Assembly (NCBI RefSeq): GCF_001422885.1
Contig: NZ_LMMZ01000001.1
Span: 624,565 to 688,564, forward strand
Direction: 5' to 3'
From: Methylobacterium sp. Leaf104
GTDB lineage: Bacteria > Pseudomonadota > Alphaproteobacteria > Rhizobiales > Beijerinckiaceae
DNA: 64,000 nt
Shown: in pieces, positions 1 through 64,000 of the stretch
Layout: the number at the start of each line of letters is the position of its first letter
How positions within the stretch are numbered: position 1 is the stretch's first letter
Position numbers and translations under genes: made by a program
Notes under the pieces: generated by a model
The model's database searches: none
What the model saw: only the letters and a program-made list of their open reading frames with translations
What the model was told of the DNA's origin: nothing

Positions 1-288
1 GGCTGCATTGGAGAGCGTCTGGCTGCGGCGCAGCATCTCGCGGCCGAAATACAGGCCGATCCAGGCCAGGGTCATCACCACCGGCATCGCGAACAGGAAG
101 GACCAGGTGCTCTCGACCCGGTCGAGGCCCGTCGCGGGGTCGATCAGCGCCCGGATGTTGCGGACCCACGGGGCGTAGCAGGCCGAGGTCAGCGCGGTCA
201 TCCACGCGAGGCTCACGGCCACGCCGAGATGGAACGTGAAGAGGCGATGCAGGCGCGAGAAGTCGTCGCGCGCGTCGTCGAACGTCAT
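1..288 (-). CDS. Small membrane protein, 3' end cut by window edge
   Basis: The reading frame opens at an ATG whose complement is at 286-288 and runs open to the window edge, giving 96 residues. It begins MTFDDARDDFSRLHRL and has two hydrophobic stretches, roughly residues 17-38 (a segment ending near CYAPWV) and 63-82 (FLFAMPVVMTLAWIGLYFG), so a protein with at least two membrane helices is likely. I do not recognise a family. It lies downstream of carA on the same strand, separated by 212 bp that hold hairpins, so it may be a separate transcript. The C-terminus is not visible. Confidence 0.6.
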   Translation of the reverse strand, partial: MTFDDARDDFSRLHRLFTFHLGVAVSLAWMTALTSACYAPWVRNIRALIDPATGLDRVESTWSFLFAMPVVMTLAWIGLYFGREMLRRSQTLSNAA

Positions 289-375
289 GTGGAAAATCCC
301 CGGCAAGCGTCGGAATCGACCCGGCGACGATCTTCGAACGCCGTCCTTAGCGGGCCGTTAACGATGCCGGGATGC

Positions 376-395
376 TCCGGAATGCCGGATTTTTT
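376..395 (+). terminator. Terminator-like hairpin reading on the plus strand
   Basis: TCCGG (376-380), loop AATG, CCGGA (385-389), then six T (390-395). The stem is only five pairs. The T-run is on the plus strand, but both flanking genes are on the minus strand, so it does not serve carA. It could end antisense or small-RNA transcription, or be chance. Confidence 0.3.
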
Positions 396-436
396 GTGAC
401 GGAGCGGGAACCTTTTCGCGGTTCGCATCGCAGGCG

Positions 437-492
437 TGCAGGGCAGCCCTGCAGGCGCCGCGGCGGCCGGGCGGGTGTCGCCCCGTCCGGCC
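437..492. terminator. Two hairpins downstream of carA
   Basis: TGCAGGG (437-443) pairs with CCCTGCA (447-453). GGCCGGGCGGG (465-475) pairs with CCCGTCCGGCC (482-492) with one G-T pair. Both lie just past the carA stop. There is no T-run on the minus strand, so if they end carA transcription they do so inefficiently or with Rho. Confidence 0.35.
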
Positions 493-500
493 GCGATGGA

Positions 501-1742
501 TCAGTCGGCCGTGGTGACCAGGGTCTCGGGCTTGCCGGCCTTCATCAGGGCGACGAAGCGCTCGAACAGGTAGTGGCTGTCGCGCGGCCCGGGCGAGGCC
601 TCCGGGTGATGCTGCACCGAGAAGGCCGGGCGGTCCGTGAGGGTGAGGCCGCAATTCGAGCCGTCGAACAGCGAGACATGCGTCTCGAGCGCGGTCTCGG
701 GCAGGCTCGCCGGGTCGACCGCGAAGCCATGGTTCATCGAGACGATCTCGACCTTGCCGGTGGTCTTGTCCTTCACCGGATGGTTCGCGCCGTGGTGGCC
801 CTGCGCCATCTTCACGGTGCGGCCGCCCAGTGCCAGGCCCATGAGCTGGTGGCCGAGGCAGATGCCGAAGGTCGGCACCTTCTCGTCCAGCAGCGCCCGG
901 ATCACCGGGACCGCGTATTCGCCGGTGGCCGCCGGGTCGCCGGGGCCGTTCGACAGGAACACGCCGTCCGGCTTCATCGCCATGATTTCGTCGGCCGTCG
1001 TCGTGGCGGGCACCACCGTGACGTCGCAGCCGGCCTCGGCCAGCAGGCGCAGGATGTTGCGCTTCACGCCGTAGTCGATCGCCACCACCTTGAGGCCGGT
1101 GCCGGGCTTGCGGTCGCCGTACCCGGTCTTCACGCCCCAGGTGGTCTGCGACCATTCCGAGCGCGCGCGGCTGGTCACCGGCGGCACGAGGTCGAGGCCC
1201 TCCATCGGCGCGAGCGCCGCGGCGCGGGCCTTCAGGGCCTCGCGGTCGAAGCGCCCCTCCGGATCGTTGGCGATGACCGCGTTCGGCATGCCGTGGTCAC
1301 GGATCAGCGCGGTCAGCGCCCGGGTGTCGACCCCGGTGATTCCGACGATGCCCCGGGCCTTGAGCCAGGAATCGAGGTGGCTCGACGAGCGCCAGTTCGA
1401 CGGGTTGGTGACGGCGGACGCGATCACGGTGCCGCGCACCCCGGAGGCCGGCGCCGCGTCGAGGCTCTCGAGGTCCTCGTCGTTGGTGCCGGTATTGCCG
1501 ATATGCGGAAAGGTGAAGGTCACGATCTGGCCGGCATAGGACGGGTCGGTCAGGATCTCCTGGTAGCCGGTCATCGCGGTGTTGAAGCAGACCTCGCCGT
1601 CGGCGATTCCGGTCTGGCCGATGCCGAATCCCTCCAGCACGGTCCCGTCCGCCAGGACCAGGAGGGCGGTGGCCAGGGGCTCGGCCCAGGGAGCGGGGGG
1701 CGCGGGCACAGCAGGCGTGTGGACGCCTTCATCTTGCAGCAT
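501..1742 (-). CDS. carA: Carbamoyl-phosphate synthase small subunit CarA
   Basis: Glutamine amidotransferase subunit that hydrolyses glutamine and channels ammonia to CarB for carbamoyl phosphate, feeding pyrimidine and arginine synthesis. With the ATG at 1742 (MLQDEG) it is 413 residues. The N-terminal CarA domain (about residues 22-200) is followed by a class I GATase domain with nucleophile Cys295 in GICLGHQ and the His379/Glu381 pair in HHPE. An in-frame ATG at 1820 would add 26 Arg-rich residues atypical of the family, so I prefer 1742. carB is not in the window. It is divergent from yqeY across about 210 bp. Confidence 0.96.
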   Translation of the reverse strand: MLQDEGVHTPAVPAPPAPWAEPLATALLVLADGTVLEGFGIGQTGIADGEVCFNTAMTGYQEILTDPSYAGQIVTFTFPHIGNTGTNDEDLESLDAAPASGVRGTVIASAVTNPSNWRSSSHLDSWLKARGIVGITGVDTRALTALIRDHGMPNAVIANDPEGRFDREALKARAAALAPMEGLDLVPPVTSRARSEWSQTTWGVKTGYGDRKPGTGLKVVAIDYGVKRNILRLLAEAGCDVTVVPATTTADEIMAMKPDGVFLSNGPGDPAATGEYAVPVIRALLDEKVPTFGICLGHQLMGLALGGRTVKMAQGHHGANHPVKDKTTGKVEIVSMNHGFAVDPASLPETALETHVSLFDGSNCGLTLTDRPAFSVQHHPEASPGPRDSHYLFERFVALMKAGKPETLVTTAD

Positions 1743-1951
1743 CGGCGTGATCTCGCTTATGTCCGGCCGATCCCGGCGCCGTGAGCGGCGCGTGCGGGCG
1801 GCTTGTCGTGCGGCGCTCATAGCGAGCGTGCCGCGTTAGGGTCAATGTGGCCCTGGCGTCGGCGCGTCTCAAGAACCCCGGTTCGCGCAGCAATTCGCAG
1901 ACCACGCCATCGATCCGCCGTCCGGGGTCCCGCTTTTTCAGGAGTCACACG

Positions 1952-2413
1952 ATGCTGCGCGCCCGTCTCACCACCGAGATGAAGGAAGCCATGAAGGCCG
2001 GCGACAAGGCGAAGCTCGCCACCGTCCGGATGATCCAGGCCGCCCTGAAGGACAAGGACATCGAGGCGCGCGGCCTCGGCAAGGAGCCGGCCTCCGAGGA
2101 AGAGATCCTCGCGCTCCTCCAGAAGATGATCAAGCAGCGCAACGAATCGGCCGCGGTCTACGACCAGGGCGGGCGGCCCGAGCTCGCCGAGAACGAGCGC
2201 AACGAGGTCGCGATCATCGCGGGCTTCCTGCCCCAACAGATGGACGAGGCCGAGACCCGGGCGGCGATCGACAAGGCCGTGGCCGAGGTGGGGGCCGCCG
2301 GCCCCAAGGACATGGGCAAGGTCATCGCCGCCCTGAAGGGCGCCTATGCCGGCCGCATGGACTTCGCCAAGGCGAGCGGCCTCGTGAAGGAGGCGCTGAA
2401 CGCCAAGGCGTGA
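1952..2413 (+). CDS. yqeY: GatB/YqeY domain protein
   Basis: A 153-residue all-helical YqeY protein, related to the tail domain of the GatB amidotransferase subunit. The family may bind tRNA-like ligands, but its function is not established. The start MLRARLTTEMKEAMK is supported by AGGAG at 1940-1944. Typical family features are the KLATVRMIQAALKDKDIEARG segment early and the GKVIAALKGAYAGRMDF segment near the C-terminus. It sits just before dnaG, a common neighbourhood for yqeY in proteobacteria. An upstream in-frame ATG at 1847 has no good ribosome site and is probably not used. Confidence 0.92.
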   Translation: MLRARLTTEMKEAMKAGDKAKLATVRMIQAALKDKDIEARGLGKEPASEEEILALLQKMIKQRNESAAVYDQGGRPELAENERNEVAIIAGFLPQQMDEAETRAAIDKAVAEVGAAGPKDMGKVIAALKGAYAGRMDFAKASGLVKEALNAKA

Positions 2414-2499
2414 GGGCGTCCCGGCGCCGCGCGTCGGCGTTGGGGACTCTTTAAGCCGGGTCCGCTAGTATCGGCGGCCGCAGAGGTCCGGTTCTTGCC

Positions 2500-4416
2500 G
2501 TGCGTTACCCGCCCCACATCCTCGAAGAGATCCGTGCGCGCCTGCCCGCATCCGACATCGTGGGGCGGCGCGTCCGGCTGAAGAAAGCGGGCCGCGAGTG
2601 GCGCGGCCTGTCGCCGTTCAATGCCGAGAAGTCGCCGTCGTTCTACGTGAACGACCAGAAGCAGTTCTATCACTGCTTCTCCTCCGGCAAGCACGGCGAC
2701 GTCTTCACCTTCCTGATGGAGACCGAGGGCCTGAGCTTCCCCGAGGCGGTGGAGCGCCTGGCGGCGGAAGCCGGCGTGACCCTGCCGGCGCCGAGCGCCG
2801 ATGCCCGCGAGCAGGAGACCAAGCGTGCCGGCGCCTTCGAGGTCATGGAGATGGCCGCGGCTTTCTTCGAGGAGCAGCTGCGCGGCCGCGCCGGCACCGA
2901 AGCGCGTGCCTATCTCGACCGGCGCCAGCTCGGGCCGGAGATCCGGAGCCGCTTTCGCCTCGGCTATGCGCCGGGCGACCGCTATGCCCTGCGCGACCAT
3001 CTCGCCGCCAAGGATGTCGACCGGGACCTGATGATCGAGCTCGGCCTGCTCGTGGCCGGCGAGGACATCCGCGTGCCCTACGACAAGTTCCGCGACCGGG
3101 TGATGTTTCCGATCGCCGATTCGCGCGGGCGCGTCATCGCCTTCGGCGGCCGGGCGATGCAGAAGGACGCCAAGGCGAAGTACATGAATTCGCCGGAGAC
3201 GCCGCTCTTCCACAAGGGCCAGCTGCTCTACAACCTGCACCAGGCCCGCAAGCCCGCCCATGACCGCGGCGTGATCATCGCCGTCGAGGGCTACGTCGAC
3301 GTCATCGCCATGACCCTGGCCGGCCATCCCAACGCGGTGGCGGGCCTCGGCACGGCGCTCACCGAGGAGCAGATCGGCCTGCTGTGGCGCAATGCCGACG
3401 AGCCGATCCTCTGCTTCGACGGCGACGGGGCCGGCCAGCGGGCTGCCTTCAAGGCCCTCGACGTCGCGCTGCCCGGCCTGACGCCGGGCAAGTCCCTGCG
3501 CTTCGCCATGCTGCCCGAGGGGCAGGATCCCGACGATCTCCTGCGCGCCGAGGGCAAGTCGGCCATCGATCGGGTGCTCGATGCGGCCCGCCCCCTGGTC
3601 GAGGTGCTGTGGTCGCGCGCCACCGACGGCGCTTCCCTCGATACCCCCGAACGGCGGGCCGGCCTCGCCAAGTCGCTCCGCGAGATGGTCGCCTCCATCC
3701 GCGACGAGACCGTGCGGGGGTTCTACCGCGACGAGATCGAGGGGCGCCTGCGCGCCCTGTCGCCCCAGGCCGCCTCCGGACGCCGCGGCCCCTGGGAGCC
3801 GCGGACGGGCGCGGCGCGGCCTGCCTTCCAGCGCACGCCCCGGCCCGGTGATCCGCCGCCCTCGCCGACTTTCCACGGCCGGGCTAGCAATAATCTGGCG
3901 CAGTCTGCCGGCTTCAACGGGGCTCAATCGATTAGGGAAGGCATGATCGTTGGCGCGCTCCTCACACATCCATCCCTACTGGACGAATGGGCTGAGCAGT
4001 TTTCCGAACTCGATTTTGAAAATGAAGATGCTCGATCAATCCAGACTTTTCTGCTCGATGCTGTGTCTGAAGCCACGCATTTAGATCCCGAAGTTTTGGA
4101 AAGCCGTCTGCAGCGCGCGAAACTGGAGCACGCTGCTGAGCGCGTTCGAGCGCTGGGTCGAAGGAAAGATCCGAAAGCACTTGACGCGCATGCCGATCCT
4201 GTGCGTCTCGAAGACGCATTGCGTCAGGCCGTGATCTTGCACCGCAAGTCTGGAGCGCTAAATAGCGAACTCCGCTTGGCTGAGCGGGCCCTGGTCGAGG
4301 ACGAGACGGAGGCGAACTTCGCTTGGCTGTGCGACGTGAAGGCCCGTATGGCCGTCATCGCTGGTGCGGAGGCGGACGAGGTGGTGCCGGATGCGGATGA
4401 GGCATCGGCACCCTGA
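2500..4416 (+). CDS. dnaG: DNA primase DnaG with degenerate zinc site
   Basis: Makes RNA primers for Okazaki fragments at the replication fork. It is 638 residues from a GTG start, with AGAGG about 13 nt upstream. N-terminal CHC2-like domain (1-100), TOPRIM catalytic core (about 255-345, with the acidic VEGYVDVIAM and CFDGDGAGQRAAF motifs), and a C-terminal helicase-binding domain (from about 465). The zinc ligands of the E. coli protein (Cys, His, Cys, Cys) correspond here to Ser38, Asn41, Cys59 and Ser62, so three of four are missing. From about 3880 to 4300 the codons turn AT-ending (TTA, CTA, ATT, ACA), unlike the rest of the gene. rpoD follows 200 bp downstream. Confidence 0.96.
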   Translation: MRYPPHILEEIRARLPASDIVGRRVRLKKAGREWRGLSPFNAEKSPSFYVNDQKQFYHCFSSGKHGDVFTFLMETEGLSFPEAVERLAAEAGVTLPAPSADAREQETKRAGAFEVMEMAAAFFEEQLRGRAGTEARAYLDRRQLGPEIRSRFRLGYAPGDRYALRDHLAAKDVDRDLMIELGLLVAGEDIRVPYDKFRDRVMFPIADSRGRVIAFGGRAMQKDAKAKYMNSPETPLFHKGQLLYNLHQARKPAHDRGVIIAVEGYVDVIAMTLAGHPNAVAGLGTALTEEQIGLLWRNADEPILCFDGDGAGQRAAFKALDVALPGLTPGKSLRFAMLPEGQDPDDLLRAEGKSAIDRVLDAARPLVEVLWSRATDGASLDTPERRAGLAKSLREMVASIRDETVRGFYRDEIEGRLRALSPQAASGRRGPWEPRTGAARPAFQRTPRPGDPPPSPTFHGRASNNLAQSAGFNGAQSIREGMIVGALLTHPSLLDEWAEQFSELDFENEDARSIQTFLLDAVSEATHLDPEVLESRLQRAKLEHAAERVRALGRRKDPKALDAHADPVRLEDALRQAVILHRKSGALNSELRLAERALVEDETEANFAWLCDVKARMAVIAGAEADEVVPDADEASAP

Positions 4417-4616
4417 AACGTGCGCCGCGAACGAATTCGGTCGCCTCTGGCGGCTCATGGTTAACAATCGGTCAAGCGTCTCGCTTGCATACCGGGATCT
4501 GACATCGACGCGGCTGTCGCTTCGGCGGTCCGCACATCACATGCATTTCAGCGTCGACGACGCGGAGTGAGCGACACGCTCCCGCGCGGCGCGGACACGA
4601 CAACCATAGGCGGACC

Positions 4617-6611
<1,995 letters not shown>

Positions 6612-6924
6612 GGTATCCGATCGCGCCGGCTCGGCCCGGTGCCCCGATCTTTCGAAGGAGCCGGCTCCCCTCGGGGCCGGCTCTTTCCTTTCGATGATGG
6701 GGCACGGTACCGACACAGGAACGAGACAGCATCCGGCGCTGCGCGGGCAACGGGTCTGTCACCGGAGACCAGTCGTCGACGCGCCGGGCGAAGCCCGTGT
6801 CGCCAGTTTGGCGTCGATGTTCGACGTCTGGTCTGCGCGGTTGAAGCGCTCACGCCCGCACGATACTCACAAAACCCGAACGGTCGCCGTTGCCGGACGC
6901 CGCTGCCCAACCCACCTTGGCCAT
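6612..6924. other. Gap between rpoD and the cyclase gene
   Basis: Apart from the rpoD terminator this 313-bp stretch has no convincing gene. The cyclase frame stays open up to an ATG at 6694, but the extra 77 residues are Arg/His-rich and look like translated non-coding DNA. A promoter for the cyclase should lie here; I could not pick out convincing -35/-10 boxes. Confidence 0.5.
6658..6690 (+). terminator. Intrinsic terminator of rpoD
   Basis: GAGCCGGC (6658-6665) and GCCGGCTC (6676-6683) form a perfect 8-bp GC-rich stem with a 10-nt loop, followed by TTTCCTTTC. It lies 46 bp after the rpoD stop. Confidence 0.85.
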
Positions 6925-8172
6925 ATGCTCGATCGAGGCCCGCCCCAGCCTTCCCCCACCGCCGAAGCCGATGGCTCGGAGGCGGCCGATGTCCCGTTCG
7001 GCGCGCTTCAGGCGTGCGTGGCCCTGCGCGACTGGCTGCTGAGCGAGGGCGCCCGGATGCCGAAGGCCGAGGAGCTGCTCTCCGGCCTCGCCGAGCGTCT
7101 GATCCGGCTCGATGTGCCGGTCGATCGGGCCACCACCGCGATCGATGCCCTGCATTCCGAGTATTCCGGCGTCGGCCGGTTCTGGACCCGCGAGGCGGGC
7201 TCCTCCGTGCGCCTGTTCCCGCACGGGGAAGCTTCCGACAAGGCCTACCGCGAAAGTCCGTTCTTTCGCGTCCACGAGACCGGCGAGTGGCTGATCCTCG
7301 ACCTCGCCGAGACGCCGGACGATGCCTTCGCGGTGATCCCCGACCTGAAGGCGGAGGGCTACCGGTACTACATCGTCGCGCCGCTGTTCTTCACCAACGG
7401 GACCCGCAACGGGATCTCGTTCGCCACCCGGTCCGAACTCGGTTTTCGCGACGAGGACGTGGCGATCCTGCGCTTCATCATGCCGACGCTGGCCGCCGTC
7501 ATGGAGATGCGCAGCGTCAACAAGCAGCTGGATCACGTCCTGCGGATCTATGTCGGGGACGAGCCGCACAAGGCGATCCTCGGCGGCTCCATCCGGCGCG
7601 GGCACGTCCAGCGCATCCGCTCGGCGATCCTGTTCGCGGACATGCGCGACTACACCCGCATCTCCGCCGACATGACGCCGGAGGAGGCGGTCGACCTCCT
7701 GAACATCTTCTTCGACTGCTTGGTGCCGGCCATCGAGCGCGAGGGCGGCGAGGTCCTGAAATATCTCGGCGATGGCCTGCTGGCGATCTTTCGCGAGCCT
7801 GGGGACGACCTCGGCGGCGCCGCGAAAGGGGCACTCACGGCCTCGCAGAGTGCCATGGCGGCGCTGGCCGAGGCCAACGCGCTCGGCCGGTTCGCCAATC
7901 CGGTCGCGGCCGGCATCGCCCTGCATCACGGCGAGGCCGCCTACGGCAATGTGGGTTCGGGCGCGCGCCTCGACTTCACCGTGATCGGGCGTGACGTGAA
8001 CCTCGCCAGCCGCGTCGCCCGCCTGAACCGGACTTTGGGCGAGCCCATCCTGATGACGAAGCCCTTCGTCGACTTCCTCTGGGACATGCCGGAACCCCTG
8101 GGCGAACACGCCCTCGACGGTTTCGCCGAACCGATGGGCGTCTATCGTCCCGTGCGTCCACCGGCCTCGTGA
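6925..8172 (+). CDS. Class III adenylate/guanylate cyclase
   Basis: Predicted soluble nucleotide cyclase, 415 residues from the ATG at 6925 (MLDRGPP). The N-terminal 200 residues contain a conserved alphaproteobacterial module without membrane segments, possibly sensory (GAF-like; inferred). The C-terminal cyclase domain shows metal-binding Asp residues in SAILFADMRDYT and in LKYLGDGLLAIF, plus the late FTVIGRDVNLASRVARL motif. The product is probably cAMP, but substrate choice cannot be settled by eye. The gene stands alone between the rpoD terminator and the thiamine riboswitch. An in-frame upstream ATG at 6694 exists but its extension does not look coding. Confidence 0.88.
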   Translation: MLDRGPPQPSPTAEADGSEAADVPFGALQACVALRDWLLSEGARMPKAEELLSGLAERLIRLDVPVDRATTAIDALHSEYSGVGRFWTREAGSSVRLFPHGEASDKAYRESPFFRVHETGEWLILDLAETPDDAFAVIPDLKAEGYRYYIVAPLFFTNGTRNGISFATRSELGFRDEDVAILRFIMPTLAAVMEMRSVNKQLDHVLRIYVGDEPHKAILGGSIRRGHVQRIRSAILFADMRDYTRISADMTPEEAVDLLNIFFDCLVPAIEREGGEVLKYLGDGLLAIFREPGDDLGGAAKGALTASQSAMAALAEANALGRFANPVAAGIALHHGEAAYGNVGSGARLDFTVIGRDVNLASRVARLNRTLGEPILMTKPFVDFLWDMPEPLGEHALDGFAEPMGVYRPVRPPAS

Positions 8173-8239
8173 ATCGCAGGCGGGCCGAAGCGCCTGTGGG
8201 GATTGACCCCGGCGCACGGACGGCCCACATCAAGGGCGT

Positions 8240-8347
8240 TCCAGGGAGATCCCCGGCAAGGGGCTGAGAAACCGATGGCCGTCCGTTCGCGGATGGCGGC
8301 GCGGAAATCCTTCGAACCTGACCCGGTTCATACCGGCGTAGGGATTG
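8240..8347 (+). promoter_or_regulatory. TPP riboswitch (THI element)
   Basis: The diagnostic conserved pieces are present in order: CCAGGGAG near 8241, GGGGCTGAGA at 8260-8269, then after a variable stem GAACCTGACCCGG around 8314-8326 and ACCGGCGTAGGGATTGG at 8332-8348. This matches the thiamine pyrophosphate aptamer. It sits about 90 nt upstream of thiO and should lower thiO-thiS-thiG-thiE expression when TPP is high. The gap between aptamer and start codon has room for a start-site-masking platform; I see no T-run terminator there. Confidence 0.93.
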
Positions 8348-8437
8348 GACCGCGGGTTTCTCCACGAGCCCGGCACGCTTCACCGCTCGAAGCTGCAGCC
8401 CACCAATCTCGACGCTGTAGCGGAGATTGCGTTGGAC

Positions 8438-9643
8438 GTGACCCCGAACTCCTTCCTCAACCTGCGACGGACGCACGGTGCCGCGCCGCCGGCCGCCACG
8501 GTCCCGGCACGCAGCGACGTGGTCGTGGTCGGCGCCGGCCTGATCGGCTTGTCCGCCGCCTGGCGCCTGGCGCAGGGCGGGCTCTCCGTGACCGTCCTGG
8601 AGCGCGACATCGTCGGCGCCGGGGCGAGCCTTGCCGCCACCGGCATGCTGGCTCCCGCCGCCGAGCACGAACCCGGCTCGGACCCGTTGCTGCCCCTGGC
8701 GCTGGAGAGCCTGTCGCGCTGGCCGGGTTTTCGCGATGCGCTCGAGCAAGCGGCGGGTCTCGACATCGACTACCGGGAGGAGGGCACCCTGGTGCTCGCC
8801 ATCGGCCGCGACGAGGTCGAGCGCCTGCGCTTCCGCTATGACCTCCAGAAGCGCTCCGGCCTCGACGCGCGCTGGCTGACAGGCCCCGAAGTCCGGACCC
8901 GCGAGCCGCGCCTGCGCCCGGCCGTCACCGCCGGCCTGTTCTGCCCGCACGACCATCAGGTCGATCCGAGCCGGGTGATGGCCGCCCTCGTGCGCGCCTG
9001 CCTCGCCGCCGGCGTCGCCATCGTCGAGGGCTGCGCGGTGGAGGCCCTCGACTGGACCGCCGGCCGGGTCACCGGCGTGCGCACGGGCCAGGGGCTGACC
9101 CGGGCCGACACCGTCGTGCTCGCCTCCGGCGCCTGGAGCGGGGAGGCGGGCCTCCTGCCCGACCATCTCGCCCTGCCGGTCCGCCCCTTGCGCGGACAGT
9201 CCCTCGCCCTGCGGACCACCGCCCGCACCGGCACCCTCGCCCATATGGTCTGGACCGAACAGGTCCACATGGCACCAAAGTCCGACGGGCATCTCATCGT
9301 CGGTGCGACGGTGGAGGATTGCGGATTCGTGCCCGGTGTCACGGCCGGCGGACTCTACGCGTTGCTCGAGGGCGCCCGCCGGGTCCTGCCCGGCATCGAG
9401 GAGATGGCGGTCGAGGCGGTCTGGAGTGGCTTCCGGCCGACCTCCGACGACGATGCGCCGATCATCGACGCCCTGGCGCCGGGCCTCGTCGTGGCCACGG
9501 GCCACCACCGCAACGGCTACCTGCTGGCCCCTGCCACCGCCGACGCCGTGGCCGCACTGGTCGCCGAAGGGGCGCTGCCGGATTACGCGCGCCAGTTCGG
9601 CCGAGCCCGCTTCGCGTCGGCACCGCAGAGGGCCTTCGCATGA
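8438..9643 (+). CDS. thiO: Glycine oxidase ThiO (FAD-dependent)
   Basis: Oxidises glycine to iminoacetate (dehydroglycine) for the thiamine thiazole ring. About 401 residues. The Rossmann FAD-binding motif DVVVVGAGLIGLSAAWRLAQGG starts about 25 residues in, and the C-terminal VATGHHRNGYLLAP segment is typical of DAO-family oxidases. No ATG is available; a GTG at 8438 is chosen, but a TTG at 8432 lies at better spacing (6 nt) from GGAG at 8422-8425. It is the first gene after the TPP riboswitch and overlaps thiS by ATGA, suggesting translational coupling. Confidence 0.93.
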   Translation: MTPNSFLNLRRTHGAAPPAATVPARSDVVVVGAGLIGLSAAWRLAQGGLSVTVLERDIVGAGASLAATGMLAPAAEHEPGSDPLLPLALESLSRWPGFRDALEQAAGLDIDYREEGTLVLAIGRDEVERLRFRYDLQKRSGLDARWLTGPEVRTREPRLRPAVTAGLFCPHDHQVDPSRVMAALVRACLAAGVAIVEGCAVEALDWTAGRVTGVRTGQGLTRADTVVLASGAWSGEAGLLPDHLALPVRPLRGQSLALRTTARTGTLAHMVWTEQVHMAPKSDGHLIVGATVEDCGFVPGVTAGGLYALLEGARRVLPGIEEMAVEAVWSGFRPTSDDDAPIIDALAPGLVVATGHHRNGYLLAPATADAVAALVAEGALPDYARQFGRARFASAPQRAFA

Positions 9644-9852
9644 GGCTCACCGTCAACGGAGAGGCTCGCGAGAGCGCCGCTGCCGACCTCGATGCCCTGT
9701 TCCGCGAAGAGGCCGAGGAGACCGGCATCGACAGCCCGCAGGGCATCGCGATCGCGCTCAACGGCGCCGTGGTCCGCCGCCGCGACTGGGCCGCCACCGC
9801 CCTCAGCGACGGCGACCGTGTCGAGATCGTCCGCGCCATGCAGGGCGGATAG
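9640..9852 (+). CDS. thiS: Sulfur carrier protein ThiS
   Basis: A 70-residue ubiquitin-fold sulfur carrier. It begins MRLTVNGEARE and ends in the essential Gly-Gly, which is adenylated and thiocarboxylated before sulfur is passed to ThiG. The ATG overlaps the thiO stop (ATGA). Length and terminal GG are exactly those of the family. It is too short and frame-buried to be obvious without the motif. Confidence 0.95.
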   Translation: MRLTVNGEARESAAADLDALFREEAEETGIDSPQGIAIALNGAVVRRRDWAATALSDGDRVEIVRAMQGG

Positions 9853-9904
9853 GTGATCGGATGAGACATTTGGCCAGGTGGATGGGATGGCTGGGAGGCC
9901 AGGA

Positions 9905-10690
<786 letters not shown>

Positions 10691-10733
10691 ACCGGCCGGC
10701 GGCCGGCGCGCCCGCTGCCGCCGGCACGCCGCG

Positions 10734-11393
10734 ATGAGCGAGCTGCCGTCGCGGCTACTGGTGGTGACCGACAGGTCCGCGACCGACTCGCCGGACGTCG
10801 CCGCCCGGCTCCTCCACGACACCCTCGCGCGCCTCCTGCGGGCCGGCGCCCGCTGGATCTGGTTTCGCGAGCGGGACCTCGCGCCGGAGGCGCGGCGCGC
10901 GCTGGCCCGTGACGTCGTTCGCCTGGTGAAGGCCGGGGGCGGCGCGCTGACGATCGGCGCCGATGTGGCCCTCGCCGCCGAGCTCGGAGCCGACGGCGTC
11001 CATCTGCCCGGCGGAACGAATGCGGCCGAACTCGCAAAGGCCCGTCGGCGCTTGCCGGACGGCTGGATCGGAGTTTCGGCGCATGCGCCGGACGAGGTCG
11101 CGATGGCGGCGCGTGCCGGTGCAGACTACGCCACCCTCAGCCCCATCTTTCCGACCCCGAGCAAGCCGGGCTACGGTCCGGCCCTCGGGCCGGAAGCGAT
11201 CCGGATCGCGACCGGATTCGGCATGCCGGTGATCGCCCTCGGGGGCATCACGGTCGATCGCGTGGAGGCCTGCCGTTCCGCCGGTGCCGCCGGCGTCGCG
11301 GTGATGGGCGCGCTGATGCGCCCCCCGGATCCGACGGCCGCGGCGCGCGCCTATCTGGCCCGCCTCGCTGCGGGATCCGGCGAGCGGAGATGA
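10734..11393 (+). CDS. thiE: Thiamine phosphate synthase ThiE
   Basis: Joins the pyrimidine (HMP-PP) and thiazole phosphate to make thiamine phosphate. 219 residues from ATG 10734 (MSELPSRLLVVTD). The TIM-barrel signatures include GADGVHLP, SPIFPTPSKPGYGP (pyrophosphate/phosphate loop) and IALGGI. It is the last gene of thiO-S-G-E. The pyrimidine-branch genes thiC and thiD are not in the window. There are 43 bp to thiG and 15 bp to the next gene. Confidence 0.94.
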   Translation: MSELPSRLLVVTDRSATDSPDVAARLLHDTLARLLRAGARWIWFRERDLAPEARRALARDVVRLVKAGGGALTIGADVALAAELGADGVHLPGGTNAAELAKARRRLPDGWIGVSAHAPDEVAMAARAGADYATLSPIFPTPSKPGYGPALGPEAIRIATGFGMPVIALGGITVDRVEACRSAGAAGVAVMGALMRPPDPTAAARAYLARLAAGSGERR

Positions 11394-11408
11394 ACAGGGA
11401 GCCGGCAC

Positions 11409-12482
11409 ATGTGGGGCCAGAACCGTTTCCTCGAACGCGTGCCGGTGCGGCACCCGATCATCCAGGCGCCGATGATCGGACCCAAGCCGGCGCTCGCCGC
11501 CAGCGTGAGCGCGGCGGGCGGCCTCGGCTCCCTGGCCTGCGCGGCGATGAATCCGGATGCCGTGCGCAGCGAAGCCGCGGCGATCCGGGCCAGGACGGAT
11601 GCCCCGTTCAACCTCAACTTCTTCTGCCACGTGCCGGAAACGCCGGATGCGGCGTGCGACGCCGCCTGGCGCAGCCGCCTCGCGCCCTACTACGCGGAGT
11701 TCGGCCTGGATCCGGCGGCGCCGATCACCATGGCGCAGCGGGCGCCCTTCGATTCGGCGATGCTCGCGGTCGTCGCCGAGGTCCGGCCGGCGGTGGTGAG
11801 CTTCCATTTCGGCCTGCCGGAGGCGTCGCTCCTCGACCGCGTCCGGGCGCTCGGCTGCCTCGTTCTCTCGTCCGCCACCACCGTGCGGGAAGCGCGCTGG
11901 CTCGCCGAGCGCGGGGTCGACGCGATCATCGCGCAGGGAGCCGAGGCGGGCGGGCATCGCGGCCTGTTCCTCGGCAGCGATCCCGCGACGCAGGTCGGCA
12001 CGATGGCGCTGGTGCCCCAGGTGGTCGACGCTGTGGACGTGCCCGTCATCGCGGCCGGGGGCATCGCCGATGCGCGTGGCATCGCCGCCGCCTTCATGCT
12101 CGGCGCTTCGGCCGTCCAGCTGGGGACAGCCTATCTCCGCTGCACGGAGGCCGGACTCTCGCTGCCGCACCGCGAGGCCCTGCGCCGGGCGCGAGACGAG
12201 GACACGACCATGACCAACGTGCTGACCGGTAAGCCCGCCCGGGGCCTCGTGAATCGCGTCATCCGCGAACTCGGCCCATTGCGGGCCGATGCGCCCGTCT
12301 TCCCCACCGCCGCCATCGGCCTCCAACCCCTTCGGATCGAGGCCGAGCGGCGCGGGTCGGGCGACTTCTCGCCTCTCTGGGCCGGCCAGGGCGCGCCGCT
12401 CGCTCGTGAAACGGAGGCGGGGTCTCTGACCATCGAGCTGGCTGAGGGCGCGCTCAAGCTCCTGGGCGGCCCGAAGGGCTGA
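11409..12482 (+). CDS. Nitronate monooxygenase (2-nitropropane dioxygenase family)
   Basis: FMN-dependent class I nitronate monooxygenase-like flavoprotein, 357 residues, that in the family oxidises toxic nitronates such as propionate 3-nitronate. The TIM barrel begins HPIIQAPMIG. The proposed catalytic base is His183 in AEAGGHRG, and the FMN phosphate loops are VIAAGGIADARG and GASAVQLGTAYL. AGGGAG upstream supports the ATG at 11409. It starts 15 bp after thiE and may read through from the thiamine operon, but the metabolic link is unclear. Its stop abuts the convergent Anbu gene stop with no spacer. Confidence 0.88.
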   Translation: MWGQNRFLERVPVRHPIIQAPMIGPKPALAASVSAAGGLGSLACAAMNPDAVRSEAAAIRARTDAPFNLNFFCHVPETPDAACDAAWRSRLAPYYAEFGLDPAAPITMAQRAPFDSAMLAVVAEVRPAVVSFHFGLPEASLLDRVRALGCLVLSSATTVREARWLAERGVDAIIAQGAEAGGHRGLFLGSDPATQVGTMALVPQVVDAVDVPVIAAGGIADARGIAAAFMLGASAVQLGTAYLRCTEAGLSLPHREALRRARDEDTTMTNVLTGKPARGLVNRVIRELGPLRADAPVFPTAAIGLQPLRIEAERRGSGDFSPLWAGQGAPLARETEAGSLTIELAEGALKLLGGPKG

Positions 12483-13235
12483 TCACTTCGCCGTCGCCGG
12501 CCCGTAGGGCGGCCGGGGGATCGCCCGGTGGGCGGCGCGCAGGGCCGCCGACCAGCGCTCGCGCAGGTCGTGGAAGTAGCTCTCGCCGGCCTCGATCCGG
12601 TGGTTCACCTCGAGGTCGAGGGCGTTGCGGCGGGCGACCGCGATGTCGATGGGCAGGCCGACGCCGAGGTTCGACCGCATCGTCGAATCCATCGAGACGA
12701 GGCCGACCTTCAGGGCGTCGTAGAGGTCGGTCTCGTACTTCACCGCCCGGTCGAGGATCGGTTTGCCGTACTTGTGCTCGCCGATCTGCAGGAAGGGCGC
12801 ATCGCCGCTGCACTCGATGAAATTGCCCGCCGAGTAGATCAGGTAGAGCTTCATCGGATCGGTGCCGATCTGGCCGCCGAACAGCAGCGAGACCGAGAAT
12901 CGGAGATTTGCCGCCTCGAACCCGGCCTTCTCGATCTCACGGACGCGGCGGATGGCGCGGCCGACGAGCTGCGCCGCCTGGAACATCGTCGGCGCCTCGA
13001 CGAGCTTCATCTTCGGCTCGCCGGCATCGCCCTCGACCCCCTCGGCCAGCAGGCTGAGCACCGACTGGGTGATCGACAGGTTTCCGGCGGAGGCCAGCAT
13101 CATCACGCGCTCGCCCGGGACGTTGAAGTGGTGCAGCTTGCGGTAGGTCGAGATGTCGTCGAGCCCGGCATTGGTCCGGGTGTCGGCGATCATCACCAGC
13201 CCTTCCTCGACGAGGACACCGACGCAGTAGGTCAT
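12483..13235 (-). CDS. Anbu, bacterial proteasome-like peptidase
   Basis: Homologue of the 20S proteasome beta fold ('ancestral beta subunit'), 250 residues. After Met1 comes Thr2, the presumed N-terminal nucleophile, with Asp18 (MIADTRT) and Lys33 (TYRKLHHF) matching the Thr/Asp/Lys catalytic set. The core GERVMMLASAGNLSITQS and late SMDSTMRSNLGVGLPID segments are typical. Anbu forms open helical rings in solved structures; its protease activity and substrates remain unclear. It is the last gene of the run ATP-grasp, alpha-E, transglutaminase-like, Anbu, the usual partners of this family. Confidence 0.93.
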   Translation of the reverse strand: MTYCVGVLVEEGLVMIADTRTNAGLDDISTYRKLHHFNVPGERVMMLASAGNLSITQSVLSLLAEGVEGDAGEPKMKLVEAPTMFQAAQLVGRAIRRVREIEKAGFEAANLRFSVSLLFGGQIGTDPMKLYLIYSAGNFIECSGDAPFLQIGEHKYGKPILDRAVKYETDLYDALKVGLVSMDSTMRSNLGVGLPIDIAVARRNALDLEVNHRIEAGESYFHDLRERWSAALRAAHRAIPRPPYGPATAK

Positions 13236-13266
13236 GGTGCGGTCTTTCTCGCACGTCCGTCCGCGA

Positions 13267-14094
13267 TCAGGACTGGACGGAAGCCTGTGCCTGCTCGACG
13301 CGGAGCGTCACGTCGAGTGTTTCTGTCCCGCCGCCCATGCGGCTGCCACGGATCGGTGCCGCCCCGAGATAGTCGAGGGCGACGGCCACGCGGATATGCG
13401 CCTCCGTGGTGGCGATGCCGTGGGCTGCGTCGAAGCCGATCCAGCCGAGGCCCGGCACCAGGGCTTCCGCCCAGGCATGGCCCGAGCCCTGGTCCGCGTC
13501 CCGGTCGGTATGGTGGTAGTAGCCGGACACGTAGCGCGTGGGAATCTCGAGGTGGCGCGCTGCCGCGATGAAGAGGTGGGTGACGTCCTGGCAGACGCCC
13601 TTCTCCTGCGCGAAGGCCTGGGCCGCATTGGTGCTGGCGCTGGCCGGACCCGGGACGAAGGCGACCCGCTCGTGCACGGCCGCCAGGAGCCGGTGCAGGC
13701 AGGGCAGGGGGGCCGGATCGCCGGCCGCGGCGACCTCCTGCGCGAAGGCCTGGATGGCGTCGTTGGCCAGGGCGAGGTCCGAGTCCCGCAGGTAGAACAC
13801 GTCGGGCAGGCGCTCGATGGTGCCGCGCACGATGCCGTGCATCTCCAGGGTGTCGACCTCCCCGGTGACGCGGATCGACAGCGCCTCGGCCGGCTCGTCC
13901 GCCGTGAACCAGTGCACCACGTTGCCGAAGCCGTCCTCGCGCTCGCTCACGCGGCCGTCGACGGAAGGCTCGATGCGCCAGCGCCGGACATACTGCCCGT
14001 CATGGTCGCGCGGACGCAGGCGCAGGACCTGAATCAGCCCGCGGGCGGGCTGTTCGTAGGTGTAGTTGGTCTCGTGGAAGACGCGGATTCGCAT
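13267..14094 (-). CDS. Transglutaminase-like cysteine peptidase-fold protein
   Basis: 275 residues starting MRIRVFHETNYTYEQP, the N-terminal beta region that precedes the catalytic domain in this family. The Cys-His-Asp triad is intact: Cys168 in KGVCQD, His206 in GSGHAWAE and Asp222 in GFDAAHG. Such proteins may hydrolyse or transfer peptide/isopeptide amide bonds; no substrate is known for the Anbu-linked members. It lies 31 bp upstream of Anbu and 37 bp downstream of the alpha-E gene, so one transcript is likely. Confidence 0.93.
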   Translation of the reverse strand: MRIRVFHETNYTYEQPARGLIQVLRLRPRDHDGQYVRRWRIEPSVDGRVSEREDGFGNVVHWFTADEPAEALSIRVTGEVDTLEMHGIVRGTIERLPDVFYLRDSDLALANDAIQAFAQEVAAAGDPAPLPCLHRLLAAVHERVAFVPGPASASTNAAQAFAQEKGVCQDVTHLFIAAARHLEIPTRYVSGYYHHTDRDADQGSGHAWAEALVPGLGWIGFDAAHGIATTEAHIRVAVALDYLGAAPIRGSRMGGGTETLDVTLRVEQAQASVQS

Positions 14095-14131
14095 GCGGCG
14101 ACCTTTGCGCGGCGTCGGGCCGGGGCCGGCC

Positions 14132-15076
14132 CTATACCAGATATTGCTCGATGACCGCTGCGCCGAGGCGATTGTTCTCGACGATGAACTCCGTCACGAA
14201 CTCGTGCAGGCCGGAGGAGAAGATGCGGTTGATGTTCTCGCCCTCCAGGCGGGCCAGGGTGTTGCTGGCCAAGCGCTGGCTCGCGCCGCGCCGCCCATAG
14301 GCGTCGGCGATGAGGTCGAGATGCTCCACCAGCATGCCGTAGCAGTTGGTGAAGGAACGCGGCATCTGCCGGTTCAGGATGAGCAGGTCGGCCACGAGCA
14401 GGGGCTTCACGCTCTCGCGGTAGACCCAGTGATAGGCGTTGAAGGCCGAGACCTCGCGCAGGATCGTGGTCCACTGGAAGTAGTCGAGGCTGCCGCCGAT
14501 CTTCTCCGAGGCCGGCAGCAGGATGCGGTACTTCACGTCGAGGATGCGCGCGGTGTTGTCCGCCCGCTCGATGGCGGTGCCCAGCCGGGTGAACCAGTAG
14601 GCGTCGTTGCGCAGCATCGTCCGGTAGGCCGAGCCGTCGAAGGCGAGGGAGACTCCCTTCACCCAGTCGAGGAAGCGGGTGAACTCGTCGCGGTTGAGGT
14701 CGCGCCCCTCGTAGTTGCGCAGCTCGAGCCACGCGCCGTTGATGGCGTCCCACATCTCGGTGGTGAGCGCCGTGCGCACGCTGCGGGCGTTCTCGCGGGC
14801 GGTCTCGATGCAGGAGCGGATCGAGGACGGATTGTGCGGGCTGAAGGCGAGGAAGTCGCAGACGGTGGCTTCCGTGACGCTGTCATAGAGGGGCTTGAAC
14901 ACCTCCGGATCACCCGCCGAGGCCAGGGCGGAGGCCCACTCGTTGGTCTCGCCACCGCCGTAGCTCGACGGCAGGGCGGCCAGCCGCAGGGCGGCATCGA
15001 GGATGCGGGCGACGAACTCCGCCCGCTCGGCGTAGCGCGAGAGCCAGTACAGGTTGTCGGCGGTCCGGGACAGCAT
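14132..15076 (-). CDS. Alpha-E domain protein (DUF403)
   Basis: 314 residues, almost entirely helical, with the family N-terminus MLSRTADNLYWLSRYAERAE and the internal RADNTARILDVKYRIL repeat-like segment. No enzyme motifs are visible. Alpha-E proteins occur next to, or fused with, circularly permuted ATP-grasp proteins in Anbu and related clusters, where they are proposed to assist a peptide ligase (literature inference). It is separated by 128 bp from the ATP-grasp gene and closely followed by the transglutaminase-like gene. Confidence 0.93.
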   Translation of the reverse strand: MLSRTADNLYWLSRYAERAEFVARILDAALRLAALPSSYGGGETNEWASALASAGDPEVFKPLYDSVTEATVCDFLAFSPHNPSSIRSCIETARENARSVRTALTTEMWDAINGAWLELRNYEGRDLNRDEFTRFLDWVKGVSLAFDGSAYRTMLRNDAYWFTRLGTAIERADNTARILDVKYRILLPASEKIGGSLDYFQWTTILREVSAFNAYHWVYRESVKPLLVADLLILNRQMPRSFTNCYGMLVEHLDLIADAYGRRGASQRLASNTLARLEGENINRIFSSGLHEFVTEFIVENNRLGAAVIEQYLV

Positions 15077-15204
15077 GGGGTTCCATCGGGACGTCGACCA
15101 GCGTCGGGAACGCAGGCCGCAGGGCTGAAAGGACTATGCCGGAGGCGGCACGGGCTTGGAAAGGCATCCGGCGCGAAAGGCCGGGCCGGATGCCCGGCGC
15201 GATC

Positions 15205-16644
15205 TCAGGCGTCGAGGACCCAGGTGTCCTTGGTCCCGCCGCCCTGGCTCGAATTGACGACCAGGGACCCTTCCTTCAGGGCGACCCGGGTGAGGCCGCC
15301 GGGGACGATCCGGATCTCGTCGGAGCCGCAGAGAACGAAGGGGCGCAGGTCGACGTGCCGGGGCGCGACGCCGGAGGCGACGAAGGTGGGGCAGGTGGAG
15401 AGCGCCAGGGTCGGCTGGGCGATGAAGCCGTCCGGGGCGTGCTTGAGCTTGCGCCCGAACTCCTCGATCTCGCGCTTGGTGGCGTGCGGACCCACCAGCA
15501 TGCCGTAGCCGCCCGAACCGTTGACTTCCTTCACGACGAGGTCGCCGAGATTGTCCATCACGTAGGCGAAGGCATCCTTCTCGCGGCAGCGATAGGTCGG
15601 CACGTTGTGCAGGATCGGCTCCTCGCCGGTGAAGAATTTCACGATTTCCGGCATGTAGCTGTAGACCGCCTTGTCGTCGGCGATGCCGGTGCCGACCGCG
15701 TTGGCCAGTGTCACGGTTCCGCGCTCGTAGGCGTTCATGATGCCGGGGACGCCGAGCACCGAATCCGGGCGGAAGACCAGCGGATCGAGGAAGTCGTCGT
15801 CGAGGCGGCGGTACAGCACGTCGACCCGGCGCGGGCCCTCGGTCGTGCGCATGTAGACGACGTCGTCTTTGGTGAAGAGGTCCGAAGCCTCGACGAGGTC
15901 GACGCCGAGCTTGTCGGCCAGGAACGAGTGCTCGTAGAAGGCCGAGTTGTAGCGGCCGGGCGTGAGCAGGGCGACGGTGGGGTCGCGGGTGGCGGTCGAC
16001 GGCGCGAGGCTGCGCAGGGTCGCCAAAAGGGCGTCCGGATAGTTCTCGACCGGAGCCACGCGGTGGCGGGAGAACAGTTCGGGGAAGAGCCGCAGCATCA
16101 CCTCGCGGTTCTCCAGCATGTAGGAGACGCCGGATGGTGTCCGGGCATTGTCCTCCAGCACGAAGAAGTCGTTCTCGCCCGTGCGCACGATGTCGATGCC
16201 GGCGATGTGGACGTAGAGGTCGTGCGGCACCCGGAAGGCGCGCATCTCCATGCGGTAATGCGGGTTGCGGTAGACGAGGTCGGCCGGGATCACGCCGGCC
16301 TTGATGCATTCCTGCGCCCCGTAGATGTCCTTCAGGAACGCGTTGATGGCGGTGACGCGCTGCTTCAGGCCCCGTTCGAGGAAGCCCCATTCGGGCTTGG
16401 TGATGACGCGGGGAATGATGTCGAACGGGATCAGGCGCTCGGTGGATTCGTTCGCCCCATACACCGCGAAGGTGATGCCGATGCGCCGGAACAGCATCTC
16501 GGCCTGGCTGCGGCGGGTGTTGAAATGCTCGGGCGGCGTGGTGTCGAGCCAGTGCTTGAGGCTGTCGTAGGCTTCGCGCACGGCGGGGTTGCTCAGCGCC
16601 CCGTCGGGCAGCCCGGTCATCTCGTCGAATGCAGCGAGCGCCAT
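15205..16644 (-). CDS. Circularly permuted type 2 ATP-grasp protein
   Basis: 479 residues from ATG 16644 (MALAAFDEM), supported by GGGGGAG eight bases upstream. An in-frame ATG at 16665 lacks such a site. Family blocks are visible: the GITFAVYGANESTERLIPFD segment, FFVLEDNARTPSGVSYMLEN, the RRVDVLYRRLDDDFLDP acidic block, and VVKEVNGSGGYGM, which should hold ATP. The family is predicted to form amide bonds, probably making peptides or peptide tags. It is the first gene of the four-gene Anbu cluster, 102 bp after radC on the same strand. Confidence 0.94.
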   Translation of the reverse strand: MALAAFDEMTGLPDGALSNPAVREAYDSLKHWLDTTPPEHFNTRRSQAEMLFRRIGITFAVYGANESTERLIPFDIIPRVITKPEWGFLERGLKQRVTAINAFLKDIYGAQECIKAGVIPADLVYRNPHYRMEMRAFRVPHDLYVHIAGIDIVRTGENDFFVLEDNARTPSGVSYMLENREVMLRLFPELFSRHRVAPVENYPDALLATLRSLAPSTATRDPTVALLTPGRYNSAFYEHSFLADKLGVDLVEASDLFTKDDVVYMRTTEGPRRVDVLYRRLDDDFLDPLVFRPDSVLGVPGIMNAYERGTVTLANAVGTGIADDKAVYSYMPEIVKFFTGEEPILHNVPTYRCREKDAFAYVMDNLGDLVVKEVNGSGGYGMLVGPHATKREIEEFGRKLKHAPDGFIAQPTLALSTCPTFVASGVAPRHVDLRPFVLCGSDEIRIVPGGLTRVALKEGSLVVNSSQGGGTKDTWVLDA

Positions 16645-16746
16645 TCGCGTCTCCCCCTTGAACACCGTTCTTGTCTAGGCAAGAGGCGCGCCAGCGACCG
16701 GAGATCGACGCCTGCGCGCACCGCCCTTGCGTGTACGGTAGCACGT

Positions 16747-17475
16747 TCAGATCAACTTCAAGCCCTTGAAGCTCGCATGTCCTTCGCGACCCAGGATGAT
16801 GTGATCGTGGATGACGATGCCGAGGGGGTCCAGCACGCTCACGATCTCGCGCGTCATCCGGATGTCGGCCGCCGAGGGCGTCGGATCGCCGGAGGGATGG
16901 TTGTGGGCGAGGATGATGGCGGTGGCCGAGAGTTCGAGGGCCCGGCGCGCCACCTCGCGGGGATAGACCGGCGTGTGATCGACGGTGCCCCGTCCCTGGA
17001 CCTCGTCGGCGATGAGGTGGTTGCGACGGTCCAGGAACAGCACGCGGAACTGTTCGCGCGCGGCGAAGGCCATGGTGGCGCGACAATATTCGAGGACGGC
17101 GCCCCACGAGGAGAGCAGGGGGCGTGCGGCTATGGCACCGCGGGCCAGCCGGTGCCCTGCCGCTTCGATGAGCTTCAGGTCGGCGATGACCCCGGGACCG
17201 ATGCCTTCAATTTCAGCAAGTCGCGCGGGTTCGGCGCTCAGGACCTCGGCAAAGCTGCCGAAGCGCCCGATCAGCGCCTTGGCGAGGGGCTTCACGTCGC
17301 GGCGCGGGATCGCCCGGAACAGAGCGAGCTCGAGCAATTCATAGTCCGGCAGGGCGTCGGCGCCGCCCTGGGCGAAGCGGGCGCGCAGGCGGTCGCGATG
17401 GCCGAGATAGTGCGGGTCCGCCTCCTTCGGTGCCTCGTCCGGACGGTCGGGAGCGGACGGCGGCCGGGCGGTCAT
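16747..17475 (-). CDS. radC: RadC family JAB/MPN protein
   Basis: 242 residues. An N-terminal helix-hairpin-helix region (about 45-105, ending in [13 protein letters not shown]) precedes a JAMM metalloprotease-like domain with the metal motif His191-x-His193 and Asp204 in [14 protein letters not shown]. The name dates from a DNA-repair assignment later withdrawn; the JAMM motif is that of deubiquitinase-like isopeptidases. It lies 10 bp after map and just before the Anbu cluster, so it may be co-transcribed with both. Confidence 0.95.
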
Positions 17476-17485
17476 GGGAGGCGGA

Positions 17486-18316
17486 TCAGCCGGCGGTGGG
17501 TGCAGGCTGGTGCAGGCCCTTCGGCGACAGGGTGAAGATCTCCGCCCCTGTCTCCGTCACCGCGACGGTGTGTTCGAACTGCGCCGAGAGCGAGCGGTCC
17601 CGGGTCACCGCGGTCCAGCCGTCGGACAGCACCTTCACGGCGGGACGGCCGAGATTGATCATCGGCTCCACGGTGAAGAACTGGCCGGGCTGGAACTTCA
17701 CGTCGTAGCTCGGCTCGACGTAGTGCAGGATGGTGGGCGCATCGTGATAGGTGCGCCCGAGGCCGTGCCCGCAGAAGTCGCGCACCACGGAGCAGCGCTC
17801 CGCCTCGGCATAGGTCTGGATCGCCCGCCCGATATCCGTGGTCGAGCCGCCCGGCCTGATCGCGGCGATGCCGCGCATCAGGCACTCGTGGGTGATCTCG
17901 CACAGGCGCTGCGCCTTGCGCGGAACGTCGCCGACATAGGCCATCCGGCTCGAGTCGCCGTGCCAGCCATCCACCATGAGGCAGATGTCGAGGTTGACGA
18001 TGTCGCCCTCGCGCAGGGGCTTGTCGTTCGGGATGCCGTGGCAGACCACATGGTTGATCGAGGTGCAGATCGACTTCGGATAGCCGCGGTAGAGCAGCGA
18101 GGCCGGATAGGCGCCGTGATCCATCGCGAAGGTGTAGGCGAGCTTGTCGAGATGTTCGGTGGTGACGCCCGGGGCGGTCGCCTCCATCAGGACGTCGAGG
18201 GCCTCGGCCGTCAGCCGGCCGGCCCTGCGCATGCCCTCGAACGCGTCCGGTCCGTGAATCGGCGGCTGGGGCGCGCGGCGTCCGCTCTCGGACACGGCCT
18301 GTTCGTTCTGGGTCAT
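17486..18316 (-). CDS. map: Methionine aminopeptidase, type I
   Basis: Removes N-terminal Met from nascent proteins when residue 2 is small. 276 residues with the five metal ligands in pita-bread order: Asp in NLDICL, Asp in HGDSSR, His in [10 protein letters not shown], Glu in FTVEPM and Glu in AQFEHTV. The start is the ATG at 18316. It is upstream of radC and the Anbu cluster on the same strand. This is suggestive because Anbu (Met-Thr start) would need exactly this processing to expose its Thr nucleophile. Confidence 0.97.
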
Positions 18317-18511
18317 GGGGGCGTTTCGCGGAGGGCACCGGGGCGGGGTCGCACCTTATGTATGGTGAGGCGCGCGTGAGGCCAACCCTTGGCACGCGCC
18401 ACACTAGGCTTGGGCCGGGGGAGCGGCTAGAGACGGTTCCCGGCAGACCCCGGCAACACGGATGCCCGCCCGAGGACGCGTCTTCGGCGGGCCGGCAGGC
18501 AGGACGAGGCG

Positions 18512-18766
18512 ATGGCTGACAAAGCGGTCCCGCATTTCCACAACGAGCCCGGCGTGGCGGTGATCCACGTCGGTTCGAAGGAGTTCATGTGCATCGGGGC
18601 CAAGCCCCCGTTCGATCATCCGCACATCTTCCTCGACATGGGCACGGACGACGAGACCATCTGCCAGTACTGCTCGACGCTGTTCCGCTACCGGCCGACC
18701 CTAGCGGCCGGCAACGCCGACCCGGCGATCTGTGTCTGGGACGACCGGACCCCGGCCGCCGCCTGA
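18512..18766 (+). CDS. Zinc-finger domain protein (zf-CHCC, NDUFS6-like)
   Basis: 84-residue protein with the zf-CHCC pattern: FMCIGAKPPFDHPH followed by ICQYCSTLFRY. The Cys, His, Cys, Cys residues would bind one zinc. It resembles the small zinc-binding accessory subunit of mitochondrial complex I, and alphaproteobacteria carry such free-standing copies; a role in complex I is inferred only. The ATG at 18512 follows GACGAGG. The FAD monooxygenase gene starts 17 bp downstream, so the two may form one transcript. Confidence 0.9.
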   Translation: MADKAVPHFHNEPGVAVIHVGSKEFMCIGAKPPFDHPHIFLDMGTDDETICQYCSTLFRYRPTLAAGNADPAICVWDDRTPAAA

Positions 18767-18783
18767 GTCGGCGCGGCGGCCCC

Positions 18784-19968
18784 GTGCCGGCCCTGGACAT
18801 CGCCATCGTCGGCGCGGGAATCGGCGGCCTGACGGCCGCGCTCACCCTCGACGCCGCCGGCCATTCCGTCACCCTGATCGAGCGCCGCACCGGATTCAGC
18901 GAGGTCGGGGCCGGGATCCAGCTCTCGCCCAATGCGAGCCGGGTGCTGATCGGTCTCGGGCTCGGCGCGGCGCTGCGGCGCGCGGCCAGCGAGCCGCCGG
19001 CCGTGGTCGTGCGCGCTCTGCGAAGCGGCGGGATCATCGGCGGTGTCGCCCTCGGTGCCGGCCTGCGCGAGCGCTTCGGTGCGCCCTACTACGTCATCCA
19101 CCGGGCCGACCTGCAGACCCTGCTCCTCGACGCGGTGCGCGGCCGGCCCGGCATCAGGCTCCTCGTCGGGCGCGACGTCACCGCCCTGGCCGAGCGGCCG
19201 GACGGCATCGACCTGACCCTGGAGAGCGGTGCCGGGACACGGACCGAGCTCTTCTCGGCCGATCTCGTCGTCGGGGCCGACGGCGTCCGCTCGCGCCTGC
19301 GGGGCCACCTCGACGGGCAGGACCTGCGCTCCGGCCGCGCCGCGGCGTGGCGGGCGATCGTGCCGCACGAGGCGCTGCCGCCGGAACTCGACGGAGACGC
19401 CACCGGTCTCTGGCTCGGGCCGGCACGGCACGTGGTGCATTATCCGATCCGGGGTGGTCAGCACGTCAACGTGGTGGCGGTGATCCCGGAGCGCACGGGC
19501 AGCCAGGGCTGGGGCCAACTCGGCGAGCCGGCCGTGCTGCGCGCCCGCTTCCGCGATGCCGCCGCGCCCCTCGCCGCTCTTCTGGCCGTCCCGGATTCCT
19601 GGCTGGTCTGGTCGCTGGAGGATCGCGGTGCGGCCCGTCCCATGGCGCGCGGCCGGCTCGTGCTGATCGGCGATGCCGCCCATCCCATCCTTCCATTCCT
19701 CGCCCAGGGCGCCGCCCTGGCGATCGAGGACGCGGCGATCCTCGCCCAGGTGCTGACCGACGAGGGCGCCGAACCCGGCATGGCGCTGGCCCGTTACGCC
19801 GCCCTTCGGACGAAGCGGGTCCGCCAGGTCCGCCGGGCCGCTCGCGCCAACGGCCGGACCTACCACGCCGGTCCGTTCGTCGGCGCGATCCGCAACGCGA
19901 TGATGCGCCGCCTCGGTCCCGATGGCATGAACCAGCGCTACGCATGGCTCTACGGCTGGACGCCTTGA
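18784..19968 (+). CDS. FAD-dependent monooxygenase (UbiH/salicylate hydroxylase-like)
   Basis: 394 residues from a GTG at 18784. It has the N-terminal dinucleotide fold IAIVGAGIGGLTAALTL, the DG motif in VVGADGVRSRLRG and the GDAAHPILPFLAQGA motif that binds the FAD pyrophosphate and ribityl chain. Class A flavoprotein aromatic hydroxylases share all three. The substrate cannot be named: it could be a ubiquinone-pathway hydroxylase paralogue or an aromatic-acid hydroxylase. It lies 17 bp after the zinc-finger gene and 37 bp before tRNA-Leu. Confidence 0.87.
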   Translation: MPALDIAIVGAGIGGLTAALTLDAAGHSVTLIERRTGFSEVGAGIQLSPNASRVLIGLGLGAALRRAASEPPAVVVRALRSGGIIGGVALGAGLRERFGAPYYVIHRADLQTLLLDAVRGRPGIRLLVGRDVTALAERPDGIDLTLESGAGTRTELFSADLVVGADGVRSRLRGHLDGQDLRSGRAAAWRAIVPHEALPPELDGDATGLWLGPARHVVHYPIRGGQHVNVVAVIPERTGSQGWGQLGEPAVLRARFRDAAAPLAALLAVPDSWLVWSLEDRGAARPMARGRLVLIGDAAHPILPFLAQGAALAIEDAAILAQVLTDEGAEPGMALARYAALRTKRVRQVRRAARANGRTYHAGPFVGAIRNAMMRRLGPDGMNQRYAWLYGWTP

Positions 19969-20005
19969 TCTGCGACGGCCGCCCCGCTACCGCTGGTCAC
20001 GGCAT

Positions 20006-20091
20006 GCGGACGTGGCGAAACCGGTAGACGCACGAGACTTAAAATCTTGCGGCCTTTGGCTGTGCGGGTTCGAGTCCCGCCGTCCGCACCA
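20006..20091 (+). tRNA. tRNA-Leu (anticodon TAA)
   Basis: Acceptor GCGGACG (20006-20012) pairs with CGTCCGC (20081-20087), discriminator A at 20088, CCA encoded at 20089-20091. The anticodon loop CTTAAAA inside stem CGAGA/TCTTG gives TAA. A long variable arm (GCGGCCTTTGGCTGT) marks it as class II tRNA-Leu, and the T arm is GCGGG TTCGAGT CCCGC. It reads UUA/UUG, rare codons in this GC-rich genome. Confidence 0.97.
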
Positions 20092-20123
20092 TTCCCGCGA
20101 CGGTCGCGTCCGGGTTGCGATCT

Positions 20124-21020
20124 TCAGCGCCGTGCCCGTCGAATATAGGCGATCAGCCCGAGTGCGCCGATGACGGCCAAGCCGGCGAGTGCCGTCGCGT
20201 TCGAGGCCTGCGGGCCGACGGCTCCGCCCGACCGGACGCGCCGACCTTCCGCGGAGTGTCCTCCGAGGATCCAGGCGAGCGAGCGTCGCAACTCGCGCGC
20301 GGAGTCGCGATCGAACCATTGGCCATGGGCGAAGATGACTCGGGCCGGCTCGAAGGCCACGAGGCGCTGGGCCGCCTCGAGCGTGTCCCGATAATTCGTG
20401 CGCAGGAGAAGCCGGAGGTAGAGCGGCGCCTTGCCGTCCGGCGCGACGATCCCGAGCAGGCGCGCGAGGGCGCGCGCGAAGACCGGCAGGAGGTCCCCTT
20501 CCAGATTGATGACGAGGTCCGTCAGCAGGAGTGTCCGGCTCGGTCGATGATAGAGGCAGACCTCCTTGAACACCGGACCGGCGATCAGAACCTGATCGAT
20601 CTCGTTCGCCCAGGCACGGGGTGGCGTATCGGTCAGTTCGGCGTCGATCACCACGCCCGAGCGACGGACCTGTCCGCGATCCTCGAGTCCCGGCACCGCC
20701 CAGGTGATCGCGTTCGGGCAGGCCGTCTGCCAATCCTCGAGGAACATCCAGTGGCCCATGCTCGGTGCCACGAGGTGACCGATGCGGCCCAGCCCTTCGA
20801 GGGCGCGCTGCAGTTCGGGGTGGTGGGCCACCGGCGAATGCAGCAGCAACTCGCCGCCGGCGAGCCGGAGAACCGTCATCCGGAGGGGCAGCGGGATGCC
20901 GCCCGCGTGGATGGGGGCCGCGTCGACGATCCAAACACCGTCGGCAACCGGCTTGGGGATATTCAGGGGCGGATAGCTGAGGTCATGCGCCAAGGTCCCG
21001 GTCTCCGAGTCTGCCACCAT
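20124..21020 (-). CDS. DUF4336 protein, metallo-beta-lactamase-like
   Basis: About 298 residues from the ATG at 21020; an in-frame TTG at 21059 would give 311. The body SYPPLNIPKPVADGVWIVDAA, then LLLHSPVAHHPEL and APSMGHWMFL, fits DUF4336, a family with a metallo-hydrolase fold whose metal site is often altered. The C-terminus is a hydrophobic helix (ATALAGLAVIGALGLIAYI) followed by RRARR, a tail anchor. Function is unknown. It is convergent with tRNA-Leu, ending 33 bp from it. Confidence 0.82.
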   Translation of the reverse strand: MVADSETGTLAHDLSYPPLNIPKPVADGVWIVDAAPIHAGGIPLPLRMTVLRLAGGELLLHSPVAHHPELQRALEGLGRIGHLVAPSMGHWMFLEDWQTACPNAITWAVPGLEDRGQVRRSGVVIDAELTDTPPRAWANEIDQVLIAGPVFKEVCLYHRPSRTLLLTDLVINLEGDLLPVFARALARLLGIVAPDGKAPLYLRLLLRTNYRDTLEAAQRLVAFEPARVIFAHGQWFDRDSARELRRSLAWILGGHSAEGRRVRSGGAVGPQASNATALAGLAVIGALGLIAYIRRARR

Positions 21021-21127
21021 CTGACCGGAGAACGCCGTCGCGAAAGCGAGGGGTCCCAAGCGCGATTTCGATCACGCCCGCGAAGAGTCCCTACGCGTCG
21101 ATCCCCGGATGTCCGAGCCGTCTGATC

Positions 21128-21337
21128 TCAAGGGTGGCCGGAGCCGCCATCCGGTTCGCGGTCGGAGGGCAGGGCGGAGATCAGGGCGTCGAGGGCGAGG
21201 GCCATCCGGTCCGGCAGATCGGCGCCGACCGGAGGCGGGAACGAGAGAGCCAGGGCGCGGTCGACCCCGATCCGAAACGGACTTCGATTACAGTTGTCGG
21301 GGCGCGGAAAGCACAGGGAGGAGTATTCGAGGTCCAT
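21128..21337 (-). CDS. Small hypothetical protein (69 aa)
   Basis: An ATG-started 69-residue frame (MDLEYSSLCFPRPDNCNRSPF...) whose third codon positions are nearly all G or C, as in real genes here, and whose composition is balanced rather than Arg/Pro-rich. A stop codon lies just upstream in frame, fixing the start at 21337. The ribosome site is weak (GATGAG). I recognise no family. It sits between a DUF4336 gene and a secreted Tyr/Gly-rich protein gene, all on the minus strand. Confidence 0.45.
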   Translation of the reverse strand: MDLEYSSLCFPRPDNCNRSPFRIGVDRALALSFPPPVGADLPDRMALALDALISALPSDREPDGGSGHP

Positions 21338-21491
21338 CTCATCGGTCGGCTACGGCGCCGTTCGCTGACGGATAGCGTGTCTATCCGCGAACCAAGGCAA
21401 CGCGGCCCGGTCATGACGGTTGCGGCGGCCCGATCCACTGATGCGCGGCGAGGCCGTCGGATTGCCCGTGCGGCCTCGCGCAGCGATCCCG

Positions 21492-21902
21492 TTACCAGCC
21501 GCCGCGCCAGTGCGGCCGGTCGCAATCCCTCCGGTAGCCATACCCGGCCCGACGATAGCCGTAATGGCCGAAGTCGTCGTCGTAGGCCCGGACGGCGCGC
21601 GGGCTGCGGTAGCCCGGAGGTTCGTCGTACTCGTAGCTGTGCATGACGGGCGCCGGCCGATAGCGCACCACCGGGGCCTCCTCCTCGTATCCATAGGCCG
21701 GTGCGGGCCGTCCGTAGCCGTATCCGTATCCAGGGGCCGCGTGTGCCTCGGAGACGGCGGCGCCGAGGAGGGCTCCCGCCGCCAGGCCACCGATGACGCC
21801 GGCCGCGATCGCGCCGCCACTGCCGCGGGCCTGCGCCGCCGGTGATCCGAACGTGCCCAGAGCCACCAGTGCAGCGGCTGTCAGTGCTGCCAATTTCGTC
21901 AT
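21492..21902 (-). CDS. Secreted Tyr/Gly-rich protein with glycine-zipper segment
   Basis: 136 residues. The signal peptide MTKLAALTAAALVALGTFGSPAAQA is followed by an alanine/glycine hydrophobic segment (GGAIAAGVIGGLAAGALLGAAV) of glycine-zipper type. The C-terminal half is rich in Tyr, Gly, Arg and Pro (GYGYGYGRPAPAYGYEEE..., YGYRRAGYGYRRD). Small envelope proteins of this build are common in Methylobacterium and relatives, with unknown roles. The start ATG at 21902 follows GGGGATGGGCG. It is divergent from the globin gene over 291 bp. Confidence 0.82.
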   Translation of the reverse strand: MTKLAALTAAALVALGTFGSPAAQARGSGGAIAAGVIGGLAAGALLGAAVSEAHAAPGYGYGYGRPAPAYGYEEEAPVVRYRPAPVMHSYEYDEPPGYRSPRAVRAYDDDFGHYGYRRAGYGYRRDCDRPHWRGGW

Positions 21903-22086
21903 CGCCCATCCCCTGTTGCGTCGAGGAGGCCGGCATCGTGCCCGGTCTCGGTGGCCCAGTCGGTGATCTTCCGGCTGTCGAAGAACAGATTGACAGGGCG
22001 GCGCTGCACCCATGCTGAAGCTTGTTGGCAGGATCCGTTCAGCTTCGCGAAGTCGGTACGGCTTCGGACGCAAGAACCTGAGGTGA

Positions 22087-22115
22087 CGGCCTTCCTGCTG
22101 GACGCGGCCGTTTTT
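22087..22115 (+). terminator. T-tailed hairpin upstream of the globin gene
   Basis: CGGCC (22087-22091) pairs with GGCCG (22106-22110), extendable by A86-T111, and five T follow at 22111-22115. A second possible stem, GAAGCT (22017-22022) with AGCTTC (22041-22046), lies just upstream. The element lies 79 nt before the globin ATG, in a divergent intergenic region, so it could be a transcription attenuator or the end of a small RNA. Confidence 0.35.
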
Positions 22116-22193
22116 CCTTGAGAGATGCTGTGGCCGGCGCAACAACGGGTGTGAGCGCCCCGGCGCGCCCGTTCCTCCCATACAGAGTCCCGC

Positions 22194-22631
22194 ATGACCC
22201 CGGATCAAGTCACCCTCGTCCAGGACAGCTTCGCCAAGGTGCGGCCGATCGCCGATACGGCGGCCGACCTGTTCTACGGGCGCCTGTTCGAGATCGCGCC
22301 CGAGGTCCGGTCGATGTTTCCCGAAGACATGCGCGAGCAGAAGAAGAAGCTGATGACGATGCTCGGGCTCGCGGTGACCAATCTCCACAAGCCCGACATG
22401 GTGGTTCCGGCCCTGCAGACCCTGGGCCGCCAGCACGTCTCCTTCGGCACCCAGGCCGCCCATTACGAGCCGGTGGGCTCCGCCCTGCTCTGGACCCTCG
22501 AGCAGGGGCTGGGTCCGGACTTCACGCCCGAGGTCCGTGACGCCTGGGTGGAAACCTACGGCCTGGTCGCGCGCGTGATGAAGGCGGCCGCCGCGGAGGT
22601 CCGGCGCCCTGAGGCCGCTCCGGGTGCCTGA
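22194..22631 (+). CDS. Single-domain globin (bacterial haemoglobin)
   Basis: 145 residues of the Vitreoscilla/flavohaemoglobin globin type, without the FAD/NAD reductase domain. The proximal haem ligand is probably His81 in LGRQHVSFG, followed by the family motif AAHYEPVG. The B/E helix region has PEVRSMFPEDMREQKKKL. Likely roles are oxygen binding or nitric-oxide handling; a separate reductase would be needed. It is preceded by a 291-bp divergent leader containing a T-tailed hairpin. Confidence 0.9.
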   Translation: MTPDQVTLVQDSFAKVRPIADTAADLFYGRLFEIAPEVRSMFPEDMREQKKKLMTMLGLAVTNLHKPDMVVPALQTLGRQHVSFGTQAAHYEPVGSALLWTLEQGLGPDFTPEVRDAWVETYGLVARVMKAAAAEVRRPEAAPGA

Positions 22632-22728
22632 TCCAGGGTCTGCGCAGTCCAGCCATCCGCCCGGGTGGAACCAACGCGCGCCACAAGCGTAGGCGTTCGA
22701 ATTTGATCCGTTCGGCCAAAGGGATACG

Positions 22729-23361
22729 ATGCGCTTCCGTCTGACGTCCGTCCTCCCCGGACTTGCTGTGGCGACGATTCTGGCCTGCCCCGCTTGGGCG
22801 GACATCCTGATCGCCGTCGACAAGGACGCCCAGCGCATGACCGTCACGGTCGATGGGCAGACGCGCTACGACTGGCCGGTCTCGACGGGCGTCGACGGCT
22901 ATGACACGCCGACCGGGAACCATCGCCCGTTCCGGATGGAGCGCACGCATTTCTCGCGTGAATTCGACGATGCGCCGATGCCGAACGCGATCTTCTTCAC
23001 CGGCCAGGGCCACGCCATCCACGGCACGAACCACACCCGGCGCCTCGGCAGCGCGGCCTCGCATGGCTGCGTTCGGCTCGCACCGAAGAATGCCGCGACC
23101 CTGTTCAGTCTCGTCAAGGCACAGGGTATGGGCCGGACGCGCGTCGTCATCGACGGCAGGACGGTCATGGCTTCGCGACGCCGCCGTGGCGAAGACGATG
23201 GCGTGATGTCGGCCGGGATGCAGATGGGGCGCGAGCCCTATGGGCGCGCCTACCGGCCGGTGGCCGTTGCGCGGCCGGTTCAACGCCGGGCTCCCGTCTA
23301 TGATGTGCGCGATCCGGCCGGCTACGGCGACGCCGACTTCGTCAGCGACGGTCTCGACTGA
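22729..23361 (+). CDS. L,D-transpeptidase (YkuD domain)
   Basis: 210 residues, exported by signal peptide MRFRLTSVLPGLAVATILACPAWA. The YkuD domain (about 27-155) carries the catalytic set His98 in AIHGTNH and Cys114 in SHGCVRL. It would make 3-3 peptidoglycan cross-links or attach proteins to peptidoglycan in the periplasm. The last 50 residues are Arg/Pro/Tyr-rich and disordered-looking. It stands alone, with a GC hairpin between it and the convergent diguanylate cyclase. Confidence 0.93.
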   Translation: MRFRLTSVLPGLAVATILACPAWADILIAVDKDAQRMTVTVDGQTRYDWPVSTGVDGYDTPTGNHRPFRMERTHFSREFDDAPMPNAIFFTGQGHAIHGTNHTRRLGSAASHGCVRLAPKNAATLFSLVKAQGMGRTRVVIDGRTVMASRRRRGEDDGVMSAGMQMGREPYGRAYRPVAVARPVQRRAPVYDVRDPAGYGDADFVSDGLD

Positions 23362-23378
23362 CCCCATCCGGGGCTGCG

Positions 23379-23395
23379 CCGCGGACCTGCCGCGG
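23379..23395. terminator. Palindromic hairpin between convergent genes
   Basis: CCGCGG (23379-23384), loop ACCTG, CCGCGG (23390-23395). It lies in the 45-bp gap between the L,D-transpeptidase and diguanylate cyclase stops, so it could serve both directions. No T-run follows. Confidence 0.3.
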
Positions 23396-23406
23396 AGACC
23401 CTATCG

Positions 23407-24657
23407 TCACCCGAGCGCGCTGGCCGGAACCAGATCGGAGTTGGCCGATGCTGGGGAGAGGCGTGCGGACTCAACACGATTTCGGCCGCCGCGCTTGGCG
23501 CAGTACAGGGCGTCGTCGGCCGCCTTCAGAAGATCGGCGGCGCCGATGCCGAGGGCGCCGAGGCTGCCATGCGCCGCCGCCACGCCGATGCTCACCGTGA
23601 CGTAGGCGCCGTCCGGCAATCCTGGATGCGGATAGGCAAGGCGCTCGATTGCCCGCCGCAGGCTCTCCCCGATCGCGGTCGCCCGCACCGGCTCGACGCC
23701 GGACAGGAAGAGAATGAACTCCTCTCCGCCGTAACGTGCCAGCTGAGCGCCGTGGAGGGCCGCTTCCGTCTCGAGGGCCTGCGCGACTTGCCTCAGGCAG
23801 CGGTCGCCCGCCGGATGTCCGGCCGTATCGTTCAGGCGCTTGAAGGCGTCGATGTCGATGAGGGCGAGCATCACCCAGCCGCCCTCGTGGGAGGCCTCGG
23901 CCCAGCCCGTCTGCAGGCGCGCAGTGGCACTCCGCCTGTTGCGCAGTCCGGTGAGACTGTCGGTCTCGGACAGGATCGTCAGGCGCGCATTGGCGGCAGC
24001 GAGATCCACGTCGCGGGCCGACTTCTCGAGAGTGAGCAGGAAGGCCTCCTTGCAGGTCCATTCGCGTGAATAGGCGAGTTTGATCGGCACGAGGGTGAGC
24101 CCGGCGATCAGCAGCGGCAGGCCCGTCGCCTCGCTGCGCGGCAGAACGAAGCCGACGACGTAGGTCGCATAGAGGCCGAAGGCACTGCCGCAGAGGACGA
24201 GGCTGTGCCGGAACGACAGGGGCGCGATCATGCCCACGGCCATCGGTACGATCACCGCGAGGATTAGGTAGGTATCCGCGTGAGCGGCGGGTGCGATCCG
24301 GGCGCTGTTCAGGACGATGGCCATGTCGAGCAGCGCAATGCCCGCCACGATCCCGGCCTGCCGCCGGGCGCTGGTGAGGCCGTGCAGCGCCAGGATCGCC
24401 AGCAGGCCGGACGGCAGGAACACACCCAGGGTGAGGAAGGCCGGAACCGCGAAGCGATCGGGGCCGAACTGATCGAAATCCATCTTCAACGAGATCACGT
24501 TGAAGACCATGAAGACCAGCAGCCAGGACTGGATGTAGGTGGCCCGGGACCGGCGGGTCGTCTCCGCGAACCGGGATTCGAGGTCCGCCGGCAGGCGCAG
24601 GCGATACCACGGCCTCTGGCGGGCCGCCTCAATCAGGCTGGGAGTGGATTCGGGCAT
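23407..24657 (-). CDS. Membrane diguanylate cyclase (GGDEF)
   Basis: 416 residues. About six hydrophobic helices (residues 42-195) form an integral-membrane sensor, followed by a short linker helix and a GGDEF domain beginning ILSETDSLTGLRNRR. The active-site signature is GGEEF at 310-314, so c-di-GMP synthesis is expected. The product-inhibition I-site (RxxD five residues earlier) is replaced by LHGA (301-304), so allosteric feedback may be absent. No EAL domain. Monocistronic, divergent from the SulP transporter. Confidence 0.92.
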   Translation of the reverse strand: MPESTPSLIEAARQRPWYRLRLPADLESRFAETTRRSRATYIQSWLLVFMVFNVISLKMDFDQFGPDRFAVPAFLTLGVFLPSGLLAILALHGLTSARRQAGIVAGIALLDMAIVLNSARIAPAAHADTYLILAVIVPMAVGMIAPLSFRHSLVLCGSAFGLYATYVVGFVLPRSEATGLPLLIAGLTLVPIKLAYSREWTCKEAFLLTLEKSARDVDLAAANARLTILSETDSLTGLRNRRSATARLQTGWAEASHEGGWVMLALIDIDAFKRLNDTAGHPAGDRCLRQVAQALETEAALHGAQLARYGGEEFILFLSGVEPVRATAIGESLRRAIERLAYPHPGLPDGAYVTVSIGVAAAHGSLGALGIGAADLLKAADDALYCAKRGGRNRVESARLSPASANSDLVPASALG

Positions 24658-24973
24658 AGGCTCGGTTTACCGACGACCCCGGGACCTTATGCCAGCCCTG
24701 CTTGCAGGTGCGTAAACGGTTGCAGCGTCTACGAGGCGGCCAGTCCCGTCTTGCCGACGCCTTCCATTGCATCGTCGCACAATCCTGCTAAGACCCGAAC
24801 CATGTTGAAGGATCGAGCCAGATTGTACGCCCGGCCTACGCCGCCGTAGCCGCTCTCCCCGACGCCCGTCTGTTCCTCGAGACACCGTCATGCCCGGCCC
24901 GCACAGGTGCCGGGATTCCCGCTCGATTCCCCTCTGCCCAACCTGCGCGGGGACGATTGGATGTCTGTCACCC
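24658..24973. other. Divergent intergenic region, diguanylate cyclase / SulP
   Basis: 316 bp with no convincing gene. The SulP frame extends upstream to 24890, but those 28 residues ([17 protein letters not shown]) do not look like a SulP N-terminus. A 15-codon ATG frame at about 24801 is too short to judge. Both flanking promoters must lie here; I could not identify boxes with confidence. Confidence 0.5.
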
Positions 24974-26452
24974 ATGTCCCTGACGAACCTGCGGAGCCAG
25001 TGGGCTCCCGATATCACGCGCGAGATCCTGGCCGGCACCGTGGTCGCCCTGGCCCTGATTCCGGAGGCCATAGCCTTCTCGCTCATCGCAGGGGTCGATC
25101 CGAAGGTCGGCCTCTACGCCTCGTTCTGTATCGCGGTGATCACCGCCTTCGCGGGTGGTCGACCCGCGATGATCTCCGCCGCCACCGGGGCGATGGCCCT
25201 GGTGATGGTCAGCCTCGTCAAGGAGCACGGCCTCGGCCATCTCTTCGCCGCGACGATCCTGACGGGGCTCCTGCAGATCGCGGCCGGCGCCCTCCGGCTC
25301 GGCAATCTGATGCGTTTCGTCTCGCGCTCCGTGGTCACCGGCTTCGTCAACGCCCTGGCGATCCTCATCTTCCTCGCACAGATGCCCGAACTGATCGGGC
25401 AGGGGACCACCGTCTATCTCATGACGGCCGTCGGCCTCGGGCTGATCTACGGTCTCCCCTACATCACCAGGGCGGTGCCATCGCCGCTCATCACCATCCT
25501 GGTCCTGACCGCTTTCTCGATGGCCATGGGCCTGCCGATCCACAAGGTCGGCGACATGGGGGCTCTCCCCACCGAACTCCCGGTCTTCGCCCTGCCGCAG
25601 GTGCCGCTCACCTGGGAGACGCTGCGAATCATCCTGCCCTACGCGCTGACGCTGACCATGGTCGGCCTGCTGGAGAGCCTGATGACCGCGGCGATCCTCG
25701 ACGAGATGACCGATACCGGCTCGGACAAGAACCGGGAATGTGCCGGTCAGGGCCTCGCCAATATCGGCGCCGGCCTGTTCGGCGGGATGGCGGGCTGCGC
25801 CATGATCGGCCAGTCGGTGATCAATGTCTCCTCCGGCGGTCGCGGCCGCCTCTCGACGCTCTGGGCCGGGGCGTTCCTGCTCTTCCTGATCGTGGTGCTC
25901 GGGCCGTACGTGGCGCAGATTCCCATGGCGGCGCTGGTGGCGGTGATGATCATGGTCTCGATCAACACCTTCCAATGGGGGTCGCTCAAGACCCTCCTGA
26001 CGCATCCGAAGAGCTCAAGCCTCGTCATGGTCGGGACCGTCGCCGTGGTGGTGGCGACCCACGATCTCGCCAAGGGCGTCCTGTTCGGCGTGGTGCTCAG
26101 CGGCCTGTTCTTCGCCCACAAGGTCACCCGCTACTTCTCGGTGTCCTCGGAGCGGAGCGGCACGGTGAGGACCTACCGCGTCACCGGGCAGATCTTCTTC
26201 GCCACGGCGGAGGCCTTCCACGGCGCCTTCGACTTTCGGGAGGCCGGGCTGACGGGGATCGTCGTCGACCTGACGGCCGCCCATTTCTGGGACATCACCG
26301 CCGTCAACGCCCTGGACCGGGTGGTCCTGAAATTTCGCCGCCACGGCATCGGGGTCGAACTCGTCGGCATGAACGATGCCACGGCCACGATGGTGGAACG
26401 CCTCGGCACCCATCACAAGCCCGGTGCGGCCCTGGCGGCCGGCGGTCACTGA
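24974..26452 (+). CDS. SulP family anion transporter
   Basis: 492 residues from ATG 24974 ([21 protein letters not shown]). The N-terminal motif [31 protein letters not shown] and about 12 hydrophobic segments identify SLC26/SulP. A cytoplasmic STAS domain covers about 390-490 ([18 protein letters not shown]). Family substrates include sulfate, bicarbonate and dicarboxylates; the sequence alone does not decide. No carbonic anhydrase gene is adjacent. It ends 202 bp before edd. Confidence 0.9.
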
Positions 26453-26654
26453 GGCGTAGGCTGGCCCGCGACCTGCAGCGGAGGCGGGCCAGCACGGCGC
26501 CCAGTCGCCATTGACCGCGGGTGGCCGGAATCGAGATCAGGCCCACGTCATCGCGCCGCTGTCGCGCTGGCGCGGTAGATTGTTGCTGGCGGGACCCGCC
26601 GCACCCGGCGCGAGTTGGGAGCGGGCTTCGCCTGGACGCGAGGAGAGATTGGCC

Positions 26655-28478
<1,824 letters not shown>

Positions 28479-28510
28479 TCCCACCGCCTCCGCTGCCAAG
28501 GACGCTGCCC

Positions 28511-29128
28511 ATGACCTCCATCGACGCCCTGATGCGCTCCGTTCCCGTCATCCCGGTGCTGGTGGTGGAGGATGTCGCCCACGCCGAACCGATCGCCCGC
28601 GCCCTGGTTTCAGGCGGGCTGACCGCGTTGGAGGTCACCCTGCGCACGCCGGCGGCCCTGGACGTCATCCGTGCCATGTCGCGGGTCGACGGCGCCGTGG
28701 TCGGCGCCGGTACGGTGCTGAACGCGCGCGACCTTGATGCCGCCCTGGAGGCGGGCGCGCGCTTCATCGTGAGCCCCGGCCTGACCGATCCCTTGACCCG
28801 CGCCGCCCTCGCGCGCGGTGTGCCCTATCTGCCGGGCGTCGCGAATGCGGCCGACATCATGCGCGGCCTCGACCATGGCCTCGACCGGTTCAAGTTCTTT
28901 CCCGCCGAAGCCGCCGGCGGCATCAAGGCGCTGAAGGCGCTCGCCGGCCCCTTCGGCCAGGTTCGATTCTGTCCGACCGGCGGCATCTCGGAGGCGACCG
29001 CGCCGGATTGGCTCGCCCTGAAGCCGGTGCTCTGCGTCGGCGGAAGCTGGGTCGTCCCACCCGGAGCGCCCGAGACCGATCTGATCCGGCGCTCGGCCGA
29101 GGCCGCGGCCCGCCTGCGAGCGGCCTGA
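28511..29128 (+). CDS. eda: KDPG aldolase Eda
   Basis: Cleaves 2-keto-3-deoxy-6-phosphogluconate to pyruvate and glyceraldehyde 3-phosphate. 205 residues from ATG 28511 ([17 protein letters not shown]). Class I aldolase with Schiff-base Lys128 in [13 protein letters not shown] and catalytic Glu41 in ALEVTLRT. The phosphate loop FCPTGGIS is present. It is directly downstream of edd. The ED pair is consistent with sugar use even in a facultative methylotroph. Confidence 0.97.
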
Positions 29129-29356
29129 GGAGCCTCACGCGGATGGGCGCCCACGAAGGCCCTGCTTGATTGTGGCCGGAAAAAGGCTAGCCTCCCCCTG
29201 ACGAGCGCCTGGAAGGGCACGTTCCGGTCCGGGACTTAATCCCCTGGCCGGCTTCGTGATCTCGAGCCTGGCATGCCTCGTGCAGTACCGGTCCGATGGA
29301 ACCAGGCTTCTGGTTCCCGGCGCGGGGCGTCGTCGGGTGCGGCGGTGGGGGAAGCG

Positions 29357-30634
29357 ATGCAGTCCAGGCTCACCACGTACATCTTCATCGGCATGCTGCT
29401 CGGGATTGCCGTCGGCTATCTCTGCAACATCACCTGGCCGGATCCGCAGACCTCGAAGGAGATCTCCGGATACATCGCGCTGATCAGCGACGTCTTCCTG
29501 CGCCTGATCAAGATGATCATCGCCCCGCTTGTCTTCTCCACCCTCGTCGTCGGCATCGCCCACATGGGCGACACTGCTTCGGTCGGCCGCGTCGGCGGCA
29601 AGGCGATGCTGTGGTTCGTCGGCGCTTCGCTCTGCTCGTTGCTCCTCGGCCTCGTGATGGTCAACATCCTCCGGCCCGGCGACAACCTGAACCTGCCGCT
29701 CCCCGATGCCGGCGCCACCACGAACCTCAAGGCCGCTTCGCTGTCCCTGAAGGAGTTCGTCACCCACCTCGTGCCGAAGAGCCCGGTCGAGGCGATGGCC
29801 AACAACGAGATCCTGCAGATCGTGGTGTTCTCGATCTTCTTCGGCGTGGCCCTGGCCGCGCTCGGCGAGAAGGGCAAGCTCCTCGCGCAGGGCATCGAGG
29901 GCCTCGCCGACGTGATGCTCAAGATCACCGGCTACGTCATGGGCTTCGCGCCGATCGCCGTGTTCGCGGCCATCGCGGCCACCATCACCACCCAGGGCAT
30001 CGGCGTACTCGTCACCTACGGCAAGTTCATGCTGGAGTTCTACGTCAGCCTGGCCCTGCTCTGGTGCCTGCTCGCCTTCGTCGGATTCCTGCTGGTCGGA
30101 TCGGCGATGAAGCGCCTCCTCGACCTCATCAAGGAGCCGTTCCTGCTGGCCTTCTCCACCGCATCGAGCGAGGCGGCCTATCCGAAGACCCTGACCAACC
30201 TCGAGCGCTTCGGGGTTCCGAACAAGATCACCTCGTTCGTGCTGCCGATGGGCTATTCGTTCAATCTCGACGGGTCGATGATGTACTGCACCTTCGCGGT
30301 GATGTTCATCGCCCAGGCCTACAACATTCCCCTGACGCTCGGGCAGCAGCTCACGATGCTCCTGCTCCTGATGGTGACCTCGAAGGGCATGGCCGGCGTG
30401 CCGCGCGCCTCCCTGGTCGTCATCTCCGCGACGCTGACCACCTTTCAGATTCCGGAAGCGGGCCTGCTCCTCATCATCGGCATCGACCAGTTCCTCGACA
30501 TGGGACGCTCGGCCACCAACGTCCTCGGCAACAGCGTGGCCACCGTGGCCGTGGCCAAGTGGGAGGGGCAGTTGACGCTGTCCGACCAGCGCCTGGACCG
30601 CGACGTCAGCCCCCTGCCGGAGCCGGCGGAGTAG
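29357..30634 (+). CDS. dctA: Dicarboxylate/cation symporter (DctA family)
   Basis: 425 residues from ATG 29357 (MQSRLTTYIFIGMLLG). Typical DAACS features are the N-terminal helices, the hairpin serine-rich AFSTASSEAAYPKTL, helix 7 GYSFNLDGSMMYCT and the TSKGMAGVPRA plus DMGRSATNVLGNSVA motifs that bind substrate carboxylates and sodium/proton. Succinate, fumarate and malate are the expected substrates, glutamate/aspartate the alternative given the nearby binding-protein gene. No dctBD two-component genes are adjacent. An upstream ATG at 29273 is unlikely. Confidence 0.9.
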   Translation: MQSRLTTYIFIGMLLGIAVGYLCNITWPDPQTSKEISGYIALISDVFLRLIKMIIAPLVFSTLVVGIAHMGDTASVGRVGGKAMLWFVGASLCSLLLGLVMVNILRPGDNLNLPLPDAGATTNLKAASLSLKEFVTHLVPKSPVEAMANNEILQIVVFSIFFGVALAALGEKGKLLAQGIEGLADVMLKITGYVMGFAPIAVFAAIAATITTQGIGVLVTYGKFMLEFYVSLALLWCLLAFVGFLLVGSAMKRLLDLIKEPFLLAFSTASSEAAYPKTLTNLERFGVPNKITSFVLPMGYSFNLDGSMMYCTFAVMFIAQAYNIPLTLGQQLTMLLLLMVTSKGMAGVPRASLVVISATLTTFQIPEAGLLLIIGIDQFLDMGRSATNVLGNSVATVAVAKWEGQLTLSDQRLDRDVSPLPEPAE

Positions 30635-30689
30635 CGATCGCGCGCGGCAGCGGGCGCTGCCCGGGTTCAGGTTCGTGTCGAGGTCGCAC

Positions 30690-31592
30690 ATGCCAGCACG
30701 TCGCGTCATCATCGGGGTACTGGCGGGAATCGGCCTGATGGCCGGAGCCGGCTCGGCTCGGGCGATCGACGTGCTCGCCGGTACGCTGAAGATCATCAGC
30801 GAGACAGGCACCGTGCGCCTCGGCTATCGCGAGAGCTCCCTGCCGTTCTCTTTCAAGGACTCGGCCGGCCGGCCGGTCGGCTACGCCCTCGACCTCTGCC
30901 TGGAAGTCGTAGACGACATCGGCAAGGAGCTGGGGCGCAACGATCTGAAGGTTCTGTACGAGCCCGTCACCTCGGAGACGCGGATCGAGGCTGTCACGTC
31001 CGGCCGGATCGACCTCGAATGCGGATCGACCACGGCCAATGCCGAGCGGCGAAAGCTGGTGGGCTTCTCGCCCGTCACCTATTTCAGCGCCACCAAGCTG
31101 CTGGTGAAGCGCGGCGCACCGGTGGGTTCGTTCCGCGATCTGGCCGGGCGGACGGTGGCGGTCACCGCCGGGACCACCAACGAGGGCGTCCTGCGTGCCC
31201 TCTTCGCTCGTCTGGGCATTCCCGCCACCATCGTCACCGGCCATGACCACGCCGAATCGTTCGCCATGGTCCGGGATGGGCGCGCCGACGCTCTCGGGCT
31301 GGACGACGTCCTGCTCTACGGCCTGATCGCCGCTGCCGGCCCCGATGGCTCGGCCTACACCGTGCTCCCCGACAAGCTGTCGTTCGAGCCCTACGGGTTG
31401 ATGTTCCGCAAGGACGACCCGCAGTTCGCCGGCCTCGTGACTGCGACCTTCCAGCGCCTCGCCGAATCCCGTGAACTGCGCTGGATCTACGAGCGCTGGT
31501 TCCTCAAGCGCCTGCCCACCGGCATCCGCCTCAACGTGCCGATGTCGGACGAGCTTCACACCAATTTTCAGGTGATCGGCCTCCAGGATTGA
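30690..31592 (+). CDS. Amino-acid ABC transporter substrate-binding protein
   Basis: Periplasmic binding protein, 300 residues from ATG 30690 (MPARRVIIGVLAGIGLMAGAGSARA signal peptide), with GAGGT six bases upstream. SBP family 3: LGYRESSLPFSFKDSAGRPVGYALDLC, LECGSTTANAERRKLV and AVTAGTTNEGVLRALF resemble glutamate/aspartate binders (GltI). No permease or ATPase gene is nearby. It starts 55 bp after dctA and has a paralogue at 34130-35059, on the far side of the porin gene. Confidence 0.9.
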   Translation: MPARRVIIGVLAGIGLMAGAGSARAIDVLAGTLKIISETGTVRLGYRESSLPFSFKDSAGRPVGYALDLCLEVVDDIGKELGRNDLKVLYEPVTSETRIEAVTSGRIDLECGSTTANAERRKLVGFSPVTYFSATKLLVKRGAPVGSFRDLAGRTVAVTAGTTNEGVLRALFARLGIPATIVTGHDHAESFAMVRDGRADALGLDDVLLYGLIAAAGPDGSAYTVLPDKLSFEPYGLMFRKDDPQFAGLVTATFQRLAESRELRWIYERWFLKRLPTGIRLNVPMSDELHTNFQVIGLQD

Positions 31593-31640
31593 CGATGGCG
31601 TCGGACGGACGATGAACGGGACCGGCTCGCGGGATCGATC

Positions 31641-31664
31641 CTAATCCGCCGAGGACAGGATTAG
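31641..31664. repeat. Inverted repeat after the binding-protein gene
   Basis: CTAATCC (31641-31647) and GGATTAG (31658-31664), ten bases apart, with the flanks ATCGAT/TCGAT extending the symmetry imperfectly. It lies 49 bp past the stop of the binding-protein gene. It could be a Rho-assisted terminator or an operator; there is no T-run. Confidence 0.35.
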
Positions 31665-31818
31665 TCGATTCGGTGTCTTGGACAGGCAGTGGCGAAACGC
31701 GGACCGGGCTCGGTGATCCCCTGCGCTCCTGCCTAGCCCTTTGGGCGCCGATGCGCCTCGGCCTGCCGCAATCATGACCAGCGCCGGTCGAGATCAACGG
31801 CCTCATACGCGGCTGCGA

Positions 31819-31834
31819 TGTGTCATAGATCACG
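31819..31834. promoter_or_regulatory. CRP/FNR-family-like palindrome upstream of porin
   Basis: TGTGTCATAGATCACG matches TGTGA-N6-TCACA at eight of ten positions. It lies about 355 bp upstream of the porin start. Speculative: a regulator of this family has not been shown and the distance is large. Confidence 0.2.
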
Positions 31835-32188
31835 GATTATTCCGTATTTCCTGAGACTTGCCGCGACATCGGGGCTCTTCGGCCCGGCTGCCCGACGCCA
31901 CGTCGGCCTGGAAAACCTGCCCTCGGAACAGTCACTTAGCCACCTGCCGAACGTTGCAACGCCGCAACAGCGCCCCGGAACCGCCACGCCGATCACGATT
32001 CCGAGTTGCCGCCGGGAACCCGCTCGCACAGAGTGATCGTGCACTGGGGGCAACGCCAGGGCAGCAAGACAATTTCCAGCGGTCAACGCTCGGTCATTCA
32101 AGAACAAAGGGCCACGCGACACCGGGATCCATAGAGATCCTGGGCGTAGTAAGCCTTCCCTCGGGTCTCGAAGCTTTTGGAGATATCA

Positions 32189-33820
32189 ATGAAGCTCTTG
32201 AAGAGCTCGCTTCTCGCCTCCGCGGCAGGGTTTGCCGCGGTCGCCGGAGCACAGGCAGCCGACCTCCCGGTCAAGAAGGCTGTTCCGATCGAATACGTCC
32301 GCGTATGCTCTGCCTATGGCGCCGGCTTCTTCTATATCCCGGGCACCGACACCTGCATCCGTCTCTCGGGCCGCGCCCGCCTCGACGTCGGCTACCAGCC
32401 GACTTCTGCCCGGTCCTCGCAGGGTTCGCAGGGCGACACCACCGGTTACATCGGCCTCGCCCGCATCAACGTCGATGCCCGCACGCAGACCGCCTACGGC
32501 ACCCTGCGCGCCTTCGTGCGTCTCCAGTTCTCTTCGCGCACCGGCGCCACCGGCGGTCTCCGCTCCGGCACCCAGGAGCGCATTGGCAACGCCTTCGCCG
32601 CCACGGGCCAGGACCAGAACGGTCGCGTCCAGCAGTTCGTGAACACCGACAAGGCGTTCATCCAGTTCGCCGGCCTGACCGCTGGTCGCGCCTCTTCGTT
32701 CTTCGACTTCTACGCCCACGACTTCGAGTTCGCCGGCGCCACCGCCAACTCCGACGTGCAGTCCACCAACCTGCTCGCCTACACGAGCAAGCTCGGCAGC
32801 AGCGGCCTCTCGGCCACGGTCTCGCTGGAAGACCCGTCCTTCCGCCGTAACTGGATCAATTCGCAGGAATCGACGACCGTCGGCGCCCCCTCTCGCGTTC
32901 TGATCTCGACGGATGCGAACGGCATCCCGACCTTCTCGACGGTGGACGTCTCTCAGCGTAACCGCATGCCCGACTTCGTCGGCGTTCTGCGCTACGACGC
33001 CGCCTGGGGTTCTGCGCAGCTCTCCGCTGCGGTCAAGGAGCTTAACACCAGCCACATCATCGGTAATCCGACAGTCCTTGGTGCGGCGACGGGCTTCGCC
33101 CCGGGCCTCATCGGTCCCGGCCCGTCCGCTTCGAGCGAGTACGGCTGGGCCGTGCAGGCTGGCGTGAAGATCAACATGCCCTTCATCGCCCCGGGCGACA
33201 CCCTGTACCTGCAGGGCGCCTACGGCGAGGGCGCGACCCTCTACACCGGCTACTCTTCGTACAACGGCAGCTACACCCGGGCAGCGAGCACCATCAACGG
33301 TCCTGGCTTCGACCCCTACATGGCCGATGCCACGCTGAACCCGCTGACGGGTAAGATCGAGCTGTCCAACAGCTGGACCGTCACCGCTGCCTACCTGCAC
33401 TACTGGTCGCCCGAGTGGCGCTCGGCCGTGTTCGGCAGCTACGGCGAGATGGCCTTCGCTCGTGGTGCTCGCGAGGCGAACGCTCTCGCGTACGGCAATT
33501 CCGGTAGCGTGAACCTCAACACGTTCCTTGGTGCGCCGGGGACCCGCTCGTTCGCTCTCAGCCCGGTGCTGCGTGATAACAACCAGTTCGTTGCCGGTGG
33601 CAGCCTGATCTGGTCGCCGGTCAAGGACCTCGATATCGGTGTCGAGGGCTTCTACACCCGTGTCGCTCTGCAGAACGGCCGTGTGATCGACCAGTACAGC
33701 AACGGCGTCCTGACGGCCGCTACGGTGAACACCCTGACCGCTGCCCAGGCGGCCGGTCTGCGCACCGTCACCTCCGCGGACACCTTCCAGATCCGCGGCC
33801 GCGTCCAGCGCGACTTCTAA
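32189..33820 (+). CDS. Outer-membrane porin (alphaproteobacterial Porin_2 family)
   Basis: 543 residues. Signal peptide MKLLKSSLLASAAGFAAVAGAQA, then the family hallmark VRVCSAYGAGFFYIPGTDTCIRLSGRARLDVGY. The remainder has alternating beta-strand composition and ends in RGRVQRDF, with a terminal Phe as needed for BAM-mediated insertion. TTGGAGA seven bases before ATG 32189 is a strong ribosome site. The codon choice shifts to a restricted set with many TCT, GTT, CGT and GGT codons, as in highly expressed genes. Two hairpins follow the stop, the second a strong terminator. Confidence 0.93.
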   Translation: MKLLKSSLLASAAGFAAVAGAQAADLPVKKAVPIEYVRVCSAYGAGFFYIPGTDTCIRLSGRARLDVGYQPTSARSSQGSQGDTTGYIGLARINVDARTQTAYGTLRAFVRLQFSSRTGATGGLRSGTQERIGNAFAATGQDQNGRVQQFVNTDKAFIQFAGLTAGRASSFFDFYAHDFEFAGATANSDVQSTNLLAYTSKLGSSGLSATVSLEDPSFRRNWINSQESTTVGAPSRVLISTDANGIPTFSTVDVSQRNRMPDFVGVLRYDAAWGSAQLSAAVKELNTSHIIGNPTVLGAATGFAPGLIGPGPSASSEYGWAVQAGVKINMPFIAPGDTLYLQGAYGEGATLYTGYSSYNGSYTRAASTINGPGFDPYMADATLNPLTGKIELSNSWTVTAAYLHYWSPEWRSAVFGSYGEMAFARGAREANALAYGNSGSVNLNTFLGAPGTRSFALSPVLRDNNQFVAGGSLIWSPVKDLDIGVEGFYTRVALQNGRVIDQYSNGVLTAATVNTLTAAQAAGLRTVTSADTFQIRGRVQRDF

Positions 33821-33836
33821 GCCGACGGAACGGCGC

Positions 33837-33863
33837 GATCCGGGCTCCTCGTGAGCCCGGATC
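33837..33863 (+). terminator. Perfect hairpin after porin
   Basis: GATCCGGGCTC (33837-33847) pairs with GAGCCCGGATC (33853-33863) over 11 bp with loop CTCGT. It is 17 bp past the porin stop. Only TTC follows, so it may act as an mRNA 3'-stabilising stem rather than a terminator. Confidence 0.6.
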
Positions 33864-33896
33864 TTCATGGATCCGACACTTCGAGACATGCGATTT

Positions 33897-33923
33897 GGCC
33901 CGGCTGAAAAGTCGGGCCTTTTT
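33897..33923 (+). terminator. Intrinsic terminator of porin
   Basis: GGCCCGGCT (33897-33905), tetraloop GAAA, AGTCGGGCC (33910-33918; one G-T pair) and TTTTT (33919-33923). A canonical Rho-independent terminator, 77 bp after the porin stop. Confidence 0.9.
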
Positions 33924-34044
33924 GCGTGGGCACCCCTCTCGCTGCGCCAAGGGTTGGGGCGGAAACTACGCAGCGTGGGCCAACGGCACGGGGTTTGCCA
34001 GGGGCAGGCGCGTTGCCAGCTTGGACAGCGCGAAATCAACGATT

Positions 34045-34064
34045 GCGGCGGTTCGCACCGCTGC
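34045..34064 (+). promoter_or_regulatory. Leader hairpin before second binding-protein gene
   Basis: GCGGCGGT (34045-34052), loop TCGC, ACCGCTGC (34057-34064), eight pairs with one G-T, 66 nt upstream of ATG 34130. It is probably within the 5' leader. Role unknown. Apart from this and the porin terminators, nothing else is evident in 33821-34129. Confidence 0.3.
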
Positions 34065-34129
34065 TACGTTGCCCAGGTCAGTCCCGTCGATCGCCGTCCC
34101 GTGATCGACCTCCCGGAGTCAGCCCGCAG

Positions 34130-35059
34130 ATGCGTTCGTGTCACCAGAGATCCACCCTGTCCGCCGTTGCTGTCAGCGTCGCGCTGTCAGTGCTCGCGGC
34201 AGGGAGCGCCCAGGCGCAAGAGCTCACCGGAACCCTGAAGAAGATCAAGGAAACCAATACGATCACCATCGGCTACCGGGATGCGTCGGTTCCGTTCTCC
34301 TACTTGGACGGTGACCAGAAGCCCGTCGGCTACGCCCTGGAAATCTGCCAGAAGATCGCCGAGGCCGTGAAGACCAACCTCAAGCTCCCGAACCTCGAGG
34401 TGAAGCTGAATCCGGTCACCTCGGCGACCCGCATCCCGCTGATCGCCAATGGCACCATCGATCTCGAGTGCGGCTCGACCACGAACAATGCCGATCGCCA
34501 GAAGCAGGCCACCTTCACCAACACCCACTTCCTGACCGCGACGCGCTACGTCGCCAAGAAGTCGGCCAAGCTCGACAAGATCGAGGATCTGAAGGGCAAG
34601 ACCGTGGTCTCGACCTCGGGCACCACCAACATCCGCCAGATCAACGAGGCCAACACTGCGCGCAACCTCGGCCTGACCATACTTCCGGCCAAGGACCATG
34701 CCGAGGCCTTCCTGATGGTCGAGACCGGCCGCGCCGTGGCCTTCGTCATGGACGACGTGCTCCTGGCCTCGCTGGCCGCCAGCTCGAAGGAGCCCGGCGC
34801 CTACGCGATCTCCAGCGAGGCGCTGTCGAAGCCTGAGCCGTACGGCATCATGCTGCGCAAGGACGATGCCCCGTTCAAGGCCGTCGCGGACGAAGCCACC
34901 GCCAAGCTCTACAAGAGCGCCGAGGGCAAGGCGCTCTACGATAAGTGGTTCACCAAGCCGATTCCGCCGCGGGGCATCAACCTGAACCTCCCGATGAGCG
35001 AGGCCATGGTGAAGGCCTTCGCGTCGCCGAGCGACAGCGCGGACCCCGCCGCCTACTGA
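34130..35059 (+). CDS. Amino-acid ABC transporter substrate-binding protein (paralogue)
   Basis: 309 residues from ATG 34130, with a signal peptide ending near AGSAQA. SBP family 3, close to the protein at 30690-31592: ITIGYRDASVPFSYLDGDQKPVGYALEIC, IDLECGSTTNNADRQKQ, VVSTSGTTNIRQIN and the shared C-terminus PRGINLNLPMSEAM. Predicted glutamate/aspartate binder in the periplasm. No permease or ATPase gene follows; the next gene is on the other strand. Earlier in-frame starts (33926) give non-coding-like residues. Confidence 0.9.
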   Translation: MRSCHQRSTLSAVAVSVALSVLAAGSAQAQELTGTLKKIKETNTITIGYRDASVPFSYLDGDQKPVGYALEICQKIAEAVKTNLKLPNLEVKLNPVTSATRIPLIANGTIDLECGSTTNNADRQKQATFTNTHFLTATRYVAKKSAKLDKIEDLKGKTVVSTSGTTNIRQINEANTARNLGLTILPAKDHAEAFLMVETGRAVAFVMDDVLLASLAASSKEPGAYAISSEALSKPEPYGIMLRKDDAPFKAVADEATAKLYKSAEGKALYDKWFTKPIPPRGINLNLPMSEAMVKAFASPSDSADPAAY

Positions 35060-35101
35060 GAGTCGACCGCAGCGGCTCCCGTCGTCTGGACGCCTCGCTC
35101 C

Positions 35102-37957
35102 TCACGGAGCGGGGCGTTCCGCTGTCCGGGGAACGCCCGGGTCCGGTCCGCCCCGCGCGGCGAGGCGTTCCATGGTGGCGAACAGCACCGGCCACTCGAT
35201 CGGTTTGGGAACGTGCGCATCCATGCCGGCGGCGCGGCATCGTTCCATCTCCTCGGGCATCGCATTGGCGGTCAGGGCGATGACCGGTGTCGGCGAGCAA
35301 TTCTCCTGCCGCTCCCGGGCACGGATCGCCTGCGTCGCCGCGAGCCCGTCCTGTCCCGGCATCTGCACGTCCATCAGGATCAACTCCGGGCGTTCCTGTG
35401 CGAAGGCCGCCGTCACGGCCCGTTCGCCGTCGTCCACCACGGTGACCGCGTGCCCCTTCTGGCGCAGCACCGTGCCGATGATCTCCTGATTGATGGGGTT
35501 GTCCTCTGCCAGGAGGACGCGCCAACGCACGGGGGAGGGGCGGTTGAGGAGCGCAGGCCTTGGGAGGTCGGCCTCGTTCTGCGCTGCCGCCAGACGCAGC
35601 GGCACCACGAACCAGAACACGGAGCCCGCGCCGACCCGGCTTTCCGCGCCGATCTCGCCCCCCATCAGATGAACCAGGCGCTTGCAGATCGTCAGCCCGA
35701 GGCCGGTCCCGCCATAGCGTCGGGAGGTCGAGCCGTCGGCCTGCGCGAAGCGTTCGAACAGCTGCGGCAGCACCTCGGGTGCGATGCCGATCCCCGTATC
35801 CACGAGCTCGATCCGCAGGGACGATGGCCGCCGCGTCAACGCCTCCGCTGCCGGGGTCCAGCGTACCCGCAGGATGACGGAGCCGCGGGGCGTGAACTTG
35901 ATCGCGTTGGTGGCGAGGTTGAGGATGACTTGCCGAAGCCGGGTGGGGTCGCCCAGAACCCAGTCGGGGACGTCCGGACCGACATCGGTGGCGACGTGGA
36001 CGTCGCGTCCCTGCGCGATCTCGACGCTGAGTTCGCGGCATCCCTCGATCAGGTCGTTGAGGCTGAAGGGTAGCGATTCGATCACGAGGTGACCCGCCTC
36101 GATCTTCGAAAAGTCGAGGATGTCGTTGACGATCGTCAGCAGGGATCGGCCGGCTTCCTGGGCGAGTCCGACGAGACGCGTCTGGTCCCGGCCGAGGCTG
36201 GCGTCGCTCCGCAGCAGATCGTGGACGCCCAGGATGCCTGCGAGCGGCGTGCGCAGTTCGTGGCTCATATTGGCCAGGAACTCGGCTTTCGCCAGCACGG
36301 CGGCCTCGGCGGCGGCGCGAGCGCTCTGGAGATCGGCCTCTTGCTTCTGGCGCTGCGAGACGTCGCGGATCGCCTGGATGATCTGGACCTCCCCCTGGTC
36401 CTCGATGCGCCGGAAGGCGGCCTCGACCCAGATGTCCCGCTCGGAGCGATGGCGCATCCGGTAGATCACCGATCCCGCCGGCCGCTCGGGGCCGAGGGCA
36501 TGCAGGGTGGCCGAGAGGTTCGCGATGTCCTCGCGATGCACGAGGGTGCGCAGGCCGACGCGGTTGGCCTCCTCGACGCCGTAGCCGAGCATGGTCGTCA
36601 CCGCGGGCGAGATGTAGAGGTGGCGTCCGCTGGCGTCGTCGAGGACGATGAGGTCGGAGGTGTGATCGGCCAGCAGGCGATAGCGCGCCTCGCTCTCGCG
36701 CAGACGCTCGTCGGCTCGCCGCCGCTCCGTCACGTCCGTCAGGGTCTGGACGTGGCCGTCGCCCATCAGCATCGGCACAGACCGCGTCTCGATCACACGG
36801 CCGTCGGCCCGGCTGCGCTCGGACCGCAACTCGGTGGTGCGCCGGTCCTCGTCCAGGCGCCAGAGGCTCGGCGCCTCGATCGCGGTACCCCAGGTTCCGG
36901 TCTCGCGCAGGTGCCGGCGCAGGGCCCGGTAGTCCGGCGCGCGCGCGATCAGCTCGGGCGAGACCGCCAGGATCTCGATGGCACGCCTGTTGATGACCGG
37001 GATGCGCCCCCTTCCGTCGATCATCAGCAGGCCCTGGTCCATGCTCTCCAGGGTCGCCTCCAGGAGGGCGGATTTCTCGGCGAGGGCACGCTCGGCGGAT
37101 TTCAGCTCTGTGACGTCGGCGAAGACGCCGAAGATGGACCCACGCAGCGCAGCACGCCCGGAAAGTCCGGGCTCGCCCTGGTAGACGCCGCGGACCTGCA
37201 CCTCCCGGACCTCGCCGGAGGGCCGCACGAGGCGCAGGGACATGTCGAAATCCGCGCCGCGACGGATCGCGCCTGCGATTTGCCGCGATACGGCGAGGCG
37301 ATCGTCCGGATGACAGGCGGCGATGCTGTCCTGGATCGTCGGGTCGAAGGTCCGTGGGTCGAGCCCATGGATTCGGTAGACCTCTTCGGACCACCGCAGG
37401 ACGCGGGAGGGAATGTGCAGGTGCCAATGGCCCACATGAGCCACCTGCTCGGCCATGACGAGGAGTCGGTTGGCTTCCCGCGCCTCGGCATCGGCGAGGT
37501 TCGGCGGGCGGATGTCGCGGAGACTCACGTGCACGAGCCGGATCGGGCACAGATCCGGCTCGTGCAGCGGTACGTAGGTGGCTTCCATGGCGAAGCCGGA
37601 ACCCGGAAGCGTCGTCTGGTCCTGCATCCGCAGGATCGCGCCCGTGGCGACCGCCCGCTCAAGGCCTGCGCGCAACGGCGCGGCCTGCGCCGTCGGTAGG
37701 AGCGCCGCGAGCTCGCAGCCGATCGCCTCGTCGTCGCGGCCGACGGCGTGGGCCGCCGCCGCGTTCCAGGCCGAGAGGCGAAACCCGCCATCCGGCAGCC
37801 GAGCGAAGAGGAACTGTCGATCGGGCGAGGCCGCGAACGCCGCGCGCAGGGCACTGGCCCCGGAGCGATCCAGCTTTCTGGCCGAGGTTCGCCCGCCGCG
37901 CAGGAGTTCACGCCCCCTCCGTGCGAACGAGCCGAGCCATGGCAGGCGTCCGCTCAC
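35102..37957 (-). CDS. Cytoplasmic multi-PAS hybrid histidine kinase
   Basis: 951 residues from a GTG at 37957 preceded by AGGAGG and overlapping the terC stop (GTGA). No membrane segments. Four PAS-like modules: about 35-145, 165-285 (VAHVGHWHLHIPS), 295-410 (MDQGLLMIDGRGRI) and 425-535 (RLLADHTSDLIVLDD). HisKA with phospho-acceptor His566 (ANMSHELRTP), HATPase_c with NLATNAIKF (680-688), DTGIGIAPE (720-728) and GGTGLGLTICKR. A C-terminal receiver has Asp863 (LMDVQMPG) and Lys918. No separate response regulator or HPt gene is nearby. The signal is unknown; coupling to terC suggests metal, redox or envelope status. Confidence 0.93.
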   Translation of the reverse strand: MSGRLPWLGSFARRGRELLRGGRTSARKLDRSGASALRAAFAASPDRQFLFARLPDGGFRLSAWNAAAAHAVGRDDEAIGCELAALLPTAQAAPLRAGLERAVATGAILRMQDQTTLPGSGFAMEATYVPLHEPDLCPIRLVHVSLRDIRPPNLADAEAREANRLLVMAEQVAHVGHWHLHIPSRVLRWSEEVYRIHGLDPRTFDPTIQDSIAACHPDDRLAVSRQIAGAIRRGADFDMSLRLVRPSGEVREVQVRGVYQGEPGLSGRAALRGSIFGVFADVTELKSAERALAEKSALLEATLESMDQGLLMIDGRGRIPVINRRAIEILAVSPELIARAPDYRALRRHLRETGTWGTAIEAPSLWRLDEDRRTTELRSERSRADGRVIETRSVPMLMGDGHVQTLTDVTERRRADERLRESEARYRLLADHTSDLIVLDDASGRHLYISPAVTTMLGYGVEEANRVGLRTLVHREDIANLSATLHALGPERPAGSVIYRMRHRSERDIWVEAAFRRIEDQGEVQIIQAIRDVSQRQKQEADLQSARAAAEAAVLAKAEFLANMSHELRTPLAGILGVHDLLRSDASLGRDQTRLVGLAQEAGRSLLTIVNDILDFSKIEAGHLVIESLPFSLNDLIEGCRELSVEIAQGRDVHVATDVGPDVPDWVLGDPTRLRQVILNLATNAIKFTPRGSVILRVRWTPAAEALTRRPSSLRIELVDTGIGIAPEVLPQLFERFAQADGSTSRRYGGTGLGLTICKRLVHLMGGEIGAESRVGAGSVFWFVVPLRLAAAQNEADLPRPALLNRPSPVRWRVLLAEDNPINQEIIGTVLRQKGHAVTVVDDGERAVTAAFAQERPELILMDVQMPGQDGLAATQAIRARERQENCSPTPVIALTANAMPEEMERCRAAGMDAHVPKPIEWPVLFATMERLAARGGPDPGVPRTAERPAP

Positions 37958-38643
37958 GTGGCGCCTCCTGCCCGCACGGTGCGCTGCTGCGAGAGAATGC
38001 GAGCGACGCCGACCACGAGCAGCGCGGCGGCCGTGCCCGCGATCTCGCTCGCGTGGCCCACGGGCGCTATCGCACCGGCGACCAGCGGATCGGTGGCGAT
38101 CATTTCCCCGGCGATCCAGCCGAGCAGGGCCGCTCCGGCCCAGAGGATCAGCGGAAACCGGACGAGGAGTGCCGTGATCAGTGAGGCGCCCATGATGATC
38201 AGGGGGATCGAGAGGAGGAGGCCGAACACGAAGAGAGCGGCATGCCCCTTCGCGGCGGCCGAAACGGCGACGACGTTGTCGAGGCTCATCACGGCGTCGG
38301 CGATCGCGATGGTCCGGACCGCCCGCCAGAGCGTCGTGCTCTCCGCCACGGTCGGATCGGCCTCGTCTTCGCCGACCGCGAGTTTCACCGCGATGACCAT
38401 CAGGAGAAGGCCGCCGACGATCCGCAACAGGGGGATTGCGAGCAGGGACGACACCACCAATGCAAATACGATGCGCAGGAGCACCGCCGTACCGGCGCCC
38501 AGGAGGATGCCGGTGCGCCGGCGATGCTCGGGCAGGGATCGGCATGCGAGCGCGATGACCACCGCATTGTCGCCCGAGAGCAGCAGGTCGATCCACACGA
38601 TCTGCAGCACGGCCAGGAGGAACTGCGGATCACTGATGTCCAT
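37954..38643 (-). CDS. TerC family integral membrane protein
   Basis: 229 residues from ATG 38643 (MDISDPQFLLAVLQIVWIDLLLSGDNAVVIALA). The SGDNAVVIA and MSLDNVVAVSAAAKG motifs, each holding conserved acidic residues inside a helix, define the TerC/YjbE family. About seven membrane helices. Members export manganese or other metals, or load metalloproteins during secretion; the exact metal is not predictable here. Its TGA overlaps the GTG of the hybrid kinase, so the two are translationally coupled. Confidence 0.92.
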   Translation of the reverse strand: MDISDPQFLLAVLQIVWIDLLLSGDNAVVIALACRSLPEHRRRTGILLGAGTAVLLRIVFALVVSSLLAIPLLRIVGGLLLMVIAVKLAVGEDEADPTVAESTTLWRAVRTIAIADAVMSLDNVVAVSAAAKGHAALFVFGLLLSIPLIIMGASLITALLVRFPLILWAGAALLGWIAGEMIATDPLVAGAIAPVGHASEIAGTAAALLVVGVARILSQQRTVRAGGAT

Positions 38644-39205
38644 CGGATCTTTCGGCGTTGTCGGCCTGACGGGACCGCCCAGCGACCCCGCTCGGGTAGC
38701 GCATCCGCGCGGCCCCGCACAGGCGGCAAAGAGCGGATGTCGATGCGCCACGATACAACCTCAGCGCGCGAACGCAGCAACGGATGGTCCGCTCGATCCA
38801 CGACCGAGTCCAACGGCTTTCGTGTCTGATCCACTCGGTTGGCGGACGCCGAGGGTCCGACTTAGGCAGATGAGACTATCGACCTGCCGGCCCGCGCCGC
38901 GCCGTCCTCGGTGCGTGCATGGCACTGGACCAGATCCGTGGGTTTTGCGGCTCGTGTGCATGCCTCCTGTGGTCTTCGTACGCCACCGCCTGGACCGGGT
39001 CGTGCCACGGATAAAAAACCGCGCGTTCTGAATTGTTTCGCGCCTTGACTTCGGGTGACGCGGGGTCGCATTGCACAATCATGTCGGATGGTGCTTCCGT
39101 CCCGCCGGGCTGACATTCCTTTGAAAGCCTCTAAGGTCTCGGCTGGCCCTTGCCGCACGGTCGAGATCAGGGTCGCCCGGCGCAATCATGCTTGGAGTTT
39201 GACAC
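38644..39205. other. Divergent region between terC and the bc1 operon
   Basis: 562 bp. It must carry the promoters of terC (minus) and petABC (plus). TTGACT at 39045-39050 is a candidate -35, but no matching -10 stands out at 17 bp. A 68-codon minus-strand frame (38876-39082, MIVQCDPASPEVKARNN...) has mixed third positions and is not called. I see no RNA gene or repeat. Confidence 0.5.
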
Positions 39206-39781
39206 TTGGCGAACACGGCAGCCGATCCCGAGAGCTCCCACGGCGCGCCGGACGGCACGCGACGCGACTTCATGTTCCTCGCAACGGGCGCGGGTCTGGC
39301 TGTGGGGGCCGGTGCCCTCGCGTGGCCCTTCGTCGCCTCGATGGCGCCCGATGCCGAGACCATCGCGGCCGGTGCTCCCTTGGAAGTCGACCTGACGCCG
39401 ATCCAGGAAGGTCAGATCGTCAATGTGTTCTGGCGCGGCAAGCTCATCTTCGTGCGCAGCCGCTCGGAGAAGGAGATCAAGGAGGCCTCCGAGGTGAAGC
39501 TGTCCGATCTCATCGATCCGCAGCCCGACTCGGCCCGCGTGAAGCAGGGTCACGCCAAGTGGCTCGTCGTCTACGGCAACTGCACCCATCTCGGCTGCGT
39601 GCCGATCGGCCACCAGGGACAGTACGAGGGCTGGTCCTGCCCCTGTCACGGCTCCCTCTACGACACGTCCGGCCGGGTGCGCCGGGGTCCCGCCCCGACG
39701 AACCTGCCTATCCCGCCCTACGTCTTCGAGTCGGATTCCAAGATCCGGATCGGTGAAGAGGGCGGCAAGGCCGTCGCCTGA
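39206..39781 (+). CDS. petA: Ubiquinol-cytochrome c reductase Rieske subunit
   Basis: 191 residues from a TTG codon at 39206, with GGAG eight bases upstream. The only nearby ATG in frame (39188) runs into TGA after four codons, so TTG is the true start. N-terminal RRDFMFLATGAG is a Tat-type anchor. The 2Fe-2S ligands are Cys126/His128 (CTHLGC) and Cys145/His148 (CPCH), with the disulfide pair Cys131/Cys147. First gene of the bc1 operon. Confidence 0.97.
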   Translation: MANTAADPESSHGAPDGTRRDFMFLATGAGLAVGAGALAWPFVASMAPDAETIAAGAPLEVDLTPIQEGQIVNVFWRGKLIFVRSRSEKEIKEASEVKLSDLIDPQPDSARVKQGHAKWLVVYGNCTHLGCVPIGHQGQYEGWSCPCHGSLYDTSGRVRRGPAPTNLPIPPYVFESDSKIRIGEEGGKAVA

Positions 39782-39814
39782 CACCCTGAAACAGGATTTG
39801 GAGCGGGTCGCCCC

Positions 39815-41101
39815 ATGAGCGGACACGGCAATACCTACGTTCCCAAGAGCGCCTTGGCGAAGTGGTTCGAATCGCGCCTGCCCCTGATCGGGCTGGTGCA
39901 TTCCTCCTTCGTCTCCTTCCCGGTGCCGCGGAACCTCAACTACTTCTGGACTTTCGGCGCGATCCTGATCGCCATGCTCGTGTCCCAGATCGTCACCGGC
40001 GTCTGGCTGGCGATGCATTACGACCCGTCCGCCGCCAACGCCTTCAATTCCGTCGAGCACATCATGCGCGACGTGAACTACGGCTGGCTTCTGCGCTACA
40101 TGCACGCCAACGGCGCTTCGATGTTCTTCGTGGCCGTCTACGTGCACATCTTCCGGGCGCTCTACTACGGCTCGTACAAGGCGCCCCGCGAGGTGCTCTA
40201 CATCCTCGGCGTGATCATCTACCTGCTGATGATGGCGACCGCCTTCCTCGGGTACACCCTGCCGTGGGGCCAGATGAGCTTCTGGGGTGCCACCGTCATC
40301 ACCAACATCCTGGCCGCGATCCCCGTCGTGGGCGACACGATCCAGAGCCTGCTCTGGGGCGGATACTCGGTCGGCAACCCCACCCTGAACCGCTTCTTCT
40401 CGCTGCATTACCTGCTCCCGTTCATGATCACCGGTGTGGTGATCTTGCACGTCTGGGCGCTGCACGTGACGGGGCAGAACAATCCGGCCGGCATTCCGAT
40501 CAAGTCGGGCAAGGACGCGGTCGCCTTCACGCCCTACGCGACGATAAAGGACGTCTTCGCCTCGGTCGTGTTCTTCGCCTTCTTCGCCTACTGGATCTTC
40601 TATCAGCCGAACTACCTCGGACACGCCGACAACTACGTGCCGGCCAACCCGGCCGTGACACCGGCCCATATCGTTCCGGAATGGTACTTCCTGCCGTTCT
40701 ACGCGATCCTGCGCGCGGTGCCGGACAAGCTCGGCGGCGTCATCCTGATGTTCAGCGCGGTGCTGATCCTGGCGCTGGCGCCGTGGCTCGACACCTCGCG
40801 GGTCCGCTCGTGCAACTACCGGCCGATCTACCGTCAGTTCTTCTGGCTCTTCGTCGTGGTCTGCGTCGTGCTCGGCTGGCTCGGTGCCAAGCCGCCGGAA
40901 GGAGGCTACGTCATCGCGGCCCGGATCTGCACGGCTTACTACTTCCTGCACTTCCTACTCGTCATGCCGCTCGTCGGCCTGTTCGAGACGCCGAAGGCGC
41001 TTCCCGGCTCGATCCTCGAGACCGTGACGGGCCCCGGCAAGCAGGTGGGCGGGTCCGGCATGCCGGTGGGTGCCGCGGCCGCACCGTCATCTCAGGGTTG
41101 A
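39815..41101 (+). CDS. petB: Cytochrome b of the bc1 complex
   Basis: 428 residues, integral to the inner membrane, carrying the quinol oxidation and reduction sites and two b haems. The helix motifs with haem histidines ([20 protein letters not shown] and [24 protein letters not shown]), and the Qo-site PEWYF motif, are visible. The start [17 protein letters not shown] follows petA by 33 bp. The C-terminus extends a little past the usual end with a Gly/Ala-rich tail. Confidence 0.98.
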
Positions 41102-41123
41102 GGGCAGGGGACTTTTGAGAACC

Positions 41124-42014
41124 ATGAAAACGACCCGCGTCCTCGCCGCGTCCCTGCTCGCGGCCGTCCTGAGCGTCACCGTCGCTTCCGCGGATGAGGG
41201 AACCCCTCATCCGCCCCGCGAGCAGTGGAGCTTCGCCGGCACCTTCGGCCGCTTCGACCAAGCCCAGCTCCAGCGCGGCTTCCAGGTCTACAAGGAGGTC
41301 TGCTCGAGCTGCCACAGCATGAGCCTGGTGCGTTTCCGCAACCTCTCGGAGGAGGGTGGCCCCGGCTTCTCCACCGGGCAGGTTAAGGAGCTCGCCGCCC
41401 AGTACAAGGTGAAGGAGCAGAACGATGCGGGCGAAGACGTCGATCGTCCCGCCCGCGCCGCCGATGCCTTCCCGTCGCCCTTCCCGAACGAGAAGGCGGC
41501 CGCTGCCGCCAACGGCGGCAAGGCGCCCCCGGACTTCTCGGTGCTCGCCAAGGCCCGCACCTACGAGCGCGGCTTTCCCTGGTTCGTGTTCGACGCGATG
41601 CCGTTCATCGGATTCTCCGAGCAGGGCGTGGATTACATCCATGCACTTCTGAACGGCTACGAGGATCCGCCGGACGGCAAGGAGATCCCGGCGGGGACCT
41701 ACTACAACAAGTACTATGCCGGTCACCTGATCGCGATGCCGAAGCCGATCAGCGACGGCCAGGTGACCTACGCCAAGAACGACAAGGGCGAGCCGGTCGT
41801 GCCCGAGACGGTGGAGCAGTATTCCCGCGACGTCGCGGCGTTCATGGCCTGGGCCGCCGAGCCCCACATGATGGCACGCAAGGCGCTCGGCCTGCGGGTG
41901 ATCCTGTTCCTGCTCGTGCTGTCGGGCCTGCTCTACTACGTGAAGAAGAAGATCTGGGCGAAGGTCGGCGGCGAGGTCCACGGCCTCCAGCCCGAGCTGC
42001 ACAAGACCTACTGA
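41124..42014 (+). CDS. petC: Cytochrome c1
   Basis: 296 residues from ATG 41124, with signal peptide MKTTRVLAASLLAAVLSVTVASA. The c-type haem site is Cys60-x-x-Cys63-His64 (CSSCHS); the axial Met is probably in IAMPKPIS. A C-terminal membrane anchor (LGLRVILFLLVLSGLLYYV) ends in Lys residues. Passes electrons from the Rieske protein to soluble cytochrome c. It completes petABC (fbcFBC), 22 bp after petB. Confidence 0.97.
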   Translation: MKTTRVLAASLLAAVLSVTVASADEGTPHPPREQWSFAGTFGRFDQAQLQRGFQVYKEVCSSCHSMSLVRFRNLSEEGGPGFSTGQVKELAAQYKVKEQNDAGEDVDRPARAADAFPSPFPNEKAAAAANGGKAPPDFSVLAKARTYERGFPWFVFDAMPFIGFSEQGVDYIHALLNGYEDPPDGKEIPAGTYYNKYYAGHLIAMPKPISDGQVTYAKNDKGEPVVPETVEQYSRDVAAFMAWAAEPHMMARKALGLRVILFLLVLSGLLYYVKKKIWAKVGGEVHGLQPELHKTY

Positions 42015-42115
42015 TCCGGTCGAGGCGGTCCGTCCGGGCCGCCCGCCCTCCGTTGACACGATCCGCGCCGGCGCCCCAAGGAGGGGCGACCGGCGCAAAT
42101 CTTATGGAGATCAGG

Positions 42116-42991
42116 ATGACGGCAGCGGTGCTCGGCGTGATGGGCGGGTCCGGGGTCTACGACCTTCCCGGCCTGGAGGATGTCCGCGAGGAGCGGATCG
42201 CCTCCCCATGGGGCGAGCCCTCCGACGCCCTGCGCATCGGCCGCATCGGCGAGACCAAGGTGGTGTTCCTGGCTCGTCACGGCCGCGGTCACCGCTATTC
42301 GCCGTCGGGCATCAATTACCGGGCGAACATCGACGTCCTGAAACGGGCCGGTGTTACCGACCTCGTCTCGCTCTCGGCCTGCGGCTCGTTCAAGGCCGAG
42401 CTGCATCCCGGCCTGTTCGTCCTCGTCGACCAGTTCGTCGACCGGACCCACGGCCGCGCGAGCTCATTTTTCGGCGACGGCTGCGTCGCCCACGTCTCCC
42501 TGGCGCACCCGGTCGGCCCGGCGCTGCAGGCACGCATCGCCGCGGCGGCGCAGGCGGAGGACATCGCGATTCATCGTGACGGGACCTACGTCTGCATGGA
42601 AGGGCCCCAATTCTCCACCTACGCCGAGTCCACCACCTACAAGGCGCTCGGCTACGACGTGATCGGCATGACCAACATGCCGGAAGCCAAACTCGCCCGG
42701 GAAGCCGAGATCACCTACGCGACGATCGCCATGGTGACCGACTTCGACTGCTGGCACCCGACCCACGATGCCGTCGACGTCGCCGCCGTGGTCGCGGTGG
42801 CCCGTGCCAATGCCGACAAGGCGGCACGCCTCGTCGCCCGCTTGGCCCGCGATTTTCCGGCGGAGCGCGAGCCGTGCCCCGTCGGGACCGAGCGCGCGCT
42901 CGATGGCGCGATCATGACCGCGCCCGCGCAGCGCGATCCGGCCCTGCTGGCCAGGCTCGACGCGGTGGCGGGCCGAGTCCTGAACCGCTGA
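42116..42991 (+). CDS. mtnP: S-methyl-5'-thioadenosine phosphorylase MtnP
   Basis: Phosphorolyses methylthioadenosine to adenine and methylthioribose 1-phosphate, recycling the by-product of polyamine synthesis. 291 residues from ATG 42116 (MTAAVLGVMGGSGVYDLPG), with GGAG at 42106-42109; an ATG at 42104 is the alternative. The PNP-family motifs ARHGRGHRYSPSGINYRAN, SACGSFKAELHPG and CMEGPQFST are present. It follows petC by 101 bp; a shared transcript is possible but not functionally obvious. Confidence 0.93.
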   Translation: MTAAVLGVMGGSGVYDLPGLEDVREERIASPWGEPSDALRIGRIGETKVVFLARHGRGHRYSPSGINYRANIDVLKRAGVTDLVSLSACGSFKAELHPGLFVLVDQFVDRTHGRASSFFGDGCVAHVSLAHPVGPALQARIAAAAQAEDIAIHRDGTYVCMEGPQFSTYAESTTYKALGYDVIGMTNMPEAKLAREAEITYATIAMVTDFDCWHPTHDAVDVAAVVAVARANADKAARLVARLARDFPAEREPCPVGTERALDGAIMTAPAQRDPALLARLDAVAGRVLNR

Positions 42992-43088
42992 GCCGGCCGG
43001 AGCGCCGGTGAATTCGGCGCCGCCCGCCCTTTCCGCGACCCGGTCTTCCCTCTAGAAGGCGGGTTCGTCCCCGAACCGGATCCGAACC

Positions 43089-43691
43089 GTGACACAAGAG
43101 GCCAAGCGCGCCGCCCGCATCAACCGCAAGACGGCGGAGACCGACGTGCAGGTCGCCGTCGACCTCGACGGGACGGGGCGTGCACAGGTATCGACGGGCG
43201 TCGGCTTCTTCGACCACATGCTCGAACTGTTCGCGCGTCACGCGCTGTTCGACCTCGACGTGGCCGTGACCGGCGATCTTCATGTCGATCATCACCATAC
43301 AGTCGAAGACACCGGCATCGCCCTCGGACAGGCCTTCGCCCAGGCTCTGTCCGACAAGCGCGGCATCGGCCGCTACGCCGACATCCACCTGCCGATGGAC
43401 GAGACCCTGACCCGGGTCGCCATCGACATCTCGGGCCGGCCATTCCTCGTATTCCGGACTCAGTTCCGGGTCGAGAAGATCGGGCAATTCGACACCGAGC
43501 TCGTTCGCGAGTGGTTCCAGGCCTTCGCGATGAATGCCGGCATCACGCTGCATGTCGAGACGCTCTACGGCGACAATGCCCACCATATCGCCGAGAGCTG
43601 CTTCAAGGGGCTGGCCCGCGCCTTGCGGCAGGCTGTGGCGATCGATCCGCGCGAGGGCGGCCGCGTCCCCTCGACGAAGGGGTCGCTCTGA
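43089..43691 (+). CDS. hisB: Imidazoleglycerol-phosphate dehydratase HisB
   Basis: Step six of histidine synthesis. 200 residues from a GTG at 43089. Manganese-binding His/Glu motifs are present: [27 protein letters not shown] and the C-terminal [16 protein letters not shown]. It is monofunctional (no phosphatase domain). First gene of a run hisB-DUF2628-hisH-hisA-hisF-hisE-coaA, the common alphaproteobacterial arrangement; hisG, hisD and hisC are elsewhere. Confidence 0.97.
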
Positions 43692-43728
43692 TCCGCCGCG
43701 CGGGTCGGCAGGGAGGATGCGAGACGTG

Positions 43729-44214
43729 ATGCGCACCTATACGTTGCACCCCGCGCGGGGCGCTCTCGCCGGCGAGGCCCACGGCCTCGAGCGGGCACAC
43801 CTCGTGCCGGACGGCTTCTCCTGGCCGGCCTTCGCTTTCGGCCCCCTGTGGTTCTTCTTTCACCGTCTCTGGCTCGCCGGCCTCGGCGTGCTGGCTCTCC
43901 TCGTCCTTGTGGCTTTCGGGGGACGGTTCCTCGGGCTCACGCCCATCGCCGGCTCCGTGATCACGCTGCTGATCTCGATCCTGATCGGCCTCGAAGCCTC
44001 GTCGCTGCGGCGCTGGACCTATGCTCGAGCAGGACGCCCCGTGCGCGACGCGATCACCGCCGCGAACGCCGAGGAGGCCGAGATGAAGGCCGCTGCCCGC
44101 TGGCTCGCCGGCGCGTCGGTGGGGCGGGCCGGGCCCGCGTCTCAGGTCGGGGTCTCGGTGCCGCCGGGCGACCTCGCCATTGGCATGTTCCCCTTCAGCG
44201 AGGGGCGGCAGTGA
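43729..44214 (+). CDS. DUF2628 membrane protein within the his operon
   Basis: 161 residues from ATG 43729 ([11 protein letters not shown]). GGGAGG at 43711-43716 lies 12 bases upstream, so a GTG at 43726 is also possible. The [25 protein letters not shown] segment is the DUF2628 signature, followed by two or three hydrophobic helices to about residue 90, then a basic cytoplasmic tail. No enzyme motif. It occupies this slot between hisB and hisH in many Hyphomicrobiales. Its stop overlaps the hisH start (GTGA). Function unknown. Confidence 0.88.
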
Positions 44215-44873
44215 GCGCTGAGACCGTCGCGATCATCGATTACGGCTCGGGCAACCTTCACTCCGCCGCCAAGGCGTTCGAGCGGGCAGCACGGGAGGCC
44301 GGCCTCGACGAAACCCGCGTCGTCCTGACGAGCGAGGCCGAGACGGTTGCCACGGCCGACCGGGTGGTGCTGCCGGGAGTCGGTGCCTACGCCGATTGCC
44401 GCCGCGGGCTGGATGCCGTGCCCGGAATGGTCGAGGCGATGACCCACGCCGCGCATGCGCGTGGGCGCCCCTTCCTGGGAATCTGCGTCGGCATGCAACT
44501 CCTGGCGACGCGCGGTCTGGAGCACGATGTGACCGCCGGTCTCGGCTGGATCCGCGGTGATGTCGGCCCGATCCGGCCGGCGGACCCGGGCCTCAAGGTG
44601 CCCCACATGGGCTGGAACACCCTGGAGATCGACCGGCCGCACGCGCTCCTGTCCGACATTCCGACCGGCGGGAGCGGCCTGCACGCCTATTTCGTGCACA
44701 GCTACGCGCTGTCGCCGGAGCGGGTGGAGGACCGCGTCGCCCACAGTGATTACGGCGGCCCGGTCACCGCGATGGTGGCGCGCGACAACGTCGCCGGCAC
44801 CCAATTCCATCCGGAGAAGAGCCAGCGCCTCGGCCTCGCGCTCCTCGCCAACTTCCTGCGCTGGCGCCCCTGA
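44211..44873 (+). CDS. hisH: Imidazole glycerol phosphate synthase glutaminase HisH
   Basis: 220 residues from a GTG at 44211 that overlaps the preceding TGA. Class I glutamine amidotransferase: nucleophile Cys92 in GICVGMQLL, and the His-x-Glu pair in GTQFHPEKS. Supplies ammonia through the barrel of HisF. The N-terminus [13 protein letters not shown] is typical. Separated from its partner hisF by hisA, as usual. Confidence 0.97.
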
Positions 44874-44921
44874 GGCGCAGACCCCACCTTTGAACCGTCC
44901 CACCCGAAAGCGAACCGACGC

Positions 44922-45680
44922 GTGATCCTGTTTCCGGCCATCGATCTCAAGGAAGGGCGCTGCGTCCGCCTCGTGCAGGGCGACATGGCGCAGGCCATCG
45001 TGTTCAGCGACGACCCGGCCGCCCAGGCCGCGGTCTTCGAGGAGCAGGGCTTCTCCTGGCTGCACGTGGTCGACCTCGACGGAGCCTTCGCGGGCGCGCC
45101 GATGAACGCGGGCGCCGTCGACGCGATCCTGGCGCGGACGAAGCTGCCGGTACAACTCGGCGGTGGCATCCGCGAGATGCGGACCCTCGAAGGCTGGCTC
45201 GCCAAGGGCGTCAGCCGCGTCATCATCGGCACCGCCGCCGTGCGCGATCCGGCCTTCGTGCGCGAGGCCGCCCGCCGCTTCCCCGGAAAGATCGCCGTCG
45301 GCATCGACGCCAAGGACGGCCGCGTCGCGGTCGAGGGCTGGGCCACCACGTCCAGCATGACGGCCGAGGAGCTTGGCCGCCGGTTCGAGGATGCCGGAGT
45401 CGCGGCGATCATCTACACCGACATCGCGCGGGACGGCATCATGAAGGGCCTCAACATCGAGATGACCCTGGGACTCGCCCGCGCCGTGACGATCCCGGTG
45501 ATCGCCTCCGGCGGGCTCGCCTCGATCGAGGACGTTCACCGCATCCTGGAACCAGATTGCGCGCTCCTGGCCGGGGCCATCACGGGTCGTGCCCTCTATG
45601 ACGGCCGGATCGACCCGCGCGAGGCCCTGGACGCCATCCGTCGCGCGACCGGCGCGGCCGACGCCGCGCCGGCGGCCTGA
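44922..45680 (+). CDS. hisA: Phosphoribosylformimino-AICAR-P isomerase HisA
   Basis: 252 residues from a GTG at 44922 ([20 protein letters not shown]). A TIM barrel performing the Amadori rearrangement in histidine synthesis. The catalytic Asp residues lie in FPAIDLKEG and in [12 protein letters not shown], and the phosphate loops are LGGGIR and IASGGL. The C-terminal DAAPAA tail is extra. It shares ancestry and neighbours with hisF. Confidence 0.97.
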
Positions 45681-45697
45681 CGCGTCCGAGGCCGATC

Positions 45698-46474
45698 GTG
45701 CTCAAGACCCGCATCATTCCCTGCCTCGACGTGAAGGACGGCCGGGTCGTCAAGGGCGTGCAGTTCCTCGAACTGCGCGATGCCGGAGATCCGGTGGAGG
45801 CGGCCAAGGCCTACGACGCGGCCGGTGCCGACGAGCTTTGCTTCCTCGACATCACGGCGAGCCATGAGGATCGTGGCACGCTCCTCGATGTCGTCAGCCG
45901 CACGGCCGAGGCCTGCTTCATGCCGCTCACCGTCGGCGGTGGCATCCGCACCGTGGCGGACATTCGTACCCTCCTGCTGGCCGGGGCCGACAAGGTCTCG
46001 ATCAACACGGCGGCCGTGAACGATCCCGACTTCGTCGCTCGTGGGGCCGAGAAGTTCGGAAGTCAGTGCATCGTCGTGGCGATCGACGCCAAGCGCACCT
46101 CCGGACCCGGCGAGCCGCCGGAATGGCAGATCTTCACCCATGGCGGGCGCAAGCCGACCGGGATCGACGCCATCGCATTCGCCCGCACCGTCACCGCCCG
46201 CGGCGCCGGCGAATTGCTGGTGACCTCGATGGATCGCGACGGGATGCGATCAGGCTACGATATCGGCCTGACGCGGGCCATCTCCGATGCCGTCTCCGTG
46301 CCGGTCATCGCCTCGGGTGGCGTCGGCGGCCTCGACGACCTGGTGGCGGGCGTCCGCGAGGGCGGCGCCAGCGCAGTCCTGGCGGCGTCCATCTTCCATT
46401 TCGGGCAGCACACCGTCTCCGAGGCCAAGGCCCACATGGCCGCGGCCGGCCTTTCCATGCGCCTCGATCTCTGA
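45698..46474 (+). CDS. hisF: Imidazole glycerol phosphate synthase cyclase HisF
   Basis: 258 residues from a GTG at 45698, GAGG about seven bases upstream. Uses ammonia from HisH to close the imidazole ring and release AICAR. The active-site Asp residues are in [14 protein letters not shown] and [13 protein letters not shown]. The barrel phosphate loops VGGGIRT and IASGGVGG are intact. It lies 17 bp after hisA. Confidence 0.98.
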
Positions 46475-46566
46475 GGCCGACTTCCGCACCCCTTGCGTCA
46501 TGATCCATCGTGCCGCACGCTCGGTTGCATGGCACGATAGGCCCGGTTCGCCGGGACCAGGATTGT

Positions 46567-46890
46567 ATGACCCAGTTCACTCTCAGCGACCTCGAAGCCC
46601 TCGTCGCGGATCGCGCGACAGCCACGCCCGAGTCCTCCTACACCGCGAAGCTCCTGGCCGGCGGGCCGGCCAAGCCCGCGAAGAAGCTCGGTGAGGAAGC
46701 GGTCGAGGCGGCGATCGCGGCCGTCCAGGGCGACCGCGCGGGCCTCGTCGCCGAAGCGGCGGACGTCCTGTACCACCTCATGGTCGTGCTGCGGGGCGGC
46801 GGCATTCCTCTGGCGGAGGTGATGGCCGAGCTCGAGCGGCGCACGGCGCAGAGCGGGATCGCCGAGAAGGCTTCCCGGAGCCCCGCGTGA
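46567..46890 (+). CDS. hisE: Phosphoribosyl-ATP pyrophosphohydrolase HisE
   Basis: 107 residues from ATG 46567 ([16 protein letters not shown]). The helical MazG-like fold shows metal-binding Glu/Asp in [14 protein letters not shown] and [14 protein letters not shown]. Monofunctional HisE without HisI, as in many alphaproteobacteria. Its TGA overlaps the coaA start (GTGA). Confidence 0.96.
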
Positions 46891-47939
46891 ACGCCGAGCC
46901 ACCCTTCTCCGTGTCGCCCTTGGTCGTGCCTCCCCTGGCGGTCGGCCGGGCCGAGCGGCCGCCAGCCCAGGGCCAGGACCCGGTCACCGGCCAGGGTTCC
47001 GAGCGGCTGTCGCCCTACCGTCTCTTCACCCGCGAGGAATGGGCGCAGCTGCGTGCCGATACGCCCCTCACCCTGGCGGCGGAGGAGGTGTCGCGCCTGC
47101 AATCCCTCAACGATCCGATCTCGGTCGAGGAGGTGGAGGCGATCTACTTGCCGCTCTCGCGCCTGCTCTCGCTCTACGTCGCGGCGACACAAGGGCTGTT
47201 CAAGGCGACACAGCGCTTTCTGCTGGCCGAGCACGAGACCAAGGTCCCCTACATCATCGGCCTCGCCGGGTCCGTGGCCGTGGGCAAATCGACATCCGCC
47301 CGCGTGCTCGCGGCCCTGCTGGCGCGCTGGCCCAACACTCCGAAGGTCGACCTGATCACCACCGACGGATTCCTCCTGCCCAACGCCGAGTTGAAGCGGA
47401 TGGACGCGATGGAACGGAAGGGCTTTCCCGAGAGCTACGACACCGCCGCCCTGCTGCGCTTCCTCACCGACATCAAGGCCGGCAAGAAGCGGGTCGCGGC
47501 CCCCCTCTACTCCCACCTCGTCTACGACGTGATGCAGGGTGAGGAACGGATTATCGAGTCGCCAGACATCCTCATCGTCGAGGGCCTGAACGTCCTGCAG
47601 CCGGCACGCCTGCCGCGCGACGGGACCGCAATCCCGTTCGTCTCCGACTTCTTCGACTTCTCGATCTACCTCGACGGACACGAGGACGACCTGCACCGCT
47701 GGTATGTCAACCGCTTCCTGCGCCTGCGGCAGACCGCTTTCCGCGATCCGCTGTCCTACTTCCGCAAGTATGCTGAGGTGACGGAGGGCGAGGCGATCGA
47801 GATCGCCGACACGCTGTGGACGACGATCAATCTGCCGAATTTGCGGGACAACATCCTGCCGACCCGGCAGCGGGCCAGCCTGATCCTCGCCAAGGGGGCC
47901 AGTCACCGGATCGAATCGGTGGCGCTGCGCCGGCTCTGA
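46887..47939 (+). CDS. coaA: Pantothenate kinase, type I (CoaA)
   Basis: Phosphorylates pantothenate, the control point of coenzyme A synthesis. 350 residues from a GTG at 46887, with a longer N-terminus (about 40 Pro-rich residues) than the E. coli enzyme. The P-loop is GSVAVGKST (128-136). The [23 protein letters not shown] and EGLNVLQ segments identify type I. It ends the his run, translationally coupled to hisE. It is convergent with thpR, 21 bp apart. Confidence 0.97.
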
Positions 47940-47960
47940 CGACGCCGTCGCTCCGGAGCG

Positions 47961-48500
47961 CTAGTTCAGCGGATAGGCCGCTTCGACCACGTAGGGGCCG
48001 CCCCCCTTCGATTCCCGCGCCGAGAACAGCGCCACCCGCTCGGCCGTAAAGGTGAGGGGCGTGAACAGGCCGCGTTCGCCCAGATAGGCAGCGACATCCT
48101 CCGCGCCGGCCTCGCGGCGCAGGCGGGCGAGGGTGACGTGGGGCGTGAACTTGCGCCGCTCCGGATCCGCCCCGGCCTGGCGAGCCAGACGTTCCTGCTC
48201 GGATTGGAGATCGAGAAGCTCCGGGTTCGGCGTCACCGTCGCGAGGATCGCGCGGGGCTTGTCACCGCCGAAGCTCGCCAGGCCGTCGAGGGTCACGGCG
48301 AAGGGGGCTCGGGGCCGCGCCTCGATCAGCCGCTCGTGCAGCGTCTCGGCGACCTCGACCTCGACGTCTCCGAGGAAGCGCAGGGTGATGTGGTAGTCCG
48401 AGGGCTCGATCCAGCGGCTTCCGGGCAGGGCTCCGCGCTTCAACGCCAGCGCCCGGCCGATTTCGGGTGGGATCTCAAGTCCGGTGAACAGGCGCGGCAC
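47961..48500 (-). CDS. thpR: RNA 2',3'-cyclic phosphodiesterase ThpR
   Basis: 179 residues from a GTG at 48500. The 2H phosphoesterase fold has two HxTL motifs, His37 (HITLRFLG) and His121 (HVTLARL). Family members hydrolyse RNA 2',3'-cyclic phosphates to 2'-phosphates; older names call it a 2'-5' RNA ligase. It starts four bases after the tesA stop, so the two genes form an operon. Confidence 0.92.
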   Translation of the reverse strand: MPRLFTGLEIPPEIGRALALKRGALPGSRWIEPSDYHITLRFLGDVEVEVAETLHERLIEARPRAPFAVTLDGLASFGGDKPRAILATVTPNPELLDLQSEQERLARQAGADPERRKFTPHVTLARLRREAGAEDVAAYLGERGLFTPLTFTAERVALFSARESKGGGPYVVEAAYPLN

Positions 48501-48504
48501 GGAG

Positions 48505-49218
48505 TCAGCGGGCCTGCGGCTTGAGGCGGTCGAGGAAGGTCTCGACGGTCGGCAGCATGGCGGCCACGATCGTCTCGACGCCCTTCGCATTCGGATGCAG
48601 CCCGTCGTCCAGGTGGGCCTGCCGGTCGCCGACGATGCCGTCGAGGAAGAACGGATAGAGGACGAGACCATAGCTCTTGGCGAGGTCGGGATAGATCGCG
48701 TCGAAGCGCGCCACGTAGTCCGGCCCGAGGTTGGGTGAGGCCTTCATCCCGGCGAGGAGGACCGGGATGCCGCGTGCCTTCAGTCGGGCGATCATCGCAT
48801 CGAGGGCCTTGCGGGTCACGGCAGGGTCGGTACCGCGCAGCATGTCGTTGGCGCCGAGTTCGAGGATGACGCCGTCGGTGCCATCCGGGATCGACCAGTC
48901 GAGGCGGTCGAGCCCGCCCGTGGTGGTGTCGCCCGACACACCGGCATTCGCCACCGAGACGGCACGTCCGCGTGCCTTCAGGGCTCGCTCCAGAACCACC
49001 GGAAAGGCCGCGTTCGCGGCCAGGCGATATCCGGCGGTCAGGCTGTCGCCGAAGGCCACCAGCTTCACGGGCGGCGCATCGGGCGAAGCGTCCGAGGGCA
49101 GGATGCCAAGGCCGAGTGCGGCAAAGAGCGTCATCAGAGCGGCGAGGCCGAAAGCAGCATGGCGCGCCGCGCGCCGGCGGACCATATCGGCGAGGCGTGA
49201 GACTCCACACAGACCCAT
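48505..49218 (-). CDS. tesA: Arylesterase / lysophospholipase L1-like SGNH hydrolase
   Basis: 237 residues from ATG 49218; a second ATG at 49185 is possible. N-terminal basic region and hydrophobic stretch (AAFGLAALMTLFAALGLG) form a signal peptide. The SGNH blocks are complete: Ser in VAFGDSLTAGY, Gly in NAGVSGDTT, Asn in ELGANDML and the Asp/His pair in DDGLHPNAKG. Periplasmic esterase, thioesterase or lysophospholipase. It is divergent from the ybbA/ybbP-like ABC genes, a pairing seen in many proteobacteria. Confidence 0.92.
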   Translation of the reverse strand: MGLCGVSRLADMVRRRAARHAAFGLAALMTLFAALGLGILPSDASPDAPPVKLVAFGDSLTAGYRLAANAAFPVVLERALKARGRAVSVANAGVSGDTTTGGLDRLDWSIPDGTDGVILELGANDMLRGTDPAVTRKALDAMIARLKARGIPVLLAGMKASPNLGPDYVARFDAIYPDLAKSYGLVLYPFFLDGIVGDRQAHLDDGLHPNAKGVETIVAAMLPTVETFLDRLKPQAR

Positions 49219-49295
49219 TCGATCAAGACCCCGACCCTTGCATCCACGTCGCCCGCATCCGTCATGATGCCAGCTGTTCACAGATCGGTCGCCCG

Positions 49296-50009
49296 TTGAA
49301 GTCCGACAACCCCACCGCGCCGACGGCGCAGACCATCGCCCTGTCCGACATCGACCTGAGCCTGGGCCGCGGCGCGGCCCGCGTCCACGTGTTGCGGGGC
49401 ATCTCCCTCGACGTCGCGGCGGGTGAGGCGGTAGGGCTCGTGGGTCCCTCGGGCTCCGGCAAGTCGACCCTGCTGATGGTCATGGCCGGCCTGGAGCGGC
49501 CCGATTCGGGTCGCATCGTCGTGGAGGGTACCGATCTCGGAAACCTCGACGAGGACGCCCTGGCGCGCTTTCGCGGGCGCCGTATCGGCATCGTGTTCCA
49601 GGCCTTCCACCTCGTGCCGACGATGACGGCCCTGGAGAACGTGGCGCTGCCCCTCGAACTTGCGGACCAGCCCGATGCCCATCGGCGGGCACAGGCCGAG
49701 CTGGAGGCGGTCGGCCTCGGCCACCGCCTGCATCACTATCCGGCGCAACTCTCGGGAGGCGAGCAGCAGCGCGTCGCCATTGCCCGTGCCATCGCGCCCG
49801 ACCCGGCGATCCTCGTGGCCGACGAGCCAACCGGCAACCTCGACGAAGCGACCGGCCGGCAGATCGTCGACTTGCTCTTCGCGTTGAAGCGAGACCGCGG
49901 CGCGACTCTCGTCCTCGTGACCCACGATCCCGGCCTCGCGCGTCTCTGCGATCGCACCGTTCGCCTCCGCTCCGGTCGGGTCGAAGCGCCGGTGCCGGTC
50001 GAGGCTTGA
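49296..50009 (+). CDS. ABC transporter ATPase (YbbA/LolD-like)
   Basis: 237 residues from a TTG at 49296; no ATG is in frame nearby, so the start is the weakest part of the call. Walker A GPSGSGKST, signature LSGGEQQR and Walker B AILVADEPTG are intact. MacB/LolD-type ATPases serve permeases of the FtsX family, and the next gene, 4 bp on, is one. Probably involved in moving lipids or envelope components rather than import. tesA lies divergent, as in E. coli. Confidence 0.92.
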   Translation: MKSDNPTAPTAQTIALSDIDLSLGRGAARVHVLRGISLDVAAGEAVGLVGPSGSGKSTLLMVMAGLERPDSGRIVVEGTDLGNLDEDALARFRGRRIGIVFQAFHLVPTMTALENVALPLELADQPDAHRRAQAELEAVGLGHRLHHYPAQLSGGEQQRVAIARAIAPDPAILVADEPTGNLDEATGRQIVDLLFALKRDRGATLVLVTHDPGLARLCDRTVRLRSGRVEAPVPVEA

Positions 50010-50013
50010 TTCG

Positions 50014-52590
50014 ATGCACGGGACCCTGCCCAAGCCGAGCGCCCGTTCTTCGCGCGGCCGCGTCCCGCTGACTCTGCGCCTCGCCCTCCGGGAGCTGCGC
50101 GGCGGGTTGGCGGGCTTCACCGTATTCCTCGCCTGCATCGCCCTCGGCGTCGCGGCGATCGCCGGCGTCGCCTCGATCTCGCGCTCGCTCACCGAAGGCC
50201 TCGGCCGGGAGGGCGCGCGCATCCTCGGCGGCGACCTCACCTACAGCCTGATCAACCGGGAAGCGACGCCCGAAGAGCGCGCCGCCCTCGACGCGCAGGG
50301 CCGCGTTTCCGTGGTGACGACCCTGCGGGCCATGGCCGTCGCCGGCGAGACCGGCGCGGCCCTCGTCGAGTTGAAAGCGGTGGGCGCCGACTATCCCGTG
50401 ACCGGCGAACTCGTCACCGATCCCGCTCGGCCTCTCGCGGATCTCCTGGCCGAGCGCGATGGTGCCGCGGGTGCGGTCGCCGACCCGGCTCTGCTGACCC
50501 GCCTCGACCGGAAGGTCGGTGACCGCATCATGATCGCGGGACGGCCCTTCGTCATCCGCGCCACTCTGGTGTCGGAGCCGGACCGCATCGCCAACGGCAT
50601 CGGCTTCGGCCCACGGGTGCTGATCACGCACGACGCCCTGGCCGCTTCGGGCCTGATCCGTCCGGGCAGCCTGAACCGCTGGAGCTACCGGCTCCAGCTA
50701 CCAGGCACTGCCGACTCAGACCTCAAGACGCGCGCGGCCGCCATCGCCAAGGCCGCGCCGGACGCCGGCTGGGAGATGCGGGCGCGCACCAACGCCGATC
50801 CGCGCTTTGCCAAGAGCATCGAGCGCTTCACGCAGTTCCTCACCCTGGTCGGTCTGACCGCGCTGATCGTCGGCGGGGTCGGGGTCGCCAATGCCGTCGC
50901 GGCCTTCGTCGAGCGCAAGCGCGGCTCCATCGCCACCCTGAAGAGCGTCGGTGCGCCGGGCGGACAGGTCGTCGTCCTCTACCTGACCCAGGTCCTCCTG
51001 ATAGCCGGCCTCGGCATCGCGATCGGCCTGATAGTCGGGGCGCTGCTCCCCTTCGGCCTCGACGTGCTGTTCCACGACGCCCTGCCGCTGCCGCTCAATC
51101 CGACGATCGCACTTGGCGAGCTCAGCCTTGCGGCGGCCTACGGCTTCCTGACGGCGCTCGCCTTCGCCATCCTGCCCCTGGGTCGCGCCCACGACATTCC
51201 CGTCTCGGGCCTCTTCCGGGACGTGGTCGATCCCGGCTCCGCCAGTACCCGCCTGCGCTATCGCCTGATCCTGGCGGCCGCCCTTACGGGGCTCGTTGGT
51301 CTCGCGCTGATCACCGCCTTCGACCAACGTCTGGCCCTCATCTTCATCGTCGCCGCCGGTCTCGCCTTCGGGCTCCTGCGCCTCGTCGCCCTCGGCCTGA
51401 TGGCGGTGGCACGGCGCCTGCCACGCCCGCGCCTGGCGGCTCCCCGCATGGCCCTGGCGAACCTGCACCGCCCGGGGGCACTCACCCCCGCCATCGTGCT
51501 CTCCCTCGGACTCGGCGTGACCCTCTTGGTGACCCTGAGCCTCATCGACGCCAATGTCCGGCGAACGCTCACGAATTCTCTGCCCGCAAAGGCGCCCAAC
51601 CTGTTCTTCCTCGACATCCCGTCGAGTGACGCGGATGCCTTCCACGCCTTCCTCGGCGGCTTGTCGCCCGGGGCGAAGATCGAGCGCGTTCCGATGATGC
51701 GCGGGCGCATCACCGCCCTCAACGATGTTCCGGCCGGCGAGATCAAGGCGCCCGAGGATGCCGCCTGGGTGCTCGACGGCGACCGCGGCATCACCTACGC
51801 CGACGATCTGCCGGAGGGCTCGTCACTGGTCTCGGGCTCGTGGTGGAACGCCGAAGAGGCGCGCACGCCGCTCGTCTCCTTCGACGCGGAGCTCGCGGGC
51901 AAGCTCGGCCTCGCGGTCGGCAGCACGGTCACGGTCAATGTCCTGGGACGGACGCTGAAGGCCAGGATCGCCAACCTGCGCAAGGTCGAGTGGCGCTCGC
52001 TGGGGATCAACTTCGTGATGGTGTTCTCGCCTGGGACCTTCCGGGGGGCGCCGCATTCCGATCTGGCGACCCTCACTCTGCCGAACGGCACCGACACCAA
52101 AGCCGAGGCAGCAATTCTTCGTGATGTGGCAAAGGCTTACCCATCCGTCACCAGCGTGCGAGTGAAGGAGGCCCTTGAGGCCGTGAGCGATATCGTCGCC
52201 AAGCTGGTCCTGGCCATCCGCGGCGCGAGCGGCATCGCCGTCGTGGCGAGCCTGTTCGTGCTGGCCGGCGCCCTGGCCGCCGGCCACCGGGCCAGGCTCT
52301 ACGACGCGGTAGTGCTCAAGACATTGGGGGCCACGCGGGGTCGGCTGCTCGCGGCCTACACCCTCGAATACGGCGCCCTCGGCCTCGCCGCCGCGATCTT
52401 CGGCCTCGCCGCAGGCACCCTGGCGGGCTGGGTCATCGTCACCCGGGTGATGAAACTCGAATTCACCCTCGACCTGTCGGGCGCCATTCTCGCGGCGACC
52501 CTTGCGGTCGCCTTCGCGATCGTCCTCGGTCTCGCCGGAACCTGGCGCATCCTCGGGCAGAAACCAGCGCCGTATCTGCGCCAGTTCTGA
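50014..52590 (+). CDS. ABC transporter permease, FtsX-type (YbbP-like)
   Basis: 858 residues. One N-terminal helix, a periplasmic domain, then a block of four or so helices beginning FLTLVGLTALIVGGVGVANAVAAFVERKRGSIATLKSVGAPGG. A second periplasmic segment follows, with a closing block containing LKTLGATRGRLLAAYTLEYG. Both blocks are FtsX/MacB permease modules, so it is an internally duplicated YbbP-type subunit working with the ATPase encoded 4 bp upstream. Substrate unknown. Confidence 0.92.
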   Translation: MHGTLPKPSARSSRGRVPLTLRLALRELRGGLAGFTVFLACIALGVAAIAGVASISRSLTEGLGREGARILGGDLTYSLINREATPEERAALDAQGRVSVVTTLRAMAVAGETGAALVELKAVGADYPVTGELVTDPARPLADLLAERDGAAGAVADPALLTRLDRKVGDRIMIAGRPFVIRATLVSEPDRIANGIGFGPRVLITHDALAASGLIRPGSLNRWSYRLQLPGTADSDLKTRAAAIAKAAPDAGWEMRARTNADPRFAKSIERFTQFLTLVGLTALIVGGVGVANAVAAFVERKRGSIATLKSVGAPGGQVVVLYLTQVLLIAGLGIAIGLIVGALLPFGLDVLFHDALPLPLNPTIALGELSLAAAYGFLTALAFAILPLGRAHDIPVSGLFRDVVDPGSASTRLRYRLILAAALTGLVGLALITAFDQRLALIFIVAAGLAFGLLRLVALGLMAVARRLPRPRLAAPRMALANLHRPGALTPAIVLSLGLGVTLLVTLSLIDANVRRTLTNSLPAKAPNLFFLDIPSSDADAFHAFLGGLSPGAKIERVPMMRGRITALNDVPAGEIKAPEDAAWVLDGDRGITYADDLPEGSSLVSGSWWNAEEARTPLVSFDAELAGKLGLAVGSTVTVNVLGRTLKARIANLRKVEWRSLGINFVMVFSPGTFRGAPHSDLATLTLPNGTDTKAEAAILRDVAKAYPSVTSVRVKEALEAVSDIVAKLVLAIRGASGIAVVASLFVLAGALAAGHRARLYDAVVLKTLGATRGRLLAAYTLEYGALGLAAAIFGLAAGTLAGWVIVTRVMKLEFTLDLSGAILAATLAVAFAIVLGLAGTWRILGQKPAPYLRQF

Positions 52591-52599
52591 GCGGAATGG

Positions 52600-53598
52600 T
52601 CACAGCACCTCGATGCCGGCCGTTCCCGCATCGGCGTAGCGCGCGCCGGCGACCGCACCGGGGCTGAACAGGTCGTCGAGCGCGGCGATCTCGGCCGCCG
52701 TCAGCGCGAGGTCCATCGCCGCCGCGTTCTCCGCGAGGCGGGCGACCCGCCGCGTGCCCGGGATCGGCACCACCGCCGGCGCCTTGTCGACCAGCCAGGC
52801 GAGGGCGATCTGGGCTGGACTGGCGCCCCGGCGGGCCGCGATGGCAGCGAGCCCGTCGAGGAGAGCCTGGTTCCGGGCCAGGGCGTCGGCCTGGAAGCGT
52901 GGATTGCCCCTGCGGAAATCGTCCGCCGCGAGCTGTGCCGGGTCGAGGCCCCCGGTGAGGAAGCCGCGTCCGAGCGGTGCGTATGCCACGAAGGTGACGT
53001 CGAGGTCGCGGCAGGTCTGCAGCATTCCGTCCTCGGGCGCCCGGCTCCACAGGGAGTATTCGCTCTGGACCGCCGCGATCGGATGGATGGCGTGGGCGGC
53101 CCGCAGGGTTTCGGGAGAGACCTCGGACAGGCCGAGGCCACGCACCTTGCCCTGCTCGACCAGGCGCGCCATCGCGCCGATCGTCTCGGCCAGCGGGGTC
53201 TCCGGATTGCGGCGGTGGCAGTAGTAGAGATCGAGGGTCTCGACGCCGAGCCGGGTCAGCGACGCCTCGCAGGCCGCGGTCAGATAGGCCGGCGTGTTGT
53301 CGATCCGCCGCTTTGCGCTGTCGTCCGGGCTGTTGGATGGGCGGACGATGCCGAATTTGGTGGCGAGCACGACCCGGTCGCGGCGGCCCTTCAGGAAGCG
53401 GCCGAGCAGGGTCTCGTTGTGGCCGAGGCCGTAGGTATCGGCGGTGTCGAGGAAATCGTAGCCGAGGTCGAGGGCCGCTGCGAGGGCGTCGAGGGATTCC
53501 GTCTCGTCGGAGGGGCCGTAGAATTCCGACATGCCCATGCAGCCGAGGCCGGGGACGGACACGGTGAGGCCGGTCTGGCCGAGAGGACGTCGCTGCAT
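52600..53598 (-). CDS. Aldo/keto reductase
   Basis: 332 residues, MQRRPLGQTGLTVSVPGLGCMGMSEFYGP start. The catalytic tetrad can be read: Asp in FLDTADTYG with Tyr, Lys in LATKFG and His in YYCHRRNPE. The NADP-binding C-terminus PIPGTRRVARLAENAAA is present. It resembles the YakC/perakine-reductase subgroup (AKR13). Physiological substrate unknown. The start ATG (53598) is 100 bp from a divergent LysR gene, which probably regulates it. Confidence 0.93.
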   Translation of the reverse strand: MQRRPLGQTGLTVSVPGLGCMGMSEFYGPSDETESLDALAAALDLGYDFLDTADTYGLGHNETLLGRFLKGRRDRVVLATKFGIVRPSNSPDDSAKRRIDNTPAYLTAACEASLTRLGVETLDLYYCHRRNPETPLAETIGAMARLVEQGKVRGLGLSEVSPETLRAAHAIHPIAAVQSEYSLWSRAPEDGMLQTCRDLDVTFVAYAPLGRGFLTGGLDPAQLAADDFRRGNPRFQADALARNQALLDGLAAIAARRGASPAQIALAWLVDKAPAVVPIPGTRRVARLAENAAAMDLALTAAEIAALDDLFSPGAVAGARYADAGTAGIEVL

Positions 53599-53698
53599 GG
53601 AGGCTCCTGGATCCGCGGGTCGCCGCAGTGATGTGCCACGCCGGACGAAGGGCGATAAGAGCAACACTCCTGGACGAACCGTTGAGCGGGGTTCATCG

Positions 53699-54610
53699 AT
53701 GCAGCGGGCCGATCTGGCCGACCTCTCCGTGTTCGCGGCCATCGCCCGGCACGGCAGCTTCCGGCGGGCCGCCCTCGATCTCGGCGTCTCCACCTCCGCG
53801 CTGAGCCACGCCCTGCGGGGCCTGGAGACCCGGATGGGCGTGCGGCTGCTCCATCGCACCACCCGGAGCGTCGCCCCGACCGAGGCCGGGGCGGCCCTGC
53901 TCGCGCGAATCGGGCCGGCCCTGGACGAGATCGCTGAGGCGGTCGGCGCGGCGGGCGCGTTCCGCGAGACCCTGGGCGGCGCCCTGCGCATCAACGCTCC
54001 GCGCTCGGCCTGCCGGCTCGTCCTGATGCCGCTGGTGGCGCGCTTCCTCGCCCGGCATCCGGGGGTCCGCGTCGAGGTCGTGGCGGACGACGCGCTGACC
54101 GACATGGTCGCCGGCGGCTTCGATGCCGGAATCCGCTTCGGGGAGCATCTGGCCGACGACATGATCGCGGTGCCGCTCGGGGGGCCGCAGCGCTTCGCGC
54201 TGGTGGGCGCGCCCGCCTACCTGGCCGGCCGCGCGGCGCCCACGAATCCGGCGGACCTCGCCGGTCACCTCTGCATCCGGCAACGCTTTCCCGGCGGCGC
54301 GATCTATCGCTGGGAGCTCGGGAAGGACGGGCGGGACGTGACGGTGTCCGTCGACGGTCCGCTCATCGTCAACGATCAGGAGATGATCGTGCAAGCGGCG
54401 CTCGCGGGCCTCGGCCTCGGCCTGGTGTTCGAGGACGGCGTCGCCGACCACCTCGCATCCGGGCGCCTGTTGCGGCTGATGCCGGATTGGTGCCCGACCT
54501 TCCCCGGCCTGTTCCTGTACCATGCCGGCCGGCGCCAGATCCCGCCGCCGCTGAAGGCCTTCATCGACCTGGTGCGGCGGCCCCGGACCGAGCCTACGGC
54601 CACACCTTGA
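53699..54610 (+). CDS. LysR family transcriptional regulator
   Basis: 303 residues from ATG 53699. The N-terminal winged helix reads DLSVFAAIARHGSFRRAALDLGVSTSALSHALRGLE with the usual RLLHRTTRSVAPTEAG. The C-terminal effector domain (about 90-295) contains the DAGIRFGEHLADDMIAVPL segment seen in regulators of aldo/keto reductases and other oxidoreductases. It is divergent from the aldo/keto reductase gene and likely controls it. Its last 17 bp overlap the end of the convergent gene. Confidence 0.93.
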   Translation: MQRADLADLSVFAAIARHGSFRRAALDLGVSTSALSHALRGLETRMGVRLLHRTTRSVAPTEAGAALLARIGPALDEIAEAVGAAGAFRETLGGALRINAPRSACRLVLMPLVARFLARHPGVRVEVVADDALTDMVAGGFDAGIRFGEHLADDMIAVPLGGPQRFALVGAPAYLAGRAAPTNPADLAGHLCIRQRFPGGAIYRWELGKDGRDVTVSVDGPLIVNDQEMIVQAALAGLGLGLVFEDGVADHLASGRLLRLMPDWCPTFPGLFLYHAGRRQIPPPLKAFIDLVRRPRTEPTATP

Positions 54611-55778
54611 TCGCCAGGTCGCGCCGCAGCAGATCCCGATCGGAGGTGATGGTGCAGCCCTCGGTGCGCAGCGTCACGTAGGTGAGGAAGGCCGCGTCGC
54701 CGGTATCGTCGAAGTTGCGGCCCCGGGCCTCGGGATCGAGCAGGGACGGATAGGCGATGAGCCCGCCGGGCGCCCGGCAGGGATCGTCGTACAAGGTGGC
54801 GCCGGCCAGGAGCAGGCGCGGCGTGTCCCAGGCCAGGAGGTCGCGGGAGGTCGTCCAGTAGAAGCCGGATTGCGGGAAGCCGGTCCCGGCCTTGGCCATG
54901 AAGACCGCGATCCAGGCGCCGCTGCCCCGGTGGCGCACGACGGCGCCCACCGGAGTCGGAAACGGCGCCACCGGCGCGCAGGTCGCCGCCCCCTTCACCG
55001 GCTTCGCGTAGGGGTCCGGGAAGGCCGCCGTGTAGCCGGTGCCCGTCCAGGCCCGCCAGCTCGCCGGATCGGCCGGGTCGCGCGTGCGGAACAGGCAGAC
55101 GCCGGCGGATTGGTCGCTCCCCGGCAGGGTCCAGCCGGTGGTGGAGGCGAGGAAGTAGCGCCAGGTCCCGTCCGAGACGATGTTCGACGGGTTGAAGAAC
55201 CCGCGGTGGCTGCCCTGTCCGACCTCCTGGCGGAAGGGCGCGCCGGCGACGACCACCGGCGGCGCCGCGCGGGTGAAGCTGCGTCCGCCATCGGTCGAGG
55301 CGGCCGCCACCACGCTGTTGTACCAGCACGCCATGTAGTCCTTCGCCCGGCAGCGGCCCGGATGCTCGTTGGCGCGGTACTCGTGATGGACGAGGGCCGC
55401 GACGGCACGCCCGTCCTCGGTCCAGGTGGCGGTGATCCAGGAGGCGTCGTCGTAGGCGGCCGGGTCGGCCTTGCCGCCGGATTCGAGCACCATGGCACAG
55501 TCCAGCTTCAGCGCGTCGAGGCGGGGGCCGCGAAAGGCACGGTTGCGGTAATGCATGCCGAAGAGGGCGACCGCGCCGGAGGCCTCGCGGAAGGCGCGGG
55601 CCGAAGCGTCGGGCACGTCGACGCCGTCGCAGGCGTCGCGCCCGGCCTTGAACATCACCACCGGGGGGCCGACCAGGGTCAGGGCGGAGAGCGGCGGCTC
55701 CGGAGCGGCCCGCGCCGGGGCGGCGAGGCAGACGAGACCGAGCAGGAGCCGGGCCGCGAGGGGGAGGGGGCGCGTCAT
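54594..55778 (-). CDS. Secreted beta-propeller-like protein, function unknown
   Basis: 394 residues with a signal peptide (MTRPLPLAARLLLGLVCLAAPARA). The mature part has repeating beta motifs with Ser-x-Asp-Gly-Gly-Arg-Ser-Phe (sialidase Asp-box-like) near residue 165, and WTEDGRAV, FFNPSNIVSDGTWRYFLAS and YWTTSRDLLAWDTPRLL, as in five-bladed glycosidase/sialidase-like propellers. Eight or so Cys residues suggest disulfides in the periplasm or outside. Enzyme activity cannot be assigned. Convergent with, and overlapping, the LysR gene by 17 bp. Confidence 0.8.
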   Translation of the reverse strand: MTRPLPLAARLLLGLVCLAAPARAAPEPPLSALTLVGPPVVMFKAGRDACDGVDVPDASARAFREASGAVALFGMHYRNRAFRGPRLDALKLDCAMVLESGGKADPAAYDDASWITATWTEDGRAVAALVHHEYRANEHPGRCRAKDYMACWYNSVVAAASTDGGRSFTRAAPPVVVAGAPFRQEVGQGSHRGFFNPSNIVSDGTWRYFLASTTGWTLPGSDQSAGVCLFRTRDPADPASWRAWTGTGYTAAFPDPYAKPVKGAATCAPVAPFPTPVGAVVRHRGSGAWIAVFMAKAGTGFPQSGFYWTTSRDLLAWDTPRLLLAGATLYDDPCRAPGGLIAYPSLLDPEARGRNFDDTGDAAFLTYVTLRTEGCTITSDRDLLRRDLAIKVWP

Positions 55779-55902
55779 CGGGGGTGCCTGGACATCGGCC
55801 GCAGATTGCGTTTTGAACCGTTACAGTTGGATTGTGCGCGCGCGTCCGCTCCCGGCCTTATCCACATCCGCCCGAACCCCCGTCTCCCCGCGAAGGCCTT
55901 CC

Positions 55903-56511
55903 ATGCTGATCCTCATCCTCGGGCTCGTGCTCTTCCTCGGCACGCACGCCTTCTCCATGGCGCGGGCGCGGCGGGCGCGGGTGATCGGTGAGGTCGGCGA
56001 GGGCCGCTACAAGCTCGCCTACACCCTGACCTCGCTCCTCGGCCTCGTGCTCATCGGCTACGGCTTCCACCTCTATCGCGAGTCCGGCTACATCGCCGTG
56101 TGGGATCCGCCGGTCTGGACCCGCCACCTGGCCCTGCTGCTGACCGCCCTGGCCTTCGTCGCCCTGGCCTCCGCCTATCTGCCGGGGCACATCCGGGCGC
56201 GCGCCAAGCACCCGATGCTGCTGGCGGTGAAGATCTGGGCCACCGCGCACCTGCTGGCCAACGGCGACCTCGGCTCGATCCTGCTGTTCGGCAGCTTCCT
56301 CGCCTGGGCCGTCATCGCGCGGATCAGCGCGAAGCGCCGGGCGCTCGCCCCCGGCGCCGTGGTCGCGCAGCATGCCGGGCCCGCGGCGGCACCCGCCGGC
56401 TGGCGCAACGATGCCCTGGCGGTGGTGATCGGCCTCGCGGTCTGGTTCGCCTTCGCCCGCTACCTGCATCCGCTGCTGATCGGCGTCGCCGCCTGGCCGG
56501 GCCAGGCCTGA
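55903..56511 (+). CDS. NnrU family membrane protein
   Basis: 202 residues from ATG 55903 (MLILILGLVLFLGTHAFSM). About six membrane helices; KHPMLLAVKIWATAHLLANGDLGSILLFGSFLAWAV is the NnrU signature with conserved Lys/His. NnrU was named from denitrification clusters, and the family is homologous to the isoprenoid enzyme 15-cis-zeta-carotene isomerase. No denitrification genes are nearby, so that role is doubtful here. Divergent from the secreted propeller gene. Confidence 0.9.
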   Translation: MLILILGLVLFLGTHAFSMARARRARVIGEVGEGRYKLAYTLTSLLGLVLIGYGFHLYRESGYIAVWDPPVWTRHLALLLTALAFVALASAYLPGHIRARAKHPMLLAVKIWATAHLLANGDLGSILLFGSFLAWAVIARISAKRRALAPGAVVAQHAGPAAAPAGWRNDALAVVIGLAVWFAFARYLHPLLIGVAAWPGQA

Positions 56512-56528
56512 GGCACCGCCGCACCGAC

Positions 56529-56568
56529 GCGCCGCGTCGAAGCCGGTCGCGCCGCGTCGAAGCCGGTC
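56529..56568. repeat. Tandem 20-bp direct repeat
   Basis: Two exact head-to-tail copies of GCGCCGCGTCGAAGCCGGTC, at 56529-56548 and 56549-56568, lying in the gap between nnrU and the YfgM-like gene. Probably a slippage product; copy number may vary between strains. Confidence 0.9.
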
Positions 56569-56649
56569 GCCAACGGCCCGCGCCTGTGATAGGCGCAGGC
56601 CTTCACCTTCCTGCAGCGGCCGCTCGGTTCCCGATCGGCGTGAGACGAC

Positions 56650-57363
56650 ATGGCCGAAAACAACGAGTTCATCCGCGAGGTCAACGAGGACTATCGCCGC
56701 GATCAGGTCGCCGAGATCTGGCGCCGCTACAGCGGCGTGATCATCGCCCTCGCGATCCTCGTGGTGGCCGCCGTCGGCGGCTGGCGCTACTGGCAGCACG
56801 ACCAGCGCGTACGCGCCGAGGCCGCCTCCGAGCGCTTCGAGGTCGCCAACCGCCTCGCCCGCGAAGGCAAGTCGGCGGAAGCCGACAAGGCCTTCGAGGC
56901 GATCGAGAGCGATGCGCCGTCGGGCTACGCCCTCCTGGCGCGCTTCCGCTCCGCCACCGAGACCGCCAAGCGCGATCCGAAGGCGGGTGCGGCCGAGTAC
57001 GACGCGCTGGCCAACGACACCAAGGTGAGCACCGGCCTGCGCGACCTCGCCCGCCTGCGCTCGGCCCTGCTGCGCCTCGACGGTACGGAGCCCGACGCCG
57101 CCCTGGCGACGCTGCAGGGTCTCGCCGCCCCGAACGGCCCCTTCCGCCACACGGCCCGCGAGATGCTCGGCCTCGTCGCCCTGAAGCGCGGCGACTACGA
57201 CGGCGCCGGCCGCTGGTTCGACCAGATCAACGCCGACCTGCAGACGCCGCAGAACCTGCGCCAGCGCATCGAGGTCTACGCGGCCCTGGTGGCCGGCGGA
57301 CCCGTCGCCGTGACCGCCGCGGCACCCGCCGCGCCGGCCGCTCCCCCACCCGTCACGCGCTGA
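56650..57363 (+). CDS. YfgM-like TPR membrane protein
   Basis: 237 residues. A short cytoplasmic N-terminus (FIREVNEDYRRDQVAEIWRRYS), one membrane helix (GVIIALAILVVAAVGGW), then a periplasmic helical TPR-like region, closing with an Ala/Pro tail. This matches the YfgM / tetratricopeptide 21-like family, an ancillary factor linking the Sec translocon to periplasmic chaperones in E. coli. As in E. coli (yfgM-bamB-der), it precedes der, 46 bp away, although bamB is missing between them here. Confidence 0.9.
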   Translation: MAENNEFIREVNEDYRRDQVAEIWRRYSGVIIALAILVVAAVGGWRYWQHDQRVRAEAASERFEVANRLAREGKSAEADKAFEAIESDAPSGYALLARFRSATETAKRDPKAGAAEYDALANDTKVSTGLRDLARLRSALLRLDGTEPDAALATLQGLAAPNGPFRHTAREMLGLVALKRGDYDGAGRWFDQINADLQTPQNLRQRIEVYAALVAGGPVAVTAAAPAAPAAPPPVTR

Positions 57364-57409
57364 GCCCTCGACCCGCTTCTCACGGACGCCTGACTGAAAC
57401 GAGCACACC

Positions 57410-58768
57410 ATGGATATGCCGACCGTCGCGATCGTCGGACGGCCGAACGTCGGCAAGTCGACCCTGTTCAACCGCCTCGTGGGCAAGAAGCTCGCCCTGG
57501 TGGACGACCGTCCGGGCGTGACCCGCGACCGGCGCGAGGGCGACGTCAATTTCGGTGGTCTCGTCTTCCGCATCATCGACACCGCCGGCCTCGAGGAAGC
57601 CGATCCCGGCTCCCTGCTGGGCCGCATGCGGGCGCAGACCGAGGCCGCGATCCTCGAGGCCGACGTGGTGCTGTTCGTCATCGACGCCCGCGCCGGCGTG
57701 CTTCCGGCCGACCAGCCCTTCGCCGAGATGGTGCGTCGCGCCGGCTGCCCGGTGATCCTCATCGCCAACAAGGCGGAAGGGGGCGCCGGCATGTCGGGCG
57801 CCTACGAGGCGTTCTCCCTCGGCCTCGGCGACCCGATCCCGTTCTCGGCCGAGCACGGCGAGGGCATCGGCGAGTTGCACGACGCCCTGATCGAATCGCT
57901 GCCGAAGCCCGACGACGAGGACGAGGAGTACGACGACGATCCCGCCAACCGCTCCCTCAAGGTCGCCATCGTCGGACGGCCCAATGCCGGCAAGTCGACC
58001 CTGATCAACCGGATGCTCGGCGAGGAACGCCTCCTCGTCGGCCCCGAGGCCGGCATCACCCGCGACTCGATCTCCCTCGACTGGGAGTGGCGCGGCCGCC
58101 GGATCAAGCTGCACGACACCGCGGGCATGCGCCGCAAGGCCCGGATCGACGACAAGCTCGAGAAGCTCGCCGTCTCGGACGGCCTGCGCGCCGTGCGCTT
58201 CGCCGAGGTGGTGGTGGTGCTCCTCGACGCCACGATCCCGTTCGAGAAGCAGGACCTGACCATCGTCGACCTGATCGAGAGCGAGGGCCGCGCCCTCGTG
58301 ATCGGCCTGAACAAGTGGGATCTCGTCGCCGACCAGAACGGTCTTCTGAAGAAGCTGCGCGAGGATTGCACGCGCCTGCTGCCCCAGGTCCGCGGCGTCG
58401 CCGTGGTGCCGCTCTCCGGCCTCGCGGGCGAGGGTATCGACAAGCTGATGCAGGCGGTGACCAACGCCGAATCGATCTGGAGCACCCGCATCTCCACCTC
58501 GCGGATCAACGACTGGCTGAGCGAGGCGCTGCAGCGCAATCCGCCCCCGGCGGTCTCGGGCCGGCGCATCAAGATCCGCTACGCCACCCAGGTGAAGAGC
58601 CGCCCGCCGCACTTCGCCCTGTTCGGCAACCAGCTCGACGGCCTGCCGAAATCCTACACCCGCTACCTCGTCAACGGCCTGCGCGAATCGTTCGAACTGC
58701 CGGGGACGCCGATCCGGCTCTCGCTCCGGACCTCGAAGAACCCGTTCGACCGGGAGAACAAGGGCTGA
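57410..58768 (+). CDS. der: Ribosome biogenesis GTPase Der
   Basis: 452 residues with two tandem GTPase domains. P-loops are GRPNVGKST (near residue 10) and GRPNAGKST (near 190), each with switch, NKxD-type (ANKAEG, LNKWD) and SAK-type elements, and a C-terminal KH-like domain ([25 protein letters not shown]). Acts in 50S subunit maturation. An acidic linker [10 protein letters not shown] separates the domains. The end overlaps a hairpin shared with the convergent gene. Confidence 0.98.
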
Positions 58769-58788
58769 GGCCGGGGGCGGGCCTCAGC
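58764..58788. terminator. Hairpin between convergent der and ybdK
   Basis: GCTGAGGCC (58764-58772) pairs perfectly with GGCCTCAGC (58780-58788); it contains the der stop codon. A competing stem GGCCTC/GAGGCC follows (58780-58797). No T-run, but the position between two convergent stops suggests a bidirectional terminator. Confidence 0.45.
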
Positions 58789-58802
58789 GCCGAGGCCTGG
58801 GG

Positions 58803-59930
58803 TCAGGCCGCTCCGCCCGTCGTCTCCGCCAGCCAATCCACGACGGCGTCGAGGGCTTGGCGGTTCGAGGTGTCGCCGTTGCGGGTCGCCTCGAAGGTCG
58901 CGATCTGGCGCCCGGCACTGGTGCCGCGCTCGACGATGAGACGGGCCTGCGCGACTTCCCGTTCGCAGCCGAGGGCCGCCGCGTCTTCCGCGATGAGCGC
59001 GAGGAGGTTCTCGAGGGCCTGCGCGAAGGGCAGGGCCTCCTCGCTCGCCTCGTCGATCAACTCCGCCTCGGTGCCGCTGCGCTGGGCGCGCCACAGGTTC
59101 TCCTGGGCGAGCGCCCGCGAGACGCCGTCGAGCCCGGCATCGAGGTCCGGCCGGCGCACCACGAGGCGGACGAGGCAGCGGTAGAGGGCCGCGATGGTGA
59201 GGGCGTCCTCCAGCCGGGTGCAGGAATCGGCGATGCGGAGCTCCAGGGTCGGGAACTTGATCGAGGGGCGGAGCGACCACCACAGGAAGCTCGCATCCTG
59301 GATCGAGCCCGCGCGGGTCATGATGCGGACGTAGCGCTCGTAGGCGGCCTGATCGGCGAAGAGGTCCGGCAGGCCGGTGCGGGGCAGTTCGCCGAAGGCG
59401 CTGAGGCGATAGGCGCTGAGCCCCGTCGGCTTGCCCTGCCAGAACGGCGACGAGGCCGAGAGGGCGAGCAGCAGCGGCTGGTAGGGCAGGAGCCGGTTCA
59501 TCAGGTCGACGCGGGCGTCGGGGTCTGGCACCTCCACGTGGACATGCATGCCGCAGATCAGGCTGCGGCGCCCGGCGAGGCCGACATCGCGCAGGATGCC
59601 GCGGTAGCGGTCGCCCTTGGTGGGCAGCTGGCGCGCCCAGTCCGCCACCGGATGGGTGCCGGCGGCGAAGACCAGGAGGCCGTGCTCGCGCCCGAGCTTG
59701 GCCAGGGCCGAGCGCTGGCGGGCGAGCACGTCGCGCGCCTGCGCGAAGTCGGTGGAGGGCGGCGTGCAGACCTCGACCTGGCACTGCAGCAATTCGCGCC
59801 CGATCTCGGGCAGTTCCTCGCCGGCCTGGACGTGGAAGGGCTTCACCGAGCGGCGCGGCGTGCCGCGCGTCTCGGCATCCGCCAGGAAGTATTCCTCCTC
59901 GATGCCGAAACGGTAGGGGGTCGAGGTCAT
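58803..59930 (-). CDS. Carboxylate-amine ligase, YbdK type (GCS2 family)
   Basis: 375 residues from ATG 59930 (MTSTPYRFGIEEEYFL). The glutamate-cysteine ligase 2 family shows the ATP/metal motif GIEEEYF and ICGMHVHVEVPDP, and LELRIADSCT late. The E. coli homologue YbdK has weak gamma-glutamylcysteine synthetase activity; the true reaction is unsettled. It ends the minus-strand run cvpA-purF-SDR-dmrA-ybdK. A longer frame from 60044 adds an Arg/Gly-rich segment that overlaps the dmrA coding end and is unlikely. Confidence 0.9.
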   Translation of the reverse strand: MTSTPYRFGIEEEYFLADAETRGTPRRSVKPFHVQAGEELPEIGRELLQCQVEVCTPPSTDFAQARDVLARQRSALAKLGREHGLLVFAAGTHPVADWARQLPTKGDRYRGILRDVGLAGRRSLICGMHVHVEVPDPDARVDLMNRLLPYQPLLLALSASSPFWQGKPTGLSAYRLSAFGELPRTGLPDLFADQAAYERYVRIMTRAGSIQDASFLWWSLRPSIKFPTLELRIADSCTRLEDALTIAALYRCLVRLVVRRPDLDAGLDGVSRALAQENLWRAQRSGTEAELIDEASEEALPFAQALENLLALIAEDAAALGCEREVAQARLIVERGTSAGRQIATFEATRNGDTSNRQALDAVVDWLAETTGGAA

Positions 59931-59967
59931 CGGGAGCCTTGTGGAATGGGTCGCTCCCCTCAACCCG

Positions 59968-60387
59968 TCAGGCGCCCGTTTGTGCCCGCGCGGGGCCGCC
60001 GACGAGCCAGGCCGGGTCGAACCAGCGGTCGGCCTCGCCGTCATAGGGCAGCCGGGTGATGTCCCAGTGCTGGATGTACTTCGCGTAGACGTCCCAGACC
60101 GCGATGCCGCCGCCGACGAAGATCCGTCGTCCGGGATAGCGCGCCAGCACGGCCTCCGGGTCCTCGTGGCTGCGGATGACGTCGATGGTGCGGTCCTTGA
60201 ACGCGAAGTCCGGCACCGAGGCGATCGTCTTCGGCCCGGCGATCAGGACGTGGCCCATGGTGACGGCGAAGAACCGCGTCACGTCCTCGACGAAGAGCGG
60301 GTCGGTGTTGCCCTCCCAGGGCAGGTGCCCGTTCAGGCCGAGCTGCCCGCGAAGGCCGATGGCGCAGATGCAGCGAACGTCGATCAT
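59968..60387 (-). CDS. dmrA: Dihydromethanopterin reductase DmrA (DHFR-like)
   Basis: 139 residues, MIDVRCICAIGLRGQLGLNGHLPWEGNTDP. It has the dihydrofolate-reductase fold (PW motif, MGHVLIAGPKT in place of the usual MGRKT, RRIFVGGGIAVWDVY near the NADPH site) but is short and differs at the pterin-binding face. From memory it closely matches the M. extorquens AM1 enzyme that reduces dihydromethanopterin to tetrahydromethanopterin, the C1 carrier for formaldehyde oxidation. A variant DHFR is the alternative. It lies 40 bp after the SDR gene. Confidence 0.85.
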   Translation of the reverse strand: MIDVRCICAIGLRGQLGLNGHLPWEGNTDPLFVEDVTRFFAVTMGHVLIAGPKTIASVPDFAFKDRTIDVIRSHEDPEAVLARYPGRRIFVGGGIAVWDVYAKYIQHWDITRLPYDGEADRWFDPAWLVGGPARAQTGA

Positions 60388-60427
60388 GGGCGTCTCGGGG
60401 AGCGGGGAGGCGGGACGGCGTCCGGCG

Positions 60428-61177
60428 TCAGCACGCCATCTGCGGCGTCAGGATGCGGTCGCTCGGGAAATCGTAGATCTTGCCGGATTCCGCGAAGTCC
60501 GAGCTCGCGAGGCGCACGAAGTGCGGCGCGAGGTCGTCCGGGGTCTTCAGGGTCATCTCGTCCTCGCCCGGCATCGCCGCCTTGCGCATCGCGGTCCGCA
60601 GGGGGCCGGGATTGAGCAGCATGGCCCGCACGGGAGTCGTGGCCGTCTCCGCCGCATAGGTGCGGACCAGCGCGTCGAGGGCGGCCTTGGAGACCGAGTA
60701 GGGTCCCCAATAGGCCCGGCACTTCTGCGCGGCGCCGGAGGTGACGAAGATGGCCCGGCCCGCATCGGAGGCCCGCAGCAGCGGATCGAACGAGCGGATC
60801 AGGCGGTAATTCGCCGTCACGTTGATCTCCATCACCTGCGCCCAGGTCTTCGGCGTCACGTGCCCGATCGGCGTCAGGTTGCCGAGGATGCCGGCATTGC
60901 CGACCAGGATGTCGAGCCGCTTCCAGCGCTCGTGGATGCCCGCACCCAGGCGGTCGATGGCGTCGTAATCCGTCAGGTCGAGGGGCACGAGGGTGGCGCT
61001 CCCGCCGACGCCCCGGATGGCGTCGTCGAGCTCCTCCAATCCCCCTTGCGTCCGGGCGACGGCGACGATGTGGGCGCCGGCCTCCGCCAGGGCGAGGGCG
61101 GCGGCGCGCCCGATGCCGCGCGAGGCGCCGGTGACGACGGCGAGGCGGCCGGCGAGCGGCTGGGTCGGGCTGGTCAT
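60428..61177 (-). CDS. SDR family oxidoreductase
   Basis: 249 residues. Classical short-chain dehydrogenase: cofactor motif VTGASRGIGRAAALALAEAG (TGxxxGxG), NAG at VGNAGILG, catalytic Ser in FVTSGAAQK and Tyr-x-x-x-Lys in YSVSKAAL. The basic residue after the second strand (AVARTQ) suggests NADP(H). Substrate unknown. It starts 7 bp after the purF stop, so it is in the same transcript, and dmrA follows. Confidence 0.93.
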   Translation of the reverse strand: MTSPTQPLAGRLAVVTGASRGIGRAAALALAEAGAHIVAVARTQGGLEELDDAIRGVGGSATLVPLDLTDYDAIDRLGAGIHERWKRLDILVGNAGILGNLTPIGHVTPKTWAQVMEINVTANYRLIRSFDPLLRASDAGRAIFVTSGAAQKCRAYWGPYSVSKAALDALVRTYAAETATTPVRAMLLNPGPLRTAMRKAAMPGEDEMTLKTPDDLAPHFVRLASSDFAESGKIYDFPSDRILTPQMAC

Positions 61178-61184
61178 CCTGCGC

Positions 61185-62675
61185 TCAATCGGCTTCGGCG
61201 AGCATGGCGAGGCGGCGCGGACCGGCGATGGCGAGGTCGGTCAGGCCGGTCGGGTAGTCGCCGGTGAAGCAATGGTCGGTGTATTGCGGGCAGGCCTCGT
61301 CGCGGCGCTCTTCGCCCATCGCCTTGTAGAGCCCGTCGATGGACAGGAAGGCCAGTGAATCGGCGCCGATGTAGCGGCGCATGCCCTCGAGATCGTGGGT
61401 GGCGGCGAGCAGCTTCTCCCGCTCCGGCGTGTCGATGCCGTAGAAGTCCGGGTAGGTGATCGGCGGCGAGGCGATCCGGAAATGCACCTCGCAGGCGCCG
61501 GCCTCGCGCATCATGCGCACGATCTTCACCGAGGTGGTGCCGCGCACGAGGCTGTCGTCGACCAGCACGATGCGCTTGCCCTCCACCACCGCCCGGTTGG
61601 CCGAGTGCTTCATGCGCACGCCGAGCTCGCGCACCGACTGGGTCGGCTGGATGAAGGTGCGCCCGACATAGTGGTTGCGGATGATGCCCATCTCGAAGGG
61701 CAGGCCGGTCTCCTGCGCGAAGCCCAGCGCCGCCGGCACGCCCGAATCCGGCACCGGGATGACCACGTCGGCGGCGGTGGCCGATTCCCGGGCGAGCTCG
61801 TGGCCGATGTTCTTGCGCACGGCGTAGACGCTCTTGCCGTTCACCACCGAATCCGGCCGGGCGAAGTAGATGTACTCGAAGATGCACGGGCGCATCGGCT
61901 GCGCCGGGGCGAAGCGGATCGACTCGATGCCCTCTTCCGAGATCACCACGATCTCGCCGTTCTCGACGTCGCGGATGAACTTGGCGCCGATGATGTCGAG
62001 CGCACAGGTCTCGGAGGCGAGGATGTAGCGGCCATCGAGCTCGCCGAGCACCAGGGGGCGGATGCCCAGGGGATCGCGGGCGCCGATGAGCTTCTTGTTG
62101 GTCAGGGCCACGATGGCGTAGGCGCCCTCGATCTGGCGCAGGGCCTCGGTGAAGCGCTCGACGATGCGCGGCGCCCGGGAGCGCGCGGCGAGGTGCAGGA
62201 TCACCTCGGTGTCGGAGGTCGACTGGGTGATCGCGCCGTCGCGCACGAGGTCGCGGCGGATCGACAGGGCGTTGGTCAGGTTGCCGTTATGGGCGACGGC
62301 GAGGCCGCCGCTGGCGAGCTCGGCGAAGAGCGGCTGCACGTTGCGCAGGATGGTGCCGCCGGTGGTGGAGTAGCGGACGTGGCCGATGGCGGCCGGGCCT
62401 TCGAGATGCTCGATGGTCGAGCGGTCCGAGAACGAATCGCCGACGAGGCCGGGCCGGCGCTCGGAATGGAACACGGCACCGTCGAAGGAGACGATGCCGG
62501 CCGCCTCCTGGCCGCGATGCTGCAGGGCGTGCAGGCCGAGGGCGACGATGGCGGAGGCATCCGGATGTCCGAAGATGCCGAAGACGCCGCACTCCTCGCG
62601 CAGCGTATCGCCGTCGCGGTCGAGCCCGTCCACGACCTCGACGGGGGGGCGGGCGCTCGACTTGGCTACAGACAT
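61185..62675 (-). CDS. purF: Amidophosphoribosyltransferase PurF
   Basis: First step of purine synthesis, PRPP to phosphoribosylamine. 496 residues from ATG 62675 (MSVAKSSARP). The Ntn glutaminase nucleophile is Cys29 in EECGVFGIFG, so a 28-residue propeptide must be removed. The PRPP loop is IVLVDDSLVRGTTS. Of the four Fe-S cysteines of the Bacillus enzyme, ETCALDIIGA keeps one and DHCFTGDYP another, but Asp (in YPDFYGID) and Thr (in YTDHC) replace the other two, so a cluster is unlikely. cvpA lies upstream as in E. coli. Confidence 0.97.
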   Translation of the reverse strand: MSVAKSSARPPVEVVDGLDRDGDTLREECGVFGIFGHPDASAIVALGLHALQHRGQEAAGIVSFDGAVFHSERRPGLVGDSFSDRSTIEHLEGPAAIGHVRYSTTGGTILRNVQPLFAELASGGLAVAHNGNLTNALSIRRDLVRDGAITQSTSDTEVILHLAARSRAPRIVERFTEALRQIEGAYAIVALTNKKLIGARDPLGIRPLVLGELDGRYILASETCALDIIGAKFIRDVENGEIVVISEEGIESIRFAPAQPMRPCIFEYIYFARPDSVVNGKSVYAVRKNIGHELARESATAADVVIPVPDSGVPAALGFAQETGLPFEMGIIRNHYVGRTFIQPTQSVRELGVRMKHSANRAVVEGKRIVLVDDSLVRGTTSVKIVRMMREAGACEVHFRIASPPITYPDFYGIDTPEREKLLAATHDLEGMRRYIGADSLAFLSIDGLYKAMGEERRDEACPQYTDHCFTGDYPTGLTDLAIAGPRRLAMLAEAD

Positions 62676-62783
62676 GATGATGTCGTTCCCTGCTTGGCCC
62701 CGCACGAATCCCCGCCCAGGCACCGTCAGATGACCGTCATGTAATCGGCCTTCGCGCCGCAACCAAGCGCGCGGCGACGCAGG

Positions 62784-63389
62784 TCAGCGTCGCGGGGCGG
62801 GCGTGGCTGGCGCCTCGGTGCGGCGCTGGGCCGGGATTTCGCCCTCCGGCGGCTCGACGGGGTCGGCCGGCGCCTCGCCCTTCGGCTTCTTGAACTGCTT
62901 GAGCAGACCTTCCGGATTCTCCGGCAGCTGCGCCACCAGGGCGTCGCCGGACTTCTCCAGCATCGGGCGGCTGCGGGCCTCCGAGGCCCAGGGCGGCATC
63001 TTGCCCTGCACCAGCCAAGCCAGGAACACCCAGCCGATCACGCAGATCAGGAAGCCGCGGCCGGCCCCGAACAGGAAGCCCAGCGACCGGTCGATCGCGC
63101 CGATGCGCGAATCGAGGATCATGTCCGACACCTTCACGGTGATGATGGACACCACGATCAGCGTCACGAGGAAGATCGCGGCGATCGAGGCCACCAGGGC
63201 GACGGTGGCGTTCGTCACGTGCTGGCTGACGGTGGGCAGCAGCAGCGGATGGAATTTCCAGGCGATGGCGGCGGCCGCGACCCAGGCGATGATGGCGAGC
63301 ACCTCGCGGGTCGCACCGCGCACGGCAGCCAACAGCGCCGAGACCACGACGATACCCAGCACGACGAGATCGAGAACGGAGAACGGCAT
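62784..63389 (-). CDS. cvpA: CvpA family membrane protein
   Basis: 201 residues, MPFSVLDLVVLGIVVVSALLAAVRGATREVL. Four membrane helices fill residues 5-135, including the conserved RGxxRE in the first loop and DRSLGFLFGAGRGFLICVIGW. The C-terminal 60 residues are hydrophilic, Pro/Glu-rich and probably disordered. The name comes from colicin V production; the family role is unsettled. It lies 108 bp upstream of purF. Confidence 0.94.
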   Translation of the reverse strand: MPFSVLDLVVLGIVVVSALLAAVRGATREVLAIIAWVAAAAIAWKFHPLLLPTVSQHVTNATVALVASIAAIFLVTLIVVSIITVKVSDMILDSRIGAIDRSLGFLFGAGRGFLICVIGWVFLAWLVQGKMPPWASEARSRPMLEKSGDALVAQLPENPEGLLKQFKKPKGEAPADPVEPPEGEIPAQRRTEAPATPAPRR

Positions 63390-63554
63390 CTCTGACGATT
63401 GTCACTTCATGGGGCGGAGCGGCGACGATGACCGGATCGTGCGGCTTCCCCCGGCCGCGGCCCTGTATATCCTGCGGAAACTCGGCCGTCACCCTGGCGT
63501 GAAGGCCCAATCCCGCCCGGGTTCAGCGCCTGTTCCCGGCGGCCCGAGGATGAC

Positions 63555-64000
63555 ATGACCGCATCGCCGCGCGTTTCCGGACGGCAATACCTCGTGCCCA
63601 TCGCGGGGTTGTTCAGTGGTGTGCTGATCGTCTCGCTGATCCTGGCCGGCAAGATCGTCTCCTTGGCCGGCCTCACCTTCAGCGCGGCGGTGATCGTCTT
63701 CCCGCTCTCCTACCTGTTCGGCGACATCCTCACCGAGGTCTACGGCTATGCCAGCGCCCGACGGGTCGTGTGGGCGGGGTTCGCGGCGCAGATCGTCTGG
63801 ATCGGGAGCTACACGATCGCGGCGGCGCTTCCGCCGGCACCGTTCTGGCCGCATCAGGCCGCCTTCGAGGCCGTGCTCGGCGCGACGCCGCGCCTGGCGC
63901 TCGCCGGCATGGCCGCCTACCTCGTCGGCGAATTCGCCAATGCCTACGTGCTGGCCAGGCTGAAGCTGCGCTTCGCCGGCGCCCATCTGGCGGCGCGGCT
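63555..64000 (+). CDS. Queuosine precursor transporter YhhQ family, 5' part
   Basis: Cut by the window edge after 148 codons. Start ATG 63555 (MTASPRVSGRQYLVPIAGLFSG), with CGAGGA just upstream. Hydrophobic helices and the motif FPLSYLFGDILTEVYGYASARRVVWAGFAAQ identify the COG1738/YhhQ family, which imports 7-cyano-7-deazaguanine or related precursors of the tRNA base queuosine. It is divergent from cvpA over 165 bp. I see no convincing preQ1 riboswitch in the leader. Confidence 0.92.
   Translation, partial: MTASPRVSGRQYLVPIAGLFSGVLIVSLILAGKIVSLAGLTFSAAVIVFPLSYLFGDILTEVYGYASARRVVWAGFAAQIVWIGSYTIAAALPPAPFWPHQAAFEAVLGATPRLALAGMAAYLVGEFANAYVLARLKLRFAGAHLAAR

Follow-up and report, generated by a model that had tools for sequence, protein, structure and literature searches.

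In the 64,000-nt stretch of DNA analysed here (the window), the four genes of an Anbu cluster are intact, and a predicted sigma-54 promoter element lies ahead of the first of them, an ATP-grasp gene. An element of this type recurs at the same gene in relatives, and the parts of the cluster are retained unequally. To the known Anbu operon, this analysis adds the recurring element and the retention bias. Since the element recurs before the same first gene and the ATP-grasp and alpha-E genes are kept without Anbu, the cluster probably serves under nitrogen stress and makes a small amide-bonded compound. In the full reading that we tentatively prefer, and whose chance of being right as a whole we put slightly below even, nitrogen stress would act through sigma-54 RNA polymerase to turn the cluster on, the ATP-grasp/alpha-E pair would form a peptide or conjugate through amide bonds, and the transglutaminase-like protein and Anbu would trim or recycle this product.

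Gene content of the cluster

On the minus strand from 16644 to 12483, four intact open reading frames follow each other in the order ATP-grasp, alpha-E, transglutaminase-like and Anbu. The intergenic gaps of 128, 37 and 31 bp, together with a scan that found no further promoter-like site, suggest that the four genes may form one transcript. The first gene (15205..16644, minus strand) encodes a circularly permuted ATP-grasp protein of type 2, a predicted amide ligase, which matches the Pfam profile CP_ATPgrasp_2 (PF14403) over positions 1-374 of 374 with 542.7 bits and the PDB entry 3n6x with an E of 1e-196. The alpha-E protein of 314 aa (14132..15076, minus strand; PF04168, 314.5 bits) has an all-helical AlphaFold2 model (pLDDT 90.5, pTM 0.89) and possesses the ER motif, with E17, R18, E170 and R171 kept. 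In the transglutaminase-like protein (13267..14094, minus strand; PF08379, Bact_transglu_N, 81.9 bits, and PF01841, Transglut_core, 74.6 bits) C168, H206 and D222 are intact. Anbu (12483..13235, minus strand), a proteasome-beta-like Ntn hydrolase with intact T2, D18 and K33, scores 26.4 bits against the Proteasome profile (PF00227, cut-off 22.4). Its best PDB match is 5loy (E 1.4e-78); 5nyj (E 1.6e-69) and 5nyf are solved Anbu chains as well, and further matches are 5lox and 5nyw, the chains of which are named peptidase. Thus, open reading frames, Pfam and PDB matches confirm the complete co-directional cluster of the initial annotation, and the catalytic residues that it had described as intact in Anbu and in the transglutaminase-like protein are all present.

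Within the stretch of DNA examined at each locus, all four genes are co-directional in 78 of 95 order-level Anbu loci, and because so many loci share it, this arrangement goes beyond chance. A contig ends near one of the 78 complete loci (L100) and also near some of the 17 exceptions, for instance L098, L143 and L144. The four-gene Anbu operon was reportedly recognised by Valas and Bourne in 2008 and by Iyer in 2009. Families, gene order and catalytic residues are identical in the window, both Anbu and the ATP-grasp protein have solved relatives, and no difference was found in the window's proteins.

The cluster is already described in PMC5666114 and PMC6376114, of which, as of the other papers cited, excerpts were used. 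There the catalytic residues of Anbu are given as an N-terminal Thr after Met, Asp17 and Lys32/33 (PMC6376114), to which T2, D18 and K33 of the window's Anbu correspond, in addition to its similarity to solved Anbu. Homologues of Anbu form an open dodecameric ring (PMC5666114); in the excerpts of PMC6376114 no peptidase activity was found for them in vitro, and the activity reported for a homologue of the ATP-grasp protein is phosphate release from ATP only. Amide-bond formation by the ATP-grasp/alpha-E pair is a plausible prediction. Anbu is related to the proteasome and poorly understood; the excerpts of the literature yielded no reported substrate or activity for it.

A sigma-54-type element and the predicted nitrogen signal

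Sigma-54 promoters consist of GG-N10-GC near the consensus TGGCAC-N5-TTGCW, close upstream of the gene. The predicted element TGGCGCGCCTCTTGCC (16678..16693, minus strand) has GG-N10-GC, agrees with this consensus at 9 of 11 scored positions and starts 49 bp ahead of the ATP-grasp start codon. It is the one exact match to TGGCRC-N5-TTGC in the window. The pattern as such does not exceed background on the two strands of the 4.97 Mb genome, with 26 matches against 27 for the reversed pattern. At this density, any one stretch of 100 bp on a single strand has a chance of about 3 in 10,000 of containing a match. The gene rpoN is present in the window's genome and in 78 of 78 genomes searched, and a scan of 12000-17500 found no sigma-70-like promoter. 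Judged from the motif, the cluster is likely to be switched on by sigma-54 RNA polymerase.

The motif was first noticed in the window and then tested in relatives. Controls were the reverse strand, in-gene DNA and far-upstream DNA, the latter shortened or empty at loci with little DNA; their counts are given below in this order. The order-level set comprises 78 loci, with the window (row W) included in locus and family counts and L100 dropped as too short. A score of at least 9 of 11 was found at 23 of these loci (controls 2, 0, 2) and of at least 10 at 12 (controls 0, 0, 0), compared with means of 3.2 (maximum 9) and 0.34 (maximum 3) in dinucleotide shuffles of the same regions; the other 55 had no score of 9. 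Counted by family, 12 of the 31 represented reach a score of at least 9 (controls 2, 0, 2). Of 47 relatives at the family level, 31 have an element scoring at least 9 ahead of ATP-grasp, and in 13 it is strong (at least 10). The corresponding controls, 2, 0, 0 and 0, 0, 0, run over all 49 rows, which take in the window (L155), a paralogue cluster (L204) and L156, from the same genome as L060; L203 was dropped as too short. Both congeners examined have a like element at the same place, scoring 9 and 8 of 11.

Among the named loci, mostly gamma/beta, 59 of 80 could be scanned, with scores of at least 9 at 41 (controls 2, 4, 5) and of at least 10 at 26 (controls 0, 1, 1). Other orders of the same class gave no score of 9 at 16 of 18 scanned loci (20 in the set), and 22 scannable loci out of 40 from other classes gave 12 matches, four of which are located at -196 or farther upstream, a range more prone to chance matches. 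This recurrence of one promoter class in several classes of Proteobacteria suggests nitrogen limitation as the growth condition to examine. At 15 loci with ATP-grasp and Anbu on opposite strands, the starts of both genes were accessible to the scan. Three of them (L332, L354, L364) have the element at both starts, which lends limited support to a joint regulation of the cluster; the remaining 12 do not, which counts against it.

The consensus of the NtrC box is TGCACC-N5-GGTGCA. Upstream of the window's sigma-54 element no NtrC box was found, the best candidate agreeing at 7 of 12 positions, and among the 55 sigma-54-positive promoters of the order (window included) such a box beats shuffles at 5 percent in one. 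A 17-bp dyad with NtrC spacing, TGC-N11-GCA, occurs in 14 of these 55 promoters compared with 3.7 expected, and is not found in the window. An NtrC-like box (at least 10 of 12 positions, no more than 450 bp ahead of the ATP-grasp start) accompanies 23 of the 41 sigma-54-positive named loci (mononucleotide shuffles: mean 0.93, maximum 5); such a box is also present at 7 of the 18 named loci that reach no sigma-54 score of 9.

Nitrogen is the predicted inducing signal of the window's cluster. According to the excerpts of PMC7801951, PP_2685-2688 of Pseudomonas putida, with PP_2685 as a 20S-beta-like and PP_2686 as a transglutaminase gene, respond to nitrogen limitation and are likely NtrB/NtrC targets; nitrogen induction in P. 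putida is also treated in PMC5666114, section 14. The initial annotation had not mentioned this published control. The likeness to the window lies in a 20S-beta-like gene and a transglutaminase gene in a nitrogen-responsive operon (PMC7801951, PMC3325844). However, the host is gammaproteobacterial, the window lacks an NtrC box, and the rpoN mutant of P. putida still induces the operon (PP_2686 14.2-fold, wild type 12.6-fold; PMC7801951), which counts against sigma-54 control. Yet urtA likewise remained induced in that mutant. The Anbu-like PP_2685 was not induced in the wild type there (1.12). In Burkholderia cenocepacia, the DUF404/407, DUF403 and transglutaminase-like genes of I35_5080-5083 are sigma-54 and NtrC targets, 6.0 to 9.4-fold lower in an ntrC mutant (PMC5491218). 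The fourth gene there codes for a large transglutaminase-like protein instead of Anbu, and the cluster resembles a second one in the window's own genome (L204), at which no sigma-54-like site of at least 9 was found.

Two other accounts of the promoter have to be weighed. It may be sigma-54 dependent but answer, in this order, to another signal through another enhancer-binding protein. The window without a classical NtrC box and the single order-level promoter out of 55 that beats shuffles would fit, but the NtrC-like boxes of the named loci and the enriched dyad in the order's own set speak for NtrC, and we regard this account as unlikely, if worth keeping in mind. Very improbable, in our view, is a chance match with expression from a sigma-70 promoter: the pattern is at background in a GC-rich genome, but its rarity per 100 bp, the like elements in both congeners and in most family relatives (31 of 47), and the scan free of sigma-70-like sites all argue against it.

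Unequal retention of the parts

With presence scored per genome at an E of 0.001 and not by adjacency, 55 of 60 family genomes have an ATP-grasp orthologue and 41 have Anbu. No Anbu match was found in 15 of the 55 (14 of these 15 genomes are at least 91 percent complete), and Anbu without an ATP-grasp match occurs in one of 41. In some family genomes, e.g. G164, Anbu lies far from ATP-grasp. In all 14 Anbu-less loci examined, out of 15, alpha-E adjoins ATP-grasp, and in eight a transglutaminase-like gene is visible within the DNA examined. Furthermore, 31 ATP-grasp residues, hand-picked as conserved from a residue comparison, are unchanged in these 14 loci; across 49 family loci, counting the window's own, the same holds. 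In the transglutaminase-like protein, 14 of 83 order-level sequences have lost the catalytic Cys (the window, with an intact Cys, is in the set; the incomplete L097 is not), and this residue changed at least four times within the order. The T/D/K residues of Anbu show no variation among the 96 order-level rows, and 140 further sequences keep them with the exception of a single Ser.

Since ATP-grasp is kept without Anbu and the Cys changes, the core of the cluster seems to be the ligase half, with Anbu as an accessory. The initial annotation had proposed that the pair builds amide bonds for the other two proteins to recognise or cleave. Given the 15 genomes without Anbu and the 14 sequences without Cys, a ligase in the service of these two proteins is not supported; of the initial interpretation, the co-directional cluster with its intact residues is supported. 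The element itself was found in 27 of 35 family loci with Anbu in the genome (own included) versus 5 of 13 scanned loci without (Fisher p 0.018, kinship ignored), and being commoner where Anbu is present, it fits poorly with the idea that the ligase half by itself is the core.

In a scheme described in PMC6376114, ATP-grasp and alpha-E label proteins with a peptide tag, which is then edited by the transglutaminase-like protein, and Anbu destroys the proteins so labelled, much as a bacterial ubiquitin or Pup pathway would. Gene order, the shared promoter element and the invariance of Anbu T/D/K agree with this. However, the scheme is weakened by the 15 of 55 family genomes that keep the ligase without an Anbu match, with the checked ligase residues unchanged in the 14 examined. 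In the excerpts of PMC6376114, moreover, Yersinia Anbu used as bait gave no specific interaction with any of the three partner proteins, and no peptidase activity of Anbu was found; we therefore consider the scheme unlikely. Alternatively, Anbu may be a general starvation protease which the other three proteins modify or activate, so that the operon would speed up protein turnover during nitrogen shortage. Section 14 of PMC5666114 favours protein degradation, citing the many cleavage sites per ring, the binding of proteasome inhibitors and the nitrogen induction in P. putida. The persistence of ATP-grasp and alpha-E without Anbu, the Anbu loci without any partner gene in the stretch examined (L070, L080, L087) and again the peptidase activity not seen in vitro (PMC6376114) make such a role improbable.

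The preferred reading, a nitrogen-stress cluster around an amide-forming pair, suggests a small metabolite as product and not a degradation tag. Its more general form is possible but rather doubtful: the Anbu operon would be a sigma-54-controlled nitrogen-stress pathway, in which the ATP-grasp/alpha-E core makes a small peptide or amine conjugate and Anbu and the transglutaminase-like protein are dispensable processors. If so, this cousin of the proteasome would be the tailor of a nitrogen-linked metabolite and not a protein-destroying machine. The pattern of gene loss makes the ligase half the first to look at.

Small elements near the ATP-grasp gene

The 128-bp gap between ATP-grasp and alpha-E contains a 13-nt inverted repeat with a 6-nt loop (15163..15194, minus strand), which occurs once in the genome and is not conserved: among the 14 relatives whose gap measures 100-300 bp, seven have no such repeat and seven have different, shorter ones (8-11 nt). 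The likely ribosome-binding site of the ATP-grasp gene, read from the sequence, is AAGGGGGAGA (16650..16659, minus strand).

Make-up and surroundings of the Anbu cluster

The initial annotation had read window 12483–16644 as a complete Anbu cluster, and this holds: the genes for an ATP-grasp protein, alpha-E, a transglutaminase-like protein and Anbu are all intact and follow each other in this order on the minus strand. Among solved structures, the Anbu protein matches Anbu chains and the ATP-grasp protein matches 3n6x. For alpha-E, the closest named relative is that of Methylobacterium gossipiicola (94 percent), and another relative reaches 98 percent; its predicted-structure model is confident, and a search with this model for structural relatives yielded no usable one. 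Of 150 genomes sampled at order level (Rhizobiales), 95 have Anbu, as do 102 of 299 at phylum level. Since all four genes are co-directional in 78 of the 95 order-level Anbu loci, and given the matches to solved structures, the cluster is an ordinary representative of a known type.

A convergent nitronate monooxygenase gene (PF03060; 11409–12482, plus strand) ends one base short of the Anbu stop; none of the other loci searched gave a match to it. Directly upstream of the cluster lie radC and an M24 peptidase gene of the methionine aminopeptidase type (16747–18316, minus strand), which also occur in 27 and 24, respectively, of the 95 order-level loci. The gap between the ATP-grasp and alpha-E genes holds a strong 13-nt inverted repeat (15163–15194), present once in the genome.

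A sigma-54-type element and possible nitrogen control

On the minus strand, TGGCGCGCCTCTTGCC (16693–16678) lies upstream of the ATP-grasp start, with a likely ribosome-binding site after it. This sequence is the sole exact match to TGGCRC-N5-TTGC within the 64-kb window. Across the genome as a whole, the pattern does not rise above background (26 matches, against 27 when it is reversed as a control), therefore the case for the element depends on conservation. Within a 310-bp stretch around the start of the ATP-grasp gene, the best GG-N10-GC site was scored at 11 positions against the consensus TGGCAC-N5-TTGCW, with the reverse strand, in-gene sequence and sequence further upstream as controls. 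At order level, window included, 23 of 78 loci reach at least 9 (controls 2, 0, 2) and 12 at least 10 (0, 0, 0), with dinucleotide shuffles averaging 3.2 and 0.34 loci; the remaining 55 have no site at 9 or more. Among relatives from the family Beijerinckiaceae the counts are 31 and 13 of 47 (controls over 49 rows 2, 0, 0 and 0, 0, 0), in other classes 12 and 6 of 22 (1, 0, 2 and 0, 0, 0), and in the named loci, mostly gamma- and betaproteobacterial, 41 and 26 of 59 (2, 4, 5 and 0, 1, 1). Other orders of the same class have it at 9 or more in 2 of 18 loci and lack it in 16. Both starts were accessible to the scan in 15 loci with ATP-grasp and Anbu in opposite orientation; 3 of these (L332, L354, L364) score at least 9 at both, and none of the seven opposite-direction loci L065, L066, L067, L072, L095, L134 and L138 does so. 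All 78 order genomes searched, our own included, carry rpoN. In the literature surveyed, itself a partial selection, we did not see this recurring promoter element of the order and other Proteobacteria described.

An NtrC-like box (at least 10 of 12, up to 450 bp upstream) accompanies 23 of the 41 sigma-54-positive named loci (mononucleotide-shuffle mean 0.93) and also 7 of the 18 named loci without an element at 9; one example is Pantoea dispersa L299, with 12 of 12. A classical NtrC box is absent from the window and, as a class, from the sigma-54-positive promoters of the order. The only NtrC-related signal enriched there is a TGC-N11-GCA dyad with NtrC spacing (14 of 55 promoters).

PP_2685–2688 of P. 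putida respond to nitrogen limitation and were called likely NtrB/NtrC-controlled (PMC7801951; PMC3325844), and nitrogen induction is also mentioned in PMC5666114, section 14. A related B. cenocepacia cluster, which unlike that of the window has no Anbu, is a sigma-54/NtrC target (PMC5491218). In the P. putida wild type, PP_2686–2688 rise 11 to 15-fold and the Anbu-like PP_2685 is not induced (1.12; Table 2 of PMC7801951); PMC3325844 gives 11.1 and 4.0 for PP2685. Induction of the operon, and of urtA, persisted in the published P. putida rpoN mutant (PMC7801951). In the literature collection searched, no paper contained the whole words Anbu and NtrC together. The primary P. putida papers lay outside its scope, so we claim no novelty for nitrogen control as such.

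Retention of the ligase half

Of one set of 60 family genomes, 55 carry the ATP-grasp orthologue (not counting G201, which has only a paralogue) and 41 carry Anbu. Both occur together in 40, not always adjoining; 15 have ATP-grasp without Anbu, and one (G171) the reverse. In all 14 Anbu-less loci read, out of these 15, alpha-E adjoins ATP-grasp, and the 31 positions of ATP-grasp chosen as conserved in the order-level set are unchanged; a transglutaminase-like gene lies within the DNA examined in 8. The element is more frequent in cases where the genome has Anbu (27 of 35) than in those where it does not (5 of 13).

Cys168 of the transglutaminase-like protein is missing in 14 of 83 order-level sequences, the window's among the 83. 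A quick tree built from ATP-grasp plus alpha-E (79 rows, of which 13 lack Cys) requires at least six changes, four of them forced by well-supported branches, and these are probably losses, not gains. Ala occupies the position in 4 of 5 full-length family copies from Anbu-less genomes versus 1 of 8 from Anbu-bearing ones; all but one of the operon copies of loci L235–L374 (86 of 87) have Cys. The Thr/Asp/Lys of Anbu is almost invariant (96 of 96 order-level rows; 139, 140 and 140 of 140 in a further set), the sole exception among the 140 being the Anbu of L248 (6501–7229, plus strand, genome G224), which starts MSYC, with Ser replacing the catalytic Thr.

Anbu-less genomes, repeated Cys changes and intact ligase residues together argue that the hydrolytic half (transglutaminase-like protein and Anbu) was eroded repeatedly and the ligase half (ATP-grasp and alpha-E) kept. 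Such retention agrees with a ligase that has an independent product; a product made for destruction by Anbu would be hard to square with it. This reading is limited to one family of related genomes, with paralogues that might substitute. In the literature surveyed, again partial, we did not see this bias described.

Proposed pathway and a second cluster

Most likely, the operon would be switched on under nitrogen stress by sigma-54 polymerase with some enhancer-binding protein. Weighing against the proposed picture are the higher frequency of the element in genomes with Anbu, the missing classical NtrC box in the window and its order, the persisting induction in the P. putida rpoN mutant, and the many loci of the order and of the class's other orders with no element at 9. 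ATP-grasp would then activate a carboxylate using ATP; phosphate release is reported for a homologue (PMC6376114). With alpha-E it may couple the activated carboxylate to an amine, and the product could be cut or transferred by the transglutaminase-like protein and Anbu.

The same genome holds a second, paralogous cluster on contig C34 (L204), whose own strand has no sigma-54-like site that scores at least 9. It comprises a large transglutaminase-type ORF (open frame of 1222 aa; putatively DUF2126), a 940 aa ORF with ATP-grasp and an apparently fused alpha-E part, and a further transglutaminase-like ORF.
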